Source: Capitulum mitella
Lineage: Eukaryota > Arthropoda > Thecostraca > Pollicipedomorpha > Pollicipedidae
Assembly (NCBI GenBank): GCA_030062745.1
Contig: CP099845.1
Location: 19,322,903-19,386,902 of the forward strand
Direction of reading: 5' to 3'
DNA length: 64,000 nucleotides
Made by a program: the position numbers and the translations under genes
The notes under the pieces: generated by a model
Database searches by the model: none
Told to the model about the DNA's origin: nothing
What the model saw: the letters and a program-made list of their open reading frames with translations, nothing else
Shown here: positions 1-64,000 of the stretch, piece after piece
Layout of the letters: every line of letters begins with the position of its first letter
Numbering within the stretch: the stretch's first letter is position 1

Positions 1-3000
1 GTTGTTAGTAGTCCGTCTCACCATTGCCGCAGCGCGAGCTGATCTTTTCAGCTAAGTCAGCCATATTTAAAAAGGCAACATATATTCTCACGCTTGGGCT
101 TGTCCACCGCCTTTACCTTCATGTCTGGTCAGCTCTGAATTTGCTCCGAGGCGATGTCTTTTCGAGTCTAAATTTGAGGGTGACATAAAACATAGGAGAT
201 GAAAAATATAGAAAATGCACCGATTACGAAAAGATTATTATGTTCGAGATCAAGACAGCCTTCTTTTTTACATTTGGTCTTGTCCTAAAACACGCCAGAA
301 GCTCATTCAGTACATGCTATGCTACGTTTAGCATGCATTTCATCATTGGACTGTAACCCCCGTTCTCATGGCATTATGTCCAACTTCCCATAGCTGAACA
401 TCAGTTGGTGAGCTGGTATGTAACAACCCTGGCAGCTCGGATGACGTCAGACGGGACTTGAACCCTAACAACCTGAGTGAGAAAAAAGGTATATTTTAGC
501 ATTTGTTAGACTTGAATAGGTACATTAGGGCCTGATATTTAACGAGAGTGCGCATTATATTTAAATGCATTACATGTAAGGCCCATTTTACCTGGTTTTG
601 GCTTTAAAATCGATTCCTTCGCCACCTCAGACCAGTGCATCCTCTCTGCCAGCCGGTTCATTCGTCAGCGGTGCCAACTGAACCCTGCATAATCTAGATA
701 ACGTTGGCCAGATCAGGCGGCCGACCCTGGTAATACCGCCAAACGAAGTCTTACAAGTGCAATGAAAAAAACTTTTTCCACGAATACCCACTTGAGGATA
801 CCGTAAAGGAGTGCAGATGACCATCACATTTACTTGGTCAGGACGTTTCGGGAGCATTTCTGGGAAGCAGAGTAGTCATCTCTCAGTCTGATGACCGTAG
901 TTGGAATTTATCGGCCTCATATGGCGCAAGTTGTCTCGTAACTTTAGTTCATAGTACCATCCACTATTTGCCGCAGTGGTTTGGTCTGGGGTTGCTTTTG
1001 TTGCGCTACAACGCAGCTGAAACGCCCATTAGTTTACTTCTAAATCTGTGACTCCGTCAACTCCCAGTTTTTATAGTTTACTGATTGGTGTCCACTAGTT
1101 AAATTGACTAGTCCTCGGGAAAACGTCATTTGCCTCTTGATATCATTTAATTCACAGGATCCCCCACCCCGGGCTTGCAGACGCGACATAATCCTCATTG
1201 GTATTTCATTAGAGCCGAAACAACTGAGGAAAAGCATGCTTAGAAGAAAGTGGTATGAATGATGAGTCTGCAAAATTGAGCAAATCATAACATTTCCAAA
1301 TACAAGGAAAAGAATAAAAAAACACGGACCGCCTGGCAAGCATTCTCGTAGTCCTACGAATAATCTTTTCATATTGTTTAACTTCGTTCGCGAGTGTTTC
1401 CGAGTTACAGATCTTATACGCTCGGAAGAATAATCCGAAAGTCACTGCCCCCTGGTTATAATGCTAAAATACAAATCAAAATGTAGAAAAATGGTGCTTG
1501 TTTTACCCGTAACTTTAATTTGTTTAGAACGCACAATATGTGTAACATATTAAATAATTTAAGTTGTTAATTCAATTTAACTAATCCGTGAACTTTTTAG
1601 TAAATCGAGTTTTCTTACTCACTGCAGCTTTTCACGGAATCGATTCAGATTCTAGCTGACGACAAAAGTGCTAAACTCCTGAATCGGTTCAGTGTTGATA
1701 CGACTGAGAACCAGGCACAAGCCTCGTTACAAAACACGTGACTTTAAATGACCCCTAAAACTTCATGGTTTTTAAGATTGTGGCTTAAAACCCCCAACAG
1801 TATTTGCAGGTCTGTTCCATAGGTGGAATGTTCATATCCTTTCGCAAAAAGGAGATGTATGTTATAAAAATGATAATGATGAAATGATAATGATAAGTGT
1901 GATATGATAATGATAAATGACATACAGAAATGATAAGCATGACTTTTGGACATGAAATTTGAGGGAAACGTGAATGTTTCAAAACATCTGTTCATAACTT
2001 TGAAATTACTCTTAACTTGGAGGCAAGCCTGTAATACTTTCTCCGTCATAGACTGTACCGTAACAAATATCATACGATCTGGCAAAATCTAGCAACGTTT
2101 CCTTCGAGTTAACCAACCCAAGCGATCTTTGAAACTCTGTGCTCCCGACACTGAGGAAGCCTTGAGAAAACTTTATAATTAGTTTGCGCTGCGTGCACCA
2201 GGATTGCAAATCAGACGCCAAACGAAGCAAACATTTGATGGCATGCTATTGGCTTTCCTTGTAGCCTGGTCGTTTGGCTTTGCAAACCGGTCGTGGAATT
2301 CAGATCTTCGACGCGAAATTGAGGAGAACTATGCGTTTCTGACAATTTATGCGAATTCAGTCTGCCTGAAAATGTTAATGTGCTGTAAACTAAAGCATGA
2401 AACAAAGATCTGAAGAGTCTGAAGGGTTATGCCAGGTCACGTGCAGAAAACATTTGCAACTTTGCTGTTTTGGAAACAGCTTATATCGTTGGACATGACT
2501 ATCTTACGTATAAGAACTTAGAAGTTTGAAAGATATTTAATGCTGTTGGGGTGTTATGAAGGTAAATTTTTAGCACATCTACTGTATTTAATTCAACTGT
2601 TACATTAGGAGAGTCATGTAGGGTTACCTTTGGCACTATCATGTGCAAATTCACATAATTAAATTCCATTATTAAACTGGTTCATATAGCGTTTACTCAA
2701 AGAGATCCATGGGATGGCTTGTTTTTTTATCATGATGAAATGCTGTCATTGCCAGCCTTCTAGGACTTGAGTTTGACTGGACGCTTTGGTTCATGGAAAG
2801 AAGGATACAGGCTGTTTTTACGACGGTTATGGCTATAGCTAAGGATAAAACACGCTCATTCCAAAGAGTTCGTGACGTGAGACCGGGGCAGTCAGGTAAC
2901 CAGGCTTACATGAGGCAGAATAGGAATGGAACGGCTTTGCTTTTGGCTTCTCGCAACGTGCAATACTTGTAAACCTAATGAACGAGTTGAGCGGTGCAAT

Positions 3001-3424
3001 CACAATCCCAACAGACAGCCGTCAGAGGTGGTGTCAGACGTCAGACATCAGACGTCAGAGGTGACGTCCACTAAGCGACATGCCACCTTCCCTCCCCTGA
3101 CGGGCAGAAGTCACCGTTAAACGACAAACGACTGCTCGCCGGCCGGACTGGCAGTGCTGTCTTTTGCCTGTCAGAGCTGGGAAGTCAGCTGGATTCCGTT
3201 CCGCTAATCGTGCGTCATCTCCGATCCGCTTGTCTCGGTGCTCTGACGGGTCTACTGATACCGATGTGGCATGCGTTGCCCATGACCCACGGAAACCAGA
3301 CGGCACAGCCCTTGATCCGTATCGATTCTTGCCAGCAGCTGAGAAGAGCCCGCCTGCTCAGAGCCTTCATTAGTTTCGGGTCGTTCCGTGACGAGGGGGT
3401 GACCGGTGTTTGCTCTGTTCTCAG
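1..3424. other. 5' flank or upstream intron of the Sidestep-like gene; no gene recognised
   Basis: I found no exon here with convincing homology. The expected upstream parts of a Sidestep receptor (signal peptide and V-type Ig1) were not seen. About 1862-1935 is an imperfect ATGATAATGATA-type simple repeat. About 3005-3066 is a short tandem block built on CAGACGTCAG that ends in a CRE-like TGACGTC. 1635-1705 contains GAATCGATTC/GAATCGGTTC words like the denser block near 47 kb. Open frames at 2.2-3.4 kb are short and lack family features. Confidence 0.5.
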
Positions 3425-3533
3425 TGCCGCCGGGACGTCCTGTCATCACGCACAACGGGCCGGCCCGTCTCCGGCCTGCTTGGTCCCCTGCCGGCGCAGG
3501 AGCCTCTGGAGCTGGTCTGCACATCACGAGGAG
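3425..3533 (+). CDS. side: Sidestep-like exon: first half of Ig2 (one base off phase)
   Basis: The acceptor is tgttctcag and the donor gtacgc. The beginning reads PPGRPVIT in one frame, as Sidestep Ig2 usually begins. The remainder reads GRPVSGLLGPLPAQEP then LELVCTSRG in the next frame, which gives the B-strand cysteine and the split glycine that joins exon 9082-9285. The length is 109 bp, whereas a phase 1-1 exon should be a multiple of three, so there is one surplus base near the GGGCCGGCCCG run. It could be an assembly error, a polymorphism or real decay; I cannot tell which. Confidence 0.72.
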
Positions 3534-6500
3534 GTACGCGTGGGAATGGGGGCGCCGCCTGGATTTTTCTGATCGTCCTGACTTAGGAAATGCATGAAAT
3601 GTTTAAAAGACCGATTTTTCCTCCGGCCATTTCTCCTCATCGCCATCCATTTGTCTTCTCGAAGGAGGGGGACCCTCGAACCCCCCTGGATGTGCCTTTG
3701 ATTGTATGTTGTGTGGCGTTTACTTACCGTTGAGGTTGGCAAATATGCTGGTGGAGACGTGCTATCGATTAATAATATGCAGAATATAGTCGACACATCC
3801 ATTGCAACGTTGATGTACTGCGATTATGTAGGGGAAAAGATCGCCGCGTTGAATGCAAATCGCACATTTTTTTTTTGCTGTGTATAATAAGTCATGTTAC
3901 TTTGATTCTACCTCTATGCTTTGGTCGGGAGGTTCCCAGCCAGATCAATAGATAATGCATCGATAGATTTACATTTCTCGAGATTTTCTCGTGATAGATA
4001 CATGATTGATGCATGTACGGGATAGGAATTTTCAAGCAGTAATAGCGTTGCACGAAAACAATAAGTTAGGCTTAAGTGTATTCCATGATCAACTTTACAT
4101 GTCTGCTCATTAAAAAAAACACAAGTGAAAAGTGATGACGCTCGTAAAAGTACGGCACATAATCCGACAACCCCATCCATTATCATGCTCGCTGCTATTT
4201 CGATTGAACCTTCCCGGATGTCTTCTCGACGGCGTAAACACCGCTTAGCGCCGACAAATTTCTTCTTTTGCATTTCGGAAGCCAAACATTTTTGAATTGT
4301 TTTGGGAACATTCGCAGGTTATATACATTTGGTCTATTAAGTAAAAGTTGTCGTCTGTCAGTGAATAAAGACATATGTTTCATACAAAACTTCTCAAAAG
4401 TGGAGGGGGAAGTTGGTGCCTAATTATATCCAAAAGTCCAAACGCTTCATAAGGTCTGGTCGCAAAAAATGGACAGCCAATCTTCTGAACGAAAAAAAAA
4501 ATGTAAGAAGTGGGTCCTGAAGTACCGACGTTAGTTATTAAGTGCTGGGTCTTCAGTTCGTCTCGGACCACGACCGCAGCCACCACCTTTTGATTGCTGA
4601 GACGCTAGGATTCCGTCGAACAAGATACTCCCCACCGAAAGGAGCCGGAACTCTTTCCCTACATCATCGCCCCAAAATCCGAGAGGCTTTCATTGCCTCC
4701 GCCCTGACGCCGTCTGTGCGAATCAGCTCCGATACAAGCAGCGGCCGGCATCCGCTCCCGCGGCTGAAAAGGCCCCGTCTCGAGTGCCGGCCAGCGAACG
4801 GCAACTCAAACCAGCGGCGGCCGGCCAGCACCGCCGCCGACGCTCGATCGTCGCCTTCGACGCCCGTGCGGCCCTCCGCGGCGGCCGTCGGGCGCCGCCG
4901 GTCCGCGACCGGCGACAGCGGCCCGCTGCGGTCGCCGAAAGTCGAATGGAAAGTGGTCCCATAACCGGGTCGTTGCCGCCCGGAGTGGGACGTTATCCTG
5001 AGTTTGGCACTCGGCTTGTGGATGGGGAAAAGAGCGATGGCGTCCCGGTTCCGTGAGGATGCTGGATCAGTGGGTCATTAACGTGCTGGAAGGAAAACTC
5101 CGTAAGCAGCCATCACGCTAGCTGAGCCTTAGTAAAAACTAGACACTATTAAGAACTTAGACTGAGATTTAGATTGACACTGACTGAGTAACTAGACTGA
5201 GACAGAGACTAGATTAGATTGGGAAACCATGAATAATTTTTCTCATGGGCAATGTATAGTCAGATGCTTGTATTAAATGCTGTTAATATCTCGCCCTCCA
5301 ACATCAATTTCATGTCGCCTTTTCCTGCCCAGTTTGCATATTGAACAGATTAAGATGCATAGCTTTGCACAGCTGTTGCCATTTTGCAACCAAACTTGCC
5401 TCGAAAAATGCTACCGATATATGGTCTCGGAACTCCATATCGACACGGCGAAAGAAACATATGCAGGGGGGTGGGCCGATTCTATGTCCTTGCGCGGGGA
5501 TTGGGGAAAACACTCGACGCCCACAACATCAGTTTAAAACGCCAAACTTACGGTTCAAACTTTGCCGTCATAAGCATTGATACTTGACACACAGATGCTG
5601 TGTTCCATAGCAACTCACGAATTTCAGCTCTGTATCATAAAAAAAACAAATGTTAGCAAAAGATTGCGGCATGTTTTTTGGGTCGACATCACTCCTTAGA
5701 ATTTCTAGTCTAGAAACAAAAAATTAATAATAATAGTAGTGATTTTCCAGCTTACGAGAACTCTAAAAGCCGTTATTGTGTTTAGACCTTCAAGGTTTAA
5801 AAAAAAACATCGCCACAAAAACATTGCCAGCAGGTTTATGCACAGCCGGAAAGACTATAGCATCCACTCTGTCAATGAATCATGGCTGGTCCATTTCAAA
5901 GGCAAAAAACATCGCCATTTTGCCAGCTATTTCAGGTGTTGACAGAAGTGTATTAAAACTTCTCAAAACTTATGAGCATTTTGTATCGCAGCTTTAAAGA
6001 TCATGTCACCCAGAGCTCTTCATTGGTTGTGGAATTGGGAATACTGACAATGTAAATATCCGATGACATCAGTCATTGGATATTCACAATGATATCAGCC
6101 ATTTTAAATAAAAAAAACAATTTCGTAAGTTTTTGAATATATTTTCGAATAAAAAAAGCAGTTTCATAAGCCATTACGGATAAAAAACAGTGACATCAGT
6201 CTTTGTTATTTTCTGTGTTTTTCATTGAACGGGAAGGATTGCGATATGACAGCGGTCTGATATCCACGAAGGTTATCAGATGCCTTGCGTGTTGCGGTGT
6301 CGGACGTTTCCCTAAATCGTCCACCTAGCGAAGCATACGGCGACTGCTGAAGTTTGGCAATATCCGGACTTCTTGGGTTCAGGAAATAGAGGATTATCAC
6401 ACGGGGGTGCTTTACGCTAAAGAGAAATGCATCGGAAGTTGGCACTGTTTCCTCCAAGGGAGGAAAATTACTGCATTAATTAACCTGGCACTGCTAGGGA

Positions 6501-9500
6501 TGTCAAATACGGCACCCCTCGGTTGTTGTTGAATAACTTCTAAACCGTCAGGGACAGCCCAATCAAATTCTCATTACCTGTGCATCAATCAACTTTCCAT
6601 ATCTTGACACTAACATTATTTTCATGTCAGGTCAGGTCTTGGAGATATAACGTCATAAGTAAACCCTTGTATTTATGTTTTTGCCGCTTCGGATGGCGGC
6701 GCTGACATCGGTCGTTTTTTCATAATATTTGCGAATATAATGCTTAGGCGCACGGACTATAGCGCGACTTAGGACACGGTCCTCAACAGGATGTATAATC
6801 GTGGAATGTCAACATTAGAGGCCGCGCTAGGTCACATGCGTGGTGACGATTGGACTGACTCGCATGGTGTGTGGTAGAAGTGGTTGCTGCGGACCTTCCC
6901 CATCGTTCAAGTCAGACAAGCAGATCCATATGCCCCTCTTAGCAAGGTTCACCAAATGCAGCGTGAAGTCACCTGAGGTCACATCAAAGGTAGATGTCAA
7001 AACGAAATGAAGTACGACATTGTCTGTGGATCATCGTTCAGGTGTTATGGACGTGTAGCAAAGAGGAGCTATTGTTCCTAATCAGAAAAAGAAAAAAAGT
7101 GATTATTTGTCTTTACCTGGCTTGACCTGGACTCGATAAAGAGCAGCGAGTGCAGATCTAATTTTTGTGAGATATCATCTCAGTTCTATACTTGACGCAG
7201 TCAAGAATCCCCAAGAGTCATTATTGCTCTTCGTCAGGAAGAGTAATGAAACCTTATCTGACCTGGCCTAAACTGACCCTGACTGGATGAAAAACAGGTA
7301 ATGCAAGCTAATTATCAGGCTTCACTTCAGCCCTTTTTGTCAGGTGGACCAAAACGACTGTGAGTAAGTATCGATCTTTGACATGTAAGTTAAGATCAAT
7401 GTTTCACATGACCCAGGTGACGTTGGCTCCACATTTTAAAACTTTTTTGGCATGCTTCTGATGTAGAACATTGTATCCTATCCTGTGATACCCATCTGAA
7501 GGCTCTAGGAGTAATATTGCCGATGCCATGGTGTATAAACCAATGCCAGTTTTTCCTACGTCGTGTTATGCGTTTTGCGCGACCTGTGACGTCATCAGTC
7601 ACATGACCAGGATAAACATACTATTTTCTGGATTGCAAGACTTAGGGTTATCGATTAATCGTAGACCTGTTCAGATCAGACGGTTAGATCCTGAGATAAC
7701 ATGGGGCGCCATTTTTAACAACCCCAGGTGTTTGCGACTACATAAACATGCCAGGCGGTCCCGGGGTTAAATTTGCGTCTGTTCAAAATAACGGCTAAAC
7801 GTAGCTTCCGATGCATCTTTGTGAAACTGGTCACTGGTTGTTGTTGACAACGCTTAGAGTAAAGGATAAACTTAGATGACTAGTGCCGGACGCCATATGA
7901 CCCAGTGGTCTCAACGCCCTTAAGCCCCAGTCGCACACACCAGGGCTTGGGCACTGAAAAGACAAAGGTAGACGGTCAAGCGGTCGAGGAAAAATGGAGC
8001 AATGCAACTAGTAATACGCGCCATGATCTGCTACCGGTTCCCCTTTGTAACCAATGTATTTCAAGACGTATGCGCTTTGGTCGTAATACGCTATATGTTG
8101 TACGTATAATATCCTCAAATAGTTTGGAAGACTGTGGCAGTGTGCACTGACGTAAGCGTGTCATGCTGCAAGTAAAAATATAGCCGAATGCGGGTTATAT
8201 TTATTCCATAGCGTTGCGTCTGTGAGTCAGTGCATTTTGCGGCCTGAGCGACCGGCCACATAGAATGTACCCGGCCCACGTTCCCCGCTCAGTTGCTCCG
8301 ATTTTCCTCGTCTGGAAAAATTCCTCCAAACGCTCGGGCGAATCTCTCGCGTCCAAAGCGGCGATTCCGCCGCCGCAACAGGGCGCGGGGCGGCCCGACG
8401 CCGGCACGTGGCGCCGCCGCCCGCGCCGCTCAGATCGCGACGACGGGCGTGCTCAAGCGCCGACTCCAATGCATAACCTATGAGGCCCTGATTGAGACCC
8501 GTCGCACGCCGGGCACCCGCCAACGGTTGACCTTCGACGTTCGACGTCGCGACGTCGGCGGCGACACAACGCCTCCCGCACGCCTCCGAGCACCCACGCC
8601 GGCCGCTCGCAGGCTGGGGAATATTGACCGCATCGCCTCGACCCGCAGACGTCCGTCCGTCCGGACCCATGACGAATACGTCTTCCCGCCGCGGACAAAG
8701 TGCGATGACGTGGAGCACTTCGGCCCGCGTAACGGTCTTTCTGCGCCGAGAATAGACGCCAACATTCACCTGCCGGCCGTTTCGCGCGTAATGTCTTTTC
8801 GACGGACCGAGAAATCGTGCGACGGACTGGAAAACCGAGCCTCGGCTTGCTCGCCGCGGTACCAGCTTCGGTAGGCACGTTTGGTTCCCTGTGATCCCGG
8901 CTGACCTACTCGACCCCGTCGTCTTGGCCTGTCTGACCTCTACTGACCGCGTCTGACCTCGTCTTCCGCGTCGCCTGACTTCCATCTGTCGCATTCTGGC
9001 CCGTCGTCTGGCTCCGCCTGACCCCGTTTGACCTCGCCTGACCTCGCCTGACTTCGTTTGACCCCGTCTACCCCGGCCCAGGGCGGCCGGCGCCGCGGGT
9101 CTCCTGGCTGCGTGACGGCCGCGCGGTGGCGGCGGAGGCCGACGTCGGCGGCGACGGCCGCTCGTCGAGCGTGCTCCGACTGCCGGCGCTGGGCCGGGCC
9201 GACCTCCTGACCCGGCTCACGTGCGTGGCGACCAACAGCAACGTCAGCCGGCCCCAGCTGGCGGCCGTGGTCGTCGACATCAGCTGTGAGTGGCCGGACG
9301 GCACGACGGTGCGGCCCGAGAGCACTGTCAGGGTGTCCAGCGGCATTCCAGGACCAGACGTAGGCGTAGGCGTTGCGATAGGCGCTCTCGTTATATTTCA
9401 GTGGGTTTCATCCGAAATTATCCATAGAGTGATGCTTCTTGTTAGCAACTAGAGCTATACCCTCAAGTTGTTGCGGTAGACTTCTGTTTTCAAGCTCTAA

Positions 9501-12500
9501 ATGTACCATTTAGTCATTATTTCCGTCCAAATGCTTCTCCTTTCATACATGAGTGCGTGCAGCATGGCGCGCTTCCTGTGCACGTCGCTATAAACCATGA
9601 GCCGCAGTGCCGCGGCTGTTTGTATGTCCAGAGCCACGTTAGTCTTGTGAATGACACGCCTGCTGTGACGCATTTAGTCGGCCGCCGGCTGTCGGTTCAC
9701 TGCTGACCGGACCTCTGCGTGTCCCAGTCAACCCGCTGTCTGTGAGTCAGTCAGCAGGTTACGGGGCCGCCACTGGCCGGACCTCTGCGTGTCCCAGTCA
9801 ACCCGCTGTCTGTGAGTCAATCAGCAGGTTACGGGGCCGCCACTGACCGGACCTCTGCGTGTCCCAGTCAACCCGCTGTCTGTGGGTCAGTCAGCAGGTC
9901 ACGGGGCCGCCACTGACCGGACCTCTGCGCGTCCCAGTTGCCCCGCTGTCCGTGGAGATCCTGGGCTCCGCGCGGGCGCCGCTCGTGGTGGGCCGGACCT
10001 ACAGCCTGGTGTGTCGCAGCCAGGGCTCCCGACCTCCGGCGAACGTCTCCTGGTGGCTGGCCGGCCGGCAGCTTTCCGGCGAATCGACGACGGTATACAG
10101 CAGATAGTTTCGTTTCGCTGCACAATTACTGATGGCTTCAATAATAGGTTTTGACCAAAGCGTCTCGACATCGTGGCCTGTCCGAAAGGGATCATGCTCG
10201 AATACTTTTTTCACAAGTGAAACCAGCCATGCCTGTAATTTTGTTATATGTTCCAAAATGAAATATTAATTTACATACATTAAATTAAGCGTCATTATGT
10301 CCACTCCGAAAACATGCATAAGTTATTTTGAACTGTTTGCACGCTGGGTCATACTGCTGGACGGCGTCCCAGCTCACTGCTTAAGACGCACAGTTTTACA
10401 CCTAAAGTCTTTGCTCCTTGTATCTTCTGATATGAACGTCTACATATTATTGGTACGACTAAACGTCTTTGCTAGAAAGAGTTACGTGTCATTATTAGGC
10501 GTTTCCAAACAAAATTGTCACGACAAAAATGACCCAGTTTCACAAAATTAGCCTAGGGCTTATACTCGTACATGCACTAGACACCGAAAGTGTCATATTA
10601 TTCTCGTTCATCGTGCTGAGGATGGCTTAACATGAGAGCAGCGTGTTTCTTCAAGGGGCTGTTTTGATACAAAAAAATACTATCCAGCTGATTCGAAACA
10701 GTTTCCGGAATAGAGCGTTTTACAAAAATGCGTAACTGTTATGGCTAGTCAACCTCATGAAGGAGCTATCTGTCGTTGACTCAACCATGTCATTTCTCCC
10801 TTTCTAATGTGAACTCGTGTTACTATGCATCACACTGACGTCTGATTTCATTCCGCCAGGTGTCCGAGGAAGGCAACGTCACCATGAGCACGCTGTCGTT
10901 CCAGCCGCTGTCACGTGACCACGGCCAGAAACTGGTGTGCCGGGCGGAGAACGATCACGTGATTAACGGGACCCTTGAAGCCACGCGACTGCTCGACATT
11001 CGATGTAGGATATATCACATACTGAACGGACCCCGACGCGTGATGTTAGGTGCAATTTTGTTCTTTTACATTTACATTTTGTTCTTTACAGTAGTTGTGC
11101 CAGCGGTTTTGTGGGCAGATCTGGGTCTTCGAGGCGTATCTTGCCACGTAACGCAGATGAGTGGGACGTGATATTCAGCAAAAGCTACGAGGGGAGTATC
11201 CTGTTCACGTCTCCTCTTTTATGTGGACATGCTAGATGCGGGAATTTCAGTACATCAGCAGAGGTAACGCTTTCGTGATCTTACGAAACCGATACTGCGC
11301 ACCAGCATCTTCTCACGCTTCACTTATAAACAAAATGGGATCACGGGAAATTAAAACAAGTACCCGAAAATGGGTGCAGAATGTTGATTCTATTTCTATC
11401 CAACTCCTGACTCACTCATAGTCCAAACTGTATTTTATGGCGACTGCGGTATCTGAGTACAGTTTTTGTGATATGTGGAAGCCGAACTTTAGGCCGATAT
11501 TGCCTTTGTCGCGAGCAAACGTTATCTAAATGGGAATGGATGTAGAAATGTGAGTGAATTTCGTCGAGCCTCGTCTGATGTGTGGTGCGTTCACTGAAAG
11601 TCGGGAAGTTTGCAGGATTATTGCAGAATTGCAGCACTGTTTCATATAGCATTAAGCATACAACAAAAACGTTAGGACACAAACAAAATGGACAAACAAA
11701 TATGTTTCCATGACATAATTTCGAACCGTTTAGGCCCTTAAAGTTGAAGGAAATGTGCACTAAAATCATAAAAGCGATATCATTGCAAGTTTCGCTGAAA
11801 TATAAATGGTTGCTGAAAAGGTTACAGGAGTGCTCAAGAAATGCTTTATGGGAAAAATGAAAAGTATGCCACGTCGTTCTCCTTGATGAATACTCAATCG
11901 ATGATATTCTGAAAACATTTCTGACGGGACTTGCTGAAAAGCCATAGAACTTCTACGTTACTCGGAACAAGTCATTGGGTACGCCATGAAAACGCCAGAC
12001 CACTCCGGCTAACATGCACCACGCCCGGCAGACGCCCCATCGGTGAGTCTGAGGCTGGGAAAGGCTCTGGACCCGGCCAACATCAGGCAGGGCACGGACG
12101 TCTACTTCGACTGCAGCATCAGTGCCAACCCGAGCGTCTACAGCGTCGCCTGGCTTCACGACGTGGGTGGTCGTCGAGGCTGGCCGACCTCGTGCCTCGT
12201 CGCGTGCGGCGGTCGCGTTCCGTTAATTGGGAACGCGTCGTTTTTAACGAGACGGACCTGCAGCGACATTGGCTGTGTGACTTGTGGCCGTAGCGGTACT
12301 GTACAACAGCAGTCACGGGTGCAAAACGGTTATGTGCTTGTTTGGCGCGATGGCTCGGTTGGCTCAAAACGTTGGTAGTGTTTCTTCAAGAAAAGCTGTA
12401 GTGAATCATGGGCTCACCACGATAACGATTGGTTATTTAAACTACAGGGGCCTCCAAGACCTTCTGCATTGGTAAGATGACTCTGCTGTCTGTGGCTAAG

Positions 12501-15500
12501 ATGCGGAATTCCTTCGTGTCACTCCGCAGGGTTTTCCAAGATATCCCTTGTACACGACTATGAAGCGAACAGCTTACGACAGTGCCGAACTTTAGGCAAA
12601 TTCAGAATGTGTCACAGATTGTCTCGGCCGCACGATGCTCAGACCCCGACCACAACTACAAAATTGGCCTATTGACAAAGCGACGACAAAGGCAGGGCAA
12701 AGATGACGTGACAGACTGGTTTCTAGTGACACGGACGAACATCCGTGCTGGCATCGGTAAAAGCACCCACGCGCTCTCGACCCTGATTCCAAGTAGCTGC
12801 ACCGAAAGGACTGCCGACGTTCGCGGCACACTCTCACCGCATCCCGTCTGACGACTCCACACTGTCCCCAGGACGCACCGCTGTCATCGTCACCGCCGTC
12901 ACCGTCTGACGACTTTACACTGTCCCCAGGACGCACCGCTGGCTCCGTCACCGCCGTCACCGACTGACGACTCCACACTGTCCCCAGGACGCACCGCTGG
13001 CGCCGTCACCGCCGTCACCGACTCTGCGGCCACCCGCCGGCGACCAGGTCATCATCAACGCGCGCAGTCTGGTCATCAGGAACCTGACCCGGGCGGCGGC
13101 CGGTCGTTATGTCTGCTCTGCCGTGAACCAGGAGGGCAGCGGCGCCAGCCGGCCCGTGCTGCTGACCGTGAAACGTGAGTGGCGACCGTCCCCCGGGGAC
13201 CGTGAGGGTCCGGGCGGCGGGGGCCGCAGTGCCTCTAGAAATCCTGCCGTCATTTATCGTCCTCTTCTCAATGTGACTTGCGTGTGGTTTTATCTGCTTT
13301 AGATTACAAGGATGTTTGTGTGACGTGGGGTTTAAAGCTTCGTTCTTCACGTGTTTCAGTGACACTCCGGCACGGTTATGCGACCTTTTAGTTCCGACGG
13401 AAGCCAAAACATTTCCGACGTTTATGATAACATCAGATTCTACGTCATATGATTATCCAGACCGCTAGGATCTGAAATTGGATCCCGCGTGGTCCCTTTG
13501 TCTTGAATGCGATGCCATCCTCGTGAGCGCATAAGGCATTCCAGTCTTCGGTGGCAAAATCGAGGATCAGCCATGCTGTAGAACCCTGGGAGCTAAATTA
13601 AAAAAAAAACAATGAACCCATCATTAAAGAGCGACTAGGAAAGAGGCCACTGTGCGTCAAGATGTACTTACGAACCAGAAGAAAGAATACATGTTTTATT
13701 TATGTCCTGTAGGCAGGAAGAAGCGGTTTTCACTCATGTCCAAATCAGTGGACATAAAGCGCAGCTTACAGGCTTCGTGGGCCATCAAAGGGGTGCTCCA
13801 AGAAATAAAACCACCAGGTTCATTTCATATTCTTTCTGCGATGTCGACGACCAATGAGCAGCGGCAGTCAGTGTTTTCGACGTAGTTTGGCAGCGGTGAC
13901 ACGACATGGACTGTTTTAGACACGCCGGCGTGTGGCAGAGGCCAGAGGAGACGGTACGCCGTGGCCCTGCACGAAACGGCGCAGGTCAGCTGCCAGGTGG
14001 AGGCTGTGCCTGCCGACGTGACCTACCAATGGCAGTTCAACAGCTCTAAAGAGACTCTCGATCTTCCTCACGCTCTGGTAATTTCTTTTGTGCTATGGTC
14101 GATTTGCTCGCACGAGGTCGCATAAAGAGTAAAGATGTCGATTTTGGCAACCCTCATTGTCCAAGTCCAGTCTGGTCTACGATGTATCATTCCAAATCAG
14201 CAGGGTGAAACCCGTTAATTGTTGGTGTCATGTATATACCGATATGTAGGGCCGATGTCGAACAATGCAAATTGGTTCATTTTCAATTATCAATAAAACG
14301 TCGAGCCCCATTCTGGTGGTGAAACTTTGATAGCGAACGGCCACTTGTTGGCTTTCGCAGAGTACGAGCCGAGGACTGAGCAGCATAGTCTCCTATACGC
14401 CAAAAACAGATATGGACTACGGACAGCTACTGTGTACAGCTGAAAACGAAGTCGGCAAGATGAGTGCCCCTTGTGTCTTCGATATCGTTGTTGCAGGTCG
14501 GTATGATCTGTTTGAAATGACTGTTAACGCAAGATAATAATAATACGGTTATGTTGCTGGACCACATCTCGTGGCATTCTGTTGCATGTTGTGCTGTAAC
14601 ACCACAGTCGCCGTTTCATCAGGCTTGTAACAAACAAGTGTAGAGATGGTGAGATTTACTGTCAGCATCATTCTGCCCTTGAAACTGAACCCACACGTAC
14701 ATTGAGCCCGCACTTCTTCCCCCCGCACCGCTGACCTCGCGCCGCGCGCGACAGGGCCGCCGGAGCCGCCCAGCAACTGCTCGCTGGTGAACCAGACGTC
14801 GCGCTCGCTGGCGGTGGCGTGCGCGTCCGACGCCGGTGGCGAACCGCGCCTCTTCGTGGCCGAGCTGCACGACGCGGCCGGCCGCCGCCTGGTGCGCAAC
14901 CTAACCGCGCCGGAGCCCGTGTTCGCGGTGACGGCGCTGCCGGCCGGCCTCGAGCTGCGGCTGCGGCTGTACGCGGTGAACGGCCGCGGCCGCAGCCGCG
15001 CCGTCGTGCTCGACGGCTTCACGCTGAAGGCGGCCGAGAAGCGGATGCGCGCTGACGCGGGTGGGTGCCGGCGGCGTGCGGTCCGTGGCGGGTCCGTTTC
15101 AGGTGTGACGTGGTCTGCTTATGGACTGTTTGGTGGTGGGCACGGTTTGTGCAGTTCATGGGTTGAATTGGCCACCGCTGCCGCGAAGCGGCGACGGTCC
15201 GGCATGGCGAAATGTCTGGCTATTCGTGGTCCAGCTAATTGATGGCGTCACTGCCGACTCGTGCGACGCCATGCTGGTGAGGCTTCTTTCTGTGGGAGGG
15301 CCATGGTTAATAGATGGAAGCCGCACTTTCGCTATCCTCGGGTCAATTAGGCATCCGTCCGTGCATGATGAGTCACTATGAGAACACAAAACATTTTTCT
15401 TTAAAAGAAAGATTTGCCGATTAAGTGCTTAATTTCGTTGATCTGACACTGTTATTGTGCCCCATTGACGTTAAGTTTCAGGCATTTCAGCTGTACACAC

Positions 15501-16516
15501 TGACAACGGATTATGTAAAAGCGAAATGTGTTGAAAATTAGTGACATTTTTAAAGATTTTCTTGTGGCCTATGGATTCTAATACACCGCCGTTTGGCTAT
15601 CAGTAACTGTTCCTCGTATTTTCATTTGCTCTAATCGGGGGCGTTCCTCTCATCTGTGAACATTTACAGGAATCCACTGTCGCGATAAATTTTCCATTAA
15701 TTCTATTCCCGGCAAGGGGGATAAATCCGCCCCCCCTCCGGGTTTTTTGCTTGCCAATTCCAGGGTTTTTGACGCAGCTTTTGAAACTTGGTCACTTTTC
15801 TTAGCTATTCTTTCTACGTACTGTGACAACATTTCGAAATCCTGTTTTGCTCAGGCGCGGAGCCAGGTAACGTTTTTGGGAGGCGCCTCGGGCTATTTTT
15901 GGCCCTGCTGAGGGTAAAAGAAAAATGAATGCCAAAAATAGCGTTTTTAAGATAGAACTTAAAACTGTATATGGATATATAGCTAAATAGTTGGGCAACG
16001 TGTAAATACAATTTTGTTCATCTGAGGTCACTTTAAAAGGTCAGGTCAAGGTCAAAAGCAAAATTTGGTTTTATAGTAATGATTTCGACGCTATTTTTTA
16101 AATGCCAAACCCAAAATTACATGATATAGAAGGGTGCCCTCGACTTGTGTATCAAGTTTCAGCTCGATATCAGTTCGAGTCACGGAGCTATGACTTAAAA
16201 TGCCAGTGTGCGTACCCTATATCACAATAGCCGTAAAATGATTTTTTTGATATAGTGAATGCAAATGATTGTAAACGTTTACAGATAATATTAAATGCAC
16301 ACGAGATCATGCTAAAGGAATCCAAGGTCACTTGAGGCCATTTAAGGTCAAAGGTTGCAAGTTGATCTGAAGAGCATGTGACCATGACAGTTCCCCCTTT
16401 TTCATGTCCCTGACACCGTCTATGGCAGCAATATACAAACATGGTAATACGATTTGTACTCCTTCAGCATAACATGACTATCAGAAGCCAAAAATGTTAT
16501 TTATGTAATACATACA

Positions 16517-16563
<47 letters not shown>

Positions 16564-18816
16564 TACAAAAAGCTTTTACCTTTTGTCCATTCAGTTTTTG
16601 AAGAACAAATCGTTCTATTTTTGAAACGCCTATGAATTTCCTCAAAATTTCAGGTGTGTGCACCAATGGCAAAAGTCCCATCCATTATCTCTCGATTCAT
16701 GCCAATTTCATTGAAATCAGTCCATAAACATCGGAGTTATAAGACGTTCAAAAGTACCCCCAATTCTGATATTTTTCACTTGTATCCACACCCCTTTCAA
16801 AATTTTCAAAATTTCTTTCTTTAATAGTGTAGTTTACGCAATGACAAATCGATTGCCGTTTGTTGCGATGAAATCGGATGTGTGGTTCTCGAGATCTCAG
16901 GGGAACGAATCCGCCCCCCACTGCCTAGAACCGCCCATGCCGTCTAGCCCTCCGGGAATAGGTTTAATGCCCGCCTGAGCTGAACATCGCGACTACCAAC
17001 GGCACGGACTTTCAGCAGTTCGTAAAGTCGCCGCTCACGACCCTTGGCGGTCACGCGACTGCGCCACTCAAGCTGAGCAATGCAGGCTCAGTTTGACAGC
17101 GCTCCGCTCGACAGATCCCCGAGCGGACAAGTCGCTCGCCTTCAATCCGGTGATTGGCTGCCTGATCGGCCTGGTCGTCTCTCTGGCGCTGATTGCGGCC
17201 GTCGCCGTGTTCTGCACCAAATCCGTCCGGTGAGCGAACTCCTCTGGGAACGCGACCCGTTTTAGGAGGCTCAGAGTCGATCCCTTATGCTTTGTAAGGG
17301 CGTTGTGACTGCGTTACGTAACCGCTTGTCACCGGAGAGTGGCTTCTCTCATATGGGTTTGTTTGGAGCTCTGTTTTGATCTTGGGTCCTGCGTTCACCG
17401 AGCGACGTGTGCAGAGGGCGCAGAGACCCTGCACTCTCTCCCATTCCTCACCGCCTCGCCTCGAAAAAATATCTATTTGCCTAGAATGCGTTTCTGCGAT
17501 ATGTACAGTTTATTTATTTATTTATTTTCTATTTTTTACCCCGTGCCATCTTCGATAACGCCATTTCGTCGACCAAGCAGACGCAAAACAAGTCAACCTG
17601 ACCGGGAGAAAACGAGCGAGGCCAGACGCCCTCACACGAAACGCAAGAGTGGATTCGAATCAGACGCGGAAGAACATCCATCGGAACGAATTTTGACAAT
17701 ATGTCAGCTGGATGAGCTTAATCCAGACGTCGTTCCCACGCAAGGTTGGAAACATATAACATATCCTGTGCACATAGAGGGGAGAATGAGCTATGGTTTC
17801 TTAAAAATGTTATGTACAAATTAGTCCATTCATTGTTATTGCAGATTTTGTGAGGGTGAGCAACCGGATCGGCACAAATTCATCGCGTGAAAGTACCGCG
17901 TTTTTTTTATCTTTGAATAGCAATCTGGTGATTCTTGAAACAAGACCTTACTAGTGAGTTAAGCGACGGAATTTTAGTCCCAGCATAATACGACACAGAC
18001 GCAAATTTCGCTTGACAGAAATGTCGTGACAAAGACAAAAAACACGTCGCAGATATTTCCAGGCATGCATTCCATCGATTCCTATGTATCGTATGTATCA
18101 ACGCATTCGCTGAGTCGCATTATCTTTGATCATCAGAGGGATGATGGATATTATGCATGACATACAGAGCTGAAAATCACGCATGGACGTAAACACAACT
18201 GTGTTCTCAGACTCGGAGTATCCACCGTATGAATCAACGCATTTGCTGAATCACCTTAGCGTCGAATCACCAAGCAGCTGTTGGACACATAATGTACCTG
18301 CACCCGCCGTTAACAAGAAACACCCGGTGAGTATTCCTGCCTTCCGCTCGATACCGTTAATCTCCGAGTTTAATGTAGTTTTAAGACGATCGGAAAATGT
18401 TGACCGGTGTTGGTAAACCCCGACAAAAACCAGACCCTTTTTTGAACGTTTTCTCGATGTCACGGCTTCATTCGTCTCCGAATTCTTGCCGTACAGTATC
18501 CATCATTCAAAGTACACTTTTCAGCCTCGACATTCGAAATTCATTGCAGCCACACCACGTATTACCACCTTGTGCTCGCTGTCACCGTGCGCTGTTCCCA
18601 CTGACCGCGACCGCCGCCGTTTCCATCTGCCGCCGTGCGTCGCAGGTGAGCGGGTCGGCGTGCGTGGAGCTGGCGGTGCCCAGGTGCGGCGGGCCGTGCC
18701 AGGTATCCTCCGGAGCAGCCCTCAGTGACGTCCCCGACGGTCGGCCCTCGCGCGACCTCAGGGACGTCGACCTGAGGATAGCGCTGCTCAGTAGTCCCCA
18801 GGAGAGCGTCGTGTGA
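3425..18816 (+). CDS. side: Sidestep-family immunoglobulin cell-surface receptor (3' part, 13 exons)
   Basis: Assembled from exons 3425-3533, 9082-9285, 9938-10092, 10860-11004, 12032-12162, 12988-13174, 13920-14077, 14361-14496, 14755-15060, 17115-17229, 17581-17744, 18211-18326 and 18646-18816. From 9082 on every junction is GT-AG and every phase matches, giving about 661 residues to TGA. Domain order is Ig2, Ig3, Ig4, Ig5, fibronectin III, transmembrane helix, tail. Family marks are PLSVEILG and RPPANVSWW in Ig3, YAPSVSLRLG opening Ig4, AGPPEPPSNC opening FnIII, and DELNPDVVP in the tail. In Drosophila, Sidestep proteins are membrane-bound ligands of Beat receptors that guide motor axons; that is family knowledge. 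Which of the several side paralogues this is cannot be told. Ig1 and the signal peptide are outside or unseen. The first exon listed is out of phase by one base. The last ends in a class I PDZ-ligand-like SVV. Confidence 0.92.
6055..6084. repeat. Imperfect hairpin, 13-bp arms with 4-nt loop
   Basis: The arm AATATCCGATGAC pairs with GTCATTGGATATT around an ATCA loop, with one G-T type mismatch. It sits in AT-rich intron among degenerate copies of words such as 'gacatcag' and 'cagccatt' (6040-6200). No function is assigned. Confidence 0.6.
6480..7770. mobile_element. Non-autonomous TTAA-bounded DNA element, family A (piggyBac-like MITE)
   Basis: The left end is TTAACCTGGCACTGCTAGGG. The right end read backwards is TTAACCCCGGGACCGCCTGGC. 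The ends are therefore short imperfect inverted repeats inside a TTAA duplication, the target used by piggyBac-type elements. The length is 1,291 bp. No transposase-like frame is visible, so it is non-autonomous. The interior has many AGGTCA/TGACCT half-sites (for example near 6628, 6970 and 7130). The family assignment is inference from ends and target only. Confidence 0.6.
8895..9072 (+). promoter_or_regulatory. Array of CTGAC branch-point-like words before a 3' splice site
   Basis: CTGAC or TTGAC followed by C/T recurs many times in the last 180 bases of the intron, roughly every 8-20 bases (for example CTGACCTCGCCTGACCTCGC around 9034-9053). The stretch is pyrimidine-rich and ends at the acceptor at 9080-9081. 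CTGAC fits the metazoan branch-point consensus, so this may be a redundant branch-point tract; it may also simply be low-complexity repeat. Confidence 0.45.
9082..9285 (+). CDS. side: Sidestep-like exon: second half of Ig2
   Basis: The acceptor is cggcccag and the donor gtgagt, phase 1 to 1, 204 bp. It encodes RPAPRVSWLRDGR (C strand with the core Trp), then LRLPALGRADLLTRLTCVA (F strand with the second cysteine) and a TNSNVSRPQ turn typical of Sidestep Ig2. The exon is extremely GC-rich, unlike the flanking intron except the block just upstream. Confidence 0.92.
9705..9955 (+). repeat. 70-bp minisatellite straddling an exon start
   Basis: There are three whole 70-bp units (starting 9705, 9775 and 9845), nearly identical, then a fourth (9915) that runs across the acceptor at 9936-9937 into the Ig3 exon. 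Each unit repeats the acceptor (tgcgtgtcccag) and a version of the exon's first bases (CCCGCTGTC.GTG). The decoy units also carry a strong donor-like gtgagt shortly after the decoy acceptor. Seventy is not a multiple of three, so use of an upstream decoy would shift frame. Confidence 0.92.
9938..10092 (+). CDS. side: Sidestep-like exon: first half of Ig3
   Basis: The acceptor is gcgtcccag and the donor gtatac, phase 1 to 0. It encodes PLSVEILGSARAPLVVG, then YSLVCRSQGSRPPANVSWW (first cysteine and core Trp-Trp) and the C' strand LAGRQLSGESTT. The RPPA-x-SWW signature is very typical of Sidestep Ig3. The start lies inside the last unit of the 70-bp array. Confidence 0.93.
10860..11004 (+). CDS. 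side: Sidestep-like exon: second half of Ig3
   Basis: The acceptor is ttccgccag and the donor gtagga, phase 0 to 1. It encodes VSEEGNVTMSTLSFQPLSRD, then HGQKLVCRAENDHV (second cysteine) and LEATRLLDIR. With the first base of the next exon pair the split codon makes Tyr, giving the family's DIRYAPSV linker. The intron before it (10093-10859) shows nothing recognisable. Confidence 0.93.
11005..12031 (+). other. Sidestep-like intron, nothing recognised
   Basis: This is an AT-richer intron of about 1 kb. I see no repeat arrays, RNA genes or coding homology in it. Confidence 0.5.
12032..12162 (+). CDS. side: Sidestep-like exon: first half of Ig4
   Basis: The acceptor is cgcccggcag and the donor gtgggt, phase 1 to 0. 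It encodes APSVSLRLGKALDPANIRQG, then TDVYFDCSISANPSVYSVAW (first cysteine and core Trp) and LHD. The phrase DVYFDC-x-I-x-ANP is diagnostic of the family's Ig4. Confidence 0.94.
12844..13020 (+). repeat. 58-bp minisatellite straddling an exon start
   Basis: Units start at 12844, 12902 and 12960, with a truncated fourth at 13018. Each carries ACTGTCCCCAG/GACGCACCGCTG, the acceptor plus the exon's first codons. The decoy acceptors are at 12870-12871 and 12928-12929; the deduced real one is 12986-12987. The third unit supplies the first residues of the exon (DAPLAPSPPSPT), so the array contributes coding sequence. The 58-bp period would shift frame if a decoy were used. Confidence 0.92.
12988..13174 (+). 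CDS. side: Sidestep-like exon: second half of Ig4, starting in a minisatellite
   Basis: The acceptor is actgtccccag and the donor gtgagt, phase 0 to 1. After a Pro-rich opening derived from the array (DAPLAPSPPSPT) it encodes DQVIINARSLVIRNLTRAAA, GRYVCSAVNQEGSGAS (second cysteine) and VLLTVK. The Pro-rich stretch replaces the usual short C' loop. If an acceptor further in is used in vivo the exon would be shorter; transcript data would decide. Confidence 0.88.
13175..13919 (+). other. Sidestep-like intron, nothing recognised
   Basis: This is a 745-bp intron. It has a poly-A run near 13598 and no other structure I can support. Confidence 0.5.
13920..14077 (+). CDS. side: Sidestep-like exon: first half of Ig5
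   Basis: The acceptor is ctgttttag and the donor gtaatt, phase 1 to 0. It encodes TPACGRGQRRRYAVALHETA, then QVSCQVEAVPADVTYQWQF (first cysteine, core Trp) and NSSKETLDLP. The order 'AP-C ... V ... C.v.A.P..V...W.FN.S....l' is the Sidestep Ig5 pattern. The Arg-rich RGQRRR is not usual in the family. Confidence 0.9.
14361..14496 (+). CDS. side: Sidestep-like exon: second half of Ig5
   Basis: The acceptor is gctttcgcag and the donor gtcggt, phase 0 to 1. It encodes LSSIVSYTPKTDMDYGQLLC (second cysteine), AENEVGKMSAPCVFDIVVA. The MDYG-x-LLC and APCVF phrases are strongly conserved in the family. Codon use is less GC-biased than in the neighbouring FnIII exon. Confidence 0.94.
14755..15060 (+). 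CDS. side: Sidestep-like exon: fibronectin type III domain
   Basis: The acceptor is cgcgcgacag and the donor gtgggt, phase 1 to 1, 306 bp. It encodes GPPEPPSNCSLVNQTSRSLA, then a beta-rich stretch ending LRLRLYAVNGRGRSRAVVL. The AGPPEP opening and the Tyr-x-x-N-G-R-G-R-S close are the FnIII start and G-strand region. Codons almost all end in G or C. No Ig-type cysteine pair is expected or seen. Confidence 0.92.
15697..16967. mobile_element. Non-autonomous TTAA-bounded DNA element, family B copy 1
   Basis: It lies in the intron between the FnIII and transmembrane exons. The left end is TTAATTCTATTCCCGGC and the right end read backwards is TTAAACCTATTCCCGG, so the 12-base end TTCCCGG with TTAA target is clear. 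It is 1,271 bp and aligns over its whole length with the copy at 27563-28782. G-run/C-run hairpin-like stretches lie just inside both ends. A (TA)n run at about 16518-16562 interrupts it and is absent from the sister copy. It has no transposase frame. Confidence 0.85.
16518..16563. repeat. (TA)n microsatellite
   Basis: About 23 TA units with one TG, lying inside the family B element. The sister copy at 28.37 kb lacks the run, so it expanded after the copies separated. Confidence 0.9.
17115..17229 (+). CDS. side: Sidestep-like exon: juxtamembrane and transmembrane helix
   Basis: The acceptor is cgctcgacag and the donor gtgagc, phase 1 to 2. It encodes DPRADKSLAFNPVIG, then the helix CLIGLVVSLALIAAVAVFC (about 22 hydrophobic residues with PVIG) and TKSVR as stop-transfer. 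It follows an extracellular FnIII exon and precedes a charged exon, so it is type I topology. Confidence 0.9.
17581..17744 (+). CDS. side: Sidestep-like exon: cytoplasmic tail 1
   Basis: The acceptor is cgaccaagcag and the donor gttgga, phase 2 to 1. It encodes RKTSQPDREKTSEARRPHTK, RKSGFESDAEEHPSERI and QLDELNPDVVPTQ. The acidic NPDVVP phrase resembles the NPD(V/I)IP motif of Sidestep tails. The RKTS and RKSGFES stretches look like kinase sites. Base composition is close to the introns, and recognition rests on phases and the NPDVVP motif. Confidence 0.8.
18211..18326 (+). CDS. side: Sidestep-like exon: cytoplasmic tail 2
   Basis: The acceptor is gtgttctcag and the donor gtgagt, phase 1 to 0. 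It encodes DSEYPPYESTHLLNHLSVES, then a Ser/Pro/His-rich end KKHP. DSEYPP right after a NPDVVP segment fits the family. No known domain is present. Confidence 0.78.
18646..18816 (+). CDS. side: Sidestep-like last exon: C-terminal tail with PDZ-type end
   Basis: The acceptor is cgtcgcag and it is open to TGA at 18814-18816. It encodes 56 residues including RDLRDVDLRIALLSSPQ and the end ESVV. The C-terminal S-V-V fits a class I PDZ ligand (S/T-x-hydrophobic). A Cys-rich stretch (CGGPC) is of unknown meaning. The pyrimidine tract before it is strong. I found no clear AATAAA close downstream. Confidence 0.8.
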   Translation: MSGSACVELAVPRCGGPCQVSSGAALSDVPDGRPSRDLRDVDLRIALLSSPQESVV

Positions 18817-21800
18817 TACGCCGCGGAGAGGGCGCTCCGGTCCGGGCGCCGGCGCAGCGGCCTTCCGACCGAGGCAATCGGAGCGTGTCCTCTGCCTGAA
18901 GAGACGACGGCCGCGGGAGGACCTGCACAAAATCGTCCACCGAGCTTTTCTTTATTTTTGTGTTGGTTTTTTAAGACATTGGGCAGTTTCAGTCGGCGTA
19001 GTAGGAACCTCGTGTCCGTTGAAGTCATTGGGTACCCTGGTCGCAGTGCAGGAACCATGGAAAATGTGATGCTGAGCCGATGGGGGGTTGCTACGGTACG
19101 CGTGGCAGAGTAATGTACTGTCGCGTAAGTTTTCGTTGTTGGTAGAAACGTCTGCGACGTTCCATCTCTGTACAATTAATTCTTAGAGTGAGATTTATTT
19201 TTTTCTGCAAAGTTAGGATCAACTTGTCGTAGAGCGAATGCAAACTGTTCAAAATATGTGGTTGCCACAAAGATTCCCTGGGAAGAAATGATTCGTTGCT
19301 GTTTCTTTTTTTGCGACATTTACGCTCACGTTGTGCAGCACGCTCGGTCTTGCACTGTGTTTATTTCTCGGTATTTAATCTGAGCTCCAAATATCATATG
19401 GACGATGTTGATATCTACTGTTCTCTCCTGTTAAGTGTGATCCGTCGTACTGTTTGCTGAAAAAAATATTCTGAATGACTGATAGCTCTTCTTTTCAGCT
19501 GAAAGTCAGAGATGATGTGAAAGTATTGTCTGGTGCGTAAGGTACTAATGCACAGAGAAAACTTGCGGAAGTCTGACTGAATCATCCAACCCTGAGCACT
19601 TTCAAGGTCTCACTTCACAAGTCAATGTTAACCATTATTCCTATCAGTCATCCAAAGTCGGCAGAAAGTTCATGGCTCATGATGTCTCTGCCCGTGTTGC
19701 AGCAGCATGTCGCCCCTTACAGACAAGAATCGTTGATGCAGAGTTCAAGATCGGTATTTTTCAAGATAACAGTTTATGTCTTATTAATAAGATCCATTTG
19801 CTGATTTATTGGACGAATATGGGGAGCTCACTATTAGAACAATAACTAATAACGTCACATTCACCATCACCCGAATCCTGTGTTTCCAAAGAACGCGAGC
19901 TGCAGGTAAAAGATCTGTCGAGCCAACCGAGTTGGCGTAATCGTTCGCCGGCCGGATGTCAAGTCAGGCCTTGCAATAACAACATGAAAATAGCAGCATA
20001 TTCCATCATCACGCTGCAATTTTCTGAGATCTGCTGGAGGCCGATAAAGCTCCGAAACAATCTTATTTGATGTCTGATATAACCATGCTCATGGGCAACG
20101 CGGTCCCGAAGGCAACGCTAACTCATACAGCTAAAGGACCGTATTATGCAGTTTTCAAGAGACTCATTTGTTTCGCTTGCCGCATCGCGAACCCAGAAAA
20201 GATACGTTTGAAGTGTCCATGCTCAGGACGCTTCGACGCCTCGCACGACGACGCTCGGCGCTCGACGCCTCACGGCTGTTGAAGTGTCCATGATTCATGT
20301 GCAATTAACTGTCCTTCCCAATAGCACTTCCTTTGCCTCGAATGCAAACCACGCTGCTACGACACAGACCGACAGTTTCGCCAAAATGCGTTTTTCAGGT
20401 TGGGGAGGGGTAGTTCTGAGGGTGGCGGGACTTTGGGTGCTTTGAAGTCAGTGACAGGGCTTTGGCCAGCGACCTTACGAAATTGCGCTGCTTTGGAAAG
20501 TCATTTTGGTGTCATGCCGTCCCCAGATCCGTCATTTATTTTCAGACATGCCTGTAGTTTACGCGAGGCACGCATTTTCCCGCAGCTGTCTGACTATCAT
20601 GCTTAGCCATTTCTCTCTCGTTCTATGTTTTATATCTTTGATTTGCTATCATTCCATTTCCATTCTTATTGCCAACTAATTTGTCTTCATAACAGGGGTG
20701 ATGGAACGGGGGGGGGGGGGGGCAGAGTGGCAGCTGCCCTCAAACTTTGGGTAACGTTTAACACTAACTCTATGGCGTTGCATGGCAAGAAACGAGGTAA
20801 AAATCGCATTTGCCCCTACCCCCATCTCCACAGACGTTCCACCACTCCTGCTTCATAGCCTATGTGATCATTATGTTTCGAATGTGTTTGTCAGTCTGAC
20901 GTTTTACTTTTTACGTTGCGCAGTTTTTCCATTTCCCGATGGCTTCCACCGACTGAGCGCAGCTCGTGTCCGAAGCCTGCTGGCCCCACAGTCGGCAGGC
21001 TAGTCTGACGGGCCGGCGCTCGACGCCGCTACATCTCCACGGTAGGCCTCACCTGGCTCGATCGGAGGTTCCTCGCCGACGGCCGCTCGTCGGCAACGAC
21101 GCGATAAAAATAACAGCACGCCAACAATGGCTGGCTTCTGCGGATCGGCTGCCGACCCGCCGATGCCTCAGCAGGCGGCGGCGTCGCGGTGTGTATTATT
21201 CCCAGGGTACCGACCAGGGGTGGGGGGGGGAGGGGTGGACCTCCACACCGAGTGGAACAGATAGGATGACTGAAACATCTAATATTGAATCGAACACATT
21301 GAATCCACGAGGGGAGGAGGAGGCGGCGCCCAGGACCGGCAGGCGGGTCTCACATCCATCAAAGTCAGCGTCACATGTTTTCGTGTTCGGCCACTTGCGC
21401 ATGGCGCACCGAGCTAGCGATGGACACGGTATGTGAAAACCACAGCACGCCTCTGACCGTTGTGACCGCTCTCTGGTTATCCCGCGATGGCGCCGCTGGG
21501 CTCAAACGTCGAGTATTTCAGTAAGCTGACATGAGGTACAGGAATCGCGTGTGAAACAGTGCTTAGGGACATGGAAATTTTTGGTTAATTTTAAACATTA
21601 ATTGTTTGGAACTACATGGGACGAATTTACCGAGAAATGGCTACGGCTTAATGGGCCTTGAAAACGCCCTAACGTTAATGGTTAGAATTACGCGTTAAAT
21701 GAAACAGTTACTGAATTCTGATTATTCCACATGCATATCGTGTTCCAAGCAAACGATACCTATGAAAAACCAGAAGTCGTCAAGAATCCCGGGAGGTACG

Positions 21801-24800
21801 CAGATTGGTCCAGAGCATTGCCGGATGGTACGGTAACGGACGATACTTAATTGTGAGAGGCTTGTCATTAACATAGGAGTCGATGGAAATGGGCATGATA
21901 ATAAATAAATGAAAATGAACATAAGAACTATTCTTGTTATTCTTGTAAACGAAATGATGCTCAGAGAAGATTCTTGCAGTCAGAATTGTTGAAAGTTTTG
22001 TTCAGGGCGTAGATGTCGAAGAAACTGGGTCAAAGGGAAACCGCTCCGTAAGGATAAGACGTTTTGATAAGATTTGATGAATATTAGTGTTAGTCCAATG
22101 CGAGATATGATTTGTTGTATTATTACCAATATTTCCTGAAAAAGGCGCCCAAGGATGAAGCGTGCGAATGCATTGTCAGACTGCTCGATATTACTTTTGC
22201 ATGAACCAGCGAGCTCAGGAACAGACGCTTGTGATGATTCCACCGCACCGCATATGATACGTGGAACATCTTGATGCGCCGCTGTTGGGCTAATGTAAAT
22301 GTCGCACACTCCTAGGAGCGTAGCCAAGGTGGAAAAGGGGGTCATGTCCACCGCCGTTACACGCTTAGGATGGAAAGAAACAGGAACTTTCGGAATCCAA
22401 AAACGAAGTGGCCGAAATCCGAGGCGTTTTCACTTTTTAGGGGAGGGGCTGGGCTTGTCCTGGCCGCTTCCTTGGCAAAATCCTGGCTCCGCCTCTGCAC
22501 ACGCTACAGGATTGAACGGAGTTTAACACGTGATGGATTTGTGTTCAGCTTCTGAAAACGCGACGCACTGTATATCTCGACTTAATGTCTAGCAGGCATG
22601 AATGCCACCGTTGTAGCCAGCCAACAGAAGGTTACATTTCCGTGAAAAATATGTGACTTATTGATCAACTGTCAGCATGGAGAAGACCGATAATCCCAGA
22701 CTCACCTTTGTGAAAGATTATGGGCCCCCTGTGTTACTCACCGACCATCTGGGGCTGGTAACCAAACGTCCCGAATTGACAAGGATCACTGAAGACGGTC
22801 TCTTTTTTCATCAAGAGGTATCGTCATCAGCATCATCATCATCAACAGGTAATGCAGTATCCCTATGCATTTTCATCGCGTTCATGTTTTCAATGCGCAG
22901 AAAAAACACGCGGAAGATTTCCGTAGGTCGGTTTGGCTTTGCGTATGCTTGATGCCTCATGATCACACGGCTTGCTGTTTCATAAGTTTGTTCACACAGA
23001 TCGCAGCCAAGTGAGGTCGACGCCGACAGGGCAATATTCATATTTCTCGACATGTCGGGGTCCAATGCTTTTCACTGGCCTTGCGTGACCTCGATGACTT
23101 GGCTGTGAGGGACCCAGGAGGGTATCCAACGGGTTTGAAGGTCAGAATTGCGATATCGACAAAGTTCATGAAAACACCCATCAAGTATTTATCGAGAATC
23201 TATTTCAACTTGTGGTCAAAGTAATGAATATGTACAGTGACGAGATGCGAGCAAGAACTACATGGCAACAATTCGTACAGGGTTAACACCATCCCATGAC
23301 TAAAAAGTCCCCAGATGCTTCATCGTTTTACGCCTAAATCACAGATACGTTTTGAACAGTCTATAACAGACCGCAGACATTTCAAATGTAACAAAAACGG
23401 ATTTTCGGAGTTAACATGGACTGCAAGATATTCACAATGACGACCAGAACACAACAGTCAACGTGTAAGGCCTCGGTAAACTAAATCAAAAGTAACACGG
23501 AGACTGCTGGGACCTCCTAATAATAAATAGTGAAGCCGTCTCCAGTTGCATTTTTGCTGTGCGATCGCAACATGTGTTAACAGTTCACAGGCGGTCGAAG
23601 AGGATGCACAATACCACGACATCTGAGATTGTTATTGCTTGGCTTTACGTGATTTGAATGAGCGGACGTTTTAGACTAGAAACAACGCCCAACGGCAAGC
23701 CGCGCCGGCAGCGGTGACCTCGAGTGCATCATGAATCCATCACCTGGCCAATGCTAACCGTAACCGATGTTTCCAGACATATTGGAACCCACAGTGCCTC
23801 GCCAAACGCCTACCAGGGGTAAGCGATTACGCGGCATAATTCGTTGTTATTGCGCAATCAGCCTTGCGGTCGCAGTCGGGAGCTTAGATAACGGCAGACG
23901 GTAAAAATAACATCTTTCTGCATCACACACGCATTCACTACATGGGCATGTTCTCCCACTAATAAGGACGTATAACAATAAAAGAAGACTACGGTAAAGT
24001 TTGCTATCATTATTCCGGACAGAGCAAGTGGTAACGAAGTATGTCTCGTCTTTTTCGTAGAAAAAAAAACAAGTAAACGTGAAAGCAAAATAAATTTAGG
24101 GCTTGAATCATGCTGAGACTTAACGTTGATATGCAAGACAAATTTAAAACATTCTACCCTTAGCGGACGAGTATTTAGGCATGGGATAACCAAGTCGGTA
24201 TGTTTCTTGTTGTACATGAAAAATATAGACCAAAACAACAGCAAATCATAACCAGACACTATAAACCATTTCTGTTCGATTCGGCCACCTGTCGGCGCTG
24301 GGGCGCGAAAAAATTAACAATGGTGGTGGCTGGCTCATTGTTTTCTGCCTGGCTAACGTGGGGCACTATAATACATGGCACTGGGAGCGTGGTGATGCGC
24401 GGCTTAGTACTAAAGAGCCGTTGAAAGTCCAAAAGTCGCAAGCGCAATGCAAAATTGCGTTTTGCAACAGGATGTTTTTACGCGAAACTATCAATTAAAA
24501 TACCTACTGGCAACAAATATGTCGCGTAGTTCGTAAACAGAAGGTCGTACTTCTGTGAGGAATGCGAAATGTTGGCGTTTCCAAACCAGCAATATTTTTA
24601 AGCTTGCTTTTACTGTTGCTTGGTGCACTCTGTTGACTTCTGCTAAATGCCTGCAAAACCATTTGTCCGAACGACCAATCGGTAGAAAGGTGGAGCAACG
24701 CTAGGCTTTCAAAAATCAGGGCACGTGGCACAGGCCTAAAGCGGGACGAAGGCTACCTACCTGAAATTCAAAGCATAATATCAAAGAAGCTACCGAACGG

Positions 24801-25008
24801 TTTTCTGATGCTGGATCTCCAGGACACTTTGTTTTGTAATGTCCGCTAGCGATATCTAAGCGAATACAGCGCCCGACTCTGGTCAGCGGGCAAACCCGAA
24901 GGCGAGGCAAAATATATACACTGCCCGGTCGGAGAACAGCTGAGAGTGGGTTCGCGCGGCCCCCGAGAGATGGCGCTAGAAGACACGGTCAGGCGGCCGC
25001 CGGCGGCA
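18817..25008. other. Intergenic region between convergent genes
   Basis: About 6.2 kb between the stop of the Sidestep-like gene and the stop of eag. It includes both 3' UTRs, whose ends I could not set because no near AATAAA is obvious. A poly-G run lies at about 20708-20722, a GC-rich stretch at 20940-21200, and a CATCATCAT microsatellite at about 22820-22847. Open frames here are short and unconvincing. Confidence 0.6.
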
Positions 25009-25996
25009 CTACAAATACTCCTCGGGCGAGCCAGGCCGGTCGTCCCCGTACACGGGCCGCCGACGGGGCGAGCCGGCGTCGGCCGCCGCGCCGATCTCCT
25101 CTTCCAGCATGCGCTGCACCATCGAGTCGGTCGGACTGTCCTCGTCGGCGCGCACCGTGGCCGAGCGGCTGCGCGTCTTGGCCGGCACCCGCCGCGGCGC
25201 CGCGCCCGCCTCCTTGAGCCGCTTCTTGTTTTGTACAAGCGCCCGCTCGGCGGCGCCACGGTCGGTCCGCGCCACGGCGCCGCCGTCGCCGCCGGCCGCC
25301 GCCGGCGCGTCGGGGCGGTTCACGTCCGCGCCGCCAGGCGGCAGCAGCGGCGGGCTGAGCGCGCCGCCGCCGGTCGGAGGCGGCTGGCCGGCCGGCATGC
25401 GGCGCGACACGTCCGCTAGCGAGCCCTCCAGGCGGCCTATCCGCTGGTGCAGCTTCTGCATCTCCAGCTTCAGGTCCACCTTGAAGTCCATGAGGTTGGC
25501 CAGGAGCTGCTGGAACTCGCCCTGGGAGAAGCCGGTCATGCTCGCTAGTTTGGCCGCGTCCACCACCTCTAGCCGCTTGGCTGCCTCGGCGGGCGGCCGA
25601 GTCGACTCCGCAGGCGGTCGCGCCGGCTCCTCTGCCGCCGCCGCCGCCGCCGGGGACGGCCGCTCCTCCTCCGACGGCACCGACGACGACACCTTGGGCC
25701 CCCACTTAATCTTGGGCTTGTCGCGCTTGTCCTCGGGCCCAGCTTCGCTCACAGCGCCGACGCCGCCACCGCCGCCACCGTTGGCGCCACCACCGCCGCC
25801 GCTGGCGCCCAGCGCTCCCCAGCGCGTGCGCGCCCGCTTGCTGACCGCCTGCTGCTCGCCGACGCTGGGCAGCTTGACCGAGGTCAGGATGCCGCCGCCG
25901 CTGCCGGCCGAGGCGGGTGCCAGGGTGTCGGCACTGCTGCCGCCAGCCGCGCCGGCCGGTGGGTCGGCGTCGCACCTGGTACCGGCCTCCAGGTCC
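25009..25996 (-). CDS. eag: eag exon 11 (last): C-terminal region and tetramerising coiled coil
   Basis: The acceptor is gtgccccag, entering at codon position 3. It opens with [17 protein letters not shown], includes [18 protein letters not shown] (fly EAG has a like TRWG block), then a Ser/Pro/Ala-rich stretch. A heptad-like helix covers about 25512-25399 ([18 protein letters not shown]), the tetramerisation coil of EAG channels. A basic segment with [18 protein letters not shown] follows, then the end PGSPEEYL and TAG at 25009-25011. It is very GC-rich, so all frames stay open by chance. Confidence 0.95.
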
Positions 25997-28900
25997 CTGG
26001 GGCACAGACGACGGGAATAGTTCGCACGGACACGGGGTTTAATTAGCCGGAGGGAAGGGGTTGATTAATCGAGTGACCTTAATGCTCAGGGCTGCAATGA
26101 GAGACAAATGTGCGGAGGTCAGATTACTTAGTGGCAGCTCGTGGCTCTTTGTAACAATCGAGACGAGACTGGCGTGCAGCAGGACCTCTGAACGCGATCT
26201 CTAATCCAGACTTCATGAAAATGAGCGAAGTTGGTACAATTGATGTACAGAACCAACGATACGTGTCGCCAAATGTTCTGAATATATAGCCGTCACCGAT
26301 TTTACGAAGCGCCCAGTGTCTTCATAAGTGATCGTCTTTTGGGACGTGGGGAGAGCTGCAGGATACCAGTGACCACGGCCGTGAACGGCCGTTCATGTCA
26401 CGTCAGCTGAGAAGCCAGAACCAACCAGGAAGCACGCATATTCACAAGCCACGAACGAGCTGACCTGTCTGAACACCGATCTTCCCGAGCAGACAGCACA
26501 AAACAGCAGAACACGCGAAAGACGGACAGCACACAGGGCAGCGGCAGTGTGACGCCCGCAGGAGGGCGGCGGAGAGACGCGCACCTCAGCCCCGACTGGG
26601 CGCTGGTGCGGTCGCCGGACTTCTTGAACCTGGAGAAGATCTTCCTGACCAGGTGGTCCTGGCTGATGTCCGGCGGAGGGTCGTTCTTGCGCCGCTCGGC
26701 CAGCTCCTTCTCCCGCTTCACGTCCGACACCTTCCTGAAGATCAGCTGCAGGAACGGCGACGAGTGTGGAATGTCAGATGCCCCACACATGTCAGCTGCC
26801 TTTCTAAAAGCCAGCTGCGATAGCGAAAAACGGCGGAAAACGCAAATGTATTCCGCATCACGTCGAAGCCTTTATAAAGCCTAACTTTGGCAGCAGCCTC
26901 AAGTGGGGCACAGCCGCCTATAGTTTACAGCTGCAGTTAGGCAGGGGGTAAAATGCAGCTCGAAACCACCCGTAACAAGACTACGATGAGCGCCACTTTG
27001 AGATATTCCCACATTAGAGGACGGCATAAAGCCAATGACATTCAGAGGTCCCAAGCAGCGACAGTCGTCGGTCGAGATGGGTATCACGGGCGGACCACAG
27101 CAATCAACCCCAACGAACAAAGAAACAACGTGTTAGTCTCAAGCTCAGAATCAGTTCAACAGGCTGCATCGCTATTGTCCGTAACATCTGGGTGTTTCGA
27201 ATTCTGATGTGTGAAGAAAAATCTGGTAAAACAAAGCCTTCCTCCAAAAAAAACAACAATAACGCGATCTGTACGCACCGAGGCCAAGAGGGACTGTGAC
27301 TAACCCACGTCGATTACACACACAAGAACGAAAAAAAAACAAATACAAGAACCCGTCAGTCTAGTAGAATGGATCATTAACGGAGCGTGTCATACAGTTC
27401 ACCATGTTCCATGTACCACAGCGCGGCAATTCATCCAAAAAATTGTGCGTATATCGACATGGTCTCCTGTGCGCAACGGCCACAAACTCTTCCGACCCTT
27501 TTGCAGCCAAGCGCCATCGCGCGCGCAGCACAATGCACGTGGCACCACGCGGACCTCCCGCCTTAACCCTATTCCCGGCAGGGGGGGCGGAATCCGCCCC
27601 CCCTCCGGTTTTTTGCTTGCCAATTCCAGGCTTTTCGACGCAGCTTCACGAAACTTGGTGACTTTTCCTAGCTATTCTTTCTACGCGATGTGACAAAATT
27701 TCAAAATTCTACTTTGCTCAGGGGCGGAGCCAGGCAACGTTTTTGGGAGGCACCTCATGCCATTTTTGGCCATGTTGAGGGTAAAATGAAAATGTCTGCC
27801 AAAAACAGAGTTTTAAAGCTAGAACTTAAAACTTTATATGGATGTATAGCTAAATAGTTGGGCAATGTGCAGATATAATTTTGTTTATCTGAGGTCATTT
27901 CACAAGGTCAGGTCAAGGTCAAAAGTCAAATTTTTTTTTTCGCTATTTTTTCGGCACCATTTTTTCAAACGCCAAACCCGGAATATATATGACGTAGAAG
28001 GGTGCCCTCTACTTGTGTACCAAGGTTCAGCTTGATATCAGGTCGGGTCACGGAGATATGACCTAAAATGTCAGTGCGCGTACCCTATATCGCAATAGCC
28101 ATAAAATCAAATTTTTGAAATAGAGTGAATTCAAATGATTGAAAACGTTTACAGATAATATTAAATGCACATGACATCATTCCAAGTGACCCCAAGGTCA
28201 CTGGAGGTCATTTAAGGTCAAAGGTCACAAGTTGATCTGAGAAACGTGTGACCGTGGCAGTTCCCCCTTTTTCATGTCCCTGGCACCGCCTATGCTAACA
28301 TTATACAAACATTGTAATGCGATTTGTACTTCTTTAGTATAACATGACTAGCAGAAGCCAAAAAGGATGTTTGCCTCTTTTGTTCATTCAGTTGTTAGAA
28401 AACTAATCCTCCTGTTTTTGAAGCCCTGTGAACGCCCATGAATTTTCCCGAAATTTCAGATTTGGGGACCCATGGTACAAGCGCTATTCATGATCTCTCG
28501 ATTCATGCCAGTTTCATCGAAATCGGTCGATAAACAACGGAGGTATAAGAAGTCTAAAAGTACCCCCCATTTTGACATTTTTGCCCCCCTGTATCCACAA
28601 ATTTCAAAATTTTGGAAATTTCGTTTTATAAAAATGTAGTTCACGTCACGGCAAATCGATTGCCGTTTGTTGCGATGAAATCGGACAAGCAGTTCTCGAG
28701 ATCTCGGGGGGGGGGGGTCGAATCCGCCCCCCGCCCTGCCGGGAATCGACCATACCGTCTAGCCCTCCGGGAATAGGGTTAAACCGAGTCCTGGCAGGTC
28801 AGGTCAGGTCCTGGCACTAATGACCCGCGGGCGGCGCTGATTAGAACACGCCTGCAGCAGCCGCCGCGTCTCCGCCGGAGCGGGCAGGGGCGAGGACCTG

Positions 28901-31900
28901 GACCTCGGACGGTGCTAATGGGGTCGACTCTCATCAGGGTAGGTCACCGCCGCAGCGACCGCGGCCGGCGGCCGCTGCGTTCGGAGGTGGTGGCGCGCGA
29001 CGGGCCGAGATCTGAAGGTTCTTCCAGGAAGGCGGTGCTCAGGCAGTTCGCAAAATGGAGCCATTTTGAGAATGTTATGGTACGGGACAGTTGTCAAAAG
29101 TGGACCACTTGGGAGACTTGGTGGTGATAGCGTAACTGCATTCTCGCAAAACTAACCTTAATTTGTAGAAGACTTACGACATGTGGATTTCTGTCAGCTT
29201 CTGCTCCTCGTGATGACAACTACTCAACAAAAGATAAATTTATAACCATAATAAGCAAACATTTGTGTTACTGGGTGCCGGCAAATGCAACGTAAACCTC
29301 CATAGACATATCAAGGTACCAATTCTAATCTCTCATGCCTCTCATAAATACTCATGCCCAGAGACGAAGCCAAAGGGGAGGCAAGGGGCCATGCCCCCTT
29401 GGGCTTCAAAATTTAGCGTTTCTTCCTGCACCAAAAATGCAAATGAATAAGAATTTCCGGAACACAAAAATAACATGAAGAACCTCTCAGTTTTGAGGCG
29501 GGACTAGGTTTACCCTAGCCTCGTACGTAGCGAAATCCTGGCAACACATCTTTTCGTACCTGGTGCAAGCTGCGCTCTGTCATTCTACTGAGTCACCAAT
29601 AAACATAAACTTTTATAGTGGAATGGCCTAGCGATAGAGTGGGCAGTTTAAATTGTCCCACGCACATCAAGAAACATACTATATTTCTAGGATATGGCAA
29701 ACCAATTTTCAGATTCAATCGAAAACGCTTCGATTTTATTGAATTTCCTGGTTACAGCAAGAGAAAAACTAGTAGTTATGGGGTACGATATACAAAACAG
29801 GTGGTATGAATCCTAGTTTTTCAGCACAAACGTAAGCATTTCTTGAGGTGTTTAATTTCGGAAACATTACTGATAATCACACATTATGAGACAACAGCCA
29901 GAGTTGCAGGTTCATTTTTAAGAGTTCTCCAGAATGCCGTAAGTGCCACTGGGAGCAGAGCCTTTGATCACACAAACTCATTACAACAACAATAAACGCG
30001 CCAAATGTATCCCAGTATAAGATAATCCGACCTAAGCCGCAACCCATCGCTCTGGACAGCCCCGAGCCACCACCACCTCGCTTCCGGCCAGCTGCCTCCA
30101 TCTCGAAACGTGCTCCTGATTCTGGAAATAAACACACCGGGCCACTTTCCCGTTTCCGCATCCACTCGGCTGCGGTCTGAAAACCCTGAGGCAAATGTCC
30201 CTAACAAATCTTCCCTAAGAACCGTCCAGTTTCATACCAGCAAACACGATCTCCGATAATTTGGGGAAATGCATCGCATCTCGGGCTCACCCTGTGCCGG
30301 AGATTGTACGTCAGCACCAGGTTCCGAGCGAAGGAGTTGGCGAAGGCGTGGTAGAAGTCGAGCACCTCCAGCAGCTTGTCCCGCTTGATGGTGTGCAGGT
30401 CGCAGTAGGTGAGCGCGCGGACGTTGGCCGCCGCCTGACCCACGGTTGGGTCCTTCCAGAACGTGTCGCCGAACACGTCTCCCTGGCCTAGGGGCGGGAC
30501 AACGACATCACGGACCTCATTACGCCCGAAAAAAACGCTAATGATTATCGCTCAGTAAACGCTGACGACCAATCAGACAAGAAAAGCATAATATGGAGAC
30601 TGTTAATGTGCAAAGGAACCAAAGCTGGAATGTTTGACAGCCTCCCGTAATTCATGACCTTTCCAGAAAATTATGAAAAAACATTTTCCATCAAAACAAG
30701 TTTTGAAATGAGATCAGTGCGAGCATTACGCAGTTATCTCTGCATTTCCATTGTTGGTCACATTAAACGTGTATGATTACAGCTTTTACCATGGGTCTGG
30801 CTCGAAGGAGGGACAGGGGGAGAGTGACTAACGCCTTCAGCTTGCAGTAGACATATGGGCAACGATAGGCTATGCTACCACGAGCAGCCAAAAGAAAGGG
30901 ACGCAAAATCATTCCAGTTAATGAATACACTTTTCCTGCCCACTTGTTTTCCCCTTTTTCCAAAACACATGTTCTGGAGATGCTGGTCATGGGTCAAATG
31001 CTGAGGCCCCGTTCCAAAACTTATGATTCAAATATGCACCAGTCCACGAGGTTCGGTAACCCACTCAGCACGTGCGGAGCATAAAATCACGTCCTAAACT
31101 TCTCGTCACGCACGAGCGCTGTGCGCTGTACAACTCCAGCGAGCGTCGTCTTTTACGTTCGACGTCTCCAACGCAAACAAAGGGAAAGGTTATCACAATA
31201 AACCCCGATTCGTCGTCTGTCGGTGGAGCACGACATGCCTATGTGCCGGCGGCGGGATGTTTTTCCGAGGCCGGCGTTTCAGACTCGACCGCCGCCGAGT
31301 GGTTCCCAGCGGCCCCTCCCTCCCTCTCCCTCCTCCTGCCTCTCTCCTTTCCAGCAGCACCCGGTCTACCTGAGCCGTGACCGAGCGATCAATACCGTAA
31401 CGGGCAAACAAACAAGTCGCCAATTTGGGTCAAGTTTGGCGCCGTGAAAGTCGAGTTGGAAACAGCGGCAGTTATTAAGGTGGCGAGAGAAATCCTGACC
31501 CGAGACTGCGGGTGTGGACACCAGGAAAACTTCCACACACACAAAGGTGGCTAACGTCGGGGACAAAACTTTTACGGGCAACACAAGAAACGGTCGAGGA
31601 AACAGTGGTAGGTGATATCCGATTTGGGCGGTACTGTTCCTGCAACATCAGCACAATTACTACTCGAGTCTACATAAAATAACGCCAGTAACGGAAACGG
31701 GCAAATGTGCCGAAGACACCACGAATGCACGTCCCGATTCTATACGAGCTCTTATTTCATTGGGACCGGAACGCTGGTCACTTCGGGCTCCATCTGCGAT
31801 TTGGCTCAGGTTACGTAAACCCGCGGCGTCTCATCTCCTTCGGAATCGAGATCCCCGCTGCCGGCTAACGTCAGCTATTGGTCTGCCGCCGGGCCGGGCC

Positions 31901-34900
31901 AGGAGTCGGGCTGAGGAGGTGGACGAAACCAGCGCCATTATCGACCACGCCGAGCCGCTGGCCGGCCGCGGCAGTACGGGCCGGAACGGCAGGCCCGAGC
32001 CCGGTGAACGCCAGAGAACGGACGGCGCGCCTGGGACTGGCGGACGGTGAACGTGGGAGGAAGGGTGTTCGACGGGAGGTGAGTGCCGAGAACGGGCGCA
32101 GAAAGGTGGAAGGGAAGCAGTGGGCAAACAGGGGCTGAACCCCGGATGATGGATGGTGGGAAAACAGAACCCCCCCCCCAAAAAAAAAAGCCGGGCTAGA
32201 CATACGGTAAGCGGGGATATCACCAGTCGGAACCGGGATGGAAGTTCTTCACATGGTGCTGGTAGGCGGTGCCTGCTTGTGCAGCGAGGATTTGTGTATT
32301 TTGTGTCGTGTGTGTGTGTGCATACTCGTGCAGACGGCTACAAGCGGCGGCGCCGTGGGCTGACCTAGCCGACAGAGCACTGCGTCACAGCGCTCTGCGG
32401 TCGACTGATGCAGCCGTTCTACGAATAGATTTGAGCCAATAAAATGCAGATGACGCGCAGAGAGGTCTGGCTCGCTACAGCAGGAGCGGTCCGACACGGA
32501 CCGATTCAGAATCCAGGCTCGGCCGTCGGTTACAAAGCACGACAAAAGTGCTGGACAGCAGAAAGGGACAGACATCGGAGACGATATTACGACTCCTCTT
32601 TTGCCGGGAGCAGAAAATGAAAACACATCAAGCTGTCTGAGCAGTGTTACTGCCAAAGAAGACCCAAAAATCCATGAAAGCGAGCTATCCCGCTTATTTT
32701 TAGACTGATCGGCCCAAGCCGGTTCTGCCAGCTATTCGTGGCTTCGGCTGGCACTGGAGAGGAGGCTCCAAAAGTTCGGAGCAGTGCGAAACACTACACA
32801 CTGTCAGCTGAGGGTGACAAACCATTTCAGAGGGGGCCTCTGCCACTACGCTAGCCGACATTGCTGTGACAAGGCGCGCTGCACAAACGGCTTCTCGTGA
32901 ATATGGGTCTGAACCTATAACAGAGACGGTAACTTCGAAAAAAATCCGAGCAAATTGGACTTTTCGCCAGGGACATTACGGGAGAGGAGAGGGCACGGAA
33001 GCCGTCTTCACAGGTGCTGCACACGCGATATCCACAAATCTCTACCAAAATCAACAAAAGGGAAGTTGGATTTCATGCGGAAAACACTTCCAGTGAAAAC
33101 TTTCTGGCGTGTGGATCTCGAGAAAGCATGTCCGGTTTGGAATCAACACGGAAATAAATTCATTTTATGTTCTGTTTTTCTCAGTGGGAGATCCGTGATA
33201 GATACTGACGGATCCGAATGCTTGGATTTCATACAGTTGATGTAAAGCATCAGCCTGAGTTGAAATCTCGTTGCATGCAGACTTTCACCAATGATCCATC
33301 AGGGCACTAAACAAGAGACAAAACTAACAATTATCATTACATATCACAACAAGGACATTTCAAAAGTTGAACAATCTTGGTAGCAAGATCCATCCGAATT
33401 GAGACCATTGTATCAATACAAAGTCAGCCAACCTTCCAAAAGGACCATACCAAGCAATTCGTCAATGGTCATTGGCCCATTATCCTCAGTGTCCTTAACC
33501 CGCGCACGACCGTCGGTCCCTTTCGAACATGGGCGACTGGGGGGGGGGGCAGTTGGCCGCCCCCCTCTAACTCAAGAACGGTTGGCCGCGCGACCGTTGG
33601 AAAGCTTGTGACGAGTACAGCTCGAAAATGGTCTCATTTTTAGTTTTAGATAAGATGTAAGCAATTTACGCCCTATGTATGTTTTCTCATAGCCCACTGC
33701 ATGAGACCGAGAAATGGCTTGAATCTCAAAGGCTGTGACTAAAAACGCTTAGGTAACGGCACCCACGCACAAGTAAAGGTCCGCGGATGCCGATACACGT
33801 CTAATTTCCCAGATTTGTTCAATATATACGCCGAAACGTTGAGTTAAAGACACGGCATTTCTCGCCGCAGCTGTAGGCGTGCGCTGCTGCCGTATGCAGT
33901 ACCAAATTGACGGGAACTAATTATAGCGTTCCTTTATTTTCCCGAAAAAAGACAATCTATGTATATTCTTATTGATCTTAGAGGTTCTTGTGATAGTTTT
34001 TCATGCTTAAATTTTGGAAAAATTCATTACTTGCCAATCTACAAAATTGGCGGAGCTTTATTTGCGAGAGCCTGTTTATTTCCAAAATATGCTACTTTTT
34101 CAAACTTTTTGAGGTTCCTGGTATTACTTCACGTCTGTGCAAGCTAGTTCTGCCATTTTCTACCCATTTTGAGTAATTCATCGATGATTTTGACGGTGGT
34201 ACATTGTGGCTCACTACAGTTATTCGTGACCTGACCTCAGGTCAATGGCTGGAAGTCATTGATACTTTGGCCAATGACGGTAACTAGATGTCTGCTTCAC
34301 TCCACACTAAAAATGTTATGAAATATTCCGTCAGTTTCCGAAAAAAAACGACGACATGTCTTAAAAATGGGCTTGACCTTAGGTAAATGACCTGGAAAAT
34401 TCCGAAAAATCTGAGATAGGAGATTTGTTGCATCTATCACGTCCACTAATCCCTGAAAGTATTATCGAGATATCTTGTTTTGCGAAAAAGTTAGAGGGCG
34501 CTAAACTTTTTTTTGACATAGGTCTGTTTGACCTGACCTAGGTCAGGCACCTGACCTGACCTGAGGTCAAAATTTTGACACGAGATGTGAAATTGATGAA
34601 GCAAAAGGTATACAAAGTTTCGTGACTCTGTGTTTGCTTGTTCTCTCGCAATCCCAGAAAAACCTCAAGGGGGACAGCCAACTGCCCCCCCCCCAGTCGG
34701 GGACGGGTTAAATCATTGTCAGCGGATTCCTTTCCCTTCAGTCACAGTGACTAGTTCCGTCATGTCAATGATGACCACCTTGAGGCAGCTAGCCAAGTCT
34801 TCCGACTACATCTTAAACCACATCTTCTATGGGAGGGAGACATATGGATACGTCCCCCTGTCGTGGCCTCAGTCACGCCAGCTACCGCCACCTCCGTTCC

Positions 34901-37900
34901 CGGCACTCACCGAGGATGGCGACCACCTCGTCGTCCTGGATGACCTCCAGCGAGCCGGACACGATGTAGCAGAGTGTGTCGATGCTCTCGCCCGTGTGGA
35001 AGAGCATGTCGCCGGGCGCGCTGTGCGACATGTTGAAGTGCACGGCCAGCGCGCGCAGGCAGCCGTCCGACGCCAGCCGGAAGGCCGGGTGCTCGTTGAA
35101 CACCTTACGGTTCAGGTGGACGCAGATGTCCGCCCGCATGTCCTTGGGGCAGTAGTTGAGCACCTGATGACGTCAGACGGCAGGGTCAGCCGGCCGGGCG
35201 CGGTATCCGTTAATCAGCCGCGGCCGGTGATCAGAGAGCGGCGCGGAGCGCGGGCGAGCGCGTGGGGCGTGGACGGCCGCAGCGGGCCCGAAATCGGCCG
35301 CCGCCTGATGAGGTTACCGTCGATGGCCGGGATAAAATCAAACCGGGCGGCGGCGCGCACGTAATGGGGCTGTTCGCGGACGGCCGAGCGGTCCGTCTGA
35401 CTGTCGGCGGACGCCGAGCGAAGGTCGAGGTCCGGCGGGCGCTCGAAATGAACCGATCAACCCTGGAATCATGACATCATCGTGCAGGCGGTGGTGCGCC
35501 GTTTGGACGGGTGGGGACCAGACAAGCACCAGGATTCCTATGGAATGCAGGTTATCTCCGCGTTGCATTGAGGCCCTCGTTGACCTGGGCGGGTCACTGC
35601 GTCATCTCGGAATGACGCAGTGACTCACACACTGGACTCACACAAGACCATTCCGACAAGACCTCGGAATGGCCTTGTCCCTCCGGAGCAAAGCGGTGTC
35701 CAGGTGACGCAAAACTTGCCCTGGTCAGCTTAGAATGCGACGCAAAACAAGGATAACCTGCATGCCATCGGGATCCCGGCACACGTCTGGTGTGGACCAC
35801 GAGACTCAGAGGCGCAGTCCTCCAGAGCAACGCTGTGGGCTCCGGCGAACTGTGCTTCCAGGGCGCGAACCCGATTTGAACGGCGCAGCGACTGCCGTCA
35901 CCGCCATGCCATGCCGGTCGACGAACGACTACGCCACGGTTCATGCTCCACTTCTTGCAGCGTGGCCGATGGATTTGCACGATATGACGGCGATTTCCGA
36001 AACTGCGGCGGTTCTGAGTTCTCGCTGCGCGTAATGATCTTTACTGACCGACCTGAAACGGCTTTGAAACATGGGTTTGAAGTATATCATCTTAGGCTTT
36101 GGTAGCTCTTGCATAAAGTAAAAATCAGTGATGATAAGGAACATGTTTTTGAGGTGAGAAAATGGCAAGTCCATCGCCACATATGCAGACAAAACAGACA
36201 GGCTCCACCGATTTCATGCAAGACGATTTCAAGATGCAGATATCTGACATAAATTGGGTAGGTGCGACCTGCTGATGACGTCATTCTGTAACAAGTATTC
36301 ACCACACATGCACACATGCGCTGCGATTTACGTCTCTGTTTTTAGGTGAGACGTGGCGCATTTAACGTTCTGCAGCTTGCTTTCGTGTGGTGCAGCTTTG
36401 GATTCTGGAGTTCTGCTGTCGGAAAAGGACTTAATTTTGAATTTGCAGATTTAGATTTGACTAACCGTAATATGCCAACTTTACGCTGCTTTGCACCTGA
36501 GGTGGGCTAATTGTGGCCTAAAGTGCAGTAAATACATTTATGAAGTACATTATATTGGCATACGTGTATTAACGGAATTCCAAAGTTATTTCCAGCGAGT
36601 TTCCAGTCTTTTTTGAGCTGTTGTCTGCCGGCAAAAGTGGGCACTGCCCATGCTTGTTAGCAAAATACCCATACTGCGTCACGATCAATATAAAATGTCG
36701 GAGTATAGTTTTCGATTGATAACATCTTTTATGCCTTTAGCATTCTTAAAATGGTTCTGGGAACGTCATCGACATGTGTTGTACCAGCAGAATCTATCTC
36801 TTGATAGCTCAGCATGGTGGAACATTCCTGTTCAGCATTAAGACTTTAATTCTTGCAACTGACCACAGGCCATAGGAAAACAGCAGCCTGGTATTTCGCA
36901 AATAACAATGAAGTACTCGGTCATTTTCTTCACGTACATGGGGAGTTATTGAGAAGTGTAAGACAAAAAAACCGCACGACATGCCTAGATTTCCAGTCAT
37001 ACAATTCAAGTCTTCATCTATTTTGTTTCGTGTTATTTACTAATGTACGTAAAGACCTAAAACCACCTACGACTGAGTTATCACTGAACTTCACAAAGTT
37101 TTCGCGGCAGACGGCGAGTGCAAACACCTACAGCACAGCTGGTTTCAAAGATATCTGACTGAGACAGGTCAACGAAGATACATCGAACACCGAATACACA
37201 AACATCCATGTGCATAGATCGTTCCATGGTGAAGCACCAGGATTTGTTCCAGAACTTTGCCCAAATGGTTACCGTGACGAACTTTGTGAATTTATAGCGA
37301 GAGATGCTTTAGAGGATAAAGCTGAGGAAGAAATCGGACACGTGTCAACTAAGCCAACAATGAGGGACATGGCGAAAGCCACTGGGCAATAAAAGTATAA
37401 ATAGCAGGAGAAAGCAAAAGTAACAGTAGAGGCAACAGAACTGAGTAAATCGATTTTGTCCAGAAAGTGGCAAAAAAGCAAATAGACAGGATTTTAAAAG
37501 AAAAACAGCACATTCAGATCAAGAAGAGGAGCCGGAGAAATAGAAACAGAGGCGAAACGGAGGTAAGATAAAGCAAATGTCAAGGGGAGAGAGAAAGGAA
37601 GGGAAGAGCAGAGAAAAGGAGCTAACACAACGTAAAAAGTTCACGATAAAATAAAACAAGCAGAGTTTCCACGGCTGCTCCCGCTGATATGATGAAATGA
37701 GAAGCTGCTTTCTTCGCGCCACAGCCGGCTCACCAAAGAGCGGGCGAGAAACCCGCGACGGGCGAAAACGGAATGGGCAGGTGCAGAGAAGCTGAGGAAT
37801 ACCAGAACACATGTCATAGCGCAAGCCATGTGAAAAGGGTTGCATTACCAATGAAATACTGTAATCGAAAGATAAACCTCATGACAAAATTTTGACCGGT

Positions 37901-40900
37901 CGCTGCGGGAATACCGATGCGTTTTCTGCGGGCGAGCACCTTGTTCAGACTAGTGTGCTCCGCAGACCGGGAACACACGGCCTCAGCCCGTCTTGGGGAT
38001 CCGTTACGCCTACTGCCGAAGCGCTGAAGGGTGTCGCCGAACATGCACTGGGGCGGAGCCGGCGGCGGCCGCGCCCTCCGGCTCCGCAGTCGGCGCCGGT
38101 CGCCGTGCCCGCACGTTACGCCGCCGCAGAAGTTTGACGCGACCGTGCAGGCGGCGGACAGCGACCGGCGGCCGCGACGCGCGGAGGGCCGGCCGTCGCG
38201 CTCTGCCCCGGCGCGGCTCTGATCCTGCAGATGGCAGCCTGCACGCCGGACGCGGGAGCCGGAGAGGAGGTTCCTGAGCTCGGCATTGCCCGGCGGCCGA
38301 CCGCGCCTCGCCCGTGAGAGATTTACGCCTCGAACGTGACGCTACCAGACGGCGCCGGTTCGGCCGGATGAATTATTCGTCACAACTGCCGCCGGCCCGC
38401 GGGGAATTTGGCCGAACACTACTCCGGCTGGTGCGGCCCGAAACGGCGCCGGCGAGCCCGCGAAACGACCGCCATCCGAGCAAAGTTCAGCGCCGCGCCC
38501 GGCGAGGGTTCTCTGCATCTGCCGCCGCCATCCGTATTCCCGCAGGCCGGCTCGGAGTTACCCTGGTGCCCAGCGCTGGAACCGGTCCGTACACTCGCCT
38601 CGTTCTCTACCTTGTCCGTGTCAATGCCCTTGGTCATCGCCCACGTGCTGACCACGTAGTCCATCACGCGCTCCGACAGCGCTTTCGGTACCTCGTGCAG
38701 CTTCATGAACTCGCGCACGTTGTTGAGCATGTCGTGGTACTTGGCCGTCGCGGACGTCATCTGCTGGATGATGGTGGTCACGTGGCCGAAGATAGTGGCG
38801 TAAAGCAGGGCTGCGGCACGGACGTTGCGTCAGACGAAGACGACGCTCGGGCGAGGCAGAGACCGATCGACGACAAGGCGCACACAACAGCGTGTCAGAC
38901 GCCGCGTGTGGCCGGCGAATGCCCGCGATGAACGCACATCGAACCCGCACCTGACGGTTCGAGTTATCTGCAGTCCACGTGAACATCATGCAGAGACGAC
39001 AGCAGACGACACCGGACCATGAGAGGACGCGGAAACAAGTCCCAGTGACCAGCCACAGCATCTGGGGTCCTGCCGACCGCGTGGTACCGCTGAGGGGCTT
39101 CCGTGGACCGCCATCGATCGGGGGAAGGTCACCGGAATCGATGGGAACATCGGTTGTCCCGAACACTTAACGACGGCTCTCAGTAATAACTTTCCAAAAC
39201 GACGTCATTTTCTGGAGCTATTCAGGCGTGCCTGACAGAGGTGGCAGGTGATATTGAACTACAAACGGTCCTCTGATTTCCAGCTTCCAGTTCAAACGCT
39301 TGATATGTCGGCCGCAAAGAAAACAGTATTCATTCTCACCTGCTATGGAACGAATTATTTTTCACATAGCAAAGCCTGAACCACCAAACGATTCCATTAG
39401 CCAGCAGCAAAATCCATGCGAACTGTTTTGATTGTGCTTATCACGGACCGAGTTTTACATTTACATACGGTTTTCATAAATGAGGTAAATGTGTGAACAT
39501 CAAGGCCCAATCCTGAACATGTAGATGCGGTGCTTGACGTTGCTTATATTGGCTATGCTTACCGCTCAGGGCTTGTAATGTTACAAGGAACCTTGCCGTT
39601 GATTAAATGCGACTATGCACAGCGAACATCCCAAAATAAGGACAGGCTTCAAAGCAGCCGATGATTCTACAGTCCCTCTGACCCAACAGGAATCTGTTCG
39701 GAGGCAAAGAGCGCACAAGGTTTGTATTCATGTCACCAGAAGCAATCGCCTGATATCCCCAGACGGCATTTTTGCTGCGATTATTCGAACGTTTGTCCTC
39801 TCCAAGTAAGGACTTAATCTTTCAGACTACGGACATCGTCGTCCTCGGTTACACTGGCGCTCGTCACAACATTGTAACACTGCATCAACCTAATCCAGTC
39901 CTCTTTGCCACCAAACCATGGAGCACATAAACCAATGACCCGGTGCCTGCCACCCTCTGTCGCCTCCAGCCGCGCGGGTCAACACGCCTGTCTGGTGGCA
40001 GGCGGCCGGACAGGCGCGGAGGCGGTAACGAGGCGCCACCGGCCGGGGCGCGGCCAGCCTGGCACCGGCGGCCTGTCAAGCGGCCCGTAAACCGGGCCCA
40101 ATTCATCGCCGCTCATCGGGCCCGGCGGCGTCTGGCAGGCGCCGGCCCCACCCGCCCTGTCTCTCGCGCGACCAGGGCACGCCGGCAACCGCCGAACGGA
40201 AGCGTGCCGCCCTCAACGGCGGCGCCGGCGGCCGCCCACGCGCAGAAATGGGCCCAGTGCCGACTCAGGATGCGGCTCAAAGTTTGTTGTTAAACTGCTA
40301 TGGAAGGGATGGTCGGTACCGACTCGGTCCAAACAGGGCTGGCGCGGCTATCCAAATGAAATCCGCACAATGTAAGTATCTGATTCTTTATGACAGTTTT
40401 GTTCTCCTGAAATGTGAACATTGGACGACGCAAAGTATAAATAATAAATAGTCTGAACGGCAGATAGTACAGAAAGCTATTTCAAAGACATTGTAATGCA
40501 AACAAATGCTTTCAGGAACCCCTTAACAGAGGGAAACAACCCTGTATCATCATCACCAAGATGAAAATTCCGCTTTAAGTGGGCATCAAAGCAAAATGGA
40601 TAATTATCGAGTCAAAATCGAGTCACCTTACTAAAGCAATTAAAAATGGGCCACAAATAAGTCTGACTGCTATTATTTTAGCACAAAGTCACGTATCTCT
40701 CCTGAACATAGGACCGTCTCAATTCCGAAATACCCCACCTGGAAAGACTACAACGCTCGACAGCACGGCCCGTCTACACAGCGGGCAACATTCTACCCCC
40801 ACCCACCAACACCTCGACAAAAGTTTCGGCCAGTCCCGAAAGTAGCACACCCATTTCACCCCGCTTAACTCGGTGGCCATTGGGTTATTTATCGACGCTC

Positions 40901-43900
40901 TCGACTGCCAAGATTTTTTCGCGCCGCAGCCTATCACGGCGACAGTCGCAGGGTGGAACAATCCCACTACTAACCGCACTCGAACCCGGGACCTTTCGGC
41001 CGCAAGGCGAGTACGATAACCACTCCGCCACGCCGCCCCACCCCGCTACCCTGCCGTGATCACCATGCCGATGGTGAAGACGTCGAAGGCGTCTCGCCTC
41101 ACCTGCAATGATCATCATGCAGATGGTGAAGATCTTCTCGTTGTCGGTCTCGGCGGCCACGTTGCCAAAGCCGACGCTGGTCATGCAGGTCATGGTGAAG
41201 TACAGCGACGTCACGTACATGGTCTTGCGGGACGGCCCGTTCACCAGGACCGGCGCCATCGTCTCGTTGGACCAGACGTACGAGTAAGGCGACTGGGTGA
41301 TGTTGGACAGCTTCCACAGCCAGCTGTGGGACAGACGGGTGGCTCAGGTCGAGACGGAAGACGCGCGTCTGGCTGCCAACAGGCGAGGTGGAATTGGTGG
41401 ATCGCCAAAAACGTTCAGTGGTTCAACGAATGCCTGCAATGGATCATTTGTTTAGTTGGGTTTCGGGAGGTTTCATAGGAATTTTCCCGCCCATGACGAA
41501 CCGGCCTTTGACGCCACTTGCCGATGGGGACGAAAAATACAATCTGATCAGCCACATTCAACCCCTGGCCTTGCGACCCGCTGCTGAAAGCCAGTCACCA
41601 GGACATAGCAGAAGCAAACCCAAGGGACTTCGACAGCACCAACAGCCTGCCAAAAATCTTCGCACCAATATCCAACCAGACCATGCTTACATAAACAGCA
41701 TCAACACATTCCACAGCTTTCCCGAAACACAAAGCAATCCTGACTGGCCGGAAATTCCGGCGAACCGGGCCGCATTCTTCGAGTTCCACTGGGCCTCGAA
41801 CCCGCCATCCCTGCCGCTCCGTCGCGTGTCCGACGACCCCACCAGACGTCACAACAGGCGGCGTCACGGTGTCGCCCGCCGCCGTCACGCACCTGTACGT
41901 GACGCCGTTGTCGGCGTCCGAGAGGCCGATGCTGTACCAGATGCAGGCGAGCCAGTGCGCCACCAGCATGTAGAAACAGAGCAGCAGGATGAGCATGGCG
42001 GCGCCGTACTCGAGGTAGCGGTCCAGCTTGCGCACGACCCGGCCCAGCCGCAGCAGGCGGACCACCTTCAGAGCGCTGAACAGGCTGCCGATGCCCTGCG
42101 GCAGCAGAAGGGTCGGGTCAGAGGTCACCTGCTGGGTCAGGTCGTCACGCGCAATGATTCTGAGCGGATTCCCGATATATTATCCAATGCGACGCTGGAA
42201 ACGGCGCTGCGGCTCAATACAGGATGCCATCACCACGCGGCAGCCACACGACGTGGTGAAAGGCACGGGCGTCGACGCTGAGCAGTAGGGATTTAATGGT
42301 ATCGAGCAACGGTCTCATGGAACCCGCGGCGACTTTCAAGGTATCGTCGTTCCCGCTGATATCTGGGGAGCTTTGACTTGACATACGATACCCGTCGCTC
42401 GCGATATTACAGCCATGGTAACGTGATTCTCTGACAACTGAACAACATACTGAAAACACCGTAACGCTCCCCACGTTGCTATTCCTGGTGGACTGTGGCC
42501 ACGCCTGGGATGGCCTGCCACTTGAACATCCAACCGTCCGAATTTTCCCACCTATTTTTGCTAACAGCACTGTCATCGTCAAACGCTGGGCGTGATCACA
42601 GGAAAAAAGCAGCTTGTGGCATCTTTCACTATTCAGAGGATGGCGCTGCGATTTCATTTCAGATTTAATTCTTCAGTCCGCAATATCGGCGAACGGCACG
42701 AAGGAGGCGGCTCGTTCGCATTGCACCCATCCGCCCCTGACAGTTGATTTCCGGCGCAGAGCGCGGCGAGATCGGCGCACCAATCCGAGTGCGGCAAGCG
42801 TGGCGCACCCAATCTCGGCCGGAAAGCCCAGTAGTCGGAGCGCGCGCACTGTTCAATCTGGCCACAAACCCACGCCGCGGCAGTAATGGCCCGCCGCGGC
42901 GGCGAAATTGGCGCAGGAGAGGCGCGGGCCGTGCCGGCGGCGCGGATGCAGATTCTGATTAGGACCGGGATGCCGCGGCGGCCGCGCCCCAAATGGGAAC
43001 TTGAGGGCGCGCTATTTGACGAAATCGAACGGTTCCGGCCCAACCACACGATTCAAAGGGAATATCTCACTGATTCAGTGCTACGCGGTCGCACGCTGTG
43101 CGAAAGCTTTCACCGCCTACAGGATAACGAATTTTCCTTTAGCGACGCATTTGCTCACAGCACAATGCGAATGAATGAATTGTGGTCGCCGTGCAATGGC
43201 GCGCGCAGAGAGCTCGCGCCCATCTCGACGCCCACCAGCTCGTTATGAAACCATTTGAAAATCACCCCGGCCGCCACGGCTAATAAGGCTAATGCTGCGC
43301 GCCGCGTGGGGCCACCTTGACGCCAGCATAATGCCGTTCATGACATGGCGCCGTGCCCGGCCGGGAAGCTAACGCGACTGCCCGCCAATGAACGGGACGA
43401 AACAATGGTTATGTCCCCGGTCCCTTTAAAGGCCGCACTTTGTTGATTATTCGTGCGTGCGTGCGTCCCATATGGCAGAGGCAGTCGCCGCAAGGCACGG
43501 CTGAATGCCGGGTCAGCGGCTGCAGCGGCCTGTGACTGGTGGTTAGTTTAAAAAATGAAGCGCGGAGACAGAATCAGAATGCCAGGAGGGCTCCAGGAGA
43601 GACATTGGTGAGACACATGTTATGATTCTTTGATGCTACGTGACAACAGACTATAACAATTCCCTGATTGCAAGGCAATATGGTTCCAGTTGCATAATCC
43701 TGGTTATATTTATTTCATAGAATAATAATATTAAGAGCATATGGTCAAAACTTGGCATCGCCAAACTTTTTAACATTCAGAAGGCTGTGACTCTGAATCA
43801 AGACCAGCATATGTTTATCGAGGAGTTTCAGTCTGTACTTTTTCTCTGGGAGCAAGAAATGGATTCAAGGTGTGAATAAATCTGAATCCTTAATTCATAA

Positions 43901-46900
43901 TCAGCCGTGAATGATTTTGTTTAGCCTAACCTCAAAACTAGTTCGATGACTCTACAAATTTTGGTCGATCCTGGCGAAGTTTCAAAAACATGCGGAATGT
44001 ATCTTGTTTTACTGATTTTTGATCTTCGTCCTATTTCTGATATTAAGTGGCCCTAAAATTCGGCGGAAGTTGGCCTCAAAGAGTGCCTTAATAGTCCAAG
44101 GCACTTCGAATGGACAAAAAAGCTGAAAATTTGGGAACGCCATACAAAAGTGCTCTCAGAGAGCCAAACGGCCTGGAAAAAGACGAACCAACTGTTGGCT
44201 ATCCCACCAGTATCAGAACAGAACATCTCGGTGAGCTGTTTTGTGGCGACAAGGTGACGGCCACGCGAAAATCGGAATATCCTGTTCATGTCCTAATTTG
44301 GAACGTATTCCGGACACATCAGTTTTGTACAACATACCACGTCAGATTTTCTTTCAAAAGGTTACGACGTACTCGCACACCAGACAAATGCAATCAAACA
44401 GATGTATCGTCAATCGCTTTGCTTAAAACGCCCCGACAGGGGAGCAAAGACGTGGCTGACATTTCTGCCACATTACGACACGTCACATCACTGCGTTTTA
44501 CGCACAACAGCCCACGAGTGTGCAGCGAGTGCATGTACTACGTGATCGCTTCCTACCACACCGGAGCGACAGAGCAAGCCAGCGACGCGCCACCGAGACC
44601 CACCTCGACCAGCGACGTCTCGGGCGAGCCCAGCACCGTCGGGACCTCGCCGCTACCCGGGGCCGGCTGGCCGGCCGGGGGGTCCAGTACCGAGTGGCTC
44701 CGGCCGGCTGCGTCCTGACGGGCGCCCCTGTGTCTGCCGGGCCCGCTCCGGCCTCGGTCCCGGCCGCCGGCCGCCGCGGCTCCATGCAGGCACGCTCGGC
44801 CACACCTCCGTGCCCCGATACAGCAAGCTGCCCGGTCCGGCCCGGCCCGGCTCGCGCCGACCGCTCGGCAGTCGGCGCCGGCGGCCCGCGGTGCGGAGGC
44901 GGCAGCGGCAGCCGGCAGCCAGGCAGAGACAGGCAGTGGTGTGCAGCCGAGCCGAAAGCCACGCCCGCCCGAGCCCCGCGCTCCCGTACTCACGTTTTCG
45001 CCGTTGCCGGCGACGCTGGCGCAGTTACTTACATCTTCGTCGTGGTCAAAGGCGTTGAACACATCGTAGGGGAGGCACGAGAGCAGATCGATTATGAACC
45101 ACGACTTGAGATAGTTCATGCGTATGATCTTGGGGTCGCTGACCACTTCGCCACCGGGGCCCACGAACGTTGTGTGGAAGTTCAGCACGATGTCTATGAA
45201 GAAAATCACGTCCACTATGGAGTCTACCACTAGGAGGCTAACATCCTCCGAGGTCTTGTTCTTGAACGCCACATTGTACGGCACCATGATAGCGGTGTAG
45301 AAGGTGAGGCAGAGTATCACCCAGTCCCAGATGGCTTTGAAGGCACAGTAGTGGAGGAGGATGTGCGGCGGCGTCTTTGGCGCCTCCTGGCGGTACTGAG
45401 GCAGCACATCTGAACTGAGGGACATCATCTGAAAACGAGGCGGCACATCTGAACTGAGGGGCATCATCTGGAAACGAGGCAGCACATCTGAACAGAGGGA
45501 CATCACCCGAAAACGAGGCAGCACATCTGAACTGGGGTCATTATCTGGAAATGATGCAGGACATCTGCACATTATCTGGACTCCAGACTCCACGCCCGAG
45601 CTGAGATAGATCGACACCATCACCACCACCAGGCCGAAGGTAGTATGTCTGAATTGGGGGACATTCTCTGAGCACCGGATAGTACACCTCAGCCTGGGGG
45701 ACCAGGAAACACGGGAGAAAGACTGAATTGAAAAACGCTACCAGACACCAGACATCACACCACATCTGAAGGACATCATCATCATCTGGCTCCACATCAT
45801 TAGGGGACATCAGTTCCAAATCACTGTGGGGCATCATATGGAGACGACAGCAAGAACGTCTGGTCTGTGTTGTGATTGGAATCTTAGGCGGCACATCTGA
45901 ACTGCAAGATTTTCCTCTGACTCCAAGCAGCACACATGACCTAAGAGGCGTCATCCAGAGAGAAAAGAAATAATGTGTTTGAACAGCAAGTCATCGCCTC
46001 AAAAGATCAAACAGGCCTACTGAAAATGATTGAAAAATGGCGAAATCCATCATCCTGTGAAAAGCCATTTTGTCGCGGTAGAAACACAGCATTTGCAACA
46101 AGAGGATGTTTGCTGGGCTGTGATGAACCATCCGGAATCCAAGCTGCTGGCAGTTTTGGGGGAAAGTGATCCAAAATGGGGTCACAAACAATCTCATGGA
46201 CCCCGTGAAAAGTACAGAACAGAAATAGAGATCTGACAGAGGCAAATGCTTACGAAAAACAACTCCGCTGCAATGATCTAAACACGTGAACGTTTCACTG
46301 ACAATGTCCACATTTGAATTCTTTGTCGTAAAACGGGCAAGCTTCCCAAACAACGCGACGTAGGTCCAGCGTCCGAAAACGGTCAGTGCTGTGGGACGAG
46401 AATGGTTAAAACATGAGGACTAAAAACGCAAGACGGTCTAGCCCAGCTGATTGCCCGCTAGCGTCAATGAACGAACCTGGCCAAATGCGTCTAAACATAG
46501 CCAAAATGTCTGGGCTGAACCTCGAGTCATCTCGGCTTCTAAGAGCAGTGTACACTGTTGTACACCCAAAGCGTCTAAAATGTGTATATGCATCGACAAA
46601 GCCATGCTACAAGCTGCTTACAGCAGAAACATATGGCAATTCTCGCTACCACTGCGGGGAAACTGGGAAAATGACCGGCCACAAACATTAAACAGCATGC
46701 GTGAAATAAAGCAGCGTTGTTAAATTGTACTGAAAGAATTACCACGGTTATTTAGGAAGGCTTTGGGCCACGTATCGTTATTCTGTATAATGCAAGACGG
46801 CGTCACAGACTCGTGCTCGATTTCATCGGAGCCAGAATTGACTTCGGGATCGATTCCGTTCCGGCCAGAGTCACAATCGGACTCTATTCCATTGATCAGT

Positions 46901-49900
46901 GCCGAAATCAGAGTCGGAGCTGAATCACCTGACTGACTATGAAACAAGAAACGGAATCGGTTCCATCGGCTTAATCCAATCCAATGGATCATGAGTAATC
47001 GATTCCGGAATCGACTCATTTCATCTTGACCCGGAATCGGAATCGATTCAGTTTTGGAAAAGTGGACTCGGCCATTTTGAAATCGATTCAATCGATTTCA
47101 TCGATCGATTCAACAAGTCGAATTCAGAATCGCTTCTCCCGGAGCAGAATCGAGCACATGTCCTTGCTATGCAGTTGCTGGAGCCCTGGGAAGTTTGCGA
47201 AAAATTGTGTGATGCACAAGCTATATAGATAAAACGGGATTTTTTGGCACAACGAAACGGTAACTGTGAGAAGGACCTGTAGGGGCAACCTGTTTTTTGC
47301 TATTCAGCATAATTTGCTAAATTTTGTTCTTATGAATAATTCAGAAAAGCGATGCTTCAGAGATACTGGTAACCACCATGGTGGCATCCTGCCGAGAGCA
47401 AATTAGCATGGGCTGCCTGGAACAAAACAATGACTATCCACCTCCGCTTATTAGCTACGTCAGAAGATACATGAAGAACATGAACCCCGTGCCCCTGCCG
47501 TCAGGCCGCAGAACAAAGACACTTACACAAATCGATGGTCTTTGTCGCCGTGTTGCGCATAAGACAAGGCGGGCTACAAGTGCACCACTGGAATGAATGC
47601 ATCAAACCAATTTGAAAACCAGCAACGTTAATTTCTTGTTACATAACATAAAATCAGGTGTTGAGTAAAGAATAAAAACTATCAGCGAAATCAGGATGAT
47701 TGACGACGACAATGGAAGGACAATGCCAAGAAGTAGTTTTTATACATAAAAGGAAAATCTATAAGACACGGAGACATTTTACTGCCCAATGCCATTTTAC
47801 AATGATTATGGACCTTCCCCATGAAAGTCATAAGTTAAGAGAGGACGAAATTATCACCTTTCCGCGATGGAACGCTCCAAGACGCCAACTCTCCCACAGC
47901 GCAACATCACCCCTGGACCGCAGGAGTTGCACAAAGCCGGAACTCTAGCCCGTCCCTGACTCCCATCCGCGCCATTAGGGCGAGTGCTCCGCCTCTAATG
48001 CGGTACACCTCCCTGTCGCTGGAGCCACTTGCGGCTGCCCGCTGCACCTGCGCCTCGCCACGCGCGCGCTAAGTCTGATCGCCCTGACACAGATCGCCGC
48101 GGCCGTCGCCGCCGACGTCGGCGGAGCGGCGGCACCAGCAAGCCGGGACCAGCAGGGGTCGGAGACGAGCCGGCCGAGCCGGCGGCCCCGGCCCGACCGG
48201 GCCTCGGCGAACCGGACTCTGTGGGATTATTCGTATTCTCAAGAAGGCAGGTACATGATGAAACGTCGTTAACCCCATTTTCATCGAGGGCCGATGAGAC
48301 CCCGAGGGCTTTTCCGGCAACGGAGTCGAACGTTTACGCTGCCGCGCTGAAGTTTTACGACTTTTCCGGACTATTCTTTTCCGCATTGCACCAGGAATTC
48401 CCGTTCGCTACATGGAACGGGCATGTCTCCAGGCGACGCTTCTGGGTGACAAGCCAGGCCATTTTGCGGTAGGTTCTGAAGCGTGCTCACTTCATTAGTT
48501 GTCAGCGCTGTAAGCCAATATTTCGCAGTTTCATGATTTTAAAGCATGACGTTTATTACAGCTGACTAACATTATCTTAATTAGTATTGTTAATTATGAC
48601 CCAATTACCATAAATTAATTACTGTAGCCTAATAATTTTTGATTATTAATTTAGGATAATTATTAGTCCGTTAATATTCATCGTAATATTAACTAATTAG
48701 CTAACTAATATTGTAACAGCCAATATTTCGCAGTCCCATGATTTCAAAACATGGCGTTTATTATAACTGACTATCCACATGGTCAATAAAAAGCCTGAAA
48801 GCTCACAGGCGAGGACATCATAATGGGTATGCAACCACCCAATGTGTAAGTGGGTCCCAAATACTGAAAACAACGTATGATTCGATAATTAAACCAGGTT
48901 CGCATGCAACAACTCTGAGAAAAAAGCAAATTGCAGGGATCATATCACGGGGATCACAGACGAAGCAAGGTGCAGAAACGGGATGTTCACATATTAGTCT
49001 CGACAGTCAGGCAAAACTGAGTGGGAAATATCCCAAAAGTTTGCAGGTAATTGCCCCCTAATGTTCGAAATCCTGCATCTGCCACTGCCCAAAACATACT
49101 TCTGATCACGCTTCAAGGCTTCTAAATACTCAAAAGTTAAAGTGAAGTCAAAGTAAGTATCTGGAACACGATATGCCAGATGACGTGAATCGGCAGTTTG
49201 CCCTCTACTTTTTGTTCTCCCGAACGAGCCACTGACGTTTTTATCTTTTGTTTCGCTTCTGTGCATATACGGAAAGTTAGATCATATTGCGAGCTTTTGT
49301 TTCAGCCACGGTTTGCCAAATGGGTCCTGATGATCGGAAAACCCCGGGGAGAGTGTGAATCGAGCACGGATGCAGCATGCAAGCTTTGGTTTGAGCCATG
49401 GTTTGCCGAACAAATCCTGAAGTTCGGAGAATCTCGGAGAGGGCGTGAATCAGCTCCCCTGGATTGTAAGTGAAATTCATCGGGTGAGAACAGGACCATT
49501 GTGTCAGGGGTTGGTGCCCACGACGTCAACGAAGTCCGGTCAGATTTGGCTGTCTGTGGCAGCAGATTTGGCGATAAGCACAATGTGGGCTTTATAGGTT
49601 CGCGGCCATTGCATGTGCCAAATTTTGGCAAGTACATCTAGTGCCCGAATGCAAAGCTGACTAAGTGGCGGCGGAGTTAAGTAGAAGTTCAGTGATTGTG
49701 ATTTACGTATCAGACGGTGAAACATCTCAATGTCATGGCGTCCACAAAAACCCACTTAACAATAGCTTTCTCAGTTTCACTGTGGTTGTTTTCCACCTTC
49801 TTTTTATTCCCTCTCGGGCAAAACGACAGAATTTAGAATATACAGCGACCAAACCAGAAACACTTATGCAGGAGCGGCTGGTGTAACTCCGTATTTTTAG

Positions 49901-52900
49901 GTACTAGTACGCGTCATATTTGCCAAATCATCATCACCAGGCCTGACATGTCTGCCAGTTTATACCCGCGTGGGTTTTAATAGTGTAATAGTACGTGATG
50001 GACGCGATAATCTTGAAATAGCCTGCTCGCCCCTCTCGCTTTGTCGATGTGCTACGTCGCACGACGTTCCTCGAAACGGGACCAGGTGCAGGCTGATTAA
50101 GCCCATAAGCCGTAACTTTGAAATCGTGACAAAATGAGGAAGGTTTAGTTTGGCGGCACAAGATTGCGTGCCACTTTAAAAGACGGGACCCCTGAGAACC
50201 GTGGAGTGGAAATCTACACGGCCACCACACGAATCGCAATGCGATATTTCCAACCACTTCCCTCCCACTGCCGTCCGTGCTCAACCGATATCGTCAGCTT
50301 TAAGCCGAGCTGCTAGCAGGTCCGCTGCTCAACCGACAGTCTCCAGCTGGGTTTCCTCACGTGCCACGCCGCGCGCACTCGGCGGTTAACGACTCTCGCG
50401 CTCAGCCAGGACCACATGGGCCCCCGCGCTCGCCATGCTCGGAACGGCGAAGCTCTGCCGTTTCCTCCACCACGCCAAGCCGGCCGGCCAGCAGACCGCC
50501 CGTCTCTGCCGCAACCGTCGGCGCACCTGGGCGGACCCCCTCGCCGTGCCATGGGGCGGCCGGCGGTTCCTCCGCTTTCAGGTAATCAATAGGTCGCCCG
50601 GGTTCAGCAGATCAATATCCTCCGCGGCCCGGCTGGGAGGTGAGGTCCACCGGTGCCCGCGCCGTGCCGGCCACTGCGGCGAGTCACCGAGCGAACAAGA
50701 GCGGGGGCGCCGACACGCCAGCCACGGGACGCGGAACTGCCGACAGATCGGGCCCAGCCGGGCGCGGAGCCTGCAGACGGGAGCAGGTGAGCCGTGTCGC
50801 CGGCGAACGTCTGGCTTGTGGACGCCGAGGACACGCCGACCCGAGGACACGCGGGCCTCTGACACGGCCCGTCAGTGCTCGTGCATCTGATCGAGCGTAC
50901 CGAGCGTCGGCGCAGTGGCAGCCGTCGCCACGGCATCCCGGGCGGCGCGAGGTCCAATCTCCCAGGTCACACTCTGACCCGCCCCGGAGACTCGCCTCTC
51001 GCGCAGCCAGTGGGCGGCGTCCGCCGGCGCGGCTGGCGAGCTTCTGCCCTCCAGAATCCCAGCATCCCTTCAGAATCCCCGCAACCCGGCAGTGGCCGCA
51101 CCCCGCAGAGCCCACTCGGACGCCGGCATTAACTTTTCATCGGGAAGCTGCGTTCGGGGCCAATCCTGCGGGCGTTAGCAGGGCAATAAATTCCGCCGGA
51201 GAGAAACGCGCGTTTAAAGTTTAACGCCGGCAGCAGGTAGTGGAATGTGTTTTGCTGTGTTCGCAAGTAGGTTATAGAAGGTGTTGCCGAGCGACTATGG
51301 TACATTTTCTGAACCGGGGTAATGGGGCAATAACTTTGCCCAAAAGGAACGTGCGTTTTAAACTTTAGCGCTGGAAGCAGGTAGGGAAATGAGTCCTGCA
51401 GTATTCCGAAGTTCGTGGTAGAAGGCTTTGCCGAGTAACGATGGTGCATTTACCGAATCGCATAACTCTTCCAGCATTTTGGCCATACGTCTTCTTGTAA
51501 CTTCATGCATTGAAGCTTTGCAATGGAAATGCGAAAAACCCAAAAATTACAAGACAAAGCAGTTCTACTGCTCCAGATTTACGTACATCAAAGTGGGCTA
51601 CGACTCGATACCGGGCATACTAAAAAGGCACGGACATGCACGCAATTCAGCCAAAGGAAGTTCGTTATATCGACATGACAGCATGCGTGGCAGAGCAGAG
51701 ATTGAATTATGCATAGACAAGATTTTCGAGGTGTGTTCATCGTTGCATTTCAAGTTTTTGTTTTGAATTGTTTTATTTTACTTCTGTTTTAGCATGCGCT
51801 TGCACGTTACATTCATTACTTTAATACTACATATGTCGGTCAGAAAAAAATACGTGACAAAAGTAATTTAGTGAAAAATAACAGAAACACTCAACGCTCG
51901 TGAAAAGAAAGTACACTTCGGCGGGAAACGCTCTTACCGAACTTTGATAATAAGCAAAGTGGTCACTCTGTTTCAATGGCATGACAATATGTAATCCGAT
52001 ACGTAAAACTGGCCTCTTTTTGTTTGAAGTTAGGCATCCATTTATGATTGATGTGCGAATAATTTGATGAGATGCTGATCCCAAGATCGGAACTGGGTGA
52101 AGCATTACACTACTTACGTAAGAGTCCTTCTGCAGGGAAGACAGGGGTAAACAGAAATGCACACCTAAGAAATGCAATTGAATACGATGCTAAGGGTACA
52201 CAAGCAGCATTAGTTTGGTTTTGGGCTCATTGTCAGACGCATGCAGACACTTATGTTCCTATGACGAGGGCAACGTTGTCATAATTTCAATAAAGTCCTG
52301 ATATTTTCATTTAGGCTGGTACCCATCATACGAGTCTATCAAGCCACAAATATACGTTGTTGCGTACAATACGAATACGTGCTTATAATTCTCACGAAAT
52401 GCATTTAATTTAGTATGAAGGAACGCGAATAACCGTAGTAAAGTGCCAGAACACCAAGCATGAGCAATTTCCAGAGAATTTTGCAAAGCACGTTCCGTAC
52501 AAATATGATCTATAGCATTCCAAAAACAACACAGTTATTCTTTACAACGAAAAAAAAATGTCCGGATACAGCCGCAACTGACGTCGTTTCGGGGTTACAC
52601 CTAGAACAAATGAAAAAGGGAAATAATAATTAATCAGAGTCTATGTACATATGTATTTCATTTAACTTTTCATATTTTCTACAAGATAAGAATGATAAGT
52701 ATAAACTGAGAAGGGTAGTGTAAGAATAACGCACTGCATTTCAAACCGAGCTATGATTCTCATTTTCCAAAAGTTTTGTGCAATACCTGTCTTCCATATG
52801 TAAATGTGACTGCCTTAAGATGGCAACATGGCTTTTTTAGCCAGCAATTTTCGATCAATGAAAAACTTTTCTCATTAAACGTTAGTTATAGCGTTGCACA

Positions 52901-55900
52901 AATAACAGCCAGTCCTTGTCTATCAAATCAACTGACGAGTCTTCACATGATCAGCATGTGAAAGAACACATCGACTTAAAGCTTAAGAATACATGTCACG
53001 GGGTTATCATTTGCGGAAAAACTGGATTTCATACTGGGCAAAAACAAAAAATGAAACACAATAAGCAGATTAAACTCCTTCGTATATAAATACATATATT
53101 CATATATATGAATTTATCATATATACGGAATTTATGAGTAAATTCATAAATTCCGTATGAGCGGAACACAGGGAACTCGGTGGCAGAGACATTAAAAGCG
53201 CACAGAAAGCATAATACAGGTGTAAGATAAGTTACGTAATAACAAAGCATTAGCTCACGTAAACATGGACGGATCAAATGGGCAATGATGCTTGATTTCC
53301 AATAAGCAGATCGCAAGCCTGCAGCTCTGCGCAATAGCAAATGCAATTTAAATGAAGCCACGTCAAACAACAACAAATAAAATCGCATTCAACGGGAAAA
53401 ACGGAACATCGCCTCCTTATTAACCAGCTCAGGCCGACTTTGTCATCAAATTCAGTCTCAAACGTGACGCGGCTGTGAGCTCGTGAGTCGGCTGCCTGCG
53501 CCGGCCCGCGCTGCGACCTGCCCGGGCGTCGTCCTTACGTGAGCAATGTTGGACTGTTTGCCGTTCTCCTTGACGCCGGCGATGTTGGAGGAGAACTGCG
53601 AGGCCAGCACGGTCCGCGAGCGGGTCACGGAGCGCGCCAGCTTCGCGAACTTGGACAGGCTCGCTGCCAACAGCGTCAGGAAAGACGAGTCAGGGTTGCA
53701 CTGCGTTCCCACACATGTGGATCACCGTTGCAGCAAGTGAATATCCTACGCCCAGAAGAACGTCTAGTATGAAACGATCTCATGTAAGATGTTATGAAAG
53801 AACGAACGAACGAACAGAGGCGCAATATACGAAAGAATCATCCAGGTTGGACAAAGACCGGACGTGAGAAACAGTCAACTTAACCGGGAGGTGGGCGCCT
53901 GGAACGTGGAGCATTCGAGAACCAAACGAAACACCCGTGACTTCGATTTCGTTCCAGCGTTATGTAACATGCCTGGCGGGTATCGTGGTGACCCCTTGAC
54001 CAAATAACTCCGTTAAAGATTCGTGCTATCCATGCCACCATTTTCCCTGTCGATGCTATCACCTCATCAAATAATCATGATGTTCAAGACTGACCACATG
54101 CGTCGGTGAAACGCCGGCATACGGTAACGGTTAAAACAGGTAACGAGGCATGATACACATTACCCGTAACAGCTTTTTCGTGTCGGGTACGTTTTGTCAA
54201 ACAGTCGTACACGAATGCAAACAAGAATCTTGTTTAAGCCATGGATGGTGCTGGCGATTAGTTCCGTATTGGTTTGCAAAAGGGATATCAAACTGGAACA
54301 CAGTGATCACGTGGCCTTGCTTCTACTAGACTGGAATAACATTGACAGTTGCTTTGAAAGTCAAATAAACACAAGGATGATCCAGACCTTGCACGAAGGT
54401 GGTGGTGGGGGGGGGGACATATCTCCATCCGTGAAGCCTAACTTATCACCGAGTGGTGATTTCGCCCCACATTTTGGCCAGTTTGATTCGCCATTTTCGA
54501 AAACTGACACCACAAAAAAAAAACATTTCGAACACAAAAACGCCTTTTGTCCCTCCGAAAAGAGGCCATCCGATGGTCCTCTTGGATCCGCCGGTGGATG
54601 AAGACGACTGAAAATCAGTGGAAGCCAAGCTGAAAAACCCGCAGGGAATGACAGAGATGCACTTTCAAGAGTGATAAAGTAGAGGCATACGAGATGTTTC
54701 AGTGATGTATATAGTGCTCATCAGCGGGCTTATCGAATACTTGCAAGACTATTTGGATCTCAAGGAACTCATCCCTGGAAATCGTATTTTTCAAGCGTCA
54801 TCCTTTCCGAACATACACACAAACGCACACATGCACACGCGCACGCACAGGCGCACGCGCACGCGCACGCGTACGAGCACGCACCCACCCACCCACCCCC
54901 TTCCCACACACATACACACGAGCATAGGAATGAGGTGGGTTTCAAATTCCCCTGATTTTTTTACATTAAGAATCCAGTGTTATTTAAAAATATCAAATCT
55001 TAAACTTCATGCAGCCAGTGTTAGTATGACACTGTATTGTTACACACACTGGCTCCAGTGACAACACATGAAAACAATTTCCTCAAACTTCGACGGTGCC
55101 TGTCCCCTCCGCCGTCAGCTAAGCCCAGTTTTCTATGCGTATACACACACCCACATACAGCCTGCGATGAGCACGCTCAGGCTGCACGAAGCATAATTAC
55201 GACCTCCAAAAAATTCCGTGTCTGTCTCTGTCTCTGTCTCTGTCTCTGTCTCTGTCTCTCTGTCTCTGCCCGTCCCTCCGAGTCGCGCTCGCTGACTAAC
55301 CTCGGTTCTCATCGGCCTCTATCGGCTGCTTCAGAGCCGTGATGTCCCGCAGTGTCAGGAGGAACAACACCACCACCTCCTTCTCATTCCTGATCGGCGC
55401 CAGGTGCAGCAGGAGCCACAGGGGAGTCCCTGGAACACAGCGTCAGCGTGCCCCAAGATCCTCGACGTACGATCATGAGTTACATCACGTCGAGTAGTGA
55501 AATGCGTCACGGAGCATCCAGGGGTAGCCCGGGACGGGGGGGATGAAGGGGATGTTCGGACTCGGGCGACATTTCAGAAATGCCCTCAGCTGATCCCAAA
55601 CATGTCGATGGTCAAGTTTTCGGTATTCGTTTTCCTAAGAAGTACCTGAAAGCATCACGAATGTAATGAATCCAGACTACATTCCGACGACACCTATTAA
55701 TGATAACGCAATGTTTAACACACACTGATCTGCACCCGTTCATGTCGTCATACCGTTCCTGACTGTAGAACGCGAGAAAAAAATCGGACAATTGCTTTTA
55801 AACTCCACGAATACCCCGTATTTTTTTAGACGTGCTGTAAGTTAGGAATAAATAAGTACAACAGGCCACAACTTGGCTATCTCAATGCAAAGCACGTGAT

Positions 55901-58900
55901 AATGGCAAATCATTTCCCCTAACATGCCTGAGCACAGGCATTCAGCTCCATATTTTTGACGCTCACCCACACCTACCACATTCGTATTTTGTGCGGACAA
56001 CAAAAATTGCCGAAAAGAAAAGTGTCCGTACACGTGCAATGGTGAAAGTAGAAGAAAAAACGAAAACAAACAAACAGCTGGAACAAATAACACTAACTGC
56101 CAGTGGAGTGAAAGCTCTTGAAAAGACACCACCGGCTGCTGCTGTTCCTGCCGCAGAAAGTGTTGAGCAGTTAACTTACTTAACATTTTAGATGAGACCA
56201 TTGCGATAAAAAAGGACATTCTATGACGAATATGGTATGCCTGTCGAAACAAAACACTTGGTAGGGCTCCAACGCTGCTGACAAGCGACAATTCCTGAAG
56301 AAAGGGGGATCATTTTACCTAGGCAGGATCAAAGGTCGATATTGCCTCCTGCCTAAGCCGACGCTGAGGCGCGCTGCCAAACCAGCCAATCTTCCGCGCC
56401 TACAGTTATGAAGACGTCCGTAAGTGAACAGCGTTTCTGGCCACCCCACAAGGAGCAACTTCCTTCCCCTGGCGGTGCACCGAGCACGTGGTGTCGGCCC
56501 TCCGCGCCGCCCTGCCGAGCCCGGCACGGCAGGGACCGGGCTGCGGTCGACGTCAGGCCGGAGCCCGGTGTCCAGGGCTGGCTCGACAGCGGCTCCACCG
56601 GGCCGAGCCCATGACCCAGCCGGCCGCCGCGACAGCCGTCACCGCCAGATCAATGTCGCCGGGCCGGCAGCGGACGGGCGGCCGGCAGGCGCGGGGTGAA
56701 GGGAGGAGGTGAGCGTGGCGTCGGTGCCGGCAGACGCCGCGCCGACGCCAGGCCAACGGCGTACGAAAGGACGGAAACGGCAAAAAATGGTGAAATGTGA
56801 GGATTGTGGGATGGGGGAGACTTTGTGTTAGTGAAGGCTCGAATTCGAGTACAGTCAGATTCAATACACTGCCCAGCATGAATAAACAATCATTTAACAA
56901 CTAATCTATTCTAATAATGACTAATAATTTAGCCTAATAACTAAATGACATCAATTGTGAAGCGAAGTAATGTGCTTTTGGTTTTTCGAAGGCTGGTGGT
57001 GGCTTAATTGACATTGCAATCATCGTGGGGCATGCAATCATATCATCTCCGCCAATGCCAATAAAAGCAGATTCCAACAGATGATGTGCGCTGCAATTGG
57101 CCATGACTCCAACAAAGTATGACATGGTCTTATGAAAACAGCCGAACGTTTCCCACCTCGAACCATCACATTCCAGACCACTTCTGCCAATGTCGCTGCA
57201 GCTGTGACAAAGGGCGTTGCGTGGATACGATGTCGCTAGTTATCAAACAGTTCAGAAGGCTAGCCCTATTTCCGGAGAACTAAACGGTAGAACCGGTTCC
57301 CGGCAGGGGGGGGGGGGGCGATCCTCCGGCTCCCTGAGATCTCGAGAACCACACATTAGATTTCATCGCATCAAATGGCAATCAATTTGCCATGACGTTA
57401 ACTACATTTACACAGAAAAGCCGTTTCAAAATCTTGAAATGGCTAGATATTGGGCGCAAAAATTAGAAATGAGGGATATTTTTGGGTCCACTGCTTACTT
57501 GTCGATTTTGGTGGAAGTGGCATGAATCGACAACATATTTCGTGAAACTGGCACGAATCGGGACTTTTACCTTTGATCCATGCGTTTGGGAAAATCTATA
57601 GGCGTTCACAGGGCTTCAAGTACAAAAAGACTATTTTTTTAAAAAGGATAAACAAAAAAGTTAAAAACACTTTTTAGCTTTTACTTGTAATGTCCCACTA
57701 CACAAGTACGAATTCTATTACAATGTTCGAACCATGTTATCATAAGCGGCACCAGGGACTTAAAAAAGGGACTGTCATGGGCACATGTTCATTTAGTCAA
57801 CTTATGACTTTTCGACTTGAATGACCCTCCAGTGGCCGAAGAGTCACACGGGATGACCTTGAGTTCATTTCATACTGTTTGAAAACGTTTCCAATCCTCT
57901 TAATTGACTCTATAAAGTTTCAGTTTACGGCTGTTGTGATGATATGAGTTACGCGCACTAACATTTTAGGTTATAGCTCCGTGAACCCATCTAATGTGAA
58001 TGTGGAACTTGGTGCGCAAACAGAAGGCACTGCTTTACTTGAAATATATTTCGAGTTTTGCATTTAGAAAATGAATGCCAACATTTTTAACATGAAATCG
58101 AATTCTGAATTCTGACCTTGACTTCATCCCATGAGTTAATCTGAGATTACCAAAATCATTTCCGTATGCTTACCCGGTGCTTTACCTATACAACTACACA
58201 GAGTTTTATGTTCTATCTTAAAACCCTATTTTTGGTAGTCATCTTTCTTTTGCCTTCAACAGGACCAAAAAAAGGTGCATCGAAAAAAATCGTGGCCTGC
58301 CTCCGTCCATGCGCTAAGTAAAATAACTAAATTTTGGCATAGTACGTAGAAAGAACAAGTAAAAAATAAGCAAGTTTCGTGAAGCTGCGCCAAAAATCCT
58401 GGAGTCTGTAAGCAAAAAACGCGAGGGAGCGGATTCAGCTGCCCGCCGGAAATAAGATTAACCTTCGCCAGACCCAGGGGGCTTCATGACAACCCTACCT
58501 CAGGCTTTCTGAGGCTAGACAAAAAACCAGAGAGGGCAGAGATACGAAACTTCGGTGACTTTTCCACACATCTTTACACCTAATGTCAGTTTTTCAACTC
58601 ACGATCACCTCAGGTCATCGGCCTAATATAGTTTAGGTAAAACCACGGTCTAAAACATGAAACTGGCATAACAATTTGTGAAACGTATCGATTGACATGA
58701 AACTTGACATAATGGAAGAACCGAACAAATGAAATGATTTTGCAATCTCGAACTTTTCGGAAATATCGAGGCAGTTGGCATTAGGTCAACTGTATTCTCG
58801 GCCATTTTTGTTTTTGCTGTTGGGATTAAGGGACTGGTTAGCAGTGTTGTAGCTTGGATATACAACTTTTTGATATACAACGTGGATACACAGTTTTTTC

Positions 58901-61479
58901 GCGTCATCTGATCACGCCGTTTTACTCCTTGACCCGTGACCTGGAGACAGGCAACGTTTCATACCGGATTTTCTGACCAGCAACTGAGTACAGTTCTTTG
59001 GTTTACTGTTCTGGAATGTTTATTGGCAGTCATGCGCGTCTCGAAAGCACTAATATCTGGCAATATCTTATTCGCCAAGGGTGACCCAATCCCATGTGAT
59101 CCAGGCCGACCTGATTTGGCCTTTTGAAATATTATGTTTGTTCTCAATGCGAACCCAATTTGTGTGGCCACAAATGGTAAAAATTATATCCATGCCTTCT
59201 TTTTGTACAGTTTGCACTGCCCCAATGCTCTTACTTTTGGTCGCCAAAATAAAAACCTTTGAGGTAGCGAAAATAGCTTCCCGCAATATTAGGCTTTTGC
59301 GTCGCGACCGTGCACGCCGTCCGGTATCTGAATGACTTACGCGAAAGATGCTTTGGGGCACGGGTGTAAAAGGGATGTTACAAGATCCATTGTTATAAAA
59401 TTATGTGCTGTACTGTGTCGTATCAATGATAATGCGGCAGATAACACGACAGACACCAGAAATACCGGAGGTATATAAGTCAATACGTTGACGTAGGCTG
59501 ACCTTGTCTGACTCTAAAGTTTTAGCCGCTGACTTCATATGCGTGCGAGACACATTTGCAGCGTTGTATTCTAGTCAAGACACATACTTCAACTGGGAAA
59601 TTCGGAGAAAAGAGACTTCTGCCTTTGCAAAAAGGCGATTTTCTGCATTCATTTTCCGTTTTCTTTAAAGTGGTCAAATTTAGCCCCGAATGCCCTTGAT
59701 CCGCCCCACTTTGACAAATCAAGCCTACTTTTTACTGTTTAACATCCTACTGAGCCACGTGGAAGCCTTCGTTATAAACGTTTCCTGCTAAAAACACCAA
59801 CAGAATAATTTGACCTAAGATAACCTCCGGTGACCTTAATATTGACATTACTTGGGAAAATCAGGCGTTTTCTTCTACCTTCGACAAGGGTTTTCAAACA
59901 ATTCTTTTTTCAAGCAGTTTTTTCCTTTTTTGTTCTATTTTTCTTGTGGGACTCATAGTTCTCGAGGTCTTTTTTCGAAGGGGGGGAGCCCTTCATGAGC
60001 CCCAGAGTCCGGCCCAGCGAGGGTTAAACAAGAAAGAGAAATCATGAATCGTAAAGTCCATACGAAGCCGTCTTAAAGTGAACATTGTCAGAATGATATT
60101 TACGCCAAATATCCTGATCAAGATGAATCTCTGCACCTCAAAGACGAAAACAGACCATCGTGACATTTAGCTAATTTATATCTGTGAAACGACTAAGATA
60201 AACAATCAAGAATAAAATATAAGTACCTTATAGTGTTTAAGGCTAAAATGTGTGCCCGAACAGAACGAGACGAACAAACGAACAATTTGTAACCCTTGTA
60301 CGGAAACTGATGATCATTTTGCAGCTGCCAAGAAGGAAGTGCATGTTTTGGAGTCGGAATGTGAAACGTTCACCATAGATAAATATCATATGGGTCTAGG
60401 AAACCGATTTATTTTTCTACCAAGACACTGGCAATCACTTCGCAAGCAAGTGAAGAGGTCCCAGTAGTGTGCTGGGCGTGCTTGCGAGTTATTCACGCGA
60501 ATACTGGTTGGTATTTGATATCTACCCCGTAAATGAGCGGATGTGCTGACGACACCTGCCGCCAGAAACACGTGGAGTAGTGCGAATGCTCCCATTAGGA
60601 TGGGAGGTGCCTTTCGTGGGCCTGGAGTACTGGGGCAGACTGAGGTGGTCCACGTACGCAGCAGGACGGTCAGCAATGACCTGCAGTTGCTCTCGTTTGA
60701 CGCGTAACACCCGCGACATGACTGAATGGGGAAAAAATCTACGACCAGAAGACTGAATCATAAACTTGCAGTACTGAGCAACTGCCGAAAAGCAAAGCTG
60801 CAAAACTGAACTAAGAATAGGGATGATGGGTCCAACTGGCACACACAAGGCGTAATGCGTCGTCAAAATACGTGTTTCTATTTAGTGGTCACACATCGAA
60901 CGCGAGAACGTGTTCGCTACCGCCTGGTCACATGTCCAGTGGCGGCTGGTGGAAATGATAAAGGCCTGACCTGACCATTTCTCAGATGAGGTCTTACAAT
61001 GCTCAATTCGACACTATGTTACATTAAAAGACCTGACTTTTTTAATTAAGGTGACACTGTATCGGGACGTATAACGAAAACCCTTAGCATGCAGATGCGT
61101 CAAGGATGCAGCCTTTTGAACAAACTTCTCGAGGAACGCAAACTAAAAAGCAAAGCGCTGTTCTTCACGAGGGTGATATTTCCTTGCAGAACAAAGTCTG
61201 CAGAACAAAGTCCACAGAACAAAGTCTTATGGGTTATTTAGTGCCGAAAGCTGCATCCGCCGCATCGAGCAGTTGGCTGGAGGAGCGACAAAGACGAAGC
61301 CGGGTGCCCCGCTGGCAGCACCTTCTGACACCGTGTAAGGACCCACTGTTTTTCTTGTAGAGCAGTATCTCGAACTGATCCTGGTTCTGGTCCTCGAGAC
61401 TCTCCTCGAACCTGGCGATGGTGTCCTTGTCGGTGAGGTCGCCGTACATGAAGCTGCACCGGCAAGACTTCTGCATGAC
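25009..61479 (-). CDS. eag: EAG-type voltage-gated potassium channel (11 exons, N-terminus missing)
   Basis: The minus-strand exons in order are 61479-61347, 55429-55301, 53663-53539, 45428-45033, 42095-41893, 41323-41103, 38810-38611, 35163-34911, 30487-30291, 26745-26585 and 25996-25009. All junctions are GT-AG with matching phases, giving 1,001 residues plus TAG. Order: end of PAS/PAC, S1-S3, S4 ([15 protein letters not shown]), S5, pore with filter SVGFGN, S6, C-linker, cyclic-nucleotide-binding homology domain, basic linker, Gly-rich stretch, C-terminal coiled coil. Near-identity to fly EAG runs over long segments ([39 protein letters not shown]). The protein forms tetrameric plasma-membrane channels that shape neuron and muscle firing; that is family knowledge. 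The PAS join reads KKNRTPLW as in vertebrate KCNH1, without the extra insert between KKN and TPLW that I recall in fly EAG. The exons for the start and early PAS are not in the window. The total intron span is 36 kb. Confidence 0.97.
26585..26745 (-). CDS. eag: eag exon 10: basic linker after the nucleotide-binding homology domain
   Basis: The acceptor is ttcctgcag and the donor gtgcgc. It encodes [39 protein letters not shown] and [14 protein letters not shown]. This is the conserved segment after NLRHR in fly EAG. It overlaps the region of calmodulin and phosphoinositide control in the family (knowledge, not seen here). It enters in phase 0 and leaves in phase 2. Confidence 0.96.
27563..28782. 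mobile_element. Non-autonomous TTAA-bounded DNA element, family B copy 2
   Basis: This is the best-preserved copy. It begins TTAACCCTATTCCCGGCAGG and ends CCTCCGGGAATAGGGTTAA, so 12-base inverted ends CCCTATTCCCGG sit inside duplicated TTAA. Subterminal C-runs and G-runs and the palindrome GAGATCTC follow. It is 1,220 bp with no transposase frame. The interior holds AGGTCA clusters at about 27893-27930 and 28190-28232. TTAA target plus CCC start are as in piggyBac-type elements; that placement is inference. Confidence 0.88.
28215..28227 (+). promoter_or_regulatory. Perfect DR1 of AGGTCA (nuclear-receptor-type site) inside element
   Basis: AGGTCA-A-AGGTCA lies in a run of five AGGTCA-like half-sites over about 40 bases (28193-28232). 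DR1 is the classic site for HNF4 and RXR/Usp-type receptors. The related copy near 16.35 kb has one damaged half-site (AGGTTG). Binding is not shown by sequence alone. Confidence 0.55.
30291..30487 (-). CDS. eag: eag exon 9: second half of the cyclic-nucleotide-binding homology domain
   Basis: The acceptor is cgcccctag and the donor gtgagc, phase 1 to 0. It encodes [60 protein letters not shown] and NLRHR. The TYNL stretch near its end is the beta-strand that fills the nucleotide pocket as an intrinsic ligand in EAG-family channels. The usual Lys before GDVFGD is Gln here. Confidence 0.97.
30488..34910 (-). other. eag intron with family C element
   Basis: GC-rich stretches at 31240-31380 and 31780-32110, a C-run followed by an A-run at about 32170-32190, and the TTAA element 33495-34711. 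No coding homology is recognised. Confidence 0.55.
33495..34711. mobile_element. Non-autonomous TTAA-bounded DNA element, family C
   Basis: The left end is TTAACCCG and, about 30 bases on, GACTGGGGGGGGGGGCAGTT. The right end read backwards is TTAACCCGTCCCCGACTGGG, followed by the same G-run and CAGTTGGC. The inverted ends therefore match, with about 30 extra bases on the left. It is 1,217 bp with no frame resembling a transposase. The last 500 bases are dense in GACCTGACCT/AGGTCA words (about 34230-34575). Confidence 0.8.
34911..35163 (-). CDS. eag: eag exon 8: C-linker end and first half of the nucleotide-binding homology domain
   Basis: The acceptor is cgtcatcag and the donor gtgagt, phase 0 to 1. 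It encodes [59 protein letters not shown] and [16 protein letters not shown]. Almost every residue matches fly EAG except local changes such as VHFN for MHFM and TLCYIVS for SLCFIVT. Confidence 0.98.
35164..38610 (-). other. eag intron; polypurine tract and one unassigned frame
   Basis: GC-rich flanks lie next to both exons (35165-35460 and 38040-38600). A polypurine stretch runs about 37497-37625. On the plus strand 37210-37392 is a 60-codon frame ([20 protein letters not shown] is part of it) that looks protein-like but has no neighbour or match I recognise. It may be a decayed repeat. Confidence 0.5.
37497..37625. repeat. Polypurine/polypyrimidine tract
   Basis: The plus strand is almost all A and G over about 125 bases (for example GGGGAGAGAGAAAGGAAGGG at 37583-37602). 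On the eag sense strand it is polypyrimidine but is far from any acceptor. It can form triplex-type DNA in principle. Confidence 0.65.
38611..38810 (-). CDS. eag: eag exon 7: S6 end and C-linker
   Basis: The acceptor is cgtgccgcag and the donor gtagag, phase 1 to 0. It encodes [59 protein letters not shown] and TKGIDTDK. It holds the inner end of S6 and the helices that link the gate to the cytoplasmic ring. Confidence 0.98.
40880..41038 (-). mobile_element. tRNA-derived SINE (3' end not set)
   Basis: On the minus strand an A box TGGCGGAGTGG (41030-41020) and a B box GGTTCGAGTGC (40986-40976) are spaced as in RNA polymerase III tRNA promoters, with CTCGCCTTGCGGCCG between. The cloverleaf is degenerate and the sequence runs on into an unrelated body (AATAACCCAATGGCCACCGA near 40880-40900), as in SINEs. 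The body may extend further, to about 40730. Confidence 0.65.
41051..41088 (-). repeat. eag: Diverged duplicate of the eag S6 exon end and donor
   Basis: About 50 bases inside the intron, the minus strand reads TTCACCATCGGCATGGTGAT followed by CACGGCAGGGTA. This mirrors the end of exon 6 (TTCACCATCTGCATGATGAT, CATTGCAGGTGA). Translated in matching phase it is FTIGMVITA against FTICMMIIA. It is either an old tandem duplication or a candidate alternative exon end. Confidence 0.75.
41103..41323 (-). CDS. eag: eag exon 6: pore loop, selectivity filter and S6 start
   Basis: The acceptor is ctgtcccacag and the donor gtgagg, phase 2 to 1. It encodes [55 protein letters not shown] and [19 protein letters not shown]. 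The filter SVGFGN is at 41178-41161. The turret carries an N-glycosylation sequon NIT and is close to fly EAG. Confidence 0.98.
41893..42095 (-). CDS. eag: eag exon 5: S4 voltage sensor and S5
   Basis: The acceptor is ctgctgccgcag and the donor gtgcgt, phase 0 to 2. It encodes [57 protein letters not shown] and [10 protein letters not shown]. Regularly spaced Arg/Lys of S4 are all present. The intron after it (41324-41892) shows nothing else recognisable. Confidence 0.98.
42096..45032 (-). other. eag intron with CpG-rich block
   Basis: 42680-43460 is strongly GC- and CpG-rich with several open frames but no coding homology. It also contains a GCGTGCGTGCGT run near 43453. 44570-45000 is GC-rich next to exon 4. 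These could be regulatory islands; nothing in the sequence proves it. Confidence 0.5.
45033..45428 (-). CDS. eag: eag exon 4: pre-S1, S1, S2 and S3
   Basis: The acceptor is ctcgttttcag and the donor gtaagt, phase 0 to 0, 132 codons. It encodes [39 protein letters not shown] (S1 start), [36 protein letters not shown] (S2), [36 protein letters not shown] (S3) and FNAFDHDED. The acidic charges of S2 and S3 that pair with S4 are present. The start is the last unit of a 39-bp array. Confidence 0.98.
45410..45562 (-). repeat. eag: 39-bp in-frame minisatellite across the eag exon 4 start
   Basis: Period 39 bp (13 codons), about 3.5 visible units with degenerate relatives out to 45.9 kb. The units read [36 protein letters not shown] and an older one. 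The second unit keeps an intact acceptor (ttccag at 45473-45468); the third has lost its AG; the fourth has an AG in shifted register. The frame stays open through the units, so use of the second unit's acceptor would add 13 residues before S1. Confidence 0.9.
46800..47160. repeat. GAATCGATTC-rich palindromic block
   Basis: Variants of the 10-base palindrome GAATCGATTC (GGATCGATTCC, GAATCGGTTCC, ATCGATTCAATCGATTTCAT) recur more than a dozen times in about 360 bases. A small outlier lies at 1635-1705. The core ATCGAT is also the core of DREF-type sites in flies. It may be the interior of an uncharacterised repeat. Confidence 0.7.
48510..48773. repeat. Pair of direct repeats about 60 bp, 205 bp apart, around AT-rich DNA
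   Basis: CCAATATTTCGCAG begins at 48515 and again at 48720. The match goes on through ATGATTT, AAACATGGCGTTTATTA and CTGACTA with some changes. Between them is AT-rich DNA full of TTAAT/ATTAA words. A like AT-rich string (TTTAGCCTAATAA) occurs near 56930. It could be a tandem duplication or terminal repeats of a small unknown element. Confidence 0.7.
51181..51462. repeat. 144-bp diverged tandem duplication in an open frame
   Basis: GGGCAATAA begins at 51181 and again at 51325. The units share GCGTTTAAA-type words, AGCAGGTAG, TAGAAGG..TTGCCGAG and GATGG/TATGGT.CATTT. 144 is 48 codons, and the minus strand is open through both units (51449-51129), reading [13 protein letters not shown] against [13 protein letters not shown] and [11 protein letters not shown] against [11 protein letters not shown]. 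It may be coding or a piece of a satellite array. Confidence 0.8.
53123..53158. repeat. Perfect palindrome, 15-bp arms and 6-nt loop
   Basis: ATACGGAATTTATGA, loop GTAAAT, then its exact reverse complement. Just before it lies a second AT palindrome (ATTCATATATATGAAT at about 53098-53113). No gene is adjacent; exon 3 of eag is 380 bases away. Confidence 0.9.
53539..53663 (-). CDS. eag: eag exon 3: linker between PAS and S1
   Basis: The acceptor is tgttggcag and the donor gtaagg, phase 1 to 0. It encodes [38 protein letters not shown] and IAH. The [13 protein letters not shown] run is the conserved basic segment after the PAS domain. The middle ([17 protein letters not shown]) differs from fly. 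Confidence 0.96.
54817..54918. repeat. (CA)n/(CG)n mixed microsatellite
   Basis: Alternating purine-pyrimidine ACACACAAACGCACAC, then GCGCACGCGCACGCGCACGC, then CCCACCCACC. The alternating CG/CA part could take up left-handed DNA. Confidence 0.85.
55218..55268. repeat. (TCTCTG)n microsatellite near the exon 2 donor
   Basis: About eight units of the hexamer. On the eag sense strand it reads CAGAGA repeats starting some 30 bases after the donor at 55300. CAGAGA-type runs can act as purine-rich splicing enhancers; that is inference. Confidence 0.9.
55301..55429 (-). CDS. eag: eag exon 2: end of PAS/PAC motif
   Basis: The acceptor is tgtgttccag and the donor gttagt, phase 1 to 1. It encodes [40 protein letters not shown] and NR. 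APIRNE and DITALKQPI are the PAC hallmarks of EAG channels. The split codon with exon 1 gives Arg: KKN-R-TPLW, as in vertebrate KCNH1. Confidence 0.97.
57260..58461. mobile_element. Non-autonomous TTAA-bounded DNA element, family B copy 3 (reversed)
   Basis: It is reversed relative to copies 1 and 2: starts CTAGCCCTATTTCCGGAG (target TTAA changed to CTAG) and ends GCCCGCCGGAAATAAGATTAA. The inner order (G-run, GAGATCTCGAGAACCAC near 57345, then the rest backwards) follows the sister copies. It is about 1.2 kb and more diverged than the other two, so probably older. Confidence 0.78.
58458..60027. mobile_element. Non-autonomous TTAA-bounded DNA element, family D
   Basis: The left end is TTAACCTTCGCCAGACCCAG and GGGGCTTCATGA follows. 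The right end read backwards is TTAACCCTCGCTGGGC, then TCTGGGGCTCATGAAGG. The inverted ends are clear though imperfect. It is 1,570 bp. The first TTAA is the last TTAA of the family B copy beside it. No transposase-like frame is evident. Confidence 0.72.
61187..61230. repeat. 14-bp tandem repeat, three units
   Basis: GCAGAACAAAGTCT, GCAGAACAAAGTCC, ACAGAACAAAGTCT in a row, 120 bases into the intron after eag exon 1. Small and probably neutral. Confidence 0.85.
61347..61479 (-). CDS. eag: eag exon 1 of this window: middle of PAS domain
   Basis: The acceptor is gtttgccttcag and the donor gtgggt, phase 0 to 1. It encodes [39 protein letters not shown] and LYKKN. It is the PAS segment after GYNRAE in fly. 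The fly has CRVSCFMYG; here CRCSFMYG is one residue shorter. At least one further exon upstream is required. Confidence 0.97.
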
Positions 61480-64000
61480 CTGAAGGCAAACGGGTGACCT
61501 TACGCACTGAGGAGACACCTATCTTCCTGACCCCACGGCTGGATCAGCGGCGAGTGTGTAACCATGTTTTTAAGACAATGGGTATGATCTATCATGGTCA
61601 GCAAGTGTTCAATGTGTGTTGTTTTCCGGAAGGAGCCTGCAAATGCATATCGGCATCATTAGCGATACACGTGGTACTAAAACACCCAGCCAGTGTGGAA
61701 AGGTGATATAGGAACAACGGGCATGGTCATTTTCCTAAAAAGCATGTGCTGGTCAGCATATTCACTGGTAAACCGAGAGAAAGTAAGTTTTCGAACCTTA
61801 GCAAAGTCAAAGCGAAGGTTCGCCATAATTACTTCGTTACGTTTGCTGCATTCAAGAGAACAACGAACGACTTTCTTCGAACTTTTTCGTCGCTTTCCGA
61901 AAAAATACGTGATATTCCGCATAAAACAGCAGCAGTAAAAGAAGACGCCGTTGGTTTTCTACGGTCCCGGTCATCAGTCGATTTACTTTCAAAGGCAAAG
62001 GCTTAATTCGGGTACAAATAGCTGTCCAACTTCAGGACGACGTTTTCTCTTCACGCCTGGAGTGTCGGCGTCTCGTTTGAGCCTCTCGCGCCGATGAACA
62101 CCCTCAACATGCCCGAAAGCAGTCTGCCTCGATGACCTCTCCCCGCGTTCCAAAGTTGTGCGGTCCGTTGAACAGATGCGGCTGCTCAGACCGCCATAGT
62201 TCAGGGGTCAGGTCTCGGGAAAACGGTCCCAACGGCCGCTCTCTGCCGCGTGTCTGACGACTGTCACAGTGTCTGGCTCGTATCCAGGTCAGCGCTGAAA
62301 TCTGCCGCAGACTGATGGCGACGTCATGCGGTTGCATCTACATGTGTAGTAACTTATAATGCTGGACGCCGAGGGTTCCTACCAGCTTTTAAGAATGCTG
62401 ACGTTAGTCTTGTCCGCGTGGAGATCTCCTTAAGACGGCTTTAGCCTCATCGATTTAAAAATGTCCCCTCACCTATAGTTTCAGCAGTGGTACACAATTT
62501 CAGTGCTCACCATTCAGGCCGGTGGCAGTGAAGCAGCTCTTTGGTTACCTCTGAGCGGGTGATGTCGTTCCTGTACCACGTTTCGACAAATATCATCTTA
62601 ACGCGCAACACCTTGAAATGTTTTCAAGTTAGGAAAAAACTGCGAATGGCCAATAGCCTTAAGTTACACCTGGGAACTGGGATGTAGATTCAACAACTGT
62701 TAGCGTTTTCAGACAGCTTACACCTTCAGAGTAAGCCTTCAGGCTAAGCTTTCAGGGTAACGCCTTCGGTTTCGGGGGAAATACAAGACACCGGGAATCG
62801 TTAGACAGCCGCTGCCAAAGTCCACACGTCACGGGCACCCACGCGCGGCGGCCACAACTTACGACCCACCCCCACCGCCGCCGGCCGGGCCCCGGCACCG
62901 CGATGCAACATTCACGCCGCTGCCCGAGCCCCCGCCTCGCCGCGGGCGGCGTCGGTGCGGGCGGCTTAGCGCTGACCTGCACCTCGGCCGGCTCGGAGCG
63001 CGCGCCGGCCACGCCCGGCTGATTTACGGCGGGCCGCTGCGGCGCCGACGCCGGCCTGGTGACCGCCGCGGGTGCTCCGGCCGTCGAGGCGCGTCCCACG
63101 GTCCCACGGCGCCCGGCCCGGGGCGGCCTCGACCACGGAAAGGCGGGGCTGGCCGCCTGCAGCCGCCTGCTCGCGTCGGGACGGCGTGGAGTAAAGCGGG
63201 ACGATTCTGGTTCAGGTAGGGGCTGAAACGTGCATCAGCATCCGCATACGAGTCCGGAGTCAGGCTCAGGGTTGACGTTAGCGACCAGGGCGCGTTCCGG
63301 TCCTCAAAACGGGTCGGGCATGCATGTGTGCCGAAGTTACGGAAATGTCGGTCCGAAACCGGATGGTGTCAGTCCGCGTGACGACGCCATTCGGCTCCGC
63401 GTCTGGCCAGATTCGGAAAACATGAGGCTCAGGTCCATGGCAGGGTTCGTGTTCAGGGTCCGGGTCGGGGTCAAGCTCACGTTGTGTCAAGATCGGTGTC
63501 ATGGTCGGAGACCAGAAGCGATGGGCGGTCTCCAGGCTGCATCATCACGCACATCCAAGTCATCCTCCGAGCGGGGTCAAGGCCAGGGTCAAGGTCCGCC
63601 TCTGGAGCACGGCCGGTAACCGGAGGCCGCCGCAGTCCCCGGGCCCGGTCCGCACGTGGATGTGGGTCGAGCCAGGCCCACGGCCGGACCGTGCGCGCCG
63701 GGCCGCTGTCTGCACTCGGCCGGCCGGCCCGGCGACCGTCGGCGGCCGGCGACGACGCTCCGGCTGTCGTGACGGGCGACAGATCGACCGGGGGCGTCAC
63801 GCGCCGCGTCACGGCCGCCGGACGGGCCGGCAGCGCCGCCCGCCGCCGGCCGGCCGGACGCCGCTGATGGTGGTCTGATGGTCTCCGGAGGCGCCCCGTG
63901 GGCAAGGCGCCCTCCCGGGCGACCGTCCTGGTGTCCGGGACAGCCGGCGACGGTGCACGGTCGGACCTGCCAGTCCTGCACGGCGACCAAGTCTTAAAAC
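61480..64000 (-). other. Upstream eag intron; CpG- and GGGTC-rich end
   Basis: I could not find the exon for the N-terminus and early PAS here. 62780-64000 is very GC- and CpG-rich. 63180-63610 is dense in GGTC/GGGTCAAGG words. It may be close to a promoter, or just an island. Confidence 0.5.

Follow-up and report, generated by a model that had tools for sequence, protein, structure and literature searches.

A 39-bp minisatellite across the intron 3/exon 4 junction of an eag gene in the barnacle Capitulum mitella

In an eag gene of the barnacle Capitulum mitella the intron 3/exon 4 junction lies in a tandem repeat whose units carry splice acceptors together with codons that read in frame into the exon. 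This locus raises the question of whether the repeat equips the EAG channel with selected additional modules in front of S1, or whether it is neutral boundary DNA of which the channel gene uses the exon-side unit. All positions given below without a locus number refer to the window, the 64,000-nucleotide stretch of contig C7 analysed here as part of a searched genome of 477 Mb in 16 contigs.

The eag gene and the repeat at its intron 3/exon 4 junction

Ten stretches on the minus strand of the window, from 61482 to 26620, are colinear with residues 60-722 of a fly EAG query sequence and comprise the PAS, transmembrane and cyclic-nucleotide-binding-homology exons in this order, while no match to residues 1-59 was found in this mapping. 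When exon 4 was compared with solved channels, the E values for KCNH5 and KCNH1 ranged from 9.9e-69 (KCNH5) to 5e-67, with 3.4e-67 for the best KCNH1, relative to 3.1e-32 for KCNH2. The exon is consequently nearer to the EAG (KCNH1/5-type) subfamily than to ERG and others, and its start pairs without insertion in the four EAG chains aligned. These results bear out the first-pass annotation, which had recognized the gene as eag and had joined 53539 to 45428. The features of the junction, all on the minus strand, are the following.

53539-53662, minus strand: eag exon 3, ending in ..KQSNIAH and followed by GTAAGG, phase 0; upstream partner of the junction, with its donor directly after 53539
45033-45428, minus strand: eag exon 4, canonical start 45428, donor GAT followed by GTAAGT; placed by homology, with the copy on contig C9 starting identically
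45398-45567, minus strand: 39-bp array of the intron 3/exon 4 junction, a mirage-type minisatellite (TRF score 249)
45429-45467, minus strand: unit U-1, 13 in-frame codons with a TTTCCAG acceptor before 45467
45468-45506, minus strand: unit U-2, AG lost, reading TTTTCGG in the unit and acceptor comparison
45507-45544, minus strand: unit U-3, 38 nt, CAG retained, out of frame with an early stop (unit comparison and joined frame)
45640-45930, minus strand: degenerate relics of the unit in intron 3, limits approximate

The array consists of 4.4 copies with 85% matches, and its score of 249 compares with a best score of 62 after the 1,169 nt around it had been dinucleotide-shuffled 200 times. In minus-strand orientation the unit consists of ATGATGTCCCTCAGTTCAGATGTGCTGCCTC (nucleotides 1-31 of exon 4) and then GTTTTCAG (8 nucleotides, the end of intron 3). 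Units start at 45428, which is exon 4 itself, and at 45467, 45506 and 45544. The exon-side end of the array falls within exon 4, and the exon begins in the last unit, the latter as originally proposed. The repeat and its single usable upstream acceptor are likewise confirmed. AG is present before 45428, 45467 and 45544 and is absent before 45506. Further upstream, relics of the unit near 45910, 45790 and 45680 scored 33, 27 and 28, respectively, when the maxima of 100 first-order Markov simulations had a 95% point of 22 and a highest value of 30, and the maxima in 14 control stretches of the window were 13-20. These relics suggest an old array that is eroding from its intron end.

Minisatellites of this kind have been described as mirages, which are characterized by units spanning an exon boundary, splice signals in many units, a length that varies among haplotypes or individuals and undisturbed regular splicing. 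Two of these features, the structural ones, are present in the eag array, whose units combine 8 nt of intron end with 31 nt of exon start and mostly retain a splice signal. In lancelets, tandem boundary duplications with splice sites are described in Adh3, the globins BflGb6 and BflGb9 and troponin C (PMC3087553, PMC3902484), and the second of these accounts places similar duplications in PGBD5 beside those of Adh and troponin C (PMC3902484). According to both, splicing is not disturbed. The repeat of BflGb6 resembles the eag array in combining an intron's 3' end with the 5' part of an exon, and the eag unit of 39 bp lies within the span of 10-72 bp given for the Adh3 units. However, the lancelet mirages belong to another phylum and to other genes, whereas the eag repeat, known here from the sequence of one haplotype, is in frame and has an upstream acceptor scoring about as high as the canonical one.

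Splice acceptors, reading frame and a possible longer isoform

The canonical acceptor at 45428 reads TTTTCAG/ATGATGTCC on the minus strand, and exactly 39 nt upstream the acceptor at 45467 reads TTTCCAG/ATGATGCCC. An acceptor matrix that rests on 19 other acceptors from both eag genes gave scores of 9.2 for 45428 and 8.7 for 45467, compared with -0.3 to 14.1 (median 8.9, n=19) for the real eag acceptors under leave-one-out. With a generic matrix, the two sites scored 7.6 and 8.2, respectively, and the real sites 1.7 to 8.4 (median 5.6). The remaining upstream and in-array AGs that are open to the exon (45737, 45722, 45665, 45587 and 45575) scored -0.3 or less with our own matrix, while the generic matrix assigned 4.9 to 45722 and 3.1 to 45737. 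High scores were also obtained for AGs that break the frame, namely 45693 (5.8 own, 8.7 generic) and 45544 (3.8 and 8.7), and in-frame AGs inside exon 4 at 45395, 45386 and 45383 reached 2.8 to 6.4 with the own matrix and -1.5 to 5.5 with the generic one. Together, the well-scoring frame-breaking sites and the AGs within the exon argue against reducing the choice to two sites. Nor are 45428 and 45467 distinguished by branch-point-like motifs: a TGAT is located at -36 of both 45428 and 45467, and no TRAC was found within 60 nt of the one or the other, a motif that occurs at this distance in 13 of the 19 real eag acceptors and in 98 of 290 arbitrary stretches. Judged by sequence alone, either 45428 or 45467 may be used.

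The eag frame is free of stops from 45737 through exon 4. When exon 3 is joined to either 45428 or 45467 the frame stays open, with 13 residues added in the latter case, while joining to 45487 or 45544 leads to a stop after 7 and 13 codons, respectively. The open frame was considered as proof that the upstream units are coding and was rejected, since it follows from the repetition of a stop-free coding unit at a multiple of three and is not independent evidence. Likewise, the idea that several additional modules could be included was discarded: with the AG before 45506 lost and the unit at 45544 reduced to 38 nt, which shifts the frame, the array in this haplotype could provide one extra 13-residue module only. 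Since 45467 is in frame and its acceptor score resembles that of 45428, an EAG isoform with 13 additional residues before S1 is possible. Of the earlier proposal that alternative 3' splice sites insert one or more extra modules, the single module based on a complete in-frame upstream acceptor is thus retained as a possibility, but not the larger number.

The second eag gene and the origin of the array

A second eag gene on contig C9 provides a comparison for the repeat. All ten exons found in this gene match the ten of the C7 gene, so that the two copies share their exon structure on separate chromosomes, and such a pair would fit the whole-genome duplication described in barnacles (PMC11331182). 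Exon 4 of the C9 gene starts as in C7; it is preceded by an ordinary acceptor, and the unit is present only once (CACCTGTTGCAG/ATGATGTCG). A different minisatellite, a 41-bp x 26 array at L036:1704-2785, lies in intron 3 of this gene, about 1 kb from exon 4.

A comparison of exon 4 between the two genes gave 53 silent changes and 4 replacements, corresponding to a dS of 1.3, which is near saturation, and a dN of 0.013, and these values indicate that both eag copies are strongly constrained. Only 2 of 31 nucleotides distinguish U-1 from the exon, and again 2 of 31 distinguish U-2, so that, given the near-saturated dS of exon 4, the array seems to be much more recent than the duplication of the gene. 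All four changes in the first ten codons of U-1 and U-2 are replacements, and both of those in U-1 lead to proline; the probability of this outcome is 0.38 if the changes are neutral and 2.4e-5 at the replacement share of the exon itself. The four changes, each private to one unit, were placed in the upstream units by eye. U-3 was set aside for its indel, and the count stops at codon ten, leaving out the final three codons, for which the exon has no counterpart and in which the units show two differences among themselves, a silent TTT/TTC and a replacing CAG/CGG. The changes in U-1 and U-2 look like those of non-coding DNA, with the reservation that the numbers are small and that a linker could tolerate replacements. 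Both this pattern and the single unit in the C9 gene would count against a conserved function of the array, and the suggestion of a functional module made in the first-pass annotation consequently finds no support.

Taken together, the data make it probable that the array is a neutral exon-boundary minisatellite, a mirage, in which the exon-side unit is under selection and longer transcripts are tolerated variation at most. A founding segment of 39 nt, comprising 8 nt from the end of intron 3 and 31 nt from the start of exon 4, would have undergone tandem duplication in one eag copy after the gene duplication and would have grown to at least four units, or about seven if the relics are counted. 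Decay would since have proceeded at the intron side, while selection on EAG would have kept the exon-side unit. Since every intact unit brings its own polypyrimidine tract and AG, the repeat now supplies the 3' splice site. Splicing at 45428 would then yield the ordinary EAG, and with a predicted strength of 45467 close to that of 45428 a portion of the transcripts may encode a linker longer by 13 residues, a variant that would represent tolerated splicing variation and not a selected module. Two observations weigh against neutrality: in the sole upstream unit usable in frame, the acceptor is intact and no frameshift has occurred, an outcome that selection would produce likewise, and the four changes are few.

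If the tandem acceptors were instead selected, regulated use of 45467 and 45428 would produce two EAG forms that differ in gating and, by 13 residues, in the length of the PAS-S1 linker. Such a regulation would be in line with two in-frame sites scoring 8.7 and 9.2, the equally placed TGAT motifs and the frame kept in U-1, but it agrees poorly with the lack of the array in the C9 gene, the two replacements to proline in U-1, the present unusability of U-2 and U-3 and the undisturbed splicing reported for lancelet mirages (PMC3087553, PMC3902484), and we regard it as quite improbable. An assembly error, either in the repeat or in its number of units, is conceivable because tandem arrays are error-prone; since the units differ by substitutions and one indel, and the relics extend about 350 nt further upstream, unlike a simple duplication error, we consider this explanation very improbable indeed.

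Two further alternatives concern the choice of the acceptor, and each of them could coexist with neutrality. That 45428 alone is spliced and the upstream units are silent intron has a little less than an even chance in our estimate. It would correspond to what is reported for the duplications in lancelet Adh, troponin C, globin and PGBD5 genes (PMC3087553, PMC3902484) and to human CBS 844ins68, in which the intron 7/exon 8 junction is duplicated, giving two nearby splice sites as in eag, and the distal site is strongly favored (the source passage speaks of donor sites; PMC2630376). In contrast to the eag array, 844ins68 is a single duplication with one favored site, and a second CBS repeat, the 31-bp VNTR c.1444_1467+7, spans an exon-intron boundary by its coordinates, but at a donor (PMC2630376). 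Exclusive use of 45428 is at odds with the nearly equal score of 45467 and with the internal tandem repeats of human segmental duplications, which at exon-intron boundaries can give alternative transcripts (PMC2812944); these are similarly minisatellites, with units of about 30 bp, whose boundary position can alter splicing, although they belong to recent primate paralogues and have transcript support. Conversely, 45467 could be the main acceptor, as the first good AG past a branch point higher in the array, and the usual protein would then be 13 residues longer. During scanning, the first suitable AG downstream of the branch point is chosen, a rule that would favor 45467, and a TGAC recognized by eye in U-3 about 70 nt upstream of this site, as well as the lack of a TRAC within 60 nt of 45428 when 13 of 19 eag acceptors have one, would point in the same direction. 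However, the frame-breaking AG at 45487 comes earlier, those at 45693 and 45544 upstream score well (5.8 own and 8.7 generic; 3.8 and 8.7), and TRAC is common by chance (98 of 290 stretches) and also missing within 60 nt of 45467, so that a main role of 45467 seems unlikely.

Boundary duplications in other genes and organisms

The neutral reading of the eag array raises the question of how often exon boundaries are duplicated in this genome. Thirteen loci with 100,500 bases were analyzed, comprising the two eag genes (that of C9 in three pieces) and nine myosin-head/tyrosine-phosphatase stretches (L069-L077), and a 30-nt stretch near an exon edge was scored as recurrent when it was found again within 250 nt with at least 23/30 matches. 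Recurrence was observed for 6 of 136 exon edges and for 24 of 408 non-exon control points (Fisher p 0.67), indicating that junctions are not favored; a preferential birth of minisatellites at splice junctions was rejected on these counts. Two of 20 edges recurred in C7 eag, none of 20 in C9 eag, and 4 of 116 when C7 eag was excluded. The stretches L069-L077 had been picked for exon richness before their repeats were known, while C7 eag was picked by the finding itself. The eag edges are accurate to a few nucleotides, except that the 3' ends of exons 1, 2 and 10 are ends of homology only, and the edges in L069-L077 are ends of family matches, with donor and acceptor calls in L069-L075 made by eye.

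The two eag hits among the six, both in C7, are the exon 4 acceptor and the exon 6 donor:

41050-41136, minus strand: end of C7 eag exon 6 and its donor, duplicated once 52 nt downstream, 25/30 identical

Among 106 edges other than this one and the exon 4 acceptor edge the best match was 20, and no such copy was found after exon 6 of C9 eag. Just past exon 6 of the C7 gene, at 41020-40970 on the minus strand, lies a stretch containing a tRNA-like GGTTCGAGT box, by eye a tRNA-derived SINE.

Outside eag, a donor of a myosin-family gene on C2 is embedded in a 23-bp x 17 array of exon end and donor, GGATACCCGTCCAG/GTGGGCAGC (L069:5317-5713). Donor-side duplications were also found in a second myosin-family gene on C6, where the copy has diverged (L070:430-543), and in a tyrosine-phosphatase-family gene on C4 (L073:308-426), and at a phosphatase-family acceptor on C8 (L075) the repeat overlaps the exon by a few nucleotides only. 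In a separate test none of 72 match ends in 36 other loci recurred, many of these not being true exon ends, and the 16 ends of L069, which bring the number to 88, gave one hit. Arrays with a period of at least 15 make up 989 of the 64,000 bases of the window; in the other loci, a number of which overlap one another, they make up 3,240 of 163,006. Together with the recurrence counts, this array content suggests that boundary duplications are a regular by-product of a repeat-rich genome.

Tandem duplication has also been connected with introns in other organisms. In Drosophila, likewise an arthropod, novel introns are attributed to intron sliding or tandem duplication (PMC2891723); the likeness to eag, a tie between tandem duplication and changed intron positions, is taken from the description in title and abstract, and the title differs in referring to new intron positions. 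By its title, a study of potato concerns intron changes via tandem duplication (PMC4974935). Neither a boundary or intron minisatellite in barnacles nor a junction repeat of this kind in eag was found in the literature searched. As far as this literature extends, the gene, the host group and the hint of frequent junction repeats in barnacles are new, while the kind of repeat has already been described as mirages.

Should boundary minisatellites be as frequent in this genome as the few edges sampled indicate, it would offer, besides lancelets, a further system in which the formation of new splice sites and intron shifts can be followed. The paired eag copies include a built-in control, the C9 gene, which lacks the repeat. 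A more far-reaching view, which we consider an unlikely one, is that several per cent of exon edges in barnacle genomes carry boundary minisatellites as a permanent supply of spare splice sites, that one of them has given this eag gene a comparably used second acceptor, and that differences in repeat number between individuals alter the length of the PAS-S1 linker of the channel. Elsewhere in the window, outside eag, minisatellites are present at 9703-9954 (70-bp x 3.6) and 12844-13020 (58-bp x 3.1).
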